From positions 1 through 49,424 of IMG/VR virus record IMGVR_UViG_3300031787_000189: a stretch of 49,424 bases of DNA. One strand, 5' to 3'. Positions within the stretch are counted from its first letter, which is position 1; every line of letters begins with the position of its first letter. Made by a program: the position numbers and the translations under genes. Source of the DNA: a virus. This document shows positions 1 through 49,424 of this stretch, piece by piece. The notes beneath the pieces are model-generated. The model saw nothing but the letters and a program-made list of their open reading frames with translations. It was not told the origin of the DNA and did not search any database.

Positions 1-1055
1 TTTTTTATATTAATGTGGGTTCTATTCCACCAAATGAGGTAGAAAACTTCATGCAGAAGACTATTACTCAAATGAAGAGAACTCCATTTATGGATCCAAA
101 TACTGGTGAATATAATTTAAAATATAATCTACAAAACTCATTAGAAGATTTCTTTATTCCTGTTAGAGGAAATGATCAAACAACTCGAATTGAACCAACT
201 AAAGGTTTAGATTATACAGCGATTGAAGATGTAGTTTACTTAAGAGATAAGCTATTTGCTGCTTTAAAGGTACCTAAAGCATTTATGGGTTATGAAAAAG
301 ACTTAACTGGTAAAGCAACATTAGCAGCTGAAGATATTCGTTTTGCTCGCACAATTGATCGCATTCAAAGAATTATACTCTCAGAACTAAATAAAATTGC
401 CTTAGTTCACTTATATACTCAAGGCTACAGAAATGAATCATTAACTAATTTTGAATTATCATTAACTACTCCTTCTATCATCTATGATCAAGAAAGAATA
501 GCATTAATGAAGGAAAAAGTTGATTTAGCTAAAAATATTATTGACGGTAAATTATTACCTACAGATTGGATCTATGACAATGTATTCCACTTAAGTCAAG
601 ATCAGTTTGATGAATATAGAGATTTAATTGCTGAAGACCAAAAACGTACTTTCAGATTCAAACAAATAGAAAATGAAGGTAATGACCCACTTGAGTCAGG
701 TAAGTCATATGGTACACCTCATGATTTAGCTGCTTTATATGGTTCTGGAAGGAATGGTATTGGTGTTCCTGATGGTTATGATAAAGATGAAACTTTAGGT
801 AGACCAAAAGAAAAAGCATCTATTGCTGGTACACAACAAAGTACTTTAGGTAAAGATAGATTAGGTAATATTGGCATGAAAAAAGGAGATGCAACAGGTG
901 AAGATGGATCTTTAAAGAATAATTTTAAAGGTGGATCACCTTTAGCTTTAGAGACTAAAGATAAAAATAAAACTTTATTAGAATCTTTAGATAAAAAATT
1001 ATCACTTAAAAAAGAAGAATCTTCATTATTAGATGAATCTCAAATACGAGAGTAA
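1..1055 (+). CDS. 20: Portal vertex protein, gp20-like (5' end outside window)
   Basis: The portal is the dodecameric ring at the unique capsid vertex through which DNA is packaged and ejected; in T4 it also nucleates the prohead. The frame is open to the window edge: codons from base 3 read FYINVGSIPP, which corresponds to the FYIDVGNLP segment of T4 gp20, so the GTG at 15 is internal and only the C-terminal part is present. Family features visible are the LEDFFIPVR stretch, the 'IEDVVYLRDKLFAALKVP' region and a low-complexity Gly/Lys-rich tail after about residue 220 of the visible part. The protease gp21 and capsid gp23 follow, as in T4. Family assignment is confident; the true start cannot be seen. 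Confidence 0.93.
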   Translation, partial: FYINVGSIPPNEVENFMQKTITQMKRTPFMDPNTGEYNLKYNLQNSLEDFFIPVRGNDQTTRIEPTKGLDYTAIEDVVYLRDKLFAALKVPKAFMGYEKDLTGKATLAAEDIRFARTIDRIQRIILSELNKIALVHLYTQGYRNESLTNFELSLTTPSIIYDQERIALMKEKVDLAKNIIDGKLLPTDWIYDNVFHLSQDQFDEYRDLIAEDQKRTFRFKQIENEGNDPLESGKSYGTPHDLAALYGSGRNGIGVPDGYDKDETLGRPKEKASIAGTQQSTLGKDRLGNIGMKKGDATGEDGSLKNNFKGGSPLALETKDKNKTLLESLDKKLSLKKEESSLLDESQIRE

Positions 1056-1067
1056 TATTCCCATATA

Positions 1068-1076
1068 TATTTATAA
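1068..1076 (+). promoter_or_regulatory. TATTTATAA motif before the first prohead-region gene
   Basis: Exact copy of the recurrent intergenic motif, starting 28 bases before the ATG at 1096, in the 40-base gap after the portal gene. Promoter function is inferred from its repeated placement. Confidence 0.45.
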
Positions 1077-1095
1077 TTAAAATATTTACCCTGGA

Positions 1096-1953
1096 ATGAC
1101 TATAAAACATTCAAAGTATAAAAATACTGGTATCCTTTTTGAATTATTAGTAAGACAAATTACCGCTGATACATTATCAGGCGCTGAATCACCAGCAACT
1201 AGTATTCTAAAAAAATATTTTGGTAAAACAGAATTAGGGAAAGAGTATAAATTATACGAGAGCTTTTTTAGACACACTAATACTAGTGAAGCTAAAGCTG
1301 ATATGGTTATCAGCACACTTATAGAAAGTTCTAAACAATTAAATCGTTCTGTTTTAAAAAGACAAAAGTACAATTTGATTAAAGAAATCAAAAATCACTA
1401 TGATTTAGAGGAATTCTTTAAAACTAAATTACCAAACTATAAAGCACAAGCTGCTTTATTTACACTTTTAGAAGTTTACAACAGTGAAAATCTGTCTAAC
1501 CCTAACCAGATTATAGAAAATAAAACAGTTCTATTAGAATATCTTGTTAAGTCTCCTATTAATAAGAAAGAAGTTAAAGAAAATATCTTAGAAGAATTTA
1601 GACATCAAGATAAAGACATTCGAGTACTAGCATACAGAGTATTATTAGAAAAATTCAATGATAAGTATGCTGATCTAAACCCACATCAGAAATCAGTATT
1701 AAAAGAATTCATCAATAGTGTTGATAATACACCTAAATTAAGAGAGTTCTATAATACTAAAATAAATGAAATCAAAAACACTTTATTAACTTTAAATAAA
1801 AAAGTTACTAATAAAGCTATCCAGATAAAAGTAAATGAGGTTGTGAATATTTTACCTAACTTAGGTAAAACAGATAAAGTTAACGATGATCATTTAATTA
1901 ATCTTCTTCAACACTATCAATTAGTTGAAGAGTTAGAATCAGTAAATGGATAA
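1096..1953 (+). CDS. Conserved prohead-region protein, function unknown
   Basis: A 285-residue soluble protein, Lys/Glu/Leu-rich and predicted mostly helical, with no membrane segment. The start at 1096 gives the N-terminus MTIKHSKYKNTGILFELLVR. I recall similar N-termini in proteins at this position in marine T4-like phages, but know of no assigned function. In T4 the space between genes 20 and 21 holds the prohead core genes 67 and 68; this and the next two genes fill the same place and may be core components, though no sequence similarity to gp67 or gp68 is visible. Its last 8 bases overlap the next gene, suggesting translational coupling. Confidence 0.72.
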   Translation: MTIKHSKYKNTGILFELLVRQITADTLSGAESPATSILKKYFGKTELGKEYKLYESFFRHTNTSEAKADMVISTLIESSKQLNRSVLKRQKYNLIKEIKNHYDLEEFFKTKLPNYKAQAALFTLLEVYNSENLSNPNQIIENKTVLLEYLVKSPINKKEVKENILEEFRHQDKDIRVLAYRVLLEKFNDKYADLNPHQKSVLKEFINSVDNTPKLREFYNTKINEIKNTLLTLNKKVTNKAIQIKVNEVVNILPNLGKTDKVNDDHLINLLQHYQLVEELESVNG

Positions 1954-2446
1954 GAAAGAAAAAATAAAAGAACTCATTCAGAACCGATTAAAAGAAATGA
2001 GCGCCACTGGTACTGGTGCTTCTTTTACTGCTGGGACTGGTGCTAACTATGCTACACCTTATGCTTTTAATCCAAATAAAAAAGCTAAAGGCGCTAAAAA
2101 TATTTACTACTACAAACTTGGTTTTAAACCTGTTGATCAAAAAGCTTTAAATAAAAAAGCTAAAGGTATTGAAGTAAAACATTTATGGGAAGAAGAAGAA
2201 CCTAAATTTGACATTGAAGGTTTTGTTAATAGTTTAGGTGTTGATGATGAAACAAAACAATATATAGCAGGGCGATTAGGAGATTTTGATCTAATAGCAG
2301 ATAAGCTAAAAGAACTTATTAAACTAATCCAGGAAGCTAAAAAAGAAACTATTAATAGCTATAGAGAATCACCAGAGAAAAAATCGGTATATGGTACTGA
2401 TTTAGCTATTTCGATACTTGATAGAGCAATAAAATTATTTACATAA
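1946..2446 (+). CDS. Small prohead-region protein with Gly/Thr/Ala-rich motif
   Basis: A 166-residue protein. After a charged N-terminal helix (residues 1-18) comes a Gly/Thr/Ala-rich stretch, SATGTGASFTAGTGANYATP (about 19-38), then a Lys-rich segment and a helical, acidic C-terminal half. It overlaps the gene before it by 8 bases and ends two bases before the next, so the three genes look co-translated. By position between portal and protease it is a candidate prohead core or assembly factor. That is inference from synteny; I cannot place it in a characterised family. Confidence 0.7.
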   Translation: MDKKEKIKELIQNRLKEMSATGTGASFTAGTGANYATPYAFNPNKKAKGAKNIYYYKLGFKPVDQKALNKKAKGIEVKHLWEEEEPKFDIEGFVNSLGVDDETKQYIAGRLGDFDLIADKLKELIKLIQEAKKETINSYRESPEKKSVYGTDLAISILDRAIKLFT

Positions 2447-2447
2447 C

Positions 2448-3680
2448 ATGAGAAATACATTACAAGAACAATATAACCTTATTAAAGAAGGTAAAGGTAA
2501 TAAACAGCAGTTCTTTAAATCTGCTCGCCAATTATTCCCTGACCTTATCACCCCAATTAATACTTACGATGATACAGTGCGTATTCTCAAAAACAGAAGT
2601 ATTATCGCTGAGGGCATTGGTGGTGTAGTAACTAAAGGTAAAACGCCTGATTGGCATGCTATCTTTAAAGAAAATATTACTGAAGCTGCTAAAGAAGCTA
2701 AAGCTGAAGAAAAAGAAACCACTAAAGAAGTAACTGACATGGCTACTCGTGGTTATGATTATAAAGATTATAAAAATATTGATAATATTTATGGTGAAGC
2801 TTTCTTAAAAGGATTCTATACTGAAATGGGTGATCCTAAAAATGAGGGTAAAACAGTTGAAGAATTAAGACAAATTGTAGCTAAAAACATGGCTAAAGAT
2901 TGTTTACATTATACTAAAGAAGGTCAATTTGGTCTTAAAGGTGTAGGTTACACAACTGAAGCACCAGGTTTAGGCACTCCAAAAGAACCAAAAGGTAAAC
3001 ATAAATCATCAGGTTATGGTGATTTAAAAGAATCAGTATTACGCTCTCAAATTTACTTATTAGTAAAAGAAGTATTAAGTGAAGCTAAAGCTAAATTTAA
3101 TGTTGGTGATATAGTTACCTACAAAGGAGAAGAATATAAAATAACACGCTTTATTGATGATAGAATTTATATAAAATCTATTATACATGGCGGTCGAGGA
3201 GAATCATGGGTAACAGCTTCAGATTTACAAAAAGCAGCATTAACTGAAGAAAAGAGTAAAAGCGATTTAAAAGTTATTTTAAATAATTTAAAAAAAGCTT
3301 TAGCTATTGCTGAAAAAGAAATAAAAATAGTAGATAAAAATGGTAAAGCTTTTAAAGAATTTGAAAAAACAATTGCTGGTAAAAAAAGAGAAATTGAAGC
3401 TGTAGAAAGAGAAATTAAAGCTTTAGAAAAAAAATCATTAACTGAAGATAATGGGTATGAAATGGGAGAAGGAGATATTGTAAAATATAAAAAAGAGTAT
3501 GCTAAAAGTGATACTCATTTTATGATAACAAAAGATCTAGGTGATACAGTTGTAATGAGAAAAGTAGATGCTCAAGGAGAACCAGTAGGTCCATTTATTC
3601 CACAAGTTGGTAAAGTACAACTTGAACCTGTTGATATTGAATTTAAACAAGGATTAGAAACAGGCGATTTAGACTCATAA
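2448..3680 (+). CDS. Charged prohead-region protein, candidate core component
   Basis: A 410-residue protein that is very rich in Lys and Glu. Residues 1-60 look globular; an Ala/Glu/Lys helix follows, then a segment beginning FNVGDIVTYKGEEYKITRF that resembles a small SH3/KOW-like beta barrel, a strong Lys/Glu coiled coil (about residues 270-330), and a second similar unit beginning EMGEGDIVKYKKEY. The two 'GDIV-x-YK' units may be degenerate copies. High charge and coiled coil are typical of proteins packed in the prohead core and removed by the protease. The gene ends two bases before gp21. No experimentally known homologue was recognised. Confidence 0.68.
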   Translation: MRNTLQEQYNLIKEGKGNKQQFFKSARQLFPDLITPINTYDDTVRILKNRSIIAEGIGGVVTKGKTPDWHAIFKENITEAAKEAKAEEKETTKEVTDMATRGYDYKDYKNIDNIYGEAFLKGFYTEMGDPKNEGKTVEELRQIVAKNMAKDCLHYTKEGQFGLKGVGYTTEAPGLGTPKEPKGKHKSSGYGDLKESVLRSQIYLLVKEVLSEAKAKFNVGDIVTYKGEEYKITRFIDDRIYIKSIIHGGRGESWVTASDLQKAALTEEKSKSDLKVILNNLKKALAIAEKEIKIVDKNGKAFKEFEKTIAGKKREIEAVEREIKALEKKSLTEDNGYEMGEGDIVKYKKEYAKSDTHFMITKDLGDTVVMRKVDAQGEPVGPFIPQVGKVQLEPVDIEFKQGLETGDLDS

Positions 3681-3682
3681 CT

Positions 3683-4288
3683 ATGAAACAGATACTTATT
3701 GAAACCCAAACCTTTACAGCTAAACCTGTTAAACTAATTGAAGGAAAATCTTCAACTGGTAACCCTTTAGTTGAAGGAATATTAGCCACAGCCGAAGTAA
3801 AAAATGGTAATGGTCGTTATTACTCAAGAGATTTATGGGATAGAGAAATTGATAAGTACATGGATAATGTTAAACATAATAGAGCATTAGGTGAATTAGA
3901 CCACCCTGATTCTTCTATTATTAACCTAAAAAACGTCTCTCATAACATCAAAAAAATATGGTGGAATGGAGATCATGTAATGGGTGCTATAGAAATTCTA
4001 CCAACACCTTCAGGTAATATATTAGCTGCTTTATTTCAAAATGGTATACCTGTAGGTGTATCATCTCGTGGTATGGGCTCATTAAAACAAATGGGTGAGC
4101 TAATGGAAGTACAAGACGACTTTGAATTATTATGTTGGGATTTTGTATCAACCCCCTCCAATCCAGGCTCATATATGAAGGAAGTAGCATTAAATGAGGG
4201 TAAAACTGTTAATAATAACCAATACTATAAAGTAAATTCTATTATCACAGACATACTTTGTGCTAATGGAACTTGCCCAATATATTAA
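3683..4288 (+). CDS. 21: Prohead maturation protease, gp21-like
   Basis: Serine protease of the T4 gp21 type, which digests the scaffold and trims gp23 inside the prohead. The 201-residue length is close to T4's 212. Catalytic residues can be assigned by alignment to T4: His74 in GELDHPDSS, the Ser127/Ser128 pair in GVSSRGMGSL, and Asp153 in CWDFVSTPSNPG (T4 has a VDAVWGPSAP segment there). The N-terminus MKQILIETQTF also parallels T4's LLIETWG. The C-terminal 30 residues (NNNQYYKV to CANGTCPIY) are not part of the conserved domain and contain a Cys pair. A strong hairpin terminator follows. Confidence 0.93.
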   Translation: MKQILIETQTFTAKPVKLIEGKSSTGNPLVEGILATAEVKNGNGRYYSRDLWDREIDKYMDNVKHNRALGELDHPDSSIINLKNVSHNIKKIWWNGDHVMGAIEILPTPSGNILAALFQNGIPVGVSSRGMGSLKQMGELMEVQDDFELLCWDFVSTPSNPGSYMKEVALNEGKTVNNNQYYKVNSIITDILCANGTCPIY

Positions 4289-4293
4289 CCCCT

Positions 4294-4312
4294 CTTAAAA
4301 TAGAATTTTAAG
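4294..4312 (+). other. Hairpin just after gp21
   Basis: Perfect 8-bp AT-rich inverted repeat CTTAAAAT / ATTTTAAG around a 3-base loop, ending 5 bases before the gp21 terminator hairpin. It may be part of the same 3' end structure or an RNA-processing site. Confidence 0.4.
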
Positions 4313-4316
4313 ACTG

Positions 4317-4346
4317 ATGCCTCACAAAAGTGAGGCATTTCTTTTT
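4317..4346 (+). terminator. Intrinsic terminator after gp21
   Basis: Perfect 9-bp stem ATGCCTCAC / GTGAGGCAT with an AAAA loop (4317-4338), followed by the T-rich run TTCTTTTT. It separates the portal-protease group from the scaffold-capsid group. Confidence 0.85.
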
Positions 4347-4392
4347 CAATAAAGTGTGTTTTTAGTAGATCCATATATATGTATATGCAAAT

Positions 4393-4459
4393 ATGCTACC
4401 CTTTCCCCTTATGTAGCATTAATTAGTTAATAAATCTATTACGTTTCCTATTAAACGTA
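4393..4459 (+). promoter_or_regulatory. Structured leader upstream of the scaffold gene
   Basis: Two further perfect 7-bp inverted repeats lie between the gp21 terminator and the scaffold start: ATGCTAC (4393-4399) with GTAGCAT (4413-4419), and TACGTTT (4440-4446) with AAACGTA (4453-4459). Neither is followed by a T-run, so they look like leader structures rather than terminators. The second ends 27 bases before the ATG at 4487. The recurrent TATTTATAA motif is absent here. A TA-rich stretch at 4373-4386 could hold a promoter, but I cannot define one. Confidence 0.45.
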
Positions 4460-4486
4460 TTTCCAAAACAAAATTATTTGAGGACA

Positions 4487-5620
4487 ATGAACAGAGAAAT
4501 GCTAAAAGAATGCATTGCTGATGCTAAAACCATCCGAGAAACAGCAATTGCAAGCGCAAAATTAGCTCTCGAAGAAGCTTTCACTCCCCAACTCACAGCT
4601 ATGTTTGCTGAAAGATTAAACGAGCTTGAGTTAGAAGAAGAAGTAACTGAAGAGAGTGTGAATGAAATGTACAGCACAGAAGAAGGATTAGAAGAAGATT
4701 TTAATCTTGAAGAAATTCTTGCTGAGTTAGAAATGACTGATGAAGGTGCTGAAATGGAAGAAGAAGGCATGTATAAAGAAGGATTAGATGAAGATCTAAT
4801 GCTTGAAGAAATGTCTGACGAAGAAATTGAAACACTTGTTATGCAAGTCATTGATGACATGATCGCATCTGGTAAGCTTATGCCTGGTGAAGGCGAAGAA
4901 GAAGGTGAAGAAGGTGAAGAAGAAGAAATGGAAGACATGGAAGACATGGAAGGTGAAGAAATTGATGAAGACATCAATCTTGAAGAACTTCTTTCTGAAA
5001 TGGATTCTGAACCAGCAGTAAATGAAGACGCAATGGCTGTTGGAGATGCTACAACTCCTGAAGCTCTTGTAGCAATGGGTTTAGCTGGTGCTTTAGTAGG
5101 AGGTACAGCTTGGAGTTCTTTAGATAAAGAACAAAAACAAAAGTTAACAGCTAATGTTAAAGCTAATTTTAATGCCGCTGGTGAAACTGTTAAAGCTTTC
5201 TTTAGAAATCTAAGCAAAGGCAAAATTTCAACTAAAGAAACAGAAGAACCAATGGAAAAAGCTACAACTACTGAAATGGAAGAAACTATCGCTGAACTCC
5301 GCAAAGAACTCAACGAAGTTAATCTATTAAACGCTAAGCTTCTTTACACCAACAAAATCTTCAAAGCTAAGAATCTTACCGAATCAGAAAAAATCAAGGT
5401 TTTAAACACGTTTGACAAAGCAGAAACTGTTAAAGAAGTGAAACTTGTATTTGAAACTTTAACTGAATCTTTTAAAGCTACTACAGCTAAAAAGAACACA
5501 ATTAAGGAATCATTAGGATCAGCTTCTAAAACAATTTCAACTGCTACCCCTAAACAACCAATTATTGAGAGCAATGAAGCATTTGCGCGTATGCAAAGAC
5601 TTGCAGGTCTCAAAAAGTAA
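4487..5620 (+). CDS. 22: Prohead scaffold (core) protein, gp22-like
   Basis: Major internal scaffold on which the capsid shell assembles; destroyed by gp21 during maturation. ATG 4487 is chosen because GAGGA lies just upstream, one of few Shine-Dalgarno-like signals here; the in-frame TTG at 4478 would overlap it. The 377-residue product has an amphipathic N-terminal helix, a very acidic Glu-rich region (about 46-180), a Gly/Ala hydrophobic segment (about 192-209), then a coiled coil and a C-terminal part containing LLNAKLLYTNKIFKAKNL, which I recall from gp22-type proteins of marine T4-likes. Several L-x-E tripeptides would suit the gp21 protease. Position between gp21 and gp23 agrees. Confidence 0.87.
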   Translation: MNREMLKECIADAKTIRETAIASAKLALEEAFTPQLTAMFAERLNELELEEEVTEESVNEMYSTEEGLEEDFNLEEILAELEMTDEGAEMEEEGMYKEGLDEDLMLEEMSDEEIETLVMQVIDDMIASGKLMPGEGEEEGEEGEEEEMEDMEDMEGEEIDEDINLEELLSEMDSEPAVNEDAMAVGDATTPEALVAMGLAGALVGGTAWSSLDKEQKQKLTANVKANFNAAGETVKAFFRNLSKGKISTKETEEPMEKATTTEMEETIAELRKELNEVNLLNAKLLYTNKIFKAKNLTESEKIKVLNTFDKAETVKEVKLVFETLTESFKATTAKKNTIKESLGSASKTISTATPKQPIIESNEAFARMQRLAGLKK

Positions 5621-5657
5621 AAATTAACATTAACAAAAACAAATTTTTTTAAAAATT

Positions 5658-7313
5658 ATGGAAACAATTCAACAATTAGTTGAGTCTGCCAACCCATGGA
5701 GATCACTTCAGAGTGATGCAGCTAAATTAGCTCGCAAATGGGAAAAAACCGGCCTCTTAGAAGGTCTTGGTGAAGACATCAACAAAAACAACATGGCTTT
5801 GATGTTGGAAAACCAAGCAAAGCAATTAGTAGTAGAAACTTCACAAACTGGTACTCAGTCTTCTTTTAGCTCTGGTACAAATGGTGAAAACTGGGCTGGT
5901 ATCGCATTACCATTAGTACGTAAGGTATTTGGTCAAATCGCAGCGAAAGAATTTGTTAGCGTTCAACCAATGAACTTACCTTCTGGTCTTGTATTCTTCC
6001 TTGACTTCCAATATGGCACTGCTAAGAACCCATTCACTTTAGGTGGTTCTATGTATGGTAACCGTAACGCGAGTGATCCAAACACTCCATTCTCAACCAC
6101 AGCTGCTGCTGGTGGTTTATATGGTGCTGGTCGTTTCACATACTCTACTAACCAGTTCTCAGCTTCATTAACTTCAGGTTCTGCTGCAGCTACTACAGCT
6201 GTATTCTCTCAAGCTAATTGGTCTGATGTGAACTATGATTCAGATTTCTCAGCTTCAGCCGCAGCTAATACTTTATGGAAAGTAAGTGTTACAGCTAGTT
6301 TATTATCTAACGCTGACTTAGATGGAGCTCGTGGTTTCTTAGTTAGTGCTTCTGCTAATCAAAAAGATGTTTATAACTACGCTCAATTTACTGCTGTTAG
6401 TGGAACAACTATCACATTCATTGTTAGTGGTTCAGCACTTCCAACTGGTCCAGTAGTTGCTTTGTATAACAAGAAGACTGCTGATAATGCTCGTGGTGAT
6501 TTCGAAGATGGTGCTACTTATGCTATCCCAAACGCTGCTAGTGCATCTGCGATTTCTATCCCAGAAATTAACATCAGCATGCAATCTCAAGCTATCACAG
6601 CTAAGACTAAAAAGTTAAAGGCTGTATGGACTCCTGAATTTGCTCAAGACTTGAATGCGTACCAAAACTTGGATGCTGAAGCTGAATTGACTAATATCAT
6701 GAGTGAGTACATCTCATTGGAAATCGACCTTGAAATCCTTGATATGTTAATTGAAAATGTTCCTTCAATTAACACTGAGTATTGGAGTGCTGTTAATAAC
6801 CAGTCTATCACTGCTCCAAACTTAACCTTCACAAACTTAGGTTTCTACAACTCTCAAGGCCAATGGTTCCAAACTCTTGGTACTAAAATCCAAAAAATCA
6901 GCAACCGTATTCACCAATTAACCCTTCGTGGTGGTGCTAACTTCATGGTAGTTTCTCCAACTGTAGCTACAATTATCGAATCTATTCCTGGATTCGCTTC
7001 TAATAGCAATGGTGATGCTGCTGACATGGAATATGCATTTGGTGTACAGAAAGCTGGTCAATTCAACAGCCGTTACACTGTTTATAAGAATCCTTACATG
7101 ACTGAAAACACTATCTTAGTTGGTTTCCGTGGTAAGCAATTCTTGGAAGCAGGTGCTGTGTTTGCTCCTTACATTCCATTGATCATGACACCTCTTATCT
7201 ACGATCCAACTACCTTCACTCCACGTAAAGGTCTATTGACTCGTTACGCTAAGAAGATGTTACGCCCTGAATTCTATGGTAAAGTTTATATTAATGGTTT
7301 GAACACCCTCTAA
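5658..7313 (+). CDS. 23: Major capsid protein, gp23-like
   Basis: Forms the hexamers of the T4-type shell (HK97 fold). At 551 residues it is slightly longer than T4 gp23 (521). Family marks are WAGIALPLVRKVFGQIAAKE (about 79-98), the E-loop and A-domain region, and the C-terminus ending 'RKGLLTRYAKKMLRPEFYG', close to T4's TRYAKKMVRPEFYG. An Ala/Ser/Thr-rich segment at about 135-300 looks like the insertion domain. The N-terminal ~60 residues resemble the propeptide removed by gp21; Glu60 in LVVE-TSQ is a plausible cleavage site. Codons use more C-ending forms (AAC, TTC, ATC) than neighbouring genes, as expected for very high expression. A terminator follows. Confidence 0.96.
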   Translation: METIQQLVESANPWRSLQSDAAKLARKWEKTGLLEGLGEDINKNNMALMLENQAKQLVVETSQTGTQSSFSSGTNGENWAGIALPLVRKVFGQIAAKEFVSVQPMNLPSGLVFFLDFQYGTAKNPFTLGGSMYGNRNASDPNTPFSTTAAAGGLYGAGRFTYSTNQFSASLTSGSAAATTAVFSQANWSDVNYDSDFSASAAANTLWKVSVTASLLSNADLDGARGFLVSASANQKDVYNYAQFTAVSGTTITFIVSGSALPTGPVVALYNKKTADNARGDFEDGATYAIPNAASASAISIPEINISMQSQAITAKTKKLKAVWTPEFAQDLNAYQNLDAEAELTNIMSEYISLEIDLEILDMLIENVPSINTEYWSAVNNQSITAPNLTFTNLGFYNSQGQWFQTLGTKIQKISNRIHQLTLRGGANFMVVSPTVATIIESIPGFASNSNGDAADMEYAFGVQKAGQFNSRYTVYKNPYMTENTILVGFRGKQFLEAGAVFAPYIPLIMTPLIYDPTTFTPRKGLLTRYAKKMLRPEFYGKVYINGLNTL

Positions 7314-7336
7314 AATAAACTAAATAACTAACAATT

Positions 7337-7362
7337 AAGCCTTGCGAAAGCAGGGCTTTTTT
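7337..7362 (+). terminator. Intrinsic terminator after the capsid gene
   Basis: Stem AAGCCTTGC / GCAGGGCTT (one T-G wobble) closed by a GAAA tetraloop, followed by a T-run to 7362. Strong rho-independent terminator 24 bases after the gp23 stop. Confidence 0.88.
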
Positions 7363-7374
7363 GTTCTACTTTAA

Positions 7375-7384
7375 TATTTATCAA
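7375..7384 (+). promoter_or_regulatory. TATTTATCAA motif before phoH
   Basis: One-base-expanded variant of the recurrent motif, starting 21 bases before the ATG at 7396 and directly after the gp23 terminator, where a new promoter is needed. Confidence 0.55.
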
Positions 7385-7395
7385 TAAATAAAAAT

Positions 7396-8091
7396 ATGAC
7401 TGACTTTAACCGAAGTGAAGAGGCTAAACAGATTTTTAAAGAAAAACGTAAGCCTAAAAATCCAATTACATTTAAACTCACATTAAATGAAGAGCAAAAG
7501 TTAGCAAAGCAAGTCATTTTAGATAGCCCTGTAACACTATTAAGAGGTATGGCGGGTAGTGGTAAAACACTAGTAGCATGTCAAGTTGCTTTAGATTTAG
7601 TATTTAAAAAAGACGCTGAAAGAATCATTATTACTAGACCTACAGTTGCTAAAGAAGAAATAGGTTTTTTACCTGGTGATTTAAAAGAAAAAATGGATCC
7701 ATGGTTGGCTCCTATTTATGCTAATCTTTACATGCTGTATGATAAAGTAAAGATAGATAAAATGATTCAAGATAATCAAATTGAAATTGTACCATTTGCC
7801 TTTATGCGAGGTAGAACATTCCCTGATGCTGTAGTAATTGTAGATGAATGTCAAAACATTACTCATGGTCAAACAGAAATGATTTTAGGTCGTTTAGGTA
7901 AAGGTGGTAAAATGATTTTTTGTGGAGACATTACTCAAACTGACTTAAAAAATAGAAAAGATAGTGGTATTGGATTCTTTACTCGTATGGAAGAAAACAT
8001 TAAAGGTGTAAAAATCTTTACTTTAAAAACAAATCATCGACATGAGATTGTAGAACCTATCCTTAAACTATACTCAGACTATAGGGATTAA
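7396..8091 (+). CDS. phoH: PhoH-family ATPase
   Basis: A 231-residue P-loop NTPase of the PhoH family. Walker A is GMAGSGKT (51-58), Walker B VVIVDEC (146-152, Asp150-Glu151). The family segments 'TRPTVAKEEIGFLPGDLKEK' and TNHRH (about 212-216) are also present. PhoH-like genes are common in marine T4-like phages; the cellular family is tied to the phosphate regulon in some bacteria and to RNA metabolism (fusion with PIN/KH domains), but the phage role is not settled. It has its own terminator-bounded start and promoter motif and is followed by the next motif at 8092, so it may be a single-gene unit between capsid and fibre genes. Confidence 0.93.
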   Translation: MTDFNRSEEAKQIFKEKRKPKNPITFKLTLNEEQKLAKQVILDSPVTLLRGMAGSGKTLVACQVALDLVFKKDAERIIITRPTVAKEEIGFLPGDLKEKMDPWLAPIYANLYMLYDKVKIDKMIQDNQIEIVPFAFMRGRTFPDAVVIVDECQNITHGQTEMILGRLGKGGKMIFCGDITQTDLKNRKDSGIGFFTRMEENIKGVKIFTLKTNHRHEIVEPILKLYSDYRD

Positions 8092-8100
8092 TATTTATAA
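8092..8100 (+). promoter_or_regulatory. TATTTATAA motif, 22 bases before ATG 8114
   Basis: Exact copy of the recurrent motif at the most frequent spacing (22 bases from first T to the start codon). No Shine-Dalgarno sequence lies between. Confidence 0.6.
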
Positions 8101-8113
8101 TCAAAATCTATTC

Positions 8114-8599
8114 ATGGCTGATTTAAAAATAACTTTACAAGAATCCATCACCCTGCCTAACAGAAATGTAGAAACCCTACATAATACTGCTATCATATCA
8201 GGTGTTAATCAAATCTTAAGAAGAACAGATACTATAGCTACAGATTTTAGTGGCTCTGGTATTGAAATTTTAAAATTTGTTGATAGTGAAGAACAACAAA
8301 CTGCTGGATCTTTTGTTAAAACTGATGTAAAGTATTTAAGGATTACTAACCTAGATACTACAAACTCAGCTTTAATTTATTTAGTAGACACTAATGAGGA
8401 ATTTGTTATTTTTAAATTAGAGGCTAAAAAATCACTCATGTTTGGAAATGTAGATTTTAATGCTTCCCAAAATGGTGATTATGTAGTAGAAGGAGTATGG
8501 GACCCTGATTATTACTCAGACTTTGTTTACTATGATACAATAAAAGCTAAAGCAGAAAATTCACCTGTATTACTTGAATACTTTGTAGCTTCTGCTTAA
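8114..8599 (+). CDS. Hypothetical protein, possible virion component
   Basis: A 161-residue acidic protein, predicted mostly beta strand (segments such as VKYLRITNLDTTNSALIYLV and 'EEFVIFKLEAKKSLMFG'). It begins MADLKITLQESITLPNRNVE. Small beta-rich proteins with a similar 'LQESITL' type start occur near structural genes of marine myoviruses, as far as I recall, without known function. It has its own promoter-like motif before and after it, between phoH and the first fibre gene. A virion decoration or fibre-connector role is possible but not shown. Confidence 0.65.
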   Translation: MADLKITLQESITLPNRNVETLHNTAIISGVNQILRRTDTIATDFSGSGIEILKFVDSEEQQTAGSFVKTDVKYLRITNLDTTNSALIYLVDTNEEFVIFKLEAKKSLMFGNVDFNASQNGDYVVEGVWDPDYYSDFVYYDTIKAKAENSPVLLEYFVASA

Positions 8600-8608
8600 T
8601 TAATAACA

Positions 8609-8617
8609 TATTTATAA
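8609..8617 (+). promoter_or_regulatory. TATTTATAA motif, 22 bases before ATG 8631
   Basis: Exact copy at the 22-base spacing. The overlapping bases 8613-8620 also read TATAAATA, the T4 late core in the forward direction, so here either orientation of motif could be used. Confidence 0.6.
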
Positions 8618-8630
8618 ATAAAACATAACA

Positions 8631-9953
8631 ATGGCATTAACATATAGAGGACAACTTGATCGCCCCTTAACCGCTGAAGAAATTGATGGTAATTTCGCGT
8701 ATTTTACAGGCTCACATGGTATAACAGGATCTATAGGAATTTCAGGTAGTATTATACCTGCGGTTGGAGTAGGTGAAACTACTTCATCTTTTTCTTTAGG
8801 TTCACCAACAGCCGCTTGGAAAGATATTTATGTATCTGAAGGATCCATTAAATTTGTAAAATCAGGATCAGAAGAAGTAGTACTTTCAGCTAAAGATGGT
8901 GGTATCCAAGTTAACGGTGGTCCCACCATATCAGCAGATGGTATTAATGGACAATTCTTTACTTCTAAAAGTTTAGATACTAATATTACAGTTAAAGACA
9001 GTAATAACAGTCTATTAATGGGTCCAATTGATGTTGAAGAAGATAAAGAAATTGTTGTTGAAGAAGATTCTGATTTAACAATTTTTGGAGATATTGAAGT
9101 TACAGATGTAGCTAATGCTGAAAATTCTGTATTTGCTATTAGTGCTTCATACTCTAGTGAAGCTATTAGTGCCTCTTACGCATCAAGTGCTTCATATGCT
9201 GATAATACTACTAGTTCTTCATATGCTTTAACAGCTAGTTATGCTTTAAACGCTACAGCAACTTCAACTTTCCCATATTCAGGTAGTGCTGTTATAACAG
9301 GATCATTAATTGTAAATGATGGTGCTAGAAATATTGTAGATACATCAAACTATAGTTTATATGATAGTAATAATAGGATATCTTTAAATTGGGATGAAAG
9401 AAGAATTTATAGTAGTGATGAAGCTAAATCAGTAGCAGCAGAAGATAGAATTCTTCATGATTCTAATAATGCTACATCAGTTGATTGGGAAAATAGAACA
9501 TTGAATTATTCTAATGAAAATGCAGCTATTGACTACAGTAACACAGCATCACTTACTCTAACAAATGCTAGCACTTTTGGATCTATTCTTATTACAAGTA
9601 GCTTAGTGAACATAGATGCTTCTAATTCATTTAGAATAAGAACTTCAAATGCTACTAATATTACTGGATCTATCTCAGCTGGAGGTTCAACTTTAACTAT
9701 AGGAAAATATAGTACATTTGAAACTGATCCCGCTGGTGGTTTAACTTTAAAATCCCAAGATGTAACTATAACAGGATCAATAACCTTAAACTCAAATAGA
9801 GGCTTATATAGTTTTACATCAGCTAGTGATCTTAATACAGGCTCAGTTCCAGGTGGTAACCCTGGCACATTAGTAGCATTCTCCCAAAATGGAGCTAACT
9901 TCTTTATATATGTGTTTATAGGAGGTGCTTGGAGATCTGCTTCACTTTCTTAA
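8631..9953 (+). CDS. Tail fibre-like protein with SASYA repeats
   Basis: A 440-residue, Ser/Thr/Ala-rich, low-Cys protein expected to form a trimeric beta fibre. The N-terminus MALTYRGQLDRPLTAEEIDG resembles attachment domains of other phage fibres. Short S-A-S-Y-A repeats lie at about 165-205. A module with LNWDERRIY and VDWENRTLNY (about 245-300) is also present in the fibres at 17169 and 29231. The C-terminus FFIYVFIGGAWRSASLS is a tip or cap shared with the fibres at 9982 and 29231. First member of the fibre locus, with a promoter motif immediately upstream. Host receptor unknown. Confidence 0.78.
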   Translation: MALTYRGQLDRPLTAEEIDGNFAYFTGSHGITGSIGISGSIIPAVGVGETTSSFSLGSPTAAWKDIYVSEGSIKFVKSGSEEVVLSAKDGGIQVNGGPTISADGINGQFFTSKSLDTNITVKDSNNSLLMGPIDVEEDKEIVVEEDSDLTIFGDIEVTDVANAENSVFAISASYSSEAISASYASSASYADNTTSSSYALTASYALNATATSTFPYSGSAVITGSLIVNDGARNIVDTSNYSLYDSNNRISLNWDERRIYSSDEAKSVAAEDRILHDSNNATSVDWENRTLNYSNENAAIDYSNTASLTLTNASTFGSILITSSLVNIDASNSFRIRTSNATNITGSISAGGSTLTIGKYSTFETDPAGGLTLKSQDVTITGSITLNSNRGLYSFTSASDLNTGSVPGGNPGTLVAFSQNGANFFIYVFIGGAWRSASLS

Positions 9954-9981
9954 TAATAAAAAATATAATAATAAAAATACA

Positions 9982-10092
9982 ATGAGTAGAGTAAGAGTAA
10001 ATACTATAAACCCATTTTCGGGACAAAATATAACACTTGGAGGCCACGCTATTCCTTCAGGTAGTGATAAAACATTAGGATCAGAAAACAAT
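9982..10092 (+). repeat. Direct repeat shared with 11030-11140
   Basis: Bases 9982-10028 are identical to 11030-11076 (47 bases), and 10057-10092 are identical to 11105-11140 (36 bases). They encode the N-terminal attachment domains of two adjacent fibre genes and give a 1048-base-spaced homology able to support recombination. Confidence 0.85.
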
Positions 10093-10995
10093 CCTTGGAG
10101 TGGACTATACATTTCAGGAGAAACTATATATTTCTTAGCTTCTCCAACTTCAAGTTTTAGTGGTTCATTAATGTTGGCCCAAATAAAAGCAGGAGGTGAA
10201 TCAACTGTTGGAAGTTTTGGTGGAGACATTATTCCAAGAGGTCAAATCTTTATAGAAGACACCCTTCCAAATTTAAGAGGATCATTTAGTGTTGGTAGAC
10301 AGAACCAAGCTTTAGGAACAGCTTCTTTAGCTAATGGTCGCCGTAATACAGCTTCAGGTCAATTTTCTCACGCTGAAGGAAGTGGATCCATAGCCTCAGG
10401 TGTTGCTTCCCATACTGAAGGATTTTTAACAACCGCTTTAGGTAATTATTCTCATGCTGAAGGAAGATCCACAACAGCCTTAGGTCAATATTCTCACACT
10501 GAAGGTTTAAGTACTTTAGCTTTTGGTCAATATTCTCACGCTGAAGGTGATGACACATATGCTTTAGGTTCATATTCTCACGCTGAAGGTCAATTTACAA
10601 CTGCCAGTGGAGTAGCATCTCATGCTGGAGGTTACAGCACTATAACTATAGGTAATTATTCAACCACTACAGGATATTTTACAACAGCTTCTGGTGTTGG
10701 ATCTTATGCTGGAGGTAGAAATACTAAAGCTTTAGGTGATTACCAAACAGTAGTAGGTGAATATAATACTAATGGTGACACAACAAGTCATTTTATTGTA
10801 GGAGGTGGAACAAGTACTGGATCTCTTAAAGATGCTTTTAAAGTAACTCATAGTTCATCTATAGTAGTAGCTACTCAAACTGCTGCCCCATCATGGACTG
10901 GTACTGAAGGTGAAATGGTTCCTTTTGTAAGCGGTAGTGTATATCGTTTATACGCTTGGCTTGGTGGTGCTTGGAGATCATCTTCATTTGCTTAA
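9982..10995 (+). CDS. Tail fibre with YadA-head-type SHAEG repeats
   Basis: The ATG at 9982 is chosen over an upstream ATG at 9925 because the neighbouring paralogue at 11030 begins with the same MSRVRVNTINPFSGQN. The 337-residue product has a conserved N-terminal attachment domain, then about nine 14-residue repeats of the form xxTxAxGxYSHAEG, known from the heads of trimeric autotransporter adhesins (YadA/Hep_Hag type left-handed beta rolls). The repeats degrade to SHAGG, STTTG and SYAGG near the end. They are capped by YQTVVGEYN and a C-terminal domain ending YAWLGGAWRSSSFA. Probably a trimeric, elongated receptor-binding fibre. Confidence 0.82.
   Translation: MSRVRVNTINPFSGQNITLGGHAIPSGSDKTLGSENNPWSGLYISGETIYFLASPTSSFSGSLMLAQIKAGGESTVGSFGGDIIPRGQIFIEDTLPNLRGSFSVGRQNQALGTASLANGRRNTASGQFSHAEGSGSIASGVASHTEGFLTTALGNYSHAEGRSTTALGQYSHTEGLSTLAFGQYSHAEGDDTYALGSYSHAEGQFTTASGVASHAGGYSTITIGNYSTTTGYFTTASGVGSYAGGRNTKALGDYQTVVGEYNTNGDTTSHFIVGGGTSTGSLKDAFKVTHSSSIVVATQTAAPSWTGTEGEMVPFVSGSVYRLYAWLGGAWRSSSFA
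10344..10740 (+). repeat. 42-bp coding repeats (SHAEG), about nine units
   Basis: In-frame tandem repeats of about 42 bases with the recurring core TATTCTCACGCTGAAGG. Later units diverge (SHAGG, STTTG, SYAGG). Boundaries are approximate. Confidence 0.85.
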
Positions 10996-11029
10996 TAATA
11001 AAAATAATAAAAAACAAAACATAAACATA

Positions 11030-12358
11030 ATGAGTAGAGTAAGAGTAAATACTATAAACCCATTTTCGGGACAAAACCTAACCTTTGGAGGAAATGCTAT
11101 CCCCTCAGGTAGTGATAAAACATTAGGATCAGAAAACAATGCTTGGGGCGAATTGTATGTCTCAACAGGATCCGTGAACTTTGTAGGATCTAGTTTCACA
11201 ACTGTAGCCTCTATAAAAGCAGGGGGTGAGACAGGTGTCAATGCTGCTATCCCATCTGGCCAAGTATTTATAGATACTGTTGGTACAACACCAGGCAGCA
11301 CATTGCGAGGTTCTTTCAGTATAGGTAGAGCCAATAGAGCTTTAGGAACTGCTTCTTTAGCTGTTGGTCTACAAAATACAGCTTCAGGTAATTATTCATT
11401 AGCTCAAGGTATAAATACTAAAGCTTTAGGTGCTAATTCTCACGCTGAAGGTAATTTTACATTAGCAACTAATACAGGTGCTCACGCTGAAGGAAACTAC
11501 ACTACAGCCTCAGGTTATGCTTCACACGCTGAAGGTAGTAATACTGTTGCTTCAGGAACAAATTCTCATGCTGAAGGAAGTAATACAATAGCTTCTAATG
11601 TTAATGCTCACGCTGAAGGTAATTATACAATAGCATTTGGTTATGCTTCACATGCCGAAGGTGACCAAACATTAGCAGGTGGTGAATGGTCACATGCTGA
11701 AGGTCAAGCCACTACAGCTTCAGGTAATTATTCTCATGCTGAAGGTACTACTACTAAAGCTTTAGGTCAATCTTCTCATGCTGAAGGTAATGGAGCAGTA
11801 GCTTCAGGTAATTATTCTCATGCTGAAGGAAATAGTTTAGCTTCAGGTAATGCTTCTCATGCTGAAGGTCAATTCACTACAGCTTCAGGTTATTTTGCTC
11901 ACTCAGAAGGTTATTATACCCTAGCTTCAGGCCAATACTCTCACGCTGAAGGTCAAGCCACTACAGCTTCAGGTACTAATTCTCACGCTGAAGGTCAATT
12001 AACTATAGCTTCAGGTCCATATTCTCACGCTGAAGGATATGCTACTAAAGCTTTAGGTCAATCTTCTCATGCTGAAGGAAATGCTACTATAGCATCAGGG
12101 TCATTCCAAACTGTAGTAGGTCAATATAATGCTCATAATAACACTACTTCAGTATTTGTTGTAGGAGCTGGAACTGGTGATGGAGCTAGAAAAGACGGAT
12201 TCTCAGTAGAATTAGATGGCGGAGTTGCCCATATTGTCCTACCAACAAATACTTTCAACCCATCTAATCCAAAAACAGGATCTATGTACTTCAATCTAAG
12301 TACAAATATGATAAATATTTATAATGGTACAACTTGGAGAACAGCTTCATTTGGTTAA
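11030..12358 (+). CDS. Tail fibre with 16 SHAEG repeats
   Basis: The start ATG 11030 gives MSRVRVNTINPFSGQN, matching the preceding paralogue; the upstream ATG 10937 would overlap that gene by 59 bases. The 442-residue protein has the shared N-terminal domain (1-45), a SLRGSFSIGRANRALGTASL linker, one SLAQG unit, and 16 SHAEG-type units (variants AHAEG and AHSEG). One unit, NSLASGNASHAEG, has 13 instead of 14 residues. The repeats end at FQTVVGQYN. The C-terminus NPKTGSMYFNLSTNMINIYN-GTTWRTASFG differs from the paralogue's tip, so the two share the stem attachment but not the end. A strong terminator follows. Confidence 0.83.
   Translation: MSRVRVNTINPFSGQNLTFGGNAIPSGSDKTLGSENNAWGELYVSTGSVNFVGSSFTTVASIKAGGETGVNAAIPSGQVFIDTVGTTPGSTLRGSFSIGRANRALGTASLAVGLQNTASGNYSLAQGINTKALGANSHAEGNFTLATNTGAHAEGNYTTASGYASHAEGSNTVASGTNSHAEGSNTIASNVNAHAEGNYTIAFGYASHAEGDQTLAGGEWSHAEGQATTASGNYSHAEGTTTKALGQSSHAEGNGAVASGNYSHAEGNSLASGNASHAEGQFTTASGYFAHSEGYYTLASGQYSHAEGQATTASGTNSHAEGQLTIASGPYSHAEGYATKALGQSSHAEGNATIASGSFQTVVGQYNAHNNTTSVFVVGAGTGDGARKDGFSVELDGGVAHIVLPTNTFNPSNPKTGSMYFNLSTNMINIYNGTTWRTASFG
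11375..12100 (+). repeat. 42-bp coding repeats (SHAEG), 16 units plus one variant
   Basis: Tandem in-frame units, one of 39 bases. Some sub-blocks recur nearly identically (for example CAAGCCACTACAGCTTCAGG occurs twice), pointing to duplication within the array. Boundaries approximate. Confidence 0.87.
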
Positions 12359-12382
12359 AAATTAAAAATAAATATAACAATA

Positions 12383-12410
12383 AGAAGACCCAACTTAGGG
12401 TCTTCTGTTT
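12383..12410 (+). terminator. Intrinsic terminator after the paralogous fibre pair
   Basis: Perfect 9-bp stem AGAAGACCC / GGGTCTTCT with a 6-base loop (12383-12406), followed by GTTTTCTC. Confidence 0.82.
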
Positions 12411-12418
12411 TCTCTTAA

Positions 12419-12427
12419 TATTTATAA
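12419..12427 (+). promoter_or_regulatory. TATTTATAA motif, 22 bases before ATG 12441
   Basis: Exact motif at 22-base spacing directly after the terminator, so it is the natural promoter candidate for the neck genes. Confidence 0.62.
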
Positions 12428-12440
12428 ACAAACTCTATTC

Positions 12441-13604
12441 ATGGCTAATATTCCTATTTATCCTGGTAGTTCATCATTTTCTCCTGGTTTAACCCCATTT
12501 GGATTTTATGATTTTGATTTTCAATTTCAAGAAGACGCTGATAGACTAGTCACATATTGTGCTAGAAGATTAGGATATCCTTTAACAGATATTGAATTAC
12601 AGGATTTAAACTTTTACGCTGCTTTTGAAGATGCTATCACTACTTATGGTAATGAGATATATTCATTTCAAATAAGAGATAATTATTTGTCTTTAGAAGG
12701 AGCATCTACTTTAACAAGTGTTAATGATGCTATTATTACTCCTAATATGGGAACAATAATTAAGCTATCACAACAGTACGCTGCTGAAGCAGGAGCAGGA
12801 GGTAATATAACCTATTACAGTGGGGCATTAGCTTTAACACCAGGTAAACAAACTTACAATTTAAAAGAATGGGCTATAAGCCAAAGTATATCAGGTGGAA
12901 TAGAAATTAAAACTGTATTTTATCAAGATCTACCCGCTATAAACCAAATGTATGCTCCGTTTGGAGGCTTTGCGGGATTAGGTGGTTTACCCGCAGCAGG
13001 TATCTATGGTGGCATGTATGGTGGAGGATATGGAGGTGGTTATTTAATGATGCCTGTAGCATATGATGCTGGGGTAATTCAAGGATTAGAATTAAGTAAT
13101 CAAATTCGTCTATCAAACTACACATTTGAAATCATAAATAACAACATAAAAATATTTCCTATACCAACAGATAATGATGTTAGACAAGGATTTTTATGGT
13201 TTGAATACATTAAAATAGAAGATAGATATGCTGACAGTATTACCCAAACAGGTGGTGATAAAGTAACAAATGTATCAAATGCTCCATACGGCTACCCAGT
13301 TTACTCTCAAATAAATGCTGTTGGTAAGTCATGGATATTTGATTACGCCTTAGCACTTTGTAAAGAAATGTTAGGGTATGTTCGAGGTAAATACGGAACT
13401 ATTCCTATACCAGGCCGAGAAGTAACTTTAAACCAAGCCGACCTCTTATCAGCTGCTACAGCTGAAAAATTAGCTTTAGTTGAAAGATTAAGAGTATACT
13501 TAGATGAGACTTCTAAAAAATCATTACTTGAAAGAAGAGCTCAAGAAAGTGACTTTAGAAGACAAGAAATCAATAATGTACCAATGGTAATATACATAGG
13601 ATAA
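12441..13604 (+). CDS. 13: Neck protein, gp13-like
   Basis: Head completion/neck component that joins portal and tail. The 387-residue sequence starts with a Gly/Pro-rich leader, then a helical region FEDAITTYGNEIYSF (about 60-75), a beta region with the family-like segment 'IKTVFYQDLPAINQMYAPFGG', a Gly/Tyr-rich loop (about 170-205), and a helical C-terminus including 'KEMLGYVRGKYGTIPIPG' and a YLDETSKKSLLERRAQ segment. I assign gp13 from these recalled family segments and from position: it overlaps the gp14-like gene (TAATG) and is followed by the gp15-like gene. T4 gp13 is 309 residues, so this version carries insertions such as the Gly-rich loop. Confidence 0.65.
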   Translation: MANIPIYPGSSSFSPGLTPFGFYDFDFQFQEDADRLVTYCARRLGYPLTDIELQDLNFYAAFEDAITTYGNEIYSFQIRDNYLSLEGASTLTSVNDAIITPNMGTIIKLSQQYAAEAGAGGNITYYSGALALTPGKQTYNLKEWAISQSISGGIEIKTVFYQDLPAINQMYAPFGGFAGLGGLPAAGIYGGMYGGGYGGGYLMMPVAYDAGVIQGLELSNQIRLSNYTFEIINNNIKIFPIPTDNDVRQGFLWFEYIKIEDRYADSITQTGGDKVTNVSNAPYGYPVYSQINAVGKSWIFDYALALCKEMLGYVRGKYGTIPIPGREVTLNQADLLSAATAEKLALVERLRVYLDETSKKSLLERRAQESDFRRQEINNVPMVIYIG

Positions 13605-14113
13605 TGGCACTATTTGGAGGCAGTAGAGATGTGAGTATATTCAGGCATGTCAACCGAGAGTTGCTAGGGAATGTTATTACTCAACAATGTGCTTTATATA
13701 AATTTTCCTTAGAAGAAACTACTGTCAACATGTATGGTGAAGCCTCTGGAGGTAAATTTTTACAAGGACCGTATCTGTTTAATTCTTTAATTACAGTTGA
13801 TGACAATACATCTCCTGTAAGTGAATTAGGTGTTGACTTTAATTGGGGTATAACAGTAGCATTTTTAAGAGATGATTTAGTAGCAGCTGATGTCCATCCT
13901 GAAGTAGGAGACATAATTCTATATCAAGAAAGCTATTTTGAAGTAGACAATACTAATGAAACCCAATATTTTGTAGGTAAAAACCCTGACTTCCCATATG
14001 AATCTAACCCTTTAAATCCTGGGTTAGACAATTTTGGTTATAATGTAAGTGTCATCTGCTCAGCCCATTATACACCTGCAGATAAATTTAATATAATCAA
14101 ACAAAGATTATGA
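13604..14113 (+). CDS. 14: Neck protein, gp14-like
   Basis: A 169-residue protein whose middle, 'PEVGDIILYQESYFEVDNTN' followed by ETQYFVGKNPDF, parallels the gp14 segment in which a GDLIYFP strand is followed by a FEI strand and a YQLG motif. The N-terminus has YKFSLEETTVNMYGEASGGK. It is shorter than T4 gp14 (256). It overlaps the gp13-like gene by one base (TAATG) and the gp15-like gene by four (ATGA), so the three neck genes are translationally coupled. Probable role: part of the neck ring between head and tail. The fit is moderate and rests on pattern and synteny. Confidence 0.62.
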   Translation: MALFGGSRDVSIFRHVNRELLGNVITQQCALYKFSLEETTVNMYGEASGGKFLQGPYLFNSLITVDDNTSPVSELGVDFNWGITVAFLRDDLVAADVHPEVGDIILYQESYFEVDNTNETQYFVGKNPDFPYESNPLNPGLDNFGYNVSVICSAHYTPADKFNIIKQRL

Positions 14114-15375
14114 TAAATAAAAGAAAACCTACACCTAAAACTCAAAAAGAGATTTTATTATCTCAACAAGAGCCATACATACCACCAGCTGGTGCCCCTG
14201 GTTTTTCTCCTAGAGGAAATCCTAATGATTTTGGTAATCCTAGTAGAGCAGATCAAACTTCTTTTAGAGACGATCCAACTAAACCATACTCCATTGGTAT
14301 ACAAGATATAGATGAAGCAGTAATGTATTATATCCAGAATGATATTCAACCTTTTGTAATACAAAATGAAGAAAGATTACCTGTACCTTTAGTTTATGGC
14401 TCACCTGAAAAATGGAAATCATTTCAAAAAGATGGTTATTATAGAGATCTAAATGGTCGCATAATGGCTCCTTTAATGATGATTAAAAGAAACACTATTG
14501 ATAAAATTAGATCTATAAATAACAAATTAGATGCTAATAATCCTCATAATGTAGCTGTTATAGGTCAGAGATACAGTAAAAAAAATGAGTATAGTAAATT
14601 TAATATTCTAAATGATATTAAACCAAACAAAACATACTATACTACAGTAGTTCCAGATCATTTATCTATAACTTATGATTGTGTTTTATTTACCTACTAT
14701 AACGATCAGCTAGCAAAATTAATTGAAATGATGGAGTATGCCTCTGATTCATATTGGGGTAATCCTGAACGTTTCCAATTTAAAGTGAACATTAATTCAT
14801 TCTCAACTGTATCTGAACTATCAGATAATGCTGAACGTATAGTAAGAGCTACTTTTACCCTTAATTTATTTGGATATATAATACCTGATATACCTCAAAG
14901 AGATTTAAATGCTGTTCGCAAATTTTCAGAAACAACCAAAGTAAGTTTTGGTTTAGAAACAACTAGTGGTGATCTTGAAGATTTTGTTATTAACACTCGC
15001 CAAACCTCAAAACAAGGTACAGGAATAGCAAATGTATTTGATTCTCAAAATATTGTAAATAATACAACTATTATAGCAGGTGATATAGGAATAATATCTG
15101 AATACTTGAGTGCTAATAAACAAGTTGCAGGTACATATGTTAATTCAACTACTATAACCTTCCCACATCAATGGTTAGTAGCTCCAACCCCACTACAACC
15201 TACAAACTCAAGCCAATTTATGTTTTTTGTAAATGGCCAACTAATAGAACCTTCAGCTATAACTTCATTTACTGAAGGATTCAATATAAGTACTTTAGTT
15301 ATTAACCCTACTGCTTTAGGATTTAGTTTTATCTCAACTGATGAAATAACAGGAATAGGAAAATTTAGTGTATAA
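14110..15375 (+). CDS. 15: Tail sheath terminator/stabiliser, gp15-like
   Basis: In T4, gp15 caps the sheath and tube and connects to the neck. The 421-residue sequence has a Pro-rich N-terminal arm (1-60), then the core: VPLVYGSPEKWKSFQKDG (about 97-114), 'PDHLSITYDCVLFTYYNDQL', 'EYASDSYWGNPERFQFKVNI' and 'ATFTLNLFGYIIPD'. T4 gp15 has the same order: a VPITYAS strand, a YELSIFTRY strand, and a final LTFEVNGWMYP strand. The last ~130 residues are a beta-rich extension absent from T4 gp15 (272 residues) that leads into the fibre locus. Overlaps: ATGA with the gp14-like gene and TAATG with the next gene. Confidence 0.72.
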   Translation: MINKRKPTPKTQKEILLSQQEPYIPPAGAPGFSPRGNPNDFGNPSRADQTSFRDDPTKPYSIGIQDIDEAVMYYIQNDIQPFVIQNEERLPVPLVYGSPEKWKSFQKDGYYRDLNGRIMAPLMMIKRNTIDKIRSINNKLDANNPHNVAVIGQRYSKKNEYSKFNILNDIKPNKTYYTTVVPDHLSITYDCVLFTYYNDQLAKLIEMMEYASDSYWGNPERFQFKVNINSFSTVSELSDNAERIVRATFTLNLFGYIIPDIPQRDLNAVRKFSETTKVSFGLETTSGDLEDFVINTRQTSKQGTGIANVFDSQNIVNNTTIIAGDIGIISEYLSANKQVAGTYVNSTTITFPHQWLVAPTPLQPTNSSQFMFFVNGQLIEPSAITSFTEGFNISTLVINPTALGFSFISTDEITGIGKFSV

Positions 15376-15782
15376 TGAGTATAATTAGAAAAGAACAATT
15401 AGCTGGATCATTTGCTACCCTAGGTTCAAACGCCTTCATAGGTAATCAAACAATAACTGGTTCTGTTTTTTCTACAGGTAGTCTTTGGAATATAACAACT
15501 ACTGAATTTCAAGTTGTTAGTAATCCTGCTTATTTTACTAATGATTTCTTTTTATTAAAGAATCAATTTAATGAATTTAAAATAGGAACTACAAACAATG
15601 ATGTTGGTTTTACACTATCATCTTCTGTTGTTTCACCATTTATAATAAATAACATAAACAAAAATATACTTACTCTTACTAATAGTGGAGCATTATATCT
15701 TACAACACAATCATCATTTCCTACCTCACCTCCAATTGGTGGATTAGCTTTTTCAGGAAGTGATTTCTTTGTATCACTATAA
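15375..15782 (+). CDS. Small fibre-module protein
   Basis: A 135-residue beta-rich protein beginning MSIIRKEQLAGSFATLGSNA. Residues 19-36 (NAFIGNQTITGSVFSTGS) match modules in the large fibre at 19424, which has FIGNQTVTGSLFTTGS and FIGNQTITGSL, so it belongs to the same fibre repertoire. The C-terminus PIGGLAFSGSDFFVSL resembles a short fibre tip. It starts within the stop of the gp15-like gene (TAATG), tying it to the neck operon. It may be a minor fibre, a collar appendage, or a cut-down fibre. Function not established. Confidence 0.6.
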   Translation: MSIIRKEQLAGSFATLGSNAFIGNQTITGSVFSTGSLWNITTTEFQVVSNPAYFTNDFFLLKNQFNEFKIGTTNNDVGFTLSSSVVSPFIINNINKNILTLTNSGALYLTTQSSFPTSPPIGGLAFSGSDFFVSL

Positions 15783-15791
15783 TATTTATAA
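15783..15791 (+). promoter_or_regulatory. TATTTATAA motif, 37 bases before ATG 15820
   Basis: Exact motif, beginning at the stop codon of the previous gene, at a longer spacing than most. Confidence 0.5.
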
Positions 15792-15819
15792 ACAAACATT
15801 TAAAATAAAAACATAACAG

Positions 15820-16890
15820 ATGGCATCTTGGAAAAAAGTCTTAGTCTCCGGTTCAGCAGGTGAATTTTCTACTGTGACCGCTAGTATTGGCTTAACAGTA
15901 GGTACTAACCAAACTATTAGTACTACACAAGCAATTTTAACAGGTTCATTTACTGGATCATTTAGAGGTGATGGATCAGGATTAACTGGAGTATCAGCAG
16001 ATTTCCCAATTACTTCTACTCCTGGTTTAACAAACACTGATAAAATATTTGTTAATACTGGATCAAGTGGTTATATTACATACGGTGATTTATTAACAGA
16101 TTTAGCAGGTACTAATTTAACAGTAGAAGGAGGTGCTACCCCAGACTCATTAACATTAGCCTCAGATATTAGCGGAATAAACAGTATTGCTGTTGCTGCT
16201 ACAGTTACAGCTAATGGTAGCCCAATTGGTTTTATTGGTAATATAACAGGTTCAAACGTTATAGGTACAGTTGAATCATCATCATATGCTTTATCTTCTT
16301 CATTTAGTACAACTGCTTCTTACGCTCTAAATGCTGGTGGAGGAATATTAAACATTTCAGGATCTGATGGCAACAATACTTCTATTAATTTAAGTACTGA
16401 AGCTTTAATTGTAAGCGGCACAGCAAATCAAATCTCAGTTACTGTTAATAATGCTAATAATTTATTAACAATTGGTTTACCAAACAATGTAACTATACCA
16501 GGAAATTTAAGTGTATCAGGTACTACAACCACAGTAAGCGCTAGTAGCCTCTTAGTAACAGATAAATTTATTGTATTATCATCAGGATCTGCTGCTAAAA
16601 ATGATGGTGGTCTTATTATTCAAAGTTCAACTTCACCTGCTAACACAGGATCAGGATATGGTTTTATTTTAGATGGAACACCTGATGCTCCTAGATGGGG
16701 TGTTACTTCATCACTTAGCCCAACAGCTACTAACGCTACTACACCTGATGAATACATGGTGACAGCTAAAACAGTTGCGGGAACATATACCGCTGGTTCA
16801 ACAGCTCCAACATATGGTGGTGCTAACGCTGCTGGTAATGGTAACATGATAATTGATGGTAATGGTGATATTTGGATTTACGTATTCTAA
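15820..16890 (+). CDS. Tail fibre-like protein, MASWKKV type
   Basis: A 356-residue Ser/Thr/Gly/Ala-rich protein. The N-terminus MASWKKVLVSGSAGEFSTVT matches the start of the fibre at 17169 (MPSWKKVITSGSNAALNSLT), a shared attachment module. It continues with FTGSFTGS-like repeats (LTGSFTGSFRGDGSGLTG, about 41-58), a 'SSSYALSSSFSTTASYALNA' stretch, an LSVSGTTTTVSASSLLVTDK segment and a C-terminal part ending GNMIIDGNGDIWIYVF. No enzymatic motif. Expected to form a trimeric fibre shaft or adhesin. A promoter motif precedes it and a short unknown gene follows. Confidence 0.75.
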   Translation: MASWKKVLVSGSAGEFSTVTASIGLTVGTNQTISTTQAILTGSFTGSFRGDGSGLTGVSADFPITSTPGLTNTDKIFVNTGSSGYITYGDLLTDLAGTNLTVEGGATPDSLTLASDISGINSIAVAATVTANGSPIGFIGNITGSNVIGTVESSSYALSSSFSTTASYALNAGGGILNISGSDGNNTSINLSTEALIVSGTANQISVTVNNANNLLTIGLPNNVTIPGNLSVSGTTTTVSASSLLVTDKFIVLSSGSAAKNDGGLIIQSSTSPANTGSGYGFILDGTPDAPRWGVTSSLSPTATNATTPDEYMVTAKTVAGTYTAGSTAPTYGGANAAGNGNMIIDGNGDIWIYVF

Positions 16891-16910
16891 TTAATATAAA
16901 AAAACAAGTT

Positions 16911-17090
16911 ATGAGTTTATTAGATATAATTAATAAAAATAAAGGTGAAGATACTACTAATAATTTAACTAAAGAAGAATTAGAATTTTTATTAGTATCC
17001 TTAAAGAAAACAACATTTACTGGAGAGCATCTTGAGATGCTCTTCAATATTGTTATAAAATTACAAAATCAATATCAAAAATATAATTAG
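16911..17090 (+). CDS. Small conserved protein, function unknown
   Basis: Starting at ATG 16911 (a TTG at 16872 would overlap the previous gene) this encodes 59 residues: a charged N-terminal half and a helix TKEELEFLLVSLKKTTFTG, followed by HLEMLFNIVIKLQNQYQKY. Short helical proteins with an 'ELEFLL...TFxGxHxE' pattern occur among marine T4-like phages in my recollection, near structural genes, without known role. It lies between two MxSWKKV-type fibre genes and might be a fibre assembly helper; that is only a suggestion from position. Confidence 0.6.
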   Translation: MSLLDIINKNKGEDTTNNLTKEELEFLLVSLKKTTFTGEHLEMLFNIVIKLQNQYQKYN

Positions 17091-17168
17091 TTATACTTTT
17101 GATTTTTTGTTGGCCCTAACGGGAAGTGGAATTAATATTTAATTACCTACCACAAAAAAGAACATATT

Positions 17169-18518
17169 ATGCCAAGTTGGAAAAAAGTCATTACATCAGG
17201 AAGCAATGCTGCTCTCAATTCTTTAACAGTTAGTAATACTATAACAGGTAGTATATCTGGTAGTTTAACAGGGAATGCTACTAGAGTAACTATAAGTACA
17301 ATAACTGGTACAGCAGATGTTCCTATAGTTTTAGTATCACCACCACCTGGCGGGATTTCTTCAGACAATCTTTTGTGTGTATCAGCAACCCCTCGATTAT
17401 CATTTAATCCCTTAACTAGACTAATAAACGCTACATCATCTTGGGCTCAGTCTTCTTCATTTGTAACAGGATCTATATTCACAAATACTAATCCTGCTTT
17501 ATCATCATCATATGCTTTAAGCAGTAGTAACGCCTTATCAAGTTCTAGAGCGGTAACTGCTTCATATGCTTTAACAGCAACAACAGCTGATAGTGCAACA
17601 ACTGCTGGTAGTGCAACAACCGCTGATACAGCTAATGCTATAGCTGATCCCCTTAGACAAGATTTAACTATTGATGGAACTTTTATAGTTAATAACAGTA
17701 CATATGATGTTTTAAATACATCCAAAACCTTACTTTATGATTCTGCTAGCGGAGCTTCTTCCCTCAATTGGGATAGCAGACAACTCTTTTACCCAGATGG
17801 TTCCACAGTAGCTATAGATTATTCTAATACAGAGGATTATCTTTATATTCAAAATTTTAATAATGATGGAAAAATAATTATTTCATCTAGTAATACGATA
17901 ACCCTTAATGGCGGAAATGGATCAGTAAATATATATCGTCCATATATTTTTGTTCCAACAGGTAGTTTAAAATCTGATGCTGATAATTATCTTTTAACAA
18001 ATACTGTAAATGGAAATGTTGGTAGTGTTCCATTTCAATCTTTTTCAAAAATAATTGGTAAAAACACTTCTCCAACAACTATTTCTGGTACAGGCGATCA
18101 AATTTCAATTTCTTCCTCTTTAACAGCAGGTATAGTAGAAACAGGGAGTATAATCCGTGTGACTACAAGAATTATTAAAACCTCAGCTGCAGGTGCTACA
18201 ACAGCATCTATTTATTATGAATCTCCTTCATCACTCCCTAACTCCATATTGTTAGGACAGTATATTATACCTACAGGTAATGTTTACGCTCAAATGCAAC
18301 GTGATTTGATAGTTCAAAATAATGGTACTACTACTATGTTTAATGCTAGCTCATCTGCTTTAACAGATGTAACTAGTTCAAATGCTGGTTTTACAGCAAG
18401 AAACATAAATTGGGGATTTTTTGGAGATGGAGGAACACGAAATATTAGTGTTTATCTCTCTAACCTAAACTCAGGTGATAGTGGTTACGCTGCTTCTTTA
18501 TTAATAGAAAAATTATAA
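17169..18518 (+). CDS. Tail fibre-like protein, MPSWKKV type
   Basis: A 449-residue fibre protein. The N-terminal attachment module MPSWKKVITSGSNAALNSLT is paralogous to the fibre at 15820. A Ser/Ala/Tyr-rich stretch (SSYALSSSNALSSSRAVTAS, about 115-134) leads to an Ala/Thr repeat of ADSATTAGSATTADTANA, then the module DVLNTSKTLLYDSASGASSL-NWDSRQLFYPDG and VAIDYSN that is shared with the fibres at 8631 and 29231. The C-terminal ~150 residues (from SKIIGKNTSPTTISGTGDQI) look like a compact beta-sandwich receptor-binding or trimerisation domain that is unique in the window. A degenerate TATTTAATT lies 33 bases before the ATG. Confidence 0.77.
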   Translation: MPSWKKVITSGSNAALNSLTVSNTITGSISGSLTGNATRVTISTITGTADVPIVLVSPPPGGISSDNLLCVSATPRLSFNPLTRLINATSSWAQSSSFVTGSIFTNTNPALSSSYALSSSNALSSSRAVTASYALTATTADSATTAGSATTADTANAIADPLRQDLTIDGTFIVNNSTYDVLNTSKTLLYDSASGASSLNWDSRQLFYPDGSTVAIDYSNTEDYLYIQNFNNDGKIIISSSNTITLNGGNGSVNIYRPYIFVPTGSLKSDADNYLLTNTVNGNVGSVPFQSFSKIIGKNTSPTTISGTGDQISISSSLTAGIVETGSIIRVTTRIIKTSAAGATTASIYYESPSSLPNSILLGQYIIPTGNVYAQMQRDLIVQNNGTTTMFNASSSALTDVTSSNAGFTARNINWGFFGDGGTRNISVYLSNLNSGDSGYAASLLIEKL

Positions 18519-18521
18519 TTA

Positions 18522-18845
18522 ATGCAACAAAGAGTACCATTTAAATGGGGTAATGCTAATTTTGCTTGGGAAACAAATCCTTTTCCAAATCAAAGTAAAA
18601 ACCCATTCACTTGGGATGATTGTGCTTTGATAATTGAAGTAGTAGAATCTTTATTAGGAGGTAAATCTTCTGAAGACATATGGAAAGATAAACAGAAAAA
18701 GAAACGATTTATAAAATTGCTTTGCAAAATTGAAGGCAAAGAATATAAAGAAACTAAAGAAGTAATAGATCGTAAAATACGTATATCAGACATAGCCTTA
18801 GTAGCTAAGGAAGTTCTAGGCATAAACATTAAAGTTGATTTATAA
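18522..18845 (+). CDS. Hypothetical small protein in the fibre locus
   Basis: A 107-residue basic protein. The N-terminus is aromatic-rich (MQQRVPFKWGNANFAWETNP and FTWDDCALIIEVVESLLGG); the rest is Lys-rich and helical (about residues 55-107). Three bases separate it from the preceding fibre, and its stop overlaps the next start by one base (TAATG). The aromatic N-terminus with a charged helical body could suit a peripheral virion or connector protein. No family was recognised. Confidence 0.62.
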   Translation: MQQRVPFKWGNANFAWETNPFPNQSKNPFTWDDCALIIEVVESLLGGKSSEDIWKDKQKKKRFIKLLCKIEGKEYKETKEVIDRKIRISDIALVAKEVLGINIKVDL

Positions 18846-19408
18846 TGTATAAACTATTTACAGATAAACCTGAAGTATTTGAATGTAATATTAAATTAGA
18901 AGGTGCTTCATTAAAAAACAGCCAAGCTCGTTTAATCATTGAGACAGAAGATATTAATCTTTTATTCAATGGTTCCATCACCTCAGATGGTAAGTGTACT
19001 ATTCCTATTAAAAAACTAAAAGGTCTTTTAGAAAGTAATACAGAAGGTCAAATTAAGCTTGAGGTCATCGCAGAGGATACTTATTTTACTCCATGGAAAT
19101 CAAGTTTTCAAGTTGAAGCATCTAAAAAATTAACTGTGGAAGTTAAATCACAAGACGCTGAACTTATAATGGAAAATGCTCCTAAAATTCAAGTTAGTGG
19201 TATTAAAGAAGAAAATATTGATCCTATAACAGAACATGTAATTAAGTTAGTTAGAATGTTAATTAAAGAAGACATTAATGTTAAAAACTTAACTATTAAA
19301 AAAGATAAAGTAAATAACATTGTAGCTACTTACTTACAAGAAAATAAAATTGAACAAAACCAAGTTCAAGAAATTATAGACGGGATTGTTTCAAAACTCC
19401 CAAAATAA
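18845..19408 (+). CDS. Hypothetical protein with beta-sandwich N-terminus
   Basis: A 187-residue acidic protein. Residues 1-105 read as alternating beta strands (EVFECNIKLEGASLKNSQAR, 'ARLIIETEDINLLFNGSI', 'GQIKLEVIAEDTYFTPW'), compatible with an Ig-like or C2-like sandwich; residues 125-187 are helical and charged. I recall proteins with a similar 'PEVFECNIKLEGAS' start in marine myoviruses, without function. Overlaps the previous gene by one base and precedes the largest fibre gene by 15 bases, so it is probably co-expressed with it. Connector or chaperone roles are possible. Confidence 0.62.
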   Translation: MYKLFTDKPEVFECNIKLEGASLKNSQARLIIETEDINLLFNGSITSDGKCTIPIKKLKGLLESNTEGQIKLEVIAEDTYFTPWKSSFQVEASKKLTVEVKSQDAELIMENAPKIQVSGIKEENIDPITEHVIKLVRMLIKEDINVKNLTIKKDKVNNIVATYLQENKIEQNQVQEIIDGIVSKLPK

Positions 19409-19423
19409 AAAATTTAATAAGTT

Positions 19424-22400
19424 ATGGCTGGACCCTTTGACTTAACAGGTCAAAATATAGAGAATACATACCAACGAGTTTTACAAACACCAGATGGTGC
19501 TACTTTCTATGATGGTACAGGTTCTTTAGTCACATTACCTAGTGCTGATGTCTCTGGATTAGTAACTACTTCAAGTTTTAATGCATTTACTGCTAGTATA
19601 AACACATTTACATCATCCTATAATACAGGATCGTTTAGTGGAAGTTTTACTGGTAGTCTCAATGGTACTGCGTCTTATTACCAAGAAACAGATCCTGTCT
19701 TTGTAGCAAAATCTGCTTCATTAGCAACAACTGGTTCAAATATCTTTATAGGTAATCAAACTGTAACAGGTAGTTTATTTACAACTGGTTCTAATACATT
19801 AGTTGGAAACACCATACTATCAGGAACTTTACAAATACAAGGTGAATATCCTCCATCAGCTGGATCCGCATCTGTTTCTGTTGTAGGTAATGTAGACTTA
19901 AATGGATTTTTAAGATTTGATCCTGTTACTTCTAATATAGATAATTCTATATCTGCCTCATATATCTATGTTTCTGGTTCTACACAAGACTTATATTTTA
20001 GTCAAAATGGAGCAGGGTATTCAAATGTAACACGTTTACGCTGGTTAGAAGGTAATTTATACACTGGGTTATTACATGGTGGAGCATTATCTCAAGTAAA
20101 TTCAAACATATATAGAGTAGCAAGTGGAAGTGGTATAATTGTTAATCTAAACGCATCATTAAATGATGATCCTTACCCTACAATACAATTTTTAGAATGG
20201 GGTAATTTAACTAAGACTATTGATGCTTTAAGTGCTTCTTTTGATCAACAATTTATAGCAATAAGTTCAAGCAACCAGATACATGCTCAAGGTACTCCAT
20301 ATTTTAATGGAGAAGTAGATACATACATACCAATAGGTATTGTTTTACATCAAAATCGTTCAACAATAAATGGTGTAAAAACTCAACCATCATTAGCATA
20401 TGGTTGGAAACAAAGATCAAATGTATTCATATCTGCTTTTGGTCCTCTAAAACTATCAGGTCACGCTTTATTAACAAGTTCATCTCGTGGATTAACAGTT
20501 GGAAGTGGAACATCATTTGCTGATGGAGCCAATTACCCAACAGACCCAGAAAATCCATCTTATGTAACTGACCCAGGAACAAATGTATCTAAAATATTCA
20601 GATATAGACAATCAGGATCTAATTGGGTATATGATACAAATGGTGGAATTGGATATACTGTAATAAATCCAACTCAATATTCACTTAACGGTACTTTAAC
20701 AAGTGTAGCTAATAATAGCTGGTCAATTCAAAGAGTATTTTGGTATCCAAACTCAGTATCTAAAGCCATAGTAGTTTATTATGGTAATGCAGTATATTCA
20801 ACTGAATCAGAGGCTATCGCTAATATAAACATTGAAACATTTACTGAAGCACCTAACACAGCAGCAAATGCTATTTATTTAGGGGCTATAGTAATTAAAG
20901 GAGATGGTACATTTGCAGTAGCTGCTGATTTTACTATATTACCTGGAGGTTTATTTAGAGGTGTAGGTGGTGGTGGAGGTGGTGGTGGTGGGGGTACAAC
21001 AACTCCTGGTGGTTCAAATACTCAAATCCAATACAATAATAATGGAGTTTTTGGGGGAGTACCTAACTTAACTTGGGACGGAACAACTCTACATGCAACT
21101 GGATCTTTCACAGGCTCATTTACAGGTTCTTTATTAGGAACAGCTTCATATGCTACTACAGCTTCATACGCTTTAAATGGTGGAGTAACCCGATTACTAG
21201 CAGGACCAAACATTACCTTATCACCTACAAATGGTTTAGGACAAGTAACTATCACCTCAACAGGTGGTGGAGGAGTATATGGTAATACAGCAACAGGTTC
21301 TTATGGTAGTTTTTATGATACAACTACACAAACAAATCCTGTAGCTAATGTTCTTCACTCAATGTCTATTAATACAACAGACATTTCAAATGGAGTATCT
21401 ATCTCAGGCTCAACTAATCCTTTTAACACATATATTAAAACTGAAAACATTGGTGTTTATGACATACAATTCTCAGCTCAACTTGAAAAAACTAGTACAG
21501 GAAATACAAGTATAGCATATATTTGGTTAAGAAAAAATGGAGTTGATTTAGCAGAAACAAATACAATAGTTGAACTATCTCAAAATGGTAAAGGTGTAGC
21601 AGCATGGAATTGGTTTGTTAATTCTGCCGCTAACGATTATTACCAGATAATGTGGGCAGCAGATAGAACAGATGTTCAATTAGCAGCTACAACACCTGCT
21701 TTAGGCCCTGCTGTTCCTTCATTAATTGTAACTGTGAACAGAGTAGATCAATTTTTAAGCAATACAGGATCATTTACTGGATCATTTACCGGATCATTAC
21801 TTGGAACAGCATCTACTGCTTCGTATTACCAAGAAACAGATCCTGTATTTACATCTAAATCTGCTAGTTTAGCTACTACAGGTTCAAATAATTTTATAGG
21901 TAATCAAACTATAACAGGCTCTCTTATTCACGGATTAGCGGGGAATATAGCAACAGGAGAATATTCACACGCTGAAGGAAGTATTACTAAAGCAATAGGA
22001 GACTACTCACACACCGAAGGAGATAATACCCAAGCAAAAGGAAATTATTCACACGCTGAAGGTCAAGAAACAATTACACTTGCTTCAGCGGAGTATTCTC
22101 ACGCAGAGGGATATGGAACAATAGCATCGGCTAAATGGCAACACATACAAGGCCAATGGAATGCTACGTCATCAGTTGAATCAGCTTTTATTGTAGGTAA
22201 CGGATCCGATAACGATAATAGAAGCAATCTTATACATGCTGCAGGAAATGAAGTACAGATATCTGGTAGTTTACTAGCTACTTCTTTTACAGGATCATTA
22301 CTTGGAACAGCTAGTTGGGCTGAAAGTGCTTCTCAAGCTTTATTTGCTTTAACATATCCTTATAATTCAACCTCATCAATTTTAGGGAATGGATCATCAA

Positions 22401-22576
22401 CTTCCTTTAATATTAATCATGGATTTAATACAAGAAATCTTCATATAACAGTATATGATAGTGCATCAGGTGATATAGTTTATCCTGATTTAAAACATGT
22501 AAATACTAATACATCAAGCATCACATTTGCAAATCCTCCTTCTTCAAGTCAATATGTAGTTTACATTTCACAATAA
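19424..22576 (+). CDS. Large composite tail fibre
   Basis: At 1050 residues this is the largest fibre in the window. Order: N-terminal attachment region MAGPFDLTGQNIENTYQRVL; FTGSFTGS repeats and a YYQETDPVFVAKSASLATTG-SNIFIGNQTVTGS block; a large unique beta domain (about 150-510); a run of Gly residues (about 511-525); a second TASYAL region and a jelly-roll-like domain (about 620-780); a second copy of the YYQETDPVF-TSKSASLATTGSNNFIGNQ block; five SHAEG-type repeats (about 845-905); and a C-terminal NINHGFNTRNLHITVYDSAS domain shared with the fibre at 25489. The jelly-roll segment with AYIWLRKNGVDLAETNT is of a type found in phage receptor-binding proteins. Start chosen at ATG 19424; no Shine-Dalgarno. 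Confidence 0.82.
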   Translation: MAGPFDLTGQNIENTYQRVLQTPDGATFYDGTGSLVTLPSADVSGLVTTSSFNAFTASINTFTSSYNTGSFSGSFTGSLNGTASYYQETDPVFVAKSASLATTGSNIFIGNQTVTGSLFTTGSNTLVGNTILSGTLQIQGEYPPSAGSASVSVVGNVDLNGFLRFDPVTSNIDNSISASYIYVSGSTQDLYFSQNGAGYSNVTRLRWLEGNLYTGLLHGGALSQVNSNIYRVASGSGIIVNLNASLNDDPYPTIQFLEWGNLTKTIDALSASFDQQFIAISSSNQIHAQGTPYFNGEVDTYIPIGIVLHQNRSTINGVKTQPSLAYGWKQRSNVFISAFGPLKLSGHALLTSSSRGLTVGSGTSFADGANYPTDPENPSYVTDPGTNVSKIFRYRQSGSNWVYDTNGGIGYTVINPTQYSLNGTLTSVANNSWSIQRVFWYPNSVSKAIVVYYGNAVYSTESEAIANINIETFTEAPNTAANAIYLGAIVIKGDGTFAVAADFTILPGGLFRGVGGGGGGGGGGTTTPGGSNTQIQYNNNGVFGGVPNLTWDGTTLHATGSFTGSFTGSLLGTASYATTASYALNGGVTRLLAGPNITLSPTNGLGQVTITSTGGGGVYGNTATGSYGSFYDTTTQTNPVANVLHSMSINTTDISNGVSISGSTNPFNTYIKTENIGVYDIQFSAQLEKTSTGNTSIAYIWLRKNGVDLAETNTIVELSQNGKGVAAWNWFVNSAANDYYQIMWAADRTDVQLAATTPALGPAVPSLIVTVNRVDQFLSNTGSFTGSFTGSLLGTASTASYYQETDPVFTSKSASLATTGSNNFIGNQTITGSLIHGLAGNIATGEYSHAEGSITKAIGDYSHTEGDNTQAKGNYSHAEGQETITLASAEYSHAEGYGTIASAKWQHIQGQWNATSSVESAFIVGNGSDNDNRSNLIHAAGNEVQISGSLLATSFTGSLLGTASWAESASQALFALTYPYNSTSSILGNGSSTSFNINHGFNTRNLHITVYDSASGDIVYPDLKHVNTNTSSITFANPPSSSQYVVYISQ
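20967..20996 (+). repeat. Poly-glycine GGT/GGA tract inside the large fibre
   Basis: GGN codon run of the kind GGTGGTGGTGGAGG encoding about ten consecutive glycines, a flexible hinge and a possible slippage site. Confidence 0.7.
21952..22135 (+). repeat. Short SHAEG repeat block in the large fibre
   Basis: Four SH[A/T]EG units plus a degenerate one (WQHIQG), including one unit of irregular length. Boundaries approximate. Confidence 0.7.
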
Positions 22577-22588
22577 CATACTTTTTAA

Positions 22589-22597
22589 TATTTATAA
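22589..22597 (+). promoter_or_regulatory. TATTTATAA motif, 22 bases before ATG 22611
   Basis: Exact motif at the standard 22-base spacing. Confidence 0.6.
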
Positions 22598-22610
22598 CTA
22601 AATGTAGTTA

Positions 22611-24710
22611 ATGGCAAATGTTTACCAAAGTCAATATGCGAAGATTGCTATAAAAGCACTTAATTCTGACAGTGCTTCTTACGCTTTAACAGCTTCGTAT
22701 GCTATGAATGGTGGTGGTGGAGGAGGAACACCTGGAGGATCAAACACTACAGTTCAATTTAATGATGCTGGAGCATTTAGCGGATCAGGCACTTTTACAT
22801 TTGATAAAACTACTAATACTGTTAATATAACAGGAAGTGCTATTCTTTCAGGAAGTGTATTTATGCCTGGATTAACTAGTAGCACTGCCCCTCAAGTATT
22901 AGTTTATGATGATGTATTAGGTCAAGTTTATTATACAGCCTCAGCTGCTTTTGGAGGTGTAGGTAGTTCACCTGGAGGACCAAGTACCGCTATTCAATTT
23001 AATGATAATGGAAATTTTAATGGAAGTAGTAGTTTTACTTTTAATGGAGTTGATACTGCTCAATTAACAGGCTCAATGTTTGTAAGTGGAGCAATCTCTG
23101 CTTCTTTTGGACCTAGTACTGTTGGATTTTTTGGTACAGCAAGTTGGGCACAAAGTGCTTCAAGAGCTGTAACATCTTCATATCCTATTGATTTAACTGG
23201 AAGTACATTATTTTCTCGAGGTCCTGTCGCTGGAATACCATCTATACCTACAGCTAATAATAGTATATTTTTTGGTGATGGTGCTGGTTTTGTCTCACCA
23301 AATGCTTCTCAATCAAACTTTTTAGGTTATAGAGCAGGTTATATTGCTACAAATGCTAATAACTCAAATTTTATAGGTTATAGTGCTGGGGAAAGAGCAG
23401 CTAGTGCTAATAATTCAAACTTTTTAGGTTTTAATGCTGGAAATAACGCCTCATTAGCCTCTCAATCAAACTTTTTAGGTTATGGTGCAGGTAATAATTC
23501 TACATATGCTAGTGATTCAAATTTTATTGGATATTCATCTGGTTTAACCTCAACTAGAGCTAATAACTCAAACTTTTTAGGTTTTAGTGCTGGTCAAAGT
23601 GCTACAAATGCTTCTCAGTCTAACTTTTTAGGACGAACTGCTGGAACATCAGCTACAAATGCTGCTTTTTCAAATTTTATGGGATTTGAAGCTGGTAATA
23701 GTTCTACAGATGCTAATAACTCAAATTTTATAGGTAATGGTGCTGGGGCTTTAGCTACAAACGCTTCCCATTCAAACTTTTTAGGGTACAGAGCAGGTCG
23801 CTCAGCTATAAATGCTCCTTTTTCAACCTTAATAGGTTATCAAGTTGGATACAATAATGTTTTTCTTCCTGGGACTAGTATAGGTTCTAACAATATTATT
23901 ATTGGGACAAACATTACATTACCATATTCTGCTTCTAATTCTATTAACTTAGGAGGAATAATATTTGCTACTGGTTCCTATTCAACTACTACTGGTGCTC
24001 CATTTTCTGGTTCTGCAGCTGGTAGAGTTGGTATTAATATATACCCACCTTCTTATAATTTACATGTATCAGGTACAGTAGCATTCCCAAATTTAACAGA
24101 TTCAAACACTGCTACTAATGTAGTATTAATAGATAGTAGTGGCCAGTTATTCTATACAGCTTCAAGTGCTATTGGTGGTGGAAGTGGAACTCCAACATCC
24201 CCCGGCGGACTAAACACTCAAATTCAATTTAATAGTGGAAGTACTTTTAGTGGAAGTGGAAACTTTACATTTGATTATGTCACTAACGCTATTCAATTAA
24301 CCGGATCATCCTTAATAACAGGATCATTAATTGTAACAGGTTCAACATCAGTATTAGGTACTTCCTCTATTAATGGTATAGTTTTAATAGGTACTTCATC
24401 TGCTCAAGCCTTATACACTACAGCTAGAATAACAACTGTAGCTGGTATTAATACTATTTATTCTTTACCAACAGCCTCATATGATGGAGCATTTTTTGAC
24501 TACACATTAATATCAGGAACAAATGCTAGAGCAGGACAAATAATGTCTATTTGGAGTGGCAGTGAAATAAAATACACAGAAACAACAACAACAGATATAG
24601 GATCAACCTCCAATTTTATATTCTCAGTAGCATTAACAGCAGGTTCTGCTTCATTACAAGTAACAGGATCTACAGGAGCAGTAATAAAAACAATAATAAA
24701 AGGTATATAA
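22611..24710 (+). CDS. Tail fibre with 17-residue SNFLGY repeats
   Basis: A 699-residue fibre. The N-terminus MANVYQSQYAKIAIKALNSD is followed by a SASYALTASYAMNGGGGGG linker and blocks of the form PGGSNTTVQFNDAGAFSGSG that recur three times in this protein and once in the fibre at 25489. Residues about 235-413 consist of ten regular 17-residue repeats, consensus SNFLGYxAGxxATNAxx, followed by a partial unit. The rest has VFLPGT / GTSSINGIVLIGTSSAQALY segments and a small C-terminal beta domain ending TGAVIKTIIKGI. The repeat type differs from the SHAEG units but is likewise suited to a beta-solenoid shaft. Promoter motif directly upstream. Confidence 0.82.
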   Translation: MANVYQSQYAKIAIKALNSDSASYALTASYAMNGGGGGGTPGGSNTTVQFNDAGAFSGSGTFTFDKTTNTVNITGSAILSGSVFMPGLTSSTAPQVLVYDDVLGQVYYTASAAFGGVGSSPGGPSTAIQFNDNGNFNGSSSFTFNGVDTAQLTGSMFVSGAISASFGPSTVGFFGTASWAQSASRAVTSSYPIDLTGSTLFSRGPVAGIPSIPTANNSIFFGDGAGFVSPNASQSNFLGYRAGYIATNANNSNFIGYSAGERAASANNSNFLGFNAGNNASLASQSNFLGYGAGNNSTYASDSNFIGYSSGLTSTRANNSNFLGFSAGQSATNASQSNFLGRTAGTSATNAAFSNFMGFEAGNSSTDANNSNFIGNGAGALATNASHSNFLGYRAGRSAINAPFSTLIGYQVGYNNVFLPGTSIGSNNIIIGTNITLPYSASNSINLGGIIFATGSYSTTTGAPFSGSAAGRVGINIYPPSYNLHVSGTVAFPNLTDSNTATNVVLIDSSGQLFYTASSAIGGGSGTPTSPGGLNTQIQFNSGSTFSGSGNFTFDYVTNAIQLTGSSLITGSLIVTGSTSVLGTSSINGIVLIGTSSAQALYTTARITTVAGINTIYSLPTASYDGAFFDYTLISGTNARAGQIMSIWSGSEIKYTETTTTDIGSTSNFIFSVALTAGSASLQVTGSTGAVIKTIIKGI
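23313..23822 (+). repeat. Ten tandem 51-bp coding repeats (SNFLGY)
   Basis: Ten units of exactly 51 bases with no indel, the first starting at the TCA codon at 23313 and the eleventh, partial unit at 23823. Unit consensus SNF[LI]G[YF]xAGxxATNAxx; the next unit always starts in phase. Confidence 0.9.
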
Positions 24711-24714
24711 TAAA

Positions 24715-25455
24715 ATGAGTATTTCAATAAGTGGTAAAATAGTTACAAATGGATTAGTTATTCATCTAGACGCTTTAAATCCAAAGTCATATCCTGGAAG
24801 TGGTACTACTTGGTATGATTTAACCTCTTATAATAACACAGGTAGTTTGTTTAATAATCCAACTATAGTAAACGGATATATTTCTTGTAGCGGTTATGAT
24901 AATACTGAAAGAGTAGTTATTAATGATATTGATGAAATAGGATCTACAACAGAATATGTTACTGTTGATATGTGGGCTAGACTTAAAAATCCACCCAATA
25001 TAGAGGGCACTACTGGAATGTTCTGTGGATTCGGATCAGCATATAGTGTACAATTAAGACCAGTAGATGATGCTTTAGGTTTCACTAGTGGAACTAATGA
25101 TATATATGGAATTGACACTGTCACTGAATTAGGGTTAGTAGATAATTGGAAACATTATTGTTTTGTAATGATAGATCAATTACATTATCCTTTATTAACT
25201 TTAGATGATCAAAAAATTTATATTAATGGTCAATCTCAAGCTTTAAGCCAACAAGTTGGTACTACAAGTACTCCATATTTTTCTTTTAGTAGTCCATTTT
25301 CTTCACTTTCTCTTCCTGGAAGGACATACACTGGTGGTAATACTCTTTTATTAAATATGGATATAGCTTTAGTAAAAATTTATAATCGCCAACTAACACA
25401 AGCAGAAGTAACCCAAAACTTCAATGCACATAAAGGAAGATTTAATATTTATTGA
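24715..25455 (+). CDS. LamG/concanavalin A-like lectin fibre protein
   Basis: A 246-residue protein with the layout of a single LamG-type (concanavalin A-like) jelly-roll domain. Typical marks: TNGLVIHLDALNPKSYPGSG-TTWYDLTSYNN near the N-terminus (about 11-40), the central strands VTVDMWARLKNP and NWKHYCFVM, KIYINGQ, and the terminal DIALVKIYNRQLTQAEV with 'QNFNAHKGRF'. Such domains bind glycans and in phage fibres may contact surface polysaccharide. It lies between two elongated fibres with short gaps, so it may be a separate tip subunit. The fold assignment is pattern-based; the ligand cannot be inferred. Confidence 0.8.
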   Translation: MSISISGKIVTNGLVIHLDALNPKSYPGSGTTWYDLTSYNNTGSLFNNPTIVNGYISCSGYDNTERVVINDIDEIGSTTEYVTVDMWARLKNPPNIEGTTGMFCGFGSAYSVQLRPVDDALGFTSGTNDIYGIDTVTELGLVDNWKHYCFVMIDQLHYPLLTLDDQKIYINGQSQALSQQVGTTSTPYFSFSSPFSSLSLPGRTYTGGNTLLLNMDIALVKIYNRQLTQAEVTQNFNAHKGRFNIY

Positions 25456-25488
25456 TAACAAATCTTGGATAGGGAAAAGATTTAAAGT

Positions 25489-26649
25489 ATGGCAAATGAA
25501 TTTGTAATAAAAAATGGATATTTCTCTCAAGGAAATTCCAATGTGACAGGATCATTACGAGTATCTAGTTCTATAGGTGTTGTAGGATCAGGTTCAGATG
25601 TACTATCAGTATATGGCTCTCAAGGTAATTTACTAGTAGTGACAGATAGTATGTCTGGTTCTTTATTTACTATATCAGACATTTCAGGTTATCCCATTTT
25701 AGATGTTACTTCTGATTATTATACAAGTTCAGTTTTTTTACCTACTTTAACAAATTTATCTCAAGTTAACGCTGTTGTTATTGATACAGCTAGCGGTCAA
25801 TTATATTATTTGCCTACAAGTTCTATTGGAGGCGGAGGAACACCAGGCGGATCAAATAAACAAATTCAATTTAATGCTGATGGAGCATTTAGTGGTTCTT
25901 CAAATTTTACATTTGATAGTTCTTCTAATGCTTTAACTTTAACTGGTTCTTTAAATACAAGTGGTAGTACAATAATAAATGGTAGTGATTTAACCACTCA
26001 ACCCTTTTCTTCTCTCACTAGTATTCCAACTCAAATAGCAGGTAATGCGGGTATTAGAGGAAATTTATATGTTTACCCTAAATCAGGTGCTACTACCTCT
26101 AGTATAGTTTTTGGAGGTGGGGGATATTCATCTTGGACTTTACAATCATTAGCATATAATTATTTTCAAATTCGTTCTACACCAAATGAAGGAGAAACAC
26201 CTGGCCCACCAACCACACTAATGCATTTCTCATCAGGAAGTAATGGTGAGTTTAGAATTGGTGTTTTAAATGAAACCCCAGAATATACTTTTGATATTAG
26301 CGGCAGTGCTCGTGTTACTGGATCTTTTTATTTACCTGGTTTAATAACATCATCTCAGTTAAACGTTGTAGTAATAGATACAGCTAGTGGTCAATTATAC
26401 TATACTGCTTCATCAGCTATAGGAGGAGGTGGTACTTCAACTTCATCATTTTTAGGAAATGGATTATCATCATCATTTAATATCAACCACGGTTTTAATA
26501 CAAGAAATCTTCATATTACAGTTTATGAAAGCAGTTCAAATGGTGAAACAGTATACCCAGATATAAGAAGAATAAATGAGAATACAGCAAGTATCATATT
26601 TGCAAATCCACCATCAACAGATCAATATATAGTTTATATATCACAATAA
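25489..26649 (+). CDS. Tail fibre with shared C-terminal domain
   Basis: A 386-residue fibre. It starts MANEFVIKNGYFSQGNSNVT, followed by Ser/Thr/Gly beta modules, a PGGSNKQIQFNADGAFSGSS block of the type in the preceding repeat fibre, and two copies of a VVIDTASGQLYY motif (about 98-109 and 296-307). The last 65 residues (from SFLGNGLSSSFNINHGFNTR) are a clear relative of the C-terminus of the large fibre at 19424: both contain NINHGFNTRNLHITVY, a 'VYPD' strand, FANPPS and end in YISQ. This looks like an exchangeable tip or trimerisation domain. Confidence 0.8.
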   Translation: MANEFVIKNGYFSQGNSNVTGSLRVSSSIGVVGSGSDVLSVYGSQGNLLVVTDSMSGSLFTISDISGYPILDVTSDYYTSSVFLPTLTNLSQVNAVVIDTASGQLYYLPTSSIGGGGTPGGSNKQIQFNADGAFSGSSNFTFDSSSNALTLTGSLNTSGSTIINGSDLTTQPFSSLTSIPTQIAGNAGIRGNLYVYPKSGATTSSIVFGGGGYSSWTLQSLAYNYFQIRSTPNEGETPGPPTTLMHFSSGSNGEFRIGVLNETPEYTFDISGSARVTGSFYLPGLITSSQLNVVVIDTASGQLYYTASSAIGGGGTSTSSFLGNGLSSSFNINHGFNTRNLHITVYESSSNGETVYPDIRRINENTASIIFANPPSTDQYIVYISQ

Positions 26650-26792
26650 TGCCACAATTTTTAACTGACATACAGTTTGTAGCTACAAGTTCTATTGAAA
26701 CCCCAGAAAGTGGTTTTGTAACTTTATACTTAAAAACAGATGGATATATGTATGTAAAACTTTCTAACGGAACTGAATATAAATTAGGATAA
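26649..26792 (+). CDS. 47-residue mini-protein equal to a fibre N-terminal domain
   Basis: A short gene overlapping the previous stop by one base (TAATG) and ending six bases before the next start. The product, MPQFLTDIQFVATSSIETPE followed by SGFVTLYLKTDGYMYVKLSN and GTEYKLG, lines up with residues about 1-48 of the glycine-rich fibre next door (SLSFQTQSSTPGTPSSGFGA, LYASGSTGFFFKNSAGTNYP). It therefore looks like a stand-alone copy of that attachment domain. The open frame, coupled start and close spacing argue that it is translated. It could be a structural plug, an assembly decoy, or the remnant of a lost fibre. Confidence 0.68.
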   Translation: MPQFLTDIQFVATSSIETPESGFVTLYLKTDGYMYVKLSNGTEYKLG

Positions 26793-26798
26793 TTTGTT

Positions 26799-27887
26799 AT
26801 GAGTCAAATATTAAAAAGTTTATCTTTCCAAACCCAATCATCCACTCCAGGTACACCTTCCTCAGGATTTGGGGCATTATATGCTAGTGGTAGTACAGGA
26901 TTCTTTTTTAAAAACAGTGCTGGTACAAACTACCCACTTGAACCTCAAGCATCTGGTCCTGGTTATATCATAATAAATGAATATACAGGTTCAAATCCTG
27001 GAGGAGGAACTTTAACTTATACTTGGTTTAATAATAATCCAAATATAAAATATATTCAAGTTATTTGTGTAGGTGCTGGAGGTGGTGGTGGTGGTAATGG
27101 CAGAAGCGCAACAGCTCAAAACTTACTTGGAGGAGCAGGAGGAGGAGGTGGAGCCATAGCTTGGGGATTTTTTGATTCAGCATCATTAACTCAATCTAGT
27201 TACACTATTAGTGTTGGAGCTGGAGGAGCAGGTGGAAGTGGTGGTTCTGGCATTACAGGTGGTGCTGGAAGAGCAGGTGAGTATACAACTTTTGGTGGGA
27301 ATATGGTGAGTGCTAGTGGTGGAAGAGGTGGAGATACCGGAGGTAATTTAGCTGTAGCTACTATATTTGGTGGAGCAGGAGGATTAGCCACAGATTGTAG
27401 ACCTGGCCCTGGATTTGCTATTCCTGGAGGAAATGGTGCTAATACTAGTCGTACAGTAAATGCTGGAACACCTACATCTATTTTTTCAACTCCTTTATCT
27501 CCTTCTGGTTCAGCTGGAGGAGGAGGAGGTTCAGGATATAGTAGTACACTTAATTTAGGATTATCTGGTTCTTTAGGTGCTAGTGGATTTCAATGGAATA
27601 CTTTAATTTCTAATAATTCAACATCTGCTAACTCAGGATCAAATAATTTAGTAACAGCTACTGTTTTATTGCAATTTACTAGTAGTGTATTCACAACAAC
27701 ATATGGTTTAGGTGGAGGAGGAAATGGTCCTATTTCAGCTTCAGCTGTTAGTGTAGCTGGAGGAAATGGAGGGCTTTTTGGAGCAGGAGGAGGAGGATCC
27801 AGTGGTATTGTTACATCTTCAATCACAGCAGCCCAACCAGGAGGAAGTGGATCCTCAGGTTTATGTTTAATAGCGGAATATTATTAA
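26799..27887 (+). CDS. Glycine-rich adhesin-type fibre protein 1
   Basis: A 362-residue protein. The N-terminal attachment domain (about 1-50, with TPSSGFGALYASGS) is followed by a segment KYIQVICVGAGGGGGGNG and many Gly-rich stretches (GGAGGGGG, GAGGAGGSGGSG, GGAGRAGE, 'AGGGGGSGYSS'), then a hydrophobic end SSGLCLIAEYY. Glycine-rich motifs of this kind form polyglycine-II helices in the T-even gp38 adhesin, which caps the distal fibre; here similarity is in composition, not demonstrated homology. It has a tandem paralogue at 27911. Probable distal receptor-binding protein. Confidence 0.78.
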   Translation: MSQILKSLSFQTQSSTPGTPSSGFGALYASGSTGFFFKNSAGTNYPLEPQASGPGYIIINEYTGSNPGGGTLTYTWFNNNPNIKYIQVICVGAGGGGGGNGRSATAQNLLGGAGGGGGAIAWGFFDSASLTQSSYTISVGAGGAGGSGGSGITGGAGRAGEYTTFGGNMVSASGGRGGDTGGNLAVATIFGGAGGLATDCRPGPGFAIPGGNGANTSRTVNAGTPTSIFSTPLSPSGSAGGGGGSGYSSTLNLGLSGSLGASGFQWNTLISNNSTSANSGSNNLVTATVLLQFTSSVFTTTYGLGGGGNGPISASAVSVAGGNGGLFGAGGGGSSGIVTSSITAAQPGGSGSSGLCLIAEYY

Positions 27888-27897
27888 TATTTATTAA
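27888..27897 (+). promoter_or_regulatory. TATTTATTAA motif, 23 bases before GTG 27911
   Basis: Variant of the recurrent motif inside a 9-bp AT-only inverted repeat (TTATTAATA / TATTAATAA, 27881-27900). Its spacing supports the GTG at 27911 as the start of the following gene. Confidence 0.55.
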
Positions 27898-27910
27898 TAA
27901 AATATTAGTT

Positions 27911-28987
27911 GTGAAAATTCTTAACACACTTTTAGCTGTCACTCATTCAACAAATCCTACACCATCATCTGGGTTTGGAAGTATATATGCTAGTGGAAGT
28001 TTACTTTATCTAACCAGTTCTATAGGTATTGTTAATTTAACTAATGCTATTACAAGTAACGGTTCTAGTAGTTTTACCTTATATACCAGCTCAGGAACTT
28101 ACACTTACCCTACAGGCTCAGGTATACAATATATAAAAGTAGTATGTGCTGGTGGTGGAGGTGGGGGTGGTGGTGGGCGATTAGGTGTAGCTAACTCCAA
28201 CAGAGCTGGAGGAGGAGGAGGAGCGGGTGGTAATATAAACATAGCTTATTTTTCTTCATCTTCATTAACAACAGGTAGTTATACTGTAACTGTAGGAGCA
28301 GGAGGAAGTGGAGGAGCAGGAAGGTCTGGATCTATTACTTTTACAGGCGGAGATGGAAATGTTGGAGCAGACAGTACATTCGCCTCAGGTTCAACAGTTC
28401 TTTTAAGAGGTGTAGGTGGCCCATTTGGTACAGGTGGATCCACAACCCCTGGCCTTGCAGGTACTAATGTAGCTCCTACATCCCCTACAGTCCCTAACCC
28501 ATACCCTCCCTTTTATTATTCAGGAGTTAATGGTGCTGCAGGAACAACAACTACAGGTGCTAGCGCAGGTAGTGCTTTTAATGGTTCTAGATTATTAGCT
28601 GGTGGAGGTGGAGGAGGAGGAATAACAAATGCTAATGTTTCTGGAAGTGGTGGATCTGGCTCAGCAATCTATAATTATACTTCTTTAATACAATCTGGGT
28701 CTCCAGGAATAGCACCTGGTGGGGTTGGACAGAATGGAGCTCCTGTTATTGATATAAGCCATTTACTTTCCTATAGTGGTAGCAATTTAATTTTTGGTGC
28801 CTCTATTGGAACTGGAGGACATGGTGGCGCAGGAGGAAGACCTTCTCCAGCTGTTTCAGCTGGTAATGGAGGATCTGGAAGTATGGCTGCTGGTGGTGGT
28901 GGAGGAGGAGCTACTATTGTCGGCGCTGTAAGTGGAAGAGGTGGTCCTGGTGGAAATGGTTTTGTTTTAATTTTTGAATATTATTAA
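27911..28987 (+). CDS. Glycine-rich adhesin-type fibre protein 2
   Basis: Tandem paralogue of the preceding gene. The start is set at GTG 27911 rather than the longer frame from 27863: the shorter product, (M)KILNTLLAVTHSTNPTPSSG, aligns with the paralogue's MSQILKSLSFQTQSSTPGTP, and a promoter motif lies 23 bases upstream, inside the longer frame. The 358-residue protein has the same order: attachment domain with SSGFGSIYASGS, IQYIKVVCAGGGGGGGGG, numerous Gly-rich segments, and the hydrophobic end GNGFVLIFEYY. The glycine blocks differ in length and spacing from the paralogue, so specificity may differ. Confidence 0.78.
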   Translation: MKILNTLLAVTHSTNPTPSSGFGSIYASGSLLYLTSSIGIVNLTNAITSNGSSSFTLYTSSGTYTYPTGSGIQYIKVVCAGGGGGGGGGRLGVANSNRAGGGGGAGGNINIAYFSSSSLTTGSYTVTVGAGGSGGAGRSGSITFTGGDGNVGADSTFASGSTVLLRGVGGPFGTGGSTTPGLAGTNVAPTSPTVPNPYPPFYYSGVNGAAGTTTTGASAGSAFNGSRLLAGGGGGGGITNANVSGSGGSGSAIYNYTSLIQSGSPGIAPGGVGQNGAPVIDISHLLSYSGSNLIFGASIGTGGHGGAGGRPSPAVSAGNGGSGSMAAGGGGGGATIVGAVSGRGGPGGNGFVLIFEYY

Positions 28988-29000
28988 AAAATAAATTAAT

Positions 29001-29207
29001 ATGGCTAGATGGGCAATAATAAAATCAAATTATGTAATTGATATTATAATATGGGATGGTAATACTCCTTATCAATACCCTGGAGATCATGATTTAATGA
29101 TAGAAGATACTACTGAGATAGTAGGCTATGGAGACTGGTATGAAGCATCAGAAGGAATATTCTACAGTCCTCTTTCAACACCCCCAGATTTTCCTCCAAC
29201 TCCTTAA
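29001..29207 (+). CDS. Small fibre-associated protein
   Basis: A 68-residue protein, MARWAIIKSNYVIDIIIWDG with NTPYQYPGDHDLM and a Pro-rich end DFPPTP. The pattern (short strand 'YAIIKxNxVxNxIxWDG', a central DL/MI, a final GxWY) resembles small proteins commonly encoded right after phage fibre genes. Some may act in fibre assembly, but this is not established. It sits 13 bases after the second glycine-rich fibre and before a promoter motif, which supports its assignment to that fibre unit. Confidence 0.65.
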   Translation: MARWAIIKSNYVIDIIIWDGNTPYQYPGDHDLMIEDTTEIVGYGDWYEASEGIFYSPLSTPPDFPPTP

Positions 29208-29208
29208 A

Positions 29209-29217
29209 TATTTATAA
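29209..29217 (+). promoter_or_regulatory. TATTTATAA motif, 22 bases before ATG 29231
   Basis: Exact motif at the standard 22-base spacing. Confidence 0.6.
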
Positions 29218-29230
29218 TTAAAACTATACA

Positions 29231-31156
29231 ATGGCATTAGTAACAAGAGCAGGTAAAGGATCCAAACTCAGCTCAGCTGAGATGGATAGTAATTTATTAT
29301 ACTTAGCAACTACTTTATCAGGATCAGGAGCTGGAGCAATTATATCTGTGACAGGATCAACAATTCAAGCCCCTAATACTTCCATTACAGGATCATTTTT
29401 TGTGGGTGATGGTAGTAAATTAACAAACATTACTGCTTCTTCAATTGCCCCAGGAAATGTAGCTGCAGCTGGTTCTAACACTTATATTCAATATAATAAC
29501 AACGGTATATTAGGAGCAGAAGCTGCTTTTACATATAATGCTAGTACTAATACTTTAACTACAACTAATATTGTAGCTAATGATATACAAGTAGCCAAAG
29601 CAATTGATACTAGTAATGGTTATTTACTTGATGGAAATGACATAACAGCTGTTGATTGGAAAAATAGAGCACTAAAATATACCGGTGGTGATACAGCAGT
29701 AGATTGGACTACAAACAATAGACTTATTTTAAGTAGTTCTCAAATGGTTATGAAAGGATTAGCTAATACTAACCAAGGTAATGTTATATCTATAGACCCT
29801 TCAACAGGTAGACTTTATTATATGTCTACTTCTTCAATTTCTATTACTTTTTCTCCTTCTTCACCTATTAATTCTATTCAGTTTAATAGTGCTAGTGTAT
29901 TTAAAGGTGACAGTTCATTTACTTTTAACGCTTCTACTTTAAGTCTTTCCCAAGGTCAAAACGCTACAGCTTCAGGTAATTATTCTCATGCTGAAGGTAG
30001 TACCACTGTAGCTTTAGGTAATAACTCTCATGCTGAAGGATTTGTGACTGTAGCGACCGGAGATTCTTCTCACGCTGAAGGAGCATATGTATCTGCCTCA
30101 GGAGGTTATTCTCACGCTGAAGGATATTTAACTATATCTAGAGGTACTTTTTCTCACGCTGAAGGAGGAAGTACAGTATCATCAGGTTCTTATTCTCACG
30201 CTGAAGGTGAAGGTTCTATATCTAGAGGCAATTATTCTCATGCTGAGGGATATTACACTTTAGCCTCAGGAAGCCATTCTCATGCTGAAGGTAATACCAC
30301 TATAGCTTTAGGTTCTAATTCTCACGCTGAAGGAATTGGTACTATAGCTACTAAAAATGGAGCCCACGCTGAAGGATTCTACACTACAGCTAGTGGTTTT
30401 CAGTCCCATGCTGAAGGTCAAGAAACTGAAGCTAAGGGCTCTGTTTCTCATGCTGAAGGTTATTTAACTCTAGCAAACCAAGCCTATTCTCATGCTGAAG
30501 GATGGGATACTGAAGCTAATGGATATGCTTCCCACACTGAAGGATATCTTACTTACACTGGAGGTAGTCACTCTCATGCTGAAGGTGAAAGTACACAAGC
30601 AAATGGAAATGCTTCTCATGCTGAAGGAAGTGGATCTGCAGCCACAGGTGCTGGTTCTCACGCTGAAGGTTCAATTTCAAATGCTGTAGGTGAATTTTCA
30701 CACGCAGAAGGTTTTGATACTTATGCTAATGGAATCTATTCTCATGCTGAAGGAGCAGGTACTACCGCTGATGGATTAGGATCACATGCTGAAGGTAATT
30801 CAACTATAGCTACAGGAGAATATTCACATGCTGAAGGTTTTAATACAATTGCACTTGGTGATTATTCCTACGCCGGAGGAATTTACACTATAGCATCAGG
30901 CTCAGGCCAAACAGTAGTAGGTGAATATAATACTCATGGTGATACAACAAGTTATTTTATTGTTGGATCAGGAACAACTGTAACTCGCAAAGATGCATTT
31001 AAAGTAACAAATAATTCTTCTATCATAGTAGCCACTCAAAGTGCCGCCCCCGGATGGACAGGTAAAGAAGGAGAAATAGTTCCTGTTAAAAATGGAGGAA
31101 GCTATTTCATTTATGTCTATATTGGTGGAACATGGAGATCATCTTCATTAACTTAA
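29231..31156 (+). CDS. Long tail fibre with 21 SHAEG repeats
   Basis: A 641-residue protein. The N-terminus MALVTRAGKGSKLSSAEMDS resembles the start of the fibre at 8631 in style. It is followed by a shared module with SNGYLLDGNDITAVDWKNRA (compare 8631 and 17169), then 21 SHAEG-type repeats plus one SYAGG unit (about residues 244-558). The cap SGQTVVGEYNTHGDTTSYFI and the C-terminal domain ending YVYIGGTWRSSSLT are close relatives of the fibre at 9982, although the two genes lie 19 kb apart. It is a YadA-head-like solenoid fibre, the longest repeat array in the window, and closes the fibre locus. Confidence 0.83.
   Translation: MALVTRAGKGSKLSSAEMDSNLLYLATTLSGSGAGAIISVTGSTIQAPNTSITGSFFVGDGSKLTNITASSIAPGNVAAAGSNTYIQYNNNGILGAEAAFTYNASTNTLTTTNIVANDIQVAKAIDTSNGYLLDGNDITAVDWKNRALKYTGGDTAVDWTTNNRLILSSSQMVMKGLANTNQGNVISIDPSTGRLYYMSTSSISITFSPSSPINSIQFNSASVFKGDSSFTFNASTLSLSQGQNATASGNYSHAEGSTTVALGNNSHAEGFVTVATGDSSHAEGAYVSASGGYSHAEGYLTISRGTFSHAEGGSTVSSGSYSHAEGEGSISRGNYSHAEGYYTLASGSHSHAEGNTTIALGSNSHAEGIGTIATKNGAHAEGFYTTASGFQSHAEGQETEAKGSVSHAEGYLTLANQAYSHAEGWDTEANGYASHTEGYLTYTGGSHSHAEGESTQANGNASHAEGSGSAATGAGSHAEGSISNAVGEFSHAEGFDTYANGIYSHAEGAGTTADGLGSHAEGNSTIATGEYSHAEGFNTIALGDYSYAGGIYTIASGSGQTVVGEYNTHGDTTSYFIVGSGTTVTRKDAFKVTNNSSIIVATQSAAPGWTGKEGEIVPVKNGGSYFIYVYIGGTWRSSSLT
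29961..30900 (+). repeat. 42-bp coding repeats (SHAEG), about 22 units
   Basis: Tandem in-frame 42-base units with recurring core TCTCA[CT]GCTGAAGG; one unit encodes AHAEG, one SHTEG and the last SYAGG. Boundaries approximate. Confidence 0.88.
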
Positions 31157-31179
31157 TAAATAAAAAATAAAAATAAAAA

Positions 31180-31428
31180 ATGGAAACAAAAGTTTTAACC
31201 CAAGAAGAGATTACACAATTAAAAGCAGTTCAACAAGAAAGATATTCTATAGTTGACAAATTTGGTACTATTGAAATTCAATTTCAAGAATTAGAATCTA
31301 CAAAACAAAAACTAAAACTTGAATATGAAAAACTAAAACAAAAAGAAGATGTTTTAGGTAAACAATTACAAGCAAAATACGGTGATGGTACTATTAATTT
31401 AGAAAAAGGAGAATTTATAAGCGCTTAG
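31180..31428 (+). CDS. Small coiled-coil protein
   Basis: An 82-residue protein. Residues 5-65 form a clear heptad-type helix rich in Gln/Glu/Lys/Leu (LTQEEITQLKAVQQERYSIV, 'LKLEYEKLKQKEDVLGKQL'), then a short tail YGDGTINLEKGEF. Similar short coiled-coil proteins precede or follow sheath genes in marine T4-like phages, to my recollection. It lies between the last fibre and the sheath gene. Role unknown; chaperone or internal virion protein are possibilities. Confidence 0.65.
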   Translation: METKVLTQEEITQLKAVQQERYSIVDKFGTIEIQFQELESTKQKLKLEYEKLKQKEDVLGKQLQAKYGDGTINLEKGEFISA

Positions 31429-31445
31429 TTTTTCGAAACTTTTCA
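31427..31445 (+). terminator. Weak hairpin terminator candidate
   Basis: AGTTT / AAACT stem closed by a TTCG tetraloop (31427-31440) and followed by TTTTC. The stem is only 5 bp and AT-rich, so termination would be inefficient. Confidence 0.35.
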
Positions 31446-31448
31446 AGA

Positions 31449-31458
31449 TATTTATCAA
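31449..31458 (+). promoter_or_regulatory. TATTTATCAA motif, 50 bases before ATG 31499
   Basis: Variant motif in the 70-base gap before the sheath gene, at the longest spacing in the set for a motif immediately preceding a gene. Confidence 0.45.
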
Positions 31459-31498
31459 CAAACCCCAATTAAAAAATAAATTTAATTAAACAAATAAC

Positions 31499-33211
31499 AT
31501 GGCAGAAATTTTATTATCCCCAGGTGTTTTATCAAGAGAGATAGACACCTCATTTATAGCAGAACAGCCACCACAAATTGGTGCTGCTATTATAGGCCCT
31601 ACAGTTAAAGGTCCTGTTGGTATTCCTGTAACTGTTACTTCATATACTGACTTTGTTAGTCGTTTTGGTGATGTAGAAGTTGTAGCAGGTACTGGATCAT
31701 TTTCGTATTTTACTTCAATCACAGCTTACAACTATTTTCAAAATGGAGGCGAAACATTATTAGTAACCCGTGTAGTATCAGGTGCTTACGCTCCTGCATC
31801 CGCTTCAATTTTAGGTAGTGGTTCTGTAGTAGCGTTTACTTTAGCTACTATTTCTGAAGGTGCTAATATGAACACTACAGGTGGTGTAGATAGCAATGGA
31901 GCTTTTGCTACAGCTTCAGTTCATAGTGTTCGTTTCCAGATTGTATCACCAAATACATCTTCCGGTACATTTAACTTATACATCCGTAGAGGTGATGATG
32001 ATAATAGAAACCCAGCTATCCTAGAAACTTATACTGGATTATCAATGGATCCATTATCTGAAAACTATGTAGCAAGAAAAATTGGTGATTACAGATTCAC
32101 TCAAACAACTTTAGATGGTGAAGATACTTTACAAATCTCAGGTACATATCCTAATAGATCAAGATATGTAAGAGTAGCTTCTGTAGTAAGCCCTACCCCA
32201 CAATATTTAGTAGGAGGTGTTCCAGCTAGTACAGCTTATAGAAATTCTATTCCTGTATCTACTGGTGCTAATTCAACTGGATCATTTAATGGTGGTGCTG
32301 GCTCATTAATAGCTGGTGCTAAGTTTTATGATCAAATTACACCTAATAATATTCAAGGTGTTAATGCTGATAGCTACACAGCTTCAATTAATTTATTAGC
32401 TAGTACTAATGATTATCAATTTAATGTATTGATAACTCCTGGTTTAAATTATGTTGATCATGAAGCCACAATGAGTGCTATTCTTACAAACACTGAAAAT
32501 AGAGGTGATAGTGTATATGTAATGGATTTAGGTAATTATAGCGCCTCAGCAGCTGATGTTATTAACGCTGCCGTTGATATAGATTCATCTTATGGTGCTG
32601 CTTACTACCCATGGTTACAAACACTTGACCCAGGCACTGGACAGTATGTATTTGTACCTGCTTCTACAATGATCCCAGCAGTTTATGCTTTCAATGATAG
32701 TGTAGCTGAACCATGGTTTGCTCCAGCCGGTATCAACAGAGGTGGATTAGGAAATGTAATCAGAGCTGCTTCTAAATTATCACAATCAACTCGTGATAAT
32801 CTATACCAAGGTAAAGTTAATCCAATCGCTACATTCCCTGGTCAAGGTGTTGTAGTATATGGTCAGAAAACCTTACAAACTAAAGCTTCTGCTCTTGATC
32901 GCATTAACGTTCGTCGTTTGATGATTGCACTTAAAGGATATATTGGTCAAATTGCTAACACATTAGTATTCCAGCAAAACAATGCTGCTACAAGAAATGC
33001 ATTCTTAGCCCAAGTAAATCCATACCTTGAGTCAGTTCAACAAAGACAAGGTTTATATGCGTTCAAAGTTGTAATGGATGATGCTATTAACAACGCTGCT
33101 GTAATTGACAGAAACGAGTTAGTAGGTCAAATTTACTTACAACCAACTAAGACAGCTGAATTTATTTACTTGAACTTCACCCTTACTCCAACAGGTGCTG
33201 TTTTCCCATAA
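31499..33211 (+). CDS. 18: Contractile tail sheath protein, gp18-like
   Basis: Sheath subunit that contracts to drive the tube through the cell envelope. The 570-residue length is near T4's 659. Family marks: the N-terminus LLSPGVLSREIDTSFIA, the strand 'GAAIIGPTVKGPVGIPVTVT', the Ala/Ser-rich variable domain (about 85-280), and the conserved C-terminal half with 'WFAPAGINRGGLGNVIRAAS', 'NPIATFPGQGVVVYGQKTL', LDRINVRRLMIALKGYI and a final strand near IYLQPTKTAEFI. Codon use in the C-terminal half resembles the capsid gene, consistent with high expression. It is followed by the tube gene, the normal T4-like order. Confidence 0.95.
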   Translation: MAEILLSPGVLSREIDTSFIAEQPPQIGAAIIGPTVKGPVGIPVTVTSYTDFVSRFGDVEVVAGTGSFSYFTSITAYNYFQNGGETLLVTRVVSGAYAPASASILGSGSVVAFTLATISEGANMNTTGGVDSNGAFATASVHSVRFQIVSPNTSSGTFNLYIRRGDDDNRNPAILETYTGLSMDPLSENYVARKIGDYRFTQTTLDGEDTLQISGTYPNRSRYVRVASVVSPTPQYLVGGVPASTAYRNSIPVSTGANSTGSFNGGAGSLIAGAKFYDQITPNNIQGVNADSYTASINLLASTNDYQFNVLITPGLNYVDHEATMSAILTNTENRGDSVYVMDLGNYSASAADVINAAVDIDSSYGAAYYPWLQTLDPGTGQYVFVPASTMIPAVYAFNDSVAEPWFAPAGINRGGLGNVIRAASKLSQSTRDNLYQGKVNPIATFPGQGVVVYGQKTLQTKASALDRINVRRLMIALKGYIGQIANTLVFQQNNAATRNAFLAQVNPYLESVQQRQGLYAFKVVMDDAINNAAVIDRNELVGQIYLQPTKTAEFIYLNFTLTPTGAVFP

Positions 33212-33231
33212 TAAAAGGTTAACTGTTTAAA

Positions 33232-33241
33232 TATTTATTAA
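33232..33241 (+). promoter_or_regulatory. TATTTATTAA motif, 30 bases before ATG 33262
   Basis: Variant motif in the sheath-tube gap. Confidence 0.5.
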
Positions 33242-33261
33242 CAAATAAAAACTAAAAGAAA

Positions 33262-33750
33262 ATGGCAATTATAGATAACAATGAAATGTTTTTTACAGCA
33301 TTTGAACCTAAACAGGCTAACCGATTTATCCTGTATATGGATGGTGTACCAACATGGATGATCAAAGGAGTAAGCGCAATTAACTTAACTCAAGGTGAAG
33401 TAGTATTAAACCACATTAACGTTTTACGTAAAGTTAAAGGTAAAACAGTTTGGGGTGATGTAACTATGACACTTCATGATCCAATTTCACCATCAGGTGC
33501 TCAAGTAATTATGGAATGGGTTCGCTTATCACATGAATCAGTAACAGGTAGAGATGGATACTCTGACTTCTATAAGAAGGATTTAACTATCAATGCTCTG
33601 GGTCCTGTAGGTGACGTGGTAGCAGAATGGGTGCTTAAAGGCGCATTTGTAAAAGATGCTAACTTTGGTGAATATAACTGGGATACTGAAAATACCGCTA
33701 TAAACATCACAATGACATTAGCAATGGATTACGCCGTGTTAAACTATTAA
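33262..33750 (+). CDS. 19: Tail tube protein, gp19-like
   Basis: Hexameric rings of this protein form the inner tube inside the sheath. The 162-residue length matches T4 gp19 (163). Typical segments: 'FEPKQANRFILYMDGVPTWM' (about 14-33), VVLNHINVLRKVKGK, 'WGDVTMTLHDPISPSGAQ', a W-V-R helix EWVRLSHESVTGRDGY, and the C-terminal strands ending ITMTLAMDYAVLNY. The gene follows the sheath and is ended by a strong terminator. Confidence 0.94.
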   Translation: MAIIDNNEMFFTAFEPKQANRFILYMDGVPTWMIKGVSAINLTQGEVVLNHINVLRKVKGKTVWGDVTMTLHDPISPSGAQVIMEWVRLSHESVTGRDGYSDFYKKDLTINALGPVGDVVAEWVLKGAFVKDANFGEYNWDTENTAINITMTLAMDYAVLNY

Positions 33751-33763
33751 AAGTTAAACCCAA

Positions 33764-33772
33764 TATTTATAA
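33764..33772 (+). promoter_or_regulatory. TATTTATAA motif upstream of a terminator
   Basis: Exact motif lying between the gp19 stop and the gp19 terminator, with no start codon nearby. It is an exception to the motif-then-gene pattern and weakens a simple promoter reading for this copy. Confidence 0.25.
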
Positions 33773-33775
33773 AAA

Positions 33776-33807
33776 GAGCTCGCATTTTTTGCGAGCTTCT
33801 TTTTTTC
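33776..33807 (+). terminator. Intrinsic terminator after the tube gene
   Basis: Perfect 8-bp stem AGCTCGCA (33777-33784) / TGCGAGCT (33790-33797) with a 5-T loop, followed by a run of seven T. Confidence 0.86.
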
Positions 33808-33812
33808 TTATA

Positions 33813-33821
33813 TATTTATAT
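33813..33821 (+). promoter_or_regulatory. TATTTATAT motif, 41 bases before ATG 33854
   Basis: Near-exact motif immediately after the tube terminator; candidate promoter for the baseplate-chaperone and tape-measure group. Confidence 0.5.
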
Positions 33822-33853
33822 ACAACAAATAAAATGTTATAACAAAATTATCT

Positions 33854-34588
33854 ATGGAAAACAAATTTAGTATGCCAACAGAGATGGTTGAATTACCATC
33901 TAAAGGTCTAATCTACCCAGAAACAAGTCCTCTCTCAAGTGGTAAAGTTGAAATGAAATATATGACAGCACGTGAAGAAGACATTTTGACAAACCAATCA
34001 TATATTCAAAAAGGAACAGTATTAGATGAATTAATTAAATCTCTTATTGTCACACCTAATGTAAAATATGAAGATTTAGTTGTGGGTGATAAAAATGCTT
34101 TATTAGTAGCTGCTCGTATTTTAGGATATGGTAAAGATTATACATTTACCTATGGTGGTGAAGAACAAATAATTGACTTATCTACTGTTGAAAATAAACC
34201 TTTACTTGAACATTTATATACTCAAGGTAAAAACGAATTTGAATATACTCTTCCTTCAACTGGTGTTAAAATCACTTTTAAACTTCTAACAGGAGCTGAT
34301 GAAAAGAAAATTAATGCTGAATTAGAAGGTTTAAAGAAAATAAATAAAAACGCCTCACCTGAATTATCAACTCGTTTAAAACACATGATTACTTCAGTTG
34401 AAGGTAATTCAGAACCTAAAGCTATTAGAGAGTTTGTTGACAATCATTTCCTAGCTCGTGACTCCAGAGCGTTTAGGGAGTATGTAAAGGAGGTACAGCC
34501 AGACGTTGATCTGACCTTTTTTCCCGAAGGAAGCAACACAAAAATTGACGTTCCAATTAGACTTAGCTTTTTTTGGCCTGACCTCTGA
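33854..34588 (+). CDS. 26: Baseplate hub/tail assembly protein, gp26-like
   Basis: A 244-residue protein of the T4 baseplate (gp26-like) family. Marks: MVELPSKGLIYPETSPLSSG (about 10-29), MKYMTAREEDILTNQSYI (about 34-51), 'LLTGADEKKINAE', and the C-terminal strand IDVPIRLSFFWPDL. In other T4-likes this protein also ends in an FFWPD-type sequence, as I recall. T4 gp26 is a hub-assembly factor encoded next to gene 51 and near the tape-measure gene 29. Here the ORF overlaps the following ORF by 44 bases in the +1 frame and precedes the tape measure, an arrangement of tail assembly chaperones (see frameshift site). Confidence 0.75.
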   Translation: MENKFSMPTEMVELPSKGLIYPETSPLSSGKVEMKYMTAREEDILTNQSYIQKGTVLDELIKSLIVTPNVKYEDLVVGDKNALLVAARILGYGKDYTFTYGGEEQIIDLSTVENKPLLEHLYTQGKNEFEYTLPSTGVKITFKLLTGADEKKINAELEGLKKINKNASPELSTRLKHMITSVEGNSEPKAIREFVDNHFLARDSRAFREYVKEVQPDVDLTFFPEGSNTKIDVPIRLSFFWPDL

Positions 34589-34856
34589 GATAGCTAAACA
34601 ATATCGAGTTAATTTATTCACTCAAATTCATGAGATAGTTTTTTATGGCCAAGGTGGTTATGACTGGGGAACAGTCTATAACATGCCTATCTGGCTTCGT
34701 AAGTTTACTTTTCATACAATGAAAAAACATTATGATGAGAAAAATGGAAATGAAAATGGTGATTTAGATTCTCAAACTCAAGCCATTAAATCTGGTAAGA
34801 TTCAGCTCCCAGATCATTTTAAAGGTAAATTAGAACAGAAAGCCCCCAAATATTAA
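34545..34856 (+). CDS. Second-frame tail assembly chaperone ORF, gp51 position
   Basis: Open from a TTG at 34545, giving 103 residues, but the first likely native residues are GLTSEIAKQYRVNLF (from 34575), since upstream residues only mirror the overlapping gene out of frame. The remaining part contains QIHEIVFYGQGGYDWGTVYN and MPIWLRKFTFHTMKKHY. Short proteins with 'IHxxVYHGxGG...VYxMPVWLRxF' occur after gp26 in marine T4-likes, as I recall. There is no ATG until MPIW and no ribosome site before the TTG, so expression as a frameshift fusion with the gp26-like protein is the most economical reading. It occupies the place of T4 gene 51 before the tape measure. Confidence 0.68.
   Translation: MTFQLDLAFFGLTSEIAKQYRVNLFTQIHEIVFYGQGGYDWGTVYNMPIWLRKFTFHTMKKHYDEKNGNENGDLDSQTQAIKSGKIQLPDHFKGKLEQKAPKY
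34568..34574 (+). other. Probable programmed +1 frameshift site (seven T)
   Basis: The gp26-like frame reads AGC TTT TTT TGG CCT. A ribosome with TTT in the P site (34571-34573) could slip one base forward onto TTT (34572-34574) and continue GGC CTG ACC into the second ORF. The -1 frame meets TGA at 34579, so only +1 (or -2) gives a fusion. Predicted fusion: 240 residues of the first ORF plus 93 of the second, 333 in total. The second ORF has no ATG near its start. Confidence 0.55.
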
Positions 34857-34865
34857 TATTTATAA
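34857..34865 (+). promoter_or_regulatory. TATTTATAA motif, 30 bases before ATG 34887
   Basis: Exact motif at the stop codon of the chaperone ORF, before the tape-measure gene. Confidence 0.5.
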
Positions 34866-34886
34866 TATATACTATTATAAAACACT

Positions 34887-37800
34887 ATGGCATTAACTCC
34901 AGATCAAGCTAAAGAATTAAGGGATATGCTTAAAGAGATAGAACAACTATCTATTAAGCTTAAAGCCAATATCAATACTACTAGTCTCCAAAATGTAGAA
35001 GCTAACGCTGACACTATCAAACGTTTATTCAAGGATCTTAAAGAAGAGTGGAATGATCTTACATCTGATATATCTATAGCCACTCAAGGTTTTAGAGATA
35101 TTGTTAAAGAAATTAGTCGTCAAAATGTTGGTTTAAATGACTCTCTTAAAGCCTACAAATCACTAACCTCTATAGCCGATAAAATCCAGGCTTACCAAAA
35201 AGGATATAGTGATATGTCATATAAAGACATTATTAGACTTAAAGAAAGAATTCAACTTGAAAAACAAAGACTTGAGAATGCTCAAGATTTGTTAAAGGAA
35301 GAAGGTAGAGCCATAAAAATTAGAGAAAAAGCTTTAAAAGATGAAATAAAAGCTTCTGAGATTAAAATTAATAATTTACAAAATGATAGAAAAGCATCTT
35401 TAGCTGAAATTCGTAACCGAGAAAAACTTAAAGCTGAATTAGCTAAAATAAACAAAGAACATCAAAAGATTACAGCTGGTATAAAACAAAATATTGCTTT
35501 ATTAAATGATGAAGATGAAGCATTTAAGAATTTAAATTTAAGTATTGAAAAAATTGCTCTTGAGACTATTAATGATTTAGACAAACAATTTAAAAATATA
35601 ATTAATGATGTTAGCACTACAGATGATATTGTTAAAAATATGTCTAAATCTTTTGAAAATTTGTCTAGTATAGCTCAAAAGGTTCAAGAATATCAAGAAA
35701 ATATAACTGATGTTAGTAAAGAAGATGTTGGAGAATTAATTAAAAAAGTAGAACTTGAAAAACAACGTTTAGTTAATAGTCTTAATTTATTGAATCTTGA
35801 AAAAGAACGTTTAACTATATCTTTAGAAGCTAATAGAGTAGAACAGCAAAATGCTGAAGCTAGAATAAATGAATTGCAAAGTAAAGGTACTTTACTTGAA
35901 GAAGAAAAAGCTGAATTAGCAGCATTAGAAACTAAAAAGAATAGCTTATTAAATATTGAAAATGAAATAAGCAGTAAAATTGAAGCTAACACAAAACTCA
36001 CAGAAAAAACCCAAGAATACATCTCAGGCCAAAATGAAGAATACCAAAAATTAATTGGCACTCTAAATGAAGTTGAATCAGGTGTTGGTAATATTAATAA
36101 ATCTTTTGGTCTTAATATAGGTAAAAATCTTAAAGGAGCACTTGGTAAAGCAGGACTAGGTAATTTAGCCGATATGCTTGGTATTGATAAGGCTACTGCT
36201 AAGATGAAAAACTTAACAACTGAATATACTAAAGGTGGTAAACAAGCTTTAACATTTGGTCAACAGTTTAAAGTTATAGGTGGAGGTTTAGCTTCTATGG
36301 GTGGTAATCTTCTTAAAGGTTTTAACCCAGTAATGTTAGCTCTTACAGGTATTGTTAAACTTGTTCAATTCTTTATTGAAGCCATGTTTGAGGCTGATCA
36401 ACAGGTCACAGACATAGCTAAAAGTATGGTTATCAGCAAAGAAGCAGCTCGTGGAGTTCGAGACCGATTCTTTGAAATCTCAGACAATGCTAAAATATAC
36501 GCTGGTACATTAGACAACCAACTATTAACTCAAAAAGAATTAGTAGCTGCTAATTTAAAAATTAATGAGTTACTAGGTACATCTATTGATTTCAGTAGCC
36601 AATTAGGTGATAAAGGGAAATATATAGTAGCCCAATTTGCAGCTGCTAGTAAATTCCTAAAACTAAGTGAAGAAGAACAAAAAGGATTACTTGACTTACA
36701 AGCTACTTCAGGAGAAGAAATTAATAAAATCCGAAACACTGTTTTAGGAACAACTTCTCTTTATAAAATTCAAACTGGTGTATTACTAAATGAAAGAAAA
36801 GTTCTTGAAAATGTTTTAAAAGCTAGCAATGCTATTAAACTTTCAACTAAAGGAGGACTTGAAGGGTTAACTAAATCTGCTATAGAAGCGGCTAAATTAG
36901 GTTTATCATTACAAAAAGTATCTGATATAGCAGGTGGATTATTGGATTTTGAAAACCAAATAACAGCTGAACTAGAAGCTGAGTTAATAACAGGTAAAGA
37001 TTTAAATCTTGAATTAGCTCAACAAGCAGCATTGAACAATGACTTAGCAACAGTAGCCTCTGAGATATCTAAAAATGTAGGCTCAGCAGCAGATTTTGCT
37101 AAAATGAATAGACTTGAGCAAGAAGCATTTGCTAAAGCTGTAGGTATGACTAAAGAAGAGTTAGCTGATGTCTTGACAACTCAAGAACAACTTACCAAAT
37201 TAAAAGGCAAATTTAATGCTTTAACAGAAACAGAGAAAAAACAACTTGAAGAATCAGGCAAATTAACAGCAGGTCAGATAGCAACACTTAGAACTGGTAA
37301 AGGAACTGTAGTTGAGTATTATGATGCTTTACAACAAGCAGGTGTAGCTCAAAAAGATATAGTTGAATTATTAGGTGAACAAGCTGCTGCTTCTTTATCT
37401 TCTCAAACTGCTCAAGAAAAATTCAATGAATCATTAGAAAAAGCTAAAGAAATATTTACTCGATTTGTTGACGGAGGAACATTAGACAAATTAGCTGATT
37501 TTATAACTAAATTTGTAGCTTCTGTAGCCCAAAAAGGACTATGGAATACATTAACTGGTGGAGTAATGTCTAATGAAGAAATATTACTTGAACAGAAAAA
37601 ACAACTTGAAAGACAAAAAACAAACGCAGCTACAGAAGAAGAAAAACAAGAAATTGACCAACAATTAATAGAAGTTGAAAAACAACTAACCCAATCTACT
37701 TCAACACGACAAATTGAAGCCACTGCTAAAGAAAAAGGAATAACCATTTCTCCAGAGCAGCAAAGTAGAATAGATGAGTTACAAAAAGAAGCTAAATTAT

Positions 37801-38495
37801 ATGAGGAAGCAACTAGTAATATTTTTAGTGAACTTTTTGCTCCACAAAAAGTATTAGACTATAAAAAAGCTTTATCTGAAGCTGCTCAAGCAGAATTAGA
37901 TCGTTTAGCCACTGAAACCAAATCTGGAGGTATTAAAAATTTACAAAGTGAGTCTTATATAAGAGAAAAAAGTGCTGCTGAAACAATAGTTTTACCACCA
38001 TCAATGCAAGGTCCTAAATTAGCTACTGGTGGTATAATAACATCTCCTATAAACAATGCTACTATTGGTGAAGCAGGTCCTGAAGCTGTGATCCCATTAG
38101 AATCATCTATAGGTAGAAAAATATTAAACTTAGACCGAGAATCAACATTAACCTCTAACAATGATATAGCTAACAGTATAGTTACTCTAATTAATAAAAT
38201 TTCCACCACTGTACCTACTATAACATCGTCTACACCAAATACCTCTATACTCCCAGAAAATAGCATTAAACCATTATCATCACCTATTCAACCCTTAACT
38301 TTAACAACTGATAATCAAAGTGTATCATCAAATAATGATAGTAATAAACTACTACAAGAAGCAGTAAATCTACTTAAAGCTATTCAATCTAAAGAAACCC
38401 CAGTTGTTCAAGTAGCTGTAGATGGAAAAGTAATAGCTGAAGCAGCTGCTCCTAGTATAGGTAATGAAATTACTAAAAGAACTCAATTGGCTTAA
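34887..38495 (+). CDS. Tape measure protein (gp29 analogue)
   Basis: A 1202-residue protein that sets tail length and lies inside the tube. N-terminal 390 residues are Lys/Glu coiled coil with an internal duplication: SLTSIADKIQAYQ (92-104) and NLSSIAQKVQEYQ (258-270), and LEKQRL at 124-129 and 290-295, are both offset by 166. A hydrophobic segment lies near 479-500. The C-terminal part has GGIITSPINNATIGEAGPEA followed by VIPL (about 1049-1071), a hallmark of tape measures. By the rule of about 0.15 nm per residue the tail would be near 180 nm long. It follows tube and chaperone genes, as expected. No lytic transglycosylase or peptidase motif was seen. Confidence 0.9.
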   Translation: MALTPDQAKELRDMLKEIEQLSIKLKANINTTSLQNVEANADTIKRLFKDLKEEWNDLTSDISIATQGFRDIVKEISRQNVGLNDSLKAYKSLTSIADKIQAYQKGYSDMSYKDIIRLKERIQLEKQRLENAQDLLKEEGRAIKIREKALKDEIKASEIKINNLQNDRKASLAEIRNREKLKAELAKINKEHQKITAGIKQNIALLNDEDEAFKNLNLSIEKIALETINDLDKQFKNIINDVSTTDDIVKNMSKSFENLSSIAQKVQEYQENITDVSKEDVGELIKKVELEKQRLVNSLNLLNLEKERLTISLEANRVEQQNAEARINELQSKGTLLEEEKAELAALETKKNSLLNIENEISSKIEANTKLTEKTQEYISGQNEEYQKLIGTLNEVESGVGNINKSFGLNIGKNLKGALGKAGLGNLADMLGIDKATAKMKNLTTEYTKGGKQALTFGQQFKVIGGGLASMGGNLLKGFNPVMLALTGIVKLVQFFIEAMFEADQQVTDIAKSMVISKEAARGVRDRFFEISDNAKIYAGTLDNQLLTQKELVAANLKINELLGTSIDFSSQLGDKGKYIVAQFAAASKFLKLSEEEQKGLLDLQATSGEEINKIRNTVLGTTSLYKIQTGVLLNERKVLENVLKASNAIKLSTKGGLEGLTKSAIEAAKLGLSLQKVSDIAGGLLDFENQITAELEAELITGKDLNLELAQQAALNNDLATVASEISKNVGSAADFAKMNRLEQEAFAKAVGMTKEELADVLTTQEQLTKLKGKFNALTETEKKQLEESGKLTAGQIATLRTGKGTVVEYYDALQQAGVAQKDIVELLGEQAAASLSSQTAQEKFNESLEKAKEIFTRFVDGGTLDKLADFITKFVASVAQKGLWNTLTGGVMSNEEILLEQKKQLERQKTNAATEEEKQEIDQQLIEVEKQLTQSTSTRQIEATAKEKGITISPEQQSRIDELQKEAKLYEEATSNIFSELFAPQKVLDYKKALSEAAQAELDRLATETKSGGIKNLQSESYIREKSAAETIVLPPSMQGPKLATGGIITSPINNATIGEAGPEAVIPLESSIGRKILNLDRESTLTSNNDIANSIVTLINKISTTVPTITSSTPNTSILPENSIKPLSSPIQPLTLTTDNQSVSSNNDSNKLLQEAVNLLKAIQSKETPVVQVAVDGKVIAEAAAPSIGNEITKRTQLA

Positions 38496-38504
38496 TATTT
38501 ATAA
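38496..38504 (+). promoter_or_regulatory. TATTTATAA motif, 32 bases before ATG 38528
   Basis: Exact motif beginning two bases into the region after the tape-measure stop (TAATATTTATAA). Confidence 0.5.
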
Positions 38505-38527
38505 TAAACCCTTAAAATAATAATAAC

Positions 38528-38710
38528 ATGGCAATACCTGGAATTAGAAAAAAATTAGAAGACCAAGGATCATTACTAACAACATTTGATGGTAACACAC
38601 CTCCACCAGCTGTTTTCCCTGATCCAGCTGTCTCATTACAACAAACTCAATTATCTAATTATCGTGGTGTAACCCCACCTAAATATGTAGATAACGCTCC
38701 AACTGACTAA
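38528..38710 (+). CDS. Small proline-rich baseplate-region protein
   Basis: A 60-residue protein, MAIPGIRKKLEDQGSLLTTF, then a Pro-rich stretch DGNTPPPAVFPDPAVSL and a C-terminal VTPPKYVDNAPTD. The low-complexity, Pro-rich sequence suggests an extended peptide lying on other proteins. It lies four bases before the next baseplate gene and behind a promoter motif, so it probably belongs to the baseplate operon. No family recognised. Confidence 0.6.
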   Translation: MAIPGIRKKLEDQGSLLTTFDGNTPPPAVFPDPAVSLQQTQLSNYRGVTPPKYVDNAPTD

Positions 38711-38714
38711 TTAA

Positions 38715-40484
38715 ATGGGTTTAATTGACCTAAAAACTGATTTAAAATCATTAAGGTATGGGAGGGATAGAAAAGGTGGAGGCTCAAGCAACCAACCTTA
38801 TATTACCACTCCCATACCTGATGATTTAACAGCCAATGGCCCTGACTTTTTGCTAAGACAGGGAGCACTACAGGCTTCTTTAGATGATGTTAGCAGATTA
38901 ACCAAATGGTTCTCAGATCCATTATCTATAAATGGTCTGTTATTTACTACTAAACAGATAGCATTAGAAAGACAAAATCCTAAATTAATTGGTATTAATA
39001 GGATTTATTTACCTACTTCAACTATATCTCAAGTTGGATTAAATGCTTTAGGTGCCCACTTAAATAAACAAGGTTTAGATCCTTTTGGATTAGGTTATGC
39101 TCAAGGTGGAAGAAGAGGATATTATTATTCTACTCGAAATCAAGCATTACCTAGTGGAGAACTTGAAAATAGATTAACTATAGCCTATACAGCTAAAATA
39201 GCTAATCAAGATTTAGGTTCTTTAACTATTAATCCATTTGGTATAACAAATGTTAATCCTAATGTTTTACTATCATATAGTGGTGGTCCTAATGCTCCAT
39301 TAGGTTTAGGTACAACACAAATTAAATTAGCTGGTGATGGATCTGGATCACCTAGAGATAGAACTAATACTTATAATTTAATAGCTCAATCTAATGTAGA
39401 TAGAGTTTACTCTTTTGATAACAGTTTGTTTTCTGAACAAACTCCATTTATTGAAAGTAAACTTACAACTTTAAGTAGTATAACAGATTATAGACAAATA
39501 ATAAACACTAAGCTAGGAAACAATCCTACCATCCCAGAAACTAATTATTTTGAATTTAATAGAGAAAAAACCTATAAAACATCAACAACTCGATATCGTC
39601 TTGTAGATCCTTCTAGGTTAACAAACCCTAATAATTCTGTATCTATAGATGAGATTAATGCTTTAGATGTTCAAACAACTAACACAGCACAAGGAGAAGA
39701 AGAAAACAATAATCAAGCTATAACTAATATAATTAATTATTCTGATTCTGATTTAATTAAATTTTTCTTTGAAGTTATCAATCCTAACACAGTAGAAAGT
39801 GTGGATTATTTATTTTTTAGAGCTTATATTAATAGTATAGGAGATAATTTTAAAGGTGAATGGCAGCCATATAGATATTTAGGTAGAGCTGAAAGTTTTT
39901 ATAAATATGGTGGATTCTCTAGAGATGTTCAATTATCATTCATTATATATGCCCATTCTAGAGCTGAAATGAAACCCTTATATAAAAAATTGAATCGTTT
40001 AGTAGGAACAACATCACCTAGATATTCTGGTAGAGGATATATGCTTGGGAATTTTGTTAGATTAACAGTTGGTACTTACTTTAGTAATGTACCTGGTATT
40101 ATTAATAGTATTAGTTTAAAACCATCATTTGAAGCAGGTTGGGATATCAATAGAAACACTGAAGGTTTATCTTTCAAACCAGAAGATGAAGATAATTATT
40201 TAGGACAAATTCCTCGCATGATAGAAGTAGATTTATCATTTACTCCAATTCATGATTTTGCACCTCGATATGAAGAAACATTCATTAATAATGAACCTGT
40301 TGAATTAACCCCACCAACTCCTTCACCTGCTGTCACTCCAAATAGTATAGATACTCCTACATCTACACCACCACCACCACCACCCCTACCATCACCTGCC
40401 CCAATTAATTTTGCGAATCCTGTTACTAGTAATTTAAACCAAATACTTAACCCAGGTTTAGGATCAGGTGTGTTATTTCCCTAG
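38715..40484 (+). CDS. Baseplate/tail-tube-like protein (gp48/gp54-type candidate)
   Basis: A 589-residue protein. The last ~220 residues contain a compact region: SDLIKFFFEVINPNTVE, 'YLFFRAYINSIGDNFKGEWQ', PYRYLGRAESFYKYGGFSRD, 'MKPLYKKLNRLVGTTSPRYS' and MIEVDLSFTPIHDFAPR, which read like a tube-type beta barrel similar in organisation to the tail-tube initiators gp48/gp54 of T4. It ends in a Pro-rich tail (TPPPPPPLPSPAP). The upstream 350 residues are beta-rich with Tyr/Asn and unfamiliar. Position between tape measure and the LysM/hub genes suits a baseplate-tube interface role. The specific T4 equivalence is uncertain. Confidence 0.58.
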   Translation: MGLIDLKTDLKSLRYGRDRKGGGSSNQPYITTPIPDDLTANGPDFLLRQGALQASLDDVSRLTKWFSDPLSINGLLFTTKQIALERQNPKLIGINRIYLPTSTISQVGLNALGAHLNKQGLDPFGLGYAQGGRRGYYYSTRNQALPSGELENRLTIAYTAKIANQDLGSLTINPFGITNVNPNVLLSYSGGPNAPLGLGTTQIKLAGDGSGSPRDRTNTYNLIAQSNVDRVYSFDNSLFSEQTPFIESKLTTLSSITDYRQIINTKLGNNPTIPETNYFEFNREKTYKTSTTRYRLVDPSRLTNPNNSVSIDEINALDVQTTNTAQGEEENNNQAITNIINYSDSDLIKFFFEVINPNTVESVDYLFFRAYINSIGDNFKGEWQPYRYLGRAESFYKYGGFSRDVQLSFIIYAHSRAEMKPLYKKLNRLVGTTSPRYSGRGYMLGNFVRLTVGTYFSNVPGIINSISLKPSFEAGWDINRNTEGLSFKPEDEDNYLGQIPRMIEVDLSFTPIHDFAPRYEETFINNEPVELTPPTPSPAVTPNSIDTPTSTPPPPPPLPSPAPINFANPVTSNLNQILNPGLGSGVLFP

Positions 40485-40500
40485 ATAATAAAAATATAAT

Positions 40501-40800
40501 ATGAATCGTTATCAAAAAATACCTATCATAAAAAATTCTCAAGGTAAAAGTTATTACAGAGATAACAAATATCCTGAAATTCCTCTATCTATTAATGATA
40601 TTTATATTGTGGCGTCTGATGGTGATAGATTTGATATGATAGCTAACCAATACTATGGTGATCCTTCATTATGGTGGATTATATCAATTGCTAATCCTGA
40701 TATATCACAAAATTCAATTTATATACCATTAGAAACCCAAATAAGAATTCCTTACAATCCAGCTAATGTAGTTGCGAGTTACAACCAATTAAATTCATAG
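40501..40800 (+). CDS. LysM-like baseplate protein (gp53-type)
   Basis: A 99-residue protein. Residues about 29-85 fit a LysM fold: 'DIYIVASDGDRFDMIANQYY', then GDPSLWWIISIANPDISQ-NSIYIPLETQIRIP. A LysM domain occurs in T4 gp53 (baseplate wedge) and in small LysM baseplate proteins such as P2 gpX, where it acts in assembly near the hub rather than on peptidoglycan. T4 gp53 is 196 residues, so this is a minimal version. It precedes the hub gene by two bases, consistent with joint translation. Confidence 0.7.
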   Translation: MNRYQKIPIIKNSQGKSYYRDNKYPEIPLSINDIYIVASDGDRFDMIANQYYGDPSLWWIISIANPDISQNSIYIPLETQIRIPYNPANVVASYNQLNS

Positions 40801-40802
40801 TT

Positions 40803-43800
40803 ATGGCCATTATAGGTGAAAGTTTTAAACCGTATGTTAGAACACAAATTAATATACGTCAAAATAAATTAGCTTTAGGAGTTAAAGATAATGATACCTT
40901 AAAATATATAACATCCAAAACATCATTTTTAAGATTAACATCTGGAGTAAATGTTAATAAAGAAGTAGCTAAAAATTTAGATGTTCCTAATCTTGAAGGA
41001 AATGGTTTAGCTAAACAATATGTTTTAGAAGCTGCTCGCTTTAAATCTGACCCCAACAATGCAGACTCAGATTTTACTTCAGGTGTAGGTTACACCTCAG
41101 GAGAATTTAGAAATAATTTTGCTGCCTCTTATGGATTTAACTCAGATCCTAGCTTTGGTTTAGTACCCCCTCCAGGTTTAACATCAGCTACTATTAATAC
41201 TTTAAACAGAGGTACTATACGAGAAGCTACTATAAATTTAGTATGCCATAATCTTTATCAATTTAAAATAATAAATGCTTTATTTTTAAAATTAAAATAT
41301 TCATTGTTATTAGAATGGGGTCATACTTTATATTTTGATAATGGTACTAAAGATAATCCAACTCCTTCATTTGTAAGACCAATATCTATACCGAATTTAT
41401 CTAATGATTTTTTAAATCGTAAAGGTATGTCTTCTGATAGTATATTAAAAGAAATAGAAAATAAAAGAGAAGAATCATGTGGTAATTATGATGCTTTTTT
41501 TGGTGTGATTAAAAATTTTAATTGGGAATTATCAGAAAATGGTTCTTACAATATTACAATTATTGCTATATCTCAAGGTAGTGTTATTGAATCATTAAAA
41601 ATAAATTCTAATCTTACTCCAAATGAAAACATTAGTGGTGAAAATCCTTTATACCAAAAATCTACTTTTCATTATATTTTAGGTAAAATTAGAGAAAAAA
41701 TACTTAATGGAACTGGAGGAGCAGGTGGTGACAATTACCTTCATGGATATATAACAGCAGCCGGAGAAGTAGGTTTAAACTCAGTCAATGTATCTAATTT
41801 TACAAATGTAAAAATTAATAACAAAAATCCATTAGATACAAATTCAACCTCAGCAAAAGCTAATAATATTTTAACTAATCAGGAAGGATTAAAAATAACA
41901 TTCCCTAATTTACAAACATATATAGAATCTAATACTGGTCAAAATCAGTTTTATATAAAATTAGGAACATTACTTCGCTTAATGGAATCATTTTTATTAT
42001 ATTATGATACTACTAAAGATTCAAATCCTTCAATATTTCATTTTAATTATAATTTTATAACTGGAAATGACTGTGTAACAATTCCTCATCATATTTCAAC
42101 TGACCCTCTTACATGTCTTATACCTCTTGATTATGAAAATAACACTGATCCCCCTACTTCTGTTGTATACAATATAAATACTACTACTCATACTATAACC
42201 CTTGATAAAGATTTTAAAATTGTCTCTAGTACTTTTACAACTGCAGCTAGTGCTGATAGTACTGGATGGCCTGATCCTTCTGTAGATGAATCATTAGAAA
42301 ATCAAGAAGTGGTACTTAGCACAGCAGATAGTCTTGGTAATTCTTTATCCAGCGCTGCTTTTAGAATAATCCCTAATAAAACTCTTTACAGTGATGTTTA
42401 TTCTAGATTAAGTTCTACCCCAGATATTTTTTCTCTTCCTTCAAATCCTAATGGTCAAAATATAACAATTATAACTAAAACTATTAGTCCTGTTACAAAA
42501 TATAATATTAATACTCAAGACCAAGCTGAGAATTTAAAATATATGAATAGTGAGTTTAGATCTAAAAGTCCATATATTGGTAAAACCATGCATATATATG
42601 TTAATATAGGCAAAATTATTGACATTTTAGATAAAAATGTAGATGATGAAGGTAATATATCTGTTCATAGTTTTTTAACTCAATTACTAAGTGATGTAAA
42701 ATATGCTTTAGGTGGTATAAACAAATTTGATTTAAACTATGACTCTGTAACTAACACTTTTTCTATTATAGACACAGCTGTTATTCCTTACAAATATCAA
42801 AATCTAAACAAAAAAGATATAGCTAAATTTAATATTAATTTATTAAAAGAATCAAATAATGGTGGTGGTAGTTTTGTAACTAATTTTAGTTTAAAAAGTG
42901 AAGTATTTTCTAAAGTAGCAAACGCTATAGCTATAGGAGCTCAAGATAATGGAAACAGAATGTTAGCTAATTCAACTCCTCTTAGTAATTTTAACAAAGG
43001 ACTAACAGATAGAATAATAACTAATAAAGAAAACATTAACACTAAAGATTTTAAATCAGATCAAGGATTTGACCAATTCAGTGAAGCTTTTGCTAAATAT
43101 AACCAATATAAAAGAAAATTTGTTAGTACTTCTGGTGAAGGTATAAATGAAAATGATATAAACTTATATAGAAATTATCTAGTTGATTTATTTAATTATG
43201 ATTTAGGAACATATACTAGTAATGGAATTACTCCAGGTACTGGTTTTATACCATTAAATCTTCAATTAACAATGGATGGTTTAAGTGGTTTAACTCAATA
43301 TCAAACTTTTGAAATAGATGAAACTTTATTACCTGATGAATATAAAAACAGATTAGGGTTTATAACAACAACTATTTCTCATAAAATTGACAGTAAAGGA
43401 TGGGAAACTACAATTAATTCTTTAGGTGTGCCTAAGAAATTTGGAAAAGAAACAAAAGTAGTATCATCTCCACCTCCTAAGGTGACTGAACCTTCAAAAT
43501 CCCAAACAAAAACAACAACCGCTTCTGTAAAAACCTCAGGTAATCAAGCTAATGTTAGAGCTAAATATGGTGAACCAGGAGATGAGAGTAATTTAGTAAT
43601 GTGGACTTTACCATATACACTTTATTATACTGCTGAAAAAGGTGGGGCTGCTAAAGGTAAAACTAAATTCACTAAACTTAAAGTACATAAAGATGCTTTA
43701 TCTAACTTTGATAATGCTTTTAAAGAAATACTAAGAGAATTTGGTATTGAAAGAATTAAAGAATTAGGATTAGACTCTACATCTGGATTACATAATGTTA

Positions 43801-44072
43801 GAGCAAATAGAAATAATCCAAATAAATATAGTTTGCATTCATGGGGGATAGCTATTGATTTACTTGTAGCTGAAAACCCAAATGTGCCTAAAAGTAGAAG
43901 AAGTTCTACACCTTACGGAAATTCAAAATCTTCACCTCCTTCTACATTTTCAACCCCTGAATATGCTAAGTTTATAACAATAATGGAAAAGAATGGGCTT
44001 TATTCTTTAGGGAAATGGGGTGATTATGATTGGCAGCATTTCCAAACATGGCCACTAAACCAAAAAGAATAA
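40803..44072 (+). CDS. Baseplate hub protein with C-terminal M15-type peptidase
   Basis: A 1089-residue protein. The N-terminal ~900 residues are a hub-type structure (for example 'LLLEWGHTLYFDNGTKDN', 'FFGVIKNFNWELSENGSYNI' and LLPDEYKNRLGFITTTISHK-IDSKGWETTINSLG). After a Thr/Lys/Ser linker (about 900-925) comes a zinc peptidase of the M15 (VanY/L-alanyl-D-glutamate peptidase) type: SLHSWGIAIDL gives the S-x-H-x6-D signature (His1012, Asp1019), and DYDWQHF supplies the third ligand His1079. The conserved W-x-H is intact, so an active enzyme is expected. Such a domain would cut the peptide stem of peptidoglycan during entry, taking the role of T4 gp5 lysozyme. Confidence 0.82.
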   Translation: MAIIGESFKPYVRTQINIRQNKLALGVKDNDTLKYITSKTSFLRLTSGVNVNKEVAKNLDVPNLEGNGLAKQYVLEAARFKSDPNNADSDFTSGVGYTSGEFRNNFAASYGFNSDPSFGLVPPPGLTSATINTLNRGTIREATINLVCHNLYQFKIINALFLKLKYSLLLEWGHTLYFDNGTKDNPTPSFVRPISIPNLSNDFLNRKGMSSDSILKEIENKREESCGNYDAFFGVIKNFNWELSENGSYNITIIAISQGSVIESLKINSNLTPNENISGENPLYQKSTFHYILGKIREKILNGTGGAGGDNYLHGYITAAGEVGLNSVNVSNFTNVKINNKNPLDTNSTSAKANNILTNQEGLKITFPNLQTYIESNTGQNQFYIKLGTLLRLMESFLLYYDTTKDSNPSIFHFNYNFITGNDCVTIPHHISTDPLTCLIPLDYENNTDPPTSVVYNINTTTHTITLDKDFKIVSSTFTTAASADSTGWPDPSVDESLENQEVVLSTADSLGNSLSSAAFRIIPNKTLYSDVYSRLSSTPDIFSLPSNPNGQNITIITKTISPVTKYNINTQDQAENLKYMNSEFRSKSPYIGKTMHIYVNIGKIIDILDKNVDDEGNISVHSFLTQLLSDVKYALGGINKFDLNYDSVTNTFSIIDTAVIPYKYQNLNKKDIAKFNINLLKESNNGGGSFVTNFSLKSEVFSKVANAIAIGAQDNGNRMLANSTPLSNFNKGLTDRIITNKENINTKDFKSDQGFDQFSEAFAKYNQYKRKFVSTSGEGINENDINLYRNYLVDLFNYDLGTYTSNGITPGTGFIPLNLQLTMDGLSGLTQYQTFEIDETLLPDEYKNRLGFITTTISHKIDSKGWETTINSLGVPKKFGKETKVVSSPPPKVTEPSKSQTKTTTASVKTSGNQANVRAKYGEPGDESNLVMWTLPYTLYYTAEKGGAAKGKTKFTKLKVHKDALSNFDNAFKEILREFGIERIKELGLDSTSGLHNVRANRNNPNKYSLHSWGIAIDLLVAENPNVPKSRRSSTPYGNSKSSPPSTFSTPEYAKFITIMEKNGLYSLGKWGDYDWQHFQTWPLNQKE

Positions 44073-44081
44073 AGATAAACT

Positions 44082-44615
44082 ATGTCATATATACCTAAAA
44101 ATAAAATTCAAACCAATCTATATACTCCTGGAAGAGAATATGCTACTGATAATGGAGATATATATATAGGATATTATCATAAATTATCTAATGGGAAAGC
44201 ATATACTGGAAAAACTCAAAATGATAAACCTAATCTAGAACTACTTCCAGTAGAATTAGGCGGAGATAAATTTCAATTACCTCAATCCTCATCTACATCA
44301 TATTCCCCTCTCCTCCCCACCCCTCAAGATTATAAAAATGGAGAATTCATAAGATATTTTATTTGTCGTCGCAATCAATCTTTATTTATTGAAACAGACA
44401 AAACAACTTTCACTAAATATAAACAACAAAATTCTACAGTATCTTATCGTTTATATAAACCATTTTCTTTGTTTTGGGTGTTAACAGGTGATATAAATCA
44501 AGTAGCTCAAACTAATAAAAATGTCACTGAACTAACAGAAGTAAAAGAAAAAGTATTAGGATTAAGTCTTTATTTAAAAGAAAACTGGGCACAGTACTAT
44601 AAATCTAATACTTAG
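44082..44615 (+). CDS. Hypothetical baseplate-region protein
   Basis: A 177-residue, Tyr/Lys-rich protein beginning MSYIPKNKIQTNLYTPGREY, with 'GDIYIGYYHKLSNGKAYTGK' and TQNDKPNLELLPV. Proteins with this 'IPxNKIxTNLYTxGxE...YxGYYHKLSNGKxYTGKTxxDKPN' pattern recur next to baseplate genes of marine and Bacteroidota T4-like phages, as I recall, with no known function. The start lies 9 bases after the hub stop. It is the last gene of the structural module here; a baseplate or collar role is inferred from position. Confidence 0.65.
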   Translation: MSYIPKNKIQTNLYTPGREYATDNGDIYIGYYHKLSNGKAYTGKTQNDKPNLELLPVELGGDKFQLPQSSSTSYSPLLPTPQDYKNGEFIRYFICRRNQSLFIETDKTTFTKYKQQNSTVSYRLYKPFSLFWVLTGDINQVAQTNKNVTELTEVKEKVLGLSLYLKENWAQYYKSNT

Positions 44616-44650
44616 TTTGGCTTTTTAAGTCTTTGATATTATATTTAATG

Positions 44651-44658
44651 TATAAATA
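44651..44658 (+). promoter_or_regulatory. TATAAATA, the canonical T4 late promoter core, forward
   Basis: TATAAATA in the + direction, 14 bases before ATG 44665. Unlike the recurrent TATTTATAA copies, this has the same orientation as in T4. The following AAATAAAGGTTATG (44654-44667) is repeated exactly at 45028-45041 before the next gene and supplies an AAAGG ribosome site. Confidence 0.5.
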
Positions 44659-44664
44659 AAGGTT

Positions 44665-45027
44665 ATGAGAAAAATATTAGTATTTTTATTATTTGTTTTT
44701 TTATCATTTGTAGGTAAATCTCAAACTGATGATGTTTTTTATCAACAGGTGTGTGTTTTTATTAATATAATTTCTGTAGAAGAAGAAAATTACATTGTTG
44801 TTGATTTTATTGAAGGTTTTGATGAAAATCTAAATGAAATTAATAACATAAATACATTAACTACATTTGAAATTACTTCTATTTCTGAGTTATTTGATTT
44901 AACCTGCATTCAGGTTGATTTTAAAACTTTTTCTTCTAAAAATTGTTTAATAAATAGTTTTTTTTTATGTTCTATATTTAACAATTCTTTAATAGGTTTA
45001 TCTCCTATTGACTGTATGGGGGAATAA
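44665..45027 (+). CDS. Small secreted protein with signal peptide
   Basis: A 120-residue protein. The N-terminus MRKILVFLLFVFLSFVGKSQ is a typical signal peptide (two basic residues, hydrophobic core 4-15), with likely cleavage after Lys-Ser, leaving Gln as the first residue, a usual pattern in Bacteroidota. The mature part is acidic and beta-rich (VCVFINIISVEEENYIVVDF, 'FEITSISELFDLTCIQVDF') and has five cysteines, which could pair in the periplasm. It has a ribosome site AAAGG shared with the next gene. It may act on the host envelope, for example in lysis or exclusion, but nothing in the sequence shows this. Confidence 0.65.
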   Translation: MRKILVFLLFVFLSFVGKSQTDDVFYQQVCVFINIISVEEENYIVVDFIEGFDENLNEINNINTLTTFEITSISELFDLTCIQVDFKTFSSKNCLINSFFLCSIFNNSLIGLSPIDCMGE

Positions 45028-45038
45028 AAATAAAGGTT

Positions 45039-46313
45039 ATGTATTATCTAATAGAAAGTCAACATCAATTTAAGGAGTTTGCTCAACAGCAAACTAACAG
45101 ATGTTTTGTTGAACTGATTCTAAATCATAACTTAATACATCCTGCTTTAAATGATGTTTCATTAGTCTATATTAGACCTGAAGGTGAGAAAAAAGGATAC
45201 ATTATTCCTATCTCACATAATGAATCATTCTCTATCCCATTCCAGCAAGTTAAAAAATTTATATCAAGTTATAAAGAAGTATTTGTTAGGGATAAGAAAA
45301 CAAGTATGTATTTTCTAAATAAAAAGAATTTAATACATTTCCCTATCAATATAGAGAATTTATCATTTCCAATCTATGATTATTATCATAGACTATACCC
45401 AAATAGAAATGATATAAATAAATTTATCCCTATAGCTAAACACTATGAACGTTGTGAAGAGTATTTTGCTCAAATAAACTTTACCCACTACTCAGAATTT
45501 TATAATAAAGCAATAGAGTGTTTCTACACTATAGAATCAGGTGGTATTAGTGTAAATACAACGCTTATAGACGATTATTTTACACCTAACAATACCCTCC
45601 ATTCAATAAAAGGCAATGTAATATACTCACAGTACAATGTAGATACTACAACTAAAAGACCATCAAATAGTTTTAATGGTATTAATTTTGCTGCTTTACC
45701 TAAAGATGGTTCTAGAAAAGCATTTGTATCTACAAATGGAAAACTTATTGATATTGATATTGATTCTTACCATCCAACTCTAATTGCTAAACAAATTGGT
45801 TATAGTTTTGGAGAAGAGTCAATACATGAACACATGGCTCAACTTTATGGAGTAGATTATAAAGTGAGTAAAGAACTTACTTTTAAACAACTGTATGGAG
45901 GTATTTTTGATGATTATAAACATTTAGAATTTTTCTCTAAGACTCAAACGTTAATAGATAATTTATGGGAACAGTTTAATACTAAGGGTTATATTGAATG
46001 TCCTGTATCTAATCATAGATTCTATAAAGAATATTTACCTAATATGGGTCCTCAAAAGTTATTTAACTATTGGGTCCAAAATTTAGAGACATCACAAAAC
46101 ATTTTAATATTACAAGATATATTACCAATAATAAAAGGTCATAAAACTAAATTAGTATTGTATACTTACGATGCTTTCCTATTCGACATTAGCAAAGACG
46201 AATTAGAATTGTTAGAAGATATATGTTCTGTTTTTGCTAGTTATGGCTTAAAATACAAAATGAAATATGGATACAACTACTATGACCTTAGTTCACTCTC
46301 AACATATGTATAA
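45039..46313 (+). CDS. Short DNA polymerase I-like (family A) protein
   Basis: A 424-residue protein with the family A polymerase motifs in order. Thumb/palm entry: YTIESGGISVNTTLIDDYF (about 163-181). The TKRPSNS segment (205-211) and NGINFAALPKDGSRKAFVS parallel the TGRLSS and NIPIRT...IRxAFVAP segments. Motif A is LIDIDIDSYHPTLIA (236-250), with Asp240 at the Pol I Asp705 place. The O-helix K278-E-L-T-F282-K-Q-L-Y286-G keeps Lys758, Phe762 and Tyr766. Motif C is YTYDAF (Asp378 for Asp882; HDE becomes YDA). The N-terminal ~110 residues look like a degraded 3'-5' exonuclease fold (YIIPISH) lacking its acidic ligands. His245 replaces the Glu710 position. An active but unusual polymerase is plausible; the substrate is unknown. 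Confidence 0.72.
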   Translation: MYYLIESQHQFKEFAQQQTNRCFVELILNHNLIHPALNDVSLVYIRPEGEKKGYIIPISHNESFSIPFQQVKKFISSYKEVFVRDKKTSMYFLNKKNLIHFPINIENLSFPIYDYYHRLYPNRNDINKFIPIAKHYERCEEYFAQINFTHYSEFYNKAIECFYTIESGGISVNTTLIDDYFTPNNTLHSIKGNVIYSQYNVDTTTKRPSNSFNGINFAALPKDGSRKAFVSTNGKLIDIDIDSYHPTLIAKQIGYSFGEESIHEHMAQLYGVDYKVSKELTFKQLYGGIFDDYKHLEFFSKTQTLIDNLWEQFNTKGYIECPVSNHRFYKEYLPNMGPQKLFNYWVQNLETSQNILILQDILPIIKGHKTKLVLYTYDAFLFDISKDELELLEDICSVFASYGLKYKMKYGYNYYDLSSLSTYV

Positions 46314-46743
46314 TAAACCTTATGGGTTTGATATTACAGACTTAAACTTTGATGATGTGAGTAACAAATTATTCTGCACATTTTCAGAATTAGATGAGAT
46401 TGACAGTCTTATAGACAATATAAGAAGCCAGTACGATGTACTGTACAATAAAATATTTGTCTTACAGATCAAGAATAGCGATGAATATGTTTGCACATAC
46501 AACATAGATTATTCCAATTTAAACGAAATTCCTGAAAACACTATATTGGTTCACCGTAAAAAGGAAACCAACACGCTATACACTATTAACGCACTTAATG
46601 AACTTATTAAGAAGCTAAATGGTGGTGTAGTGGATGTGTCTTTTAGAATTAATTGGATGCACTATCGCAACTGTATCTTATTGACCCAACATAATGAATT
46701 AAAACAATTGAATACAAGAGTGTATAAGATTGTTGAGTTGTAA
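46306..46743 (+). CDS. Hypothetical protein downstream of the polymerase-like gene
   Basis: ATG 46306 is preferred to 46267 since it overlaps the previous stop by only 8 bases (ATGTATAA), while the longer frame would overlap by 47. The 145-residue product is predicted alpha/beta: an acidic N-terminus MYNKPYGFDITDLNFDDVSN, a strand IFVLQIKNSDEYVCTYNI, and a C-terminal region INALNELIKKLNGG, FRINWMHYRNCILLT and TRVYKIVEL. Proteins with a comparable 'INWxxYRNxLLLT' end are found in marine T4-likes, as I recall, without function. Coupled translation with the polymerase-like gene suggests a shared role, but this is unproven. Confidence 0.65.
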   Translation: MYNKPYGFDITDLNFDDVSNKLFCTFSELDEIDSLIDNIRSQYDVLYNKIFVLQIKNSDEYVCTYNIDYSNLNEIPENTILVHRKKETNTLYTINALNELIKKLNGGVVDVSFRINWMHYRNCILLTQHNELKQLNTRVYKIVEL

Positions 46744-46868
46744 TTTATTGGTAACTAACGTTAACGCTACGTACTTAAAACATGGCCGTTTATAAGCTCT
46801 TTGAAGCAAGTTTGGCCTTATTAAAAACAAGTATTATATTATATTAACAATTTAAAAACCAAATTTTT
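46744..46868 (+). other. Leader region upstream of the gp32-like gene
   Basis: 125 bases without a supported gene. It has an 8-bp palindrome TAACGTTA (46756-46763), a GGCC...GGCC pair (about 46783-46816) enclosing a small GCT/AGC hairpin, and an AT-rich TATTATATTATATTAAC stretch that could hold a promoter. In T4, gp32 represses its own translation through a leader pseudoknot; a similar operator could lie here, but I cannot show one. No TATTTATAA motif, consistent with a class of expression different from the structural genes. Confidence 0.3.
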
Positions 46869-47750
46869 ATGGACATTAATGCTATTAAACAGAGATTGAA
46901 TTCTCTACAGTCGTCCGGACAGAAAAAAGAAAAGGTCGATTATTCCAAGTACTATTGGAAACCAAAACAAGAAGGTAAGTATCAAATCCGTTTTGTACCT
47001 TCTGCACATGCTTCTATTTTTAAAGAACATGAAGTACAACCATTCAAAGAAGTGTTTGTACACTACGGATTCTCTAAATTCCCTATTTATGCTTTAACCA
47101 ACTGGAGTGAAAAAGATCCTATTGTTGAATTCGCAAAACAGCTTCGTGGCACAAGTGAGAAAGAAAATTGGCAATTAGCTAAGAAATTAGATCCTAAAAT
47201 GCGAGTTTTTGCTCCTGTAGTTGTACGTGGTGAAGAAGAAAAAGGTGTTCGTCTTTGGGAATTTGGTAAGGAAATCTATATGCAATTGCTCGGCATCGCT
47301 GAGGATGAGGATTATGGAGATTTTACAGACATTAATGACGGTCGTGACTTTACAGTTGAAGCTGTAATGGGTGATATTGGTGGTCGTCAAGGTATCAAGT
47401 GTTCAATTCGTGTTAAACCAAAAACATCACCACTTGGTACAGATAAAACTCAAATTAAATCTTGGTTATCTGAGCAACCTAATGTTTTAGAACTTCAAAA
47501 GAAAAATACATTTGAAGATCTTAAGAGTGTATTAGAGAAGTTTTTGAATCCTGAAGCTGAAAGCGATGAAGAAGAAGAAGTAGTAGTACCTGCTAAAGCT
47601 ACTAATGCTGCTCCTAAAGATTTGCCTTGGGAAGATGATGAAGCAGAAGATGAAACACCTGCTCCTAAAGCTAACTACGCTCTAAAAACTGCTCCTACAA
47701 AAACATCCAAAGCAGCTAAGTTTGATGCTTTGTTTGAAGACGAGGAATAA
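46869..47750 (+). CDS. 32: Single-stranded DNA-binding protein, gp32-like
   Basis: Coats ssDNA at replication and recombination forks and recruits partners such as UvsX through its acidic tail. The 293-residue length matches T4 gp32 (301). The core segments 'YYWKPKQEGKYQIRFVPSAH' (about 28-47), 'FVHYGFSKFPIYALTNW' and MGDIGGRQGIKCSIRV are present. The T4 zinc ligands (His-Cys-Cys-Cys) are missing: the equivalent region has no cysteine, and the only Cys is in GIKCSIRV. The C-terminus is long and acidic (SDEEEEVVVP, EDDEAEDE) and ends KFDALFEDEE, the usual SSB-tail character. uvsX follows 19 bases on. Confidence 0.9.
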   Translation: MDINAIKQRLNSLQSSGQKKEKVDYSKYYWKPKQEGKYQIRFVPSAHASIFKEHEVQPFKEVFVHYGFSKFPIYALTNWSEKDPIVEFAKQLRGTSEKENWQLAKKLDPKMRVFAPVVVRGEEEKGVRLWEFGKEIYMQLLGIAEDEDYGDFTDINDGRDFTVEAVMGDIGGRQGIKCSIRVKPKTSPLGTDKTQIKSWLSEQPNVLELQKKNTFEDLKSVLEKFLNPEAESDEEEEVVVPAKATNAAPKDLPWEDDEAEDETPAPKANYALKTAPTKTSKAAKFDALFEDEE

Positions 47751-47769
47751 AAATTAATTAATACAGATT

Positions 47770-48855
47770 ATGGCTAAAAAGAAAGAATCTTTAATGACAG
47801 CGGTCTCTGAAGAAATTAAATCAAGTTTTAATCTTGATAAATTTAAAGAGAAAAAATTACTTAACAGTACAGTTAAGTTTAAAGAACAGAGATGGATCCC
47901 ATTCTCAGAAGCATTACAAGATTCAACTTCACTTCCAGGCGCAGCCATAGGTCATACTAATCTTTTAAGAGGACACAGTAATACAGGTAAAACAACAGCT
48001 TTACTTGAATTAGCAATTAATGCCCAGAAAATGGGCATTTTGCCTGTGTTCATTATTACAGAGATGAAATGGTCTTGGGAACACGCTAAACAAATGGGTT
48101 TTCAAGTTGAAGATGTTGTTGATGAGACAACAGGTGAAATTGTAGATTATAAAGGTTTCTTCATATACAATGATAGAAGTGCGTTAGGCACTATTGAAGA
48201 TGTAGCAGAATTTATAGCTGACTTGTTAGATGAACAGAAAAAAGGTAATTTACCTTATGATCTATGTTTCTTTTGGGATTCAATAGGTTCTATACCTTGT
48301 AAAATGAGTGTTGAAGCAAATAAAAATAATCCAATGTGGAACGCAGGTGCAATGTCACAACAATTTGGAAATTTTATTAATCAACGTTTTCCATTATCAC
48401 GCAAAGAAAATTCACCATATACAAATTCAATGGTAGCAATCAATAAAATTTGGATTGCACCAGCTGAGAATATATTTTCTCAACCTAAAATGAAAATGAA
48501 AAATGGTGAAACAATGTTTTTAGATAGTTCTATTGTAATCACATTTGGTAATATTACCAATAGTGGAACAAGTAAATTAAAAGCAACTAAAGATGGAAAA
48601 GAAGTAGAATTTGCGGTTCGTACTAAAGTATCAGTAGATAAAAACCACGTTACAGGTCTACAAACTAAAAATACAGTTGTAGCTACAGTTCATGGTTTTA
48701 TTAAAGACGACAACAAAGATATTAATGATTATAAAAAACAACATGCCCATGAATGGGTACATATCTTAGGAAGTCTTGATGGTATTGGTCTTACTGAAGA
48801 CAAATCAGAATGGGAAGAAAGTAAAGAAAACATAACATTGATTGACGAAGAATAA
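47770..48855 (+). CDS. uvsX: RecA-like recombinase UvsX
   Basis: Strand-exchange ATPase for recombination-dependent replication in T4-like phages. The 361-residue length is near T4 UvsX (391). Walker A is GHSNTGKT (68-75), followed by 'LLELAINAQKMGILPVFIIT' and EMKWSWEHAKQMGF. The Walker B strand is CFFWDSIGSIP (Asp170). The MSQQFGNFINQRFP and NSMVAINKIWIAP segments continue the RecA-type core. The start at 47770 lies 19 bases after the gp32 stop, and the stop is one base before the following RNase H start, so gp32, UvsX and RNase H appear to be one replication/recombination unit. Confidence 0.92.
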   Translation: MAKKKESLMTAVSEEIKSSFNLDKFKEKKLLNSTVKFKEQRWIPFSEALQDSTSLPGAAIGHTNLLRGHSNTGKTTALLELAINAQKMGILPVFIITEMKWSWEHAKQMGFQVEDVVDETTGEIVDYKGFFIYNDRSALGTIEDVAEFIADLLDEQKKGNLPYDLCFFWDSIGSIPCKMSVEANKNNPMWNAGAMSQQFGNFINQRFPLSRKENSPYTNSMVAINKIWIAPAENIFSQPKMKMKNGETMFLDSSIVITFGNITNSGTSKLKATKDGKEVEFAVRTKVSVDKNHVTGLQTKNTVVATVHGFIKDDNKDINDYKKQHAHEWVHILGSLDGIGLTEDKSEWEESKENITLIDEE

Positions 48856-48856
48856 T

Positions 48857-49424
48857 ATGGACAAAAAAGATCTGTTTAAGTTACTAGATAACATCCAGCC
48901 AGGTAATGAACCTGGAAAAGCAACGTTTAACAAGCATGATAGAGTTCTTATCATTGATGGTTTGAATTTATTCTTACGTAACTTTGCAGTCATCAATTAT
49001 GTCAATCAAGATGGTGTCCATATTGGAGGCCTAGGAGGATTTTTACGTTCATTGAGTTTTCTTATCAACCAAAATACCCCCACATCAGTTTACATTATAT
49101 TTGACGGAGTTGGTTCAACCATTAACAGGAAGAACCTTCTCCCCGAATATAAATCAGGTAGGAACTTAACCCGAGTTAATAGGAGTTCTACATTTGAAGA
49201 CATGGATGAGGAAAATGAATCTAAAATAAATCAGATATCTAGACTCATTCACTATTTAAAGTGTTTACCCGTCAAACTTATCTCACTCGACAAAGTCGAG
49301 GCAGATGATATTATAGCTTATTTATCCCGTTATTTAGCCACTAAACACAACTCTAAATGTACTATAGTATCAGCAGATAAAGATTTTTTACAATTAGTAG
49401 ATAAAAACATTACAGTCTACAGTC
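48857..49424 (+). CDS. rnh: Phage RNase H (FEN-type 5'-3' exonuclease), 3' end outside window
   Basis: An ATG one base after the uvsX stop opens a frame that runs to the window edge (189 codons, no stop). It is the N-terminal part of a T4 RNase H/FEN nuclease, which removes RNA primers and flap DNA during lagging-strand synthesis. Metal-binding acidic residues of the family are visible: Asp34 in LIIDGLNLFLRN, Asp83 in YIIFDGVGS, Glu148/Asp150/Asp151 in KVEADDIIAYL, and Asp174/Asp176 in SADKDFLQLV. The gene is complete at its 5' end. Its codons are richer in C/G endings (ACC, GTC, CTC, AGG) than the fibre genes. Confidence 0.88.
   Translation, partial: MDKKDLFKLLDNIQPGNEPGKATFNKHDRVLIIDGLNLFLRNFAVINYVNQDGVHIGGLGGFLRSLSFLINQNTPTSVYIIFDGVGSTINRKNLLPEYKSGRNLTRVNRSSTFEDMDEENESKINQISRLIHYLKCLPVKLISLDKVEADDIIAYLSRYLATKHNSKCTIVSADKDFLQLVDKNITVYS

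Follow-up and report, generated by a model that had tools for sequence, protein, structure and literature searches.

What does a compact protein of the family A DNA polymerase type do in a T4-like phage? To our knowledge, T4 has no family A polymerase, and a preliminary description had placed a compact family A polymerase-like protein at 45039-46313 of the virus record IMGVR_UViG_3300031787_000189 (positions 1 to 49,424; this 49.4-kb fragment, analysed as a whole, is hereafter called the window). Because the frame is intact from ATG to stop (424 codons) and its relatives are present in at least 576 IMG/VR stretches (profile scan), the ORF represents a real gene; a first IMG/VR scan had found 26 close relatives of its product. 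The T4-like context was borne out by the identification of the gp23 capsid, tail sheath, gp19-like tube, gp32, and UvsX, and motifs together with AlphaFold2/Foldseek analysis confirmed that the product is a divergent family A polymerase. More precisely, it is a new member of the divPolA1 family, which Yutin et al. 2024 (Virol J, PMC11348598; preprint PMC11188092) named for phage immuto and related phages, described there as 14 genomes of 155–190 kb. Since this family was published in 2024, our result extends a known family and is not in itself a discovery. The features of the locus are listed in Table 1.

Table 1. Features of the polymerase locus, given as nucleotide positions in the window or as residues of the 424-aa protein
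Feature	Position	Strand	Basis or remark
divPolA1-type compact family A DNA polymerase, 424 aa	45039..46313	+	ORF, alignment, model
Degenerate 3'-5' exonuclease-like region of divPolA1	residues about 1-150	+	alignment, model
Minimal linker replacing thumb in divPolA1	residues about 170-204	+	alignment, model
Palm/fingers of divPolA1	residues about 205-424	+	alignment, model
Motif 1 TKRPS, residues 205-209	45651..45665	+	R207 = Pol I R668; T/R/P invariant
Motif A DIDSYH, residues 240-245	45756..45773	+	D240 = Pol I D705, H245 = Glu710 position; D, H invariant
O-helix K-x3-F-x3-Y-G, residues 278-287	45870..45899	+	= Pol I K758, F762, Y766; invariant
Motif C YTYDA, residues 375-379	46161..46175	+	D378 = Pol I D882, invariant
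Partner gene, 145 aa, mixed alpha/beta fold	46306..46743 (longest frame from 46267)	+	linked to divPolA1
gp32-like single-strand DNA binding protein (SSB)	46869..47750	+	
UvsX/RecA-like recombinase	47770..48855	+	
FEN-type 5'-3' exonuclease (rnh-like), 5' part, gene cut by contig end	48850..49424, start approximate	+	translation; immuto homologues annotated 5'-3' exonuclease; order in relatives

Searches of Pfam and of PDB sequences with the single window protein yielded no usable match. PHROG 17 ('DNA polymerase') matched it weakly, and the protein fell below the cut-off of Pfam DNA_pol_A, with gp001 of immuto lying above it (43.9 bits). Among 65 diverse members of the family, 21 matched Pfam DNA_pol_A (best, 2e-12) and 18 matched PHROG 17 (best, 3e-11), and the fold and motifs A, B, and C are present. 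An hhalign comparison of the divPolA1 family with the full-size PolA of immuto (single sequence) gave no significant match; therefore, the link to family A rests on the Klenow and Pfam profiles and on structure. Only the alignments, immuto, and the model made this link firm. No match was found when homologues were sought with the LR756508 protein.

The AlphaFold2 model of the 424-aa protein, built with 65 homologues, had a pLDDT of 94.3 and a pTM of 0.91. The match to the palm and fingers of Pol I anticipated in the preliminary description was found in this model: in a Foldseek comparison with the PDB, the top 50 matches are family A polymerases without exception, led by Mycobacterium Pol1 (E 8.6e-16) and including Klenow (query TM 0.70), Taq, Pol nu, Pol theta, and apicoplast Pol. 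Asp240 ends the predicted strand 234–241 and Asp378 lies in the turn of the hairpin 371–376/379–385, as in motifs A and C. An intact palm is consistent both with this placement and with the way Foldseek superposes the model on Klenow-type enzymes. In divPolA1, 37 residues separate motif 1 from the helix that opens the polymerase domain, versus 212 in the full-size PolA of immuto, and the profile alignment of the family with Klenow skips about 90 thumb residues; therefore, the thumb is essentially missing. The degraded exonuclease-like fold that had been noted ahead of the polymerase motifs was recovered as well. Across 187 sequences, the N-terminal 150 residues contain no conserved Asp, and the exo I region (F-V-E-L) is variable, in line with a dead 3'-5' exonuclease in which the catalytic Asp has been replaced. 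The conservation of His34, His60, and Lys87 in this region (see below) suggests that it kept or gained a function, in DNA or partner binding, after the loss of the nuclease.

Residue conservation was assessed in 187 distinct full-length homologues (67 clusters at 80% identity). The residues initially assigned to motif A (Asp240), the O-helix (K278-F282-Y286-G287), and motif C (Asp378, in YTYDAF) all proved to be correctly placed, and R207, P208, N210, D240, H245, K278, F282, Y286, G287, Y344, Q347, Y377, and D378 are invariant in all of the 187 sequences. The two proposed substitutions also held: H245 aligns at the Glu710 position, and HDE of motif C is replaced by YDA in the window protein and by YD[A/S] across the family. 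divPolA1 shares with bacterial Pol I/Klenow the fold, motif 1, the aspartates of motifs A and C, the K/F/Y/G of the O-helix, and the equivalents of N845 and Q849 (the latter being Q347), but differs from it in the reduced thumb, the loss of the exonuclease motifs, the changes at Glu710 and HDE, and the usual presence of Tyr at the R754 position. The full-size PolA of immuto retains Glu and Arg at the Glu710 and R754 positions. These three substitutions could have altered the substrate or slowed catalysis. The conservation observed in the 187 sequences is far beyond chance and points to a polymerase site that is probably active; the invariant catalytic residues make it unlikely that the gene is a pseudogene or its product a dead enzyme. 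An MAFFT alignment combining compact and full-size PolA sequences misaligned the O helix, and no residue claim was drawn from that alignment. Three residues of the exonuclease-like region, His34, His60, and Lys87, are also absolutely conserved in the 187 sequences.

In its passages on divPolA1, PMC11348598 describes a conserved palm, a truncated thumb, and an inactivated exonuclease on the basis of structural superposition, with a regular DNA polymerase of family A, B, or C encoded elsewhere in the genomes and replication genes conserved downstream. Our structural conclusions, reached independently, are the same. The window protein is homologous to the divPolA1 of Flavobacterium phage vB_FspM_immuto (gp001; 38% identity over 96% of the length, E 3e-83) and has the catalytic palm, the 37-residue thumb region, the degenerate exonuclease, and the downstream replication genes; a regular DNA polymerase is also encoded in the relatives, the window being a 49-kb fragment. 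It was assigned to divPolA1 because every defining feature that we tested was found in it or in its close relatives. It belongs to a different subclade from other divPolA1 proteins, showing 26–49% identity to most of them and 77–94% identity within its own close group. The divPolA2 proteins of barbaviruses and others, as described in the same paper, are alike in being additional family A proteins without exonuclease and thumb that occur beside a regular PolB, but their N-terminal globular domain is unrelated and their gene neighbourhood varies; we set them apart by this published description. Relative to the passages on divPolA1 in PMC11348598, what appears to be new here is the size of the family, its presence in Mel-JY01 and LR756508, a steric-gate position that is always occupied by His, the linked partner gene, and the fixed gene order described below.

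The polymerase gene had been described as adjoining a gp32-uvsX-rnh group, and this reading was sustained, the open frame at the end of the window being a FEN-type 5'-3' exonuclease gene. Where 8 kb or more of downstream sequence was available (65 distinct loci), SSB and RecA/UvsX genes follow divPolA1 on the same strand in every locus, and FEN and DnaB genes in 64. The order is fixed as divPolA1 – small gene – SSB – UvsX/RecA – FEN – DnaB, which the window matches as far as the FEN start. Functional counterparts of T4 gp32, uvsX, rnh, and gp41 thus follow the compact polymerase. Just upstream, a 1089-aa protein (window 40803-44072) has a D-Ala-D-Ala carboxypeptidase (Peptidase_M15) domain at its C-terminus, the rest being unrecognized, and a homologue of it precedes divPolA1 in many relatives.

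The small gene, hereafter the partner, belongs to one gene family that lies between the polymerase and SSB genes in 168 distinct loci. Since its ATG at 46306 overlaps the stop codon of the polymerase gene (ATGTATAA), the sequence suggests translational coupling of the two. Among the matches listed, the polymerase gene lies upstream in all 116 loci with enough upstream sequence when the partner is used as the query, and both genes are present in 36 of 36 loci when UvsX is used; these scans cover the closest loci, and the linkage result applies to this phage group. Across 50,697 phage records, the partner was found in six only, all of which also have the compact polymerase. The invariant residues of the partner (alignment A4, numbered as in the window protein) include F26, F51, Y65-N66, V82-H83, N89, N95, N98, N105, G107, and W117. 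Its model has a pLDDT of 88 with 17 disordered residues at the N-terminus, and comparison with the PDB gave no sequence match and no fold match at E≤0.001; no functional PHROG matched it. It is conceivable, albeit rather unlikely, that divPolA1 and the partner are the two obligate parts of one polymerase, with the partner replacing the thumb or serving as a dedicated processivity or recruitment factor. Such an architecture, if true, would be new among family A enzymes. In any case, the strictly linked partner gene offers a direct experimental handle.

The 49.4-kb window, which is a fragment, contains no second recognizable DNA polymerase gene. The long relative closest to it (G001, 163 kb) shares 91% DNA identity with the window over 45028-49424 and carries the compact gene at about 69–70 kb and a full family B polymerase gene at 89–90 kb, i.e. 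19 kb downstream and past the point where the window ends. Among 39 long contigs of IMG/VR that carry the compact gene, 17 encode PolB, 11 encode a full-size PolA (about 780 aa), none encodes both, and the 11 with neither are fragments of 50–114 kb; all 10 contigs of at least 115 kb encode a full-size PolA or PolB, never both. A search of the 39 contigs for Pol III alpha found none. The full-size enzyme is a PolA in immuto and a PolB in Microcystis phage Mel-JY01; LR756508 (484 kb) apparently has both a PolB and a DnaE-like protein. Every relative of at least 150 kb has a separate gene for a DnaG-type primase. The compact polymerase is retained whichever family the full-size polymerase belongs to. 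Because just two switches between genomes of the PolA and PolB types suffice to explain the tree of 44 divPolA1 sequences, we do not claim frequent swapping of the two.

On the whole, we consider it rather probable that divPolA1 is an accessory, non-proofreading DNA polymerase for short synthesis in a recombination/repair/Okazaki module. With palm and fingers and both metal-binding aspartates, it would most likely add dNTPs to a primer end; with no working proofreading and almost no thumb, it would hold DNA weakly on its own and make short products. It would act within the SSB-UvsX-FEN-DnaB module, in cooperation with FEN and UvsX and perhaps with the small protein encoded downstream, filling gaps where FEN removes RNA primers and/or extending 3' ends at recombination intermediates, and the genome would meanwhile be copied by the separate full-size PolB (or PolA). 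Bacterial Pol I fills Okazaki gaps using its own FEN domain. Okazaki gap filling after FEN fits the neighbours best, with extension of UvsX D-loops and bypass of lesions close behind, the choice among the three being made from the neighbouring genes only. The literature that we found reports no enzymatic activity for the divPolA1 family. A widespread group of aquatic T4-like phages (with isolates on Flavobacterium and Microcystis) keeps a stripped-down family A polymerase beside its recombination genes, and the role of this polymerase would reveal which job in phage DNA metabolism requires a second, thumb-less, and non-proofreading polymerase.

The preliminary description had offered a replicative role, repair or translesion synthesis, and a different template or product. 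Of these, repair in the accessory sense given above emerged as the most likely. The idea that divPolA1 is the replicative polymerase, with the partner perhaps as thumb or clamp and the full-size PolA or PolB doing something else, draws on the constancy of divPolA1 while the other polymerase is of family A or B, on its position at the head of the replication cluster, and on the remark in PMC11348598 that the role of the regular polymerases is less obvious given their context. However, proofreading and nearly all of the thumb are missing, and near-complete relatives always keep a separate full-size polymerase of the kind that replicates phage genomes, as in the 10 contigs mentioned above; a replicative role is thus unsupported and was rejected as very unlikely. 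Less remote, but still unlikely, is a translesion or mutagenic polymerase acting at damaged templates or recombination forks. The lack of proofreading, the open thumb-less active site, and the adjoining UvsX and SSB genes would suit such an enzyme, but the K, F, and Y of the O-helix and Q347 (Q849 in Pol I) are invariant, and these are fidelity residues of family A enzymes. The presence of the gene in every locus further suggests that it is needed all the time and not just in emergencies.

Synthesis of RNA or mixed primers, with the His at the Glu710 steric gate admitting ribonucleotides, has a still lower probability than the replicative role. His245 is present in all 187 homologues while the full-size PolA of immuto has Glu there, and family A is the origin of the T7-type RNA polymerases; a link to RNA polymerases was raised for divPolA2 in PMC11348598. 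Nevertheless, a His side chain is still large enough to act as a gate, the F762 and Q849 equivalents are retained as in DNA polymerases, and the best structural matches are DNA and not RNA polymerases. All near-complete relatives encode a separate DnaG-type primase, making a primase role unlikely, and a different product (RNA or primers) is not favoured. Least probable of all is a non-enzymatic structural or DNA-binding subunit of the replisome: it would accommodate the lost thumb, the dead exonuclease region, and the altered surroundings of motif C, but neither D240 and D378 nor the dNTP-binding K and R vary at all, even among sequences with as little as about 26–30% identity. The accessory polymerase remains our preferred reading.

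In several relatives, the PolB gene itself is split into two frames 0.8–4 kb apart or contains in-frame stops (IMG/VR contigs of L261 (G015), L203 (G035), L078 (G003), and L103 (G005), as well as 260–267 kb of LR756508), as if inserted elements were carried or the gene were split. LR756508 apparently combines divPolA1 (47.4–48.1 kb), this (split) PolB, and the DnaE-like protein in one 484-kb genome.
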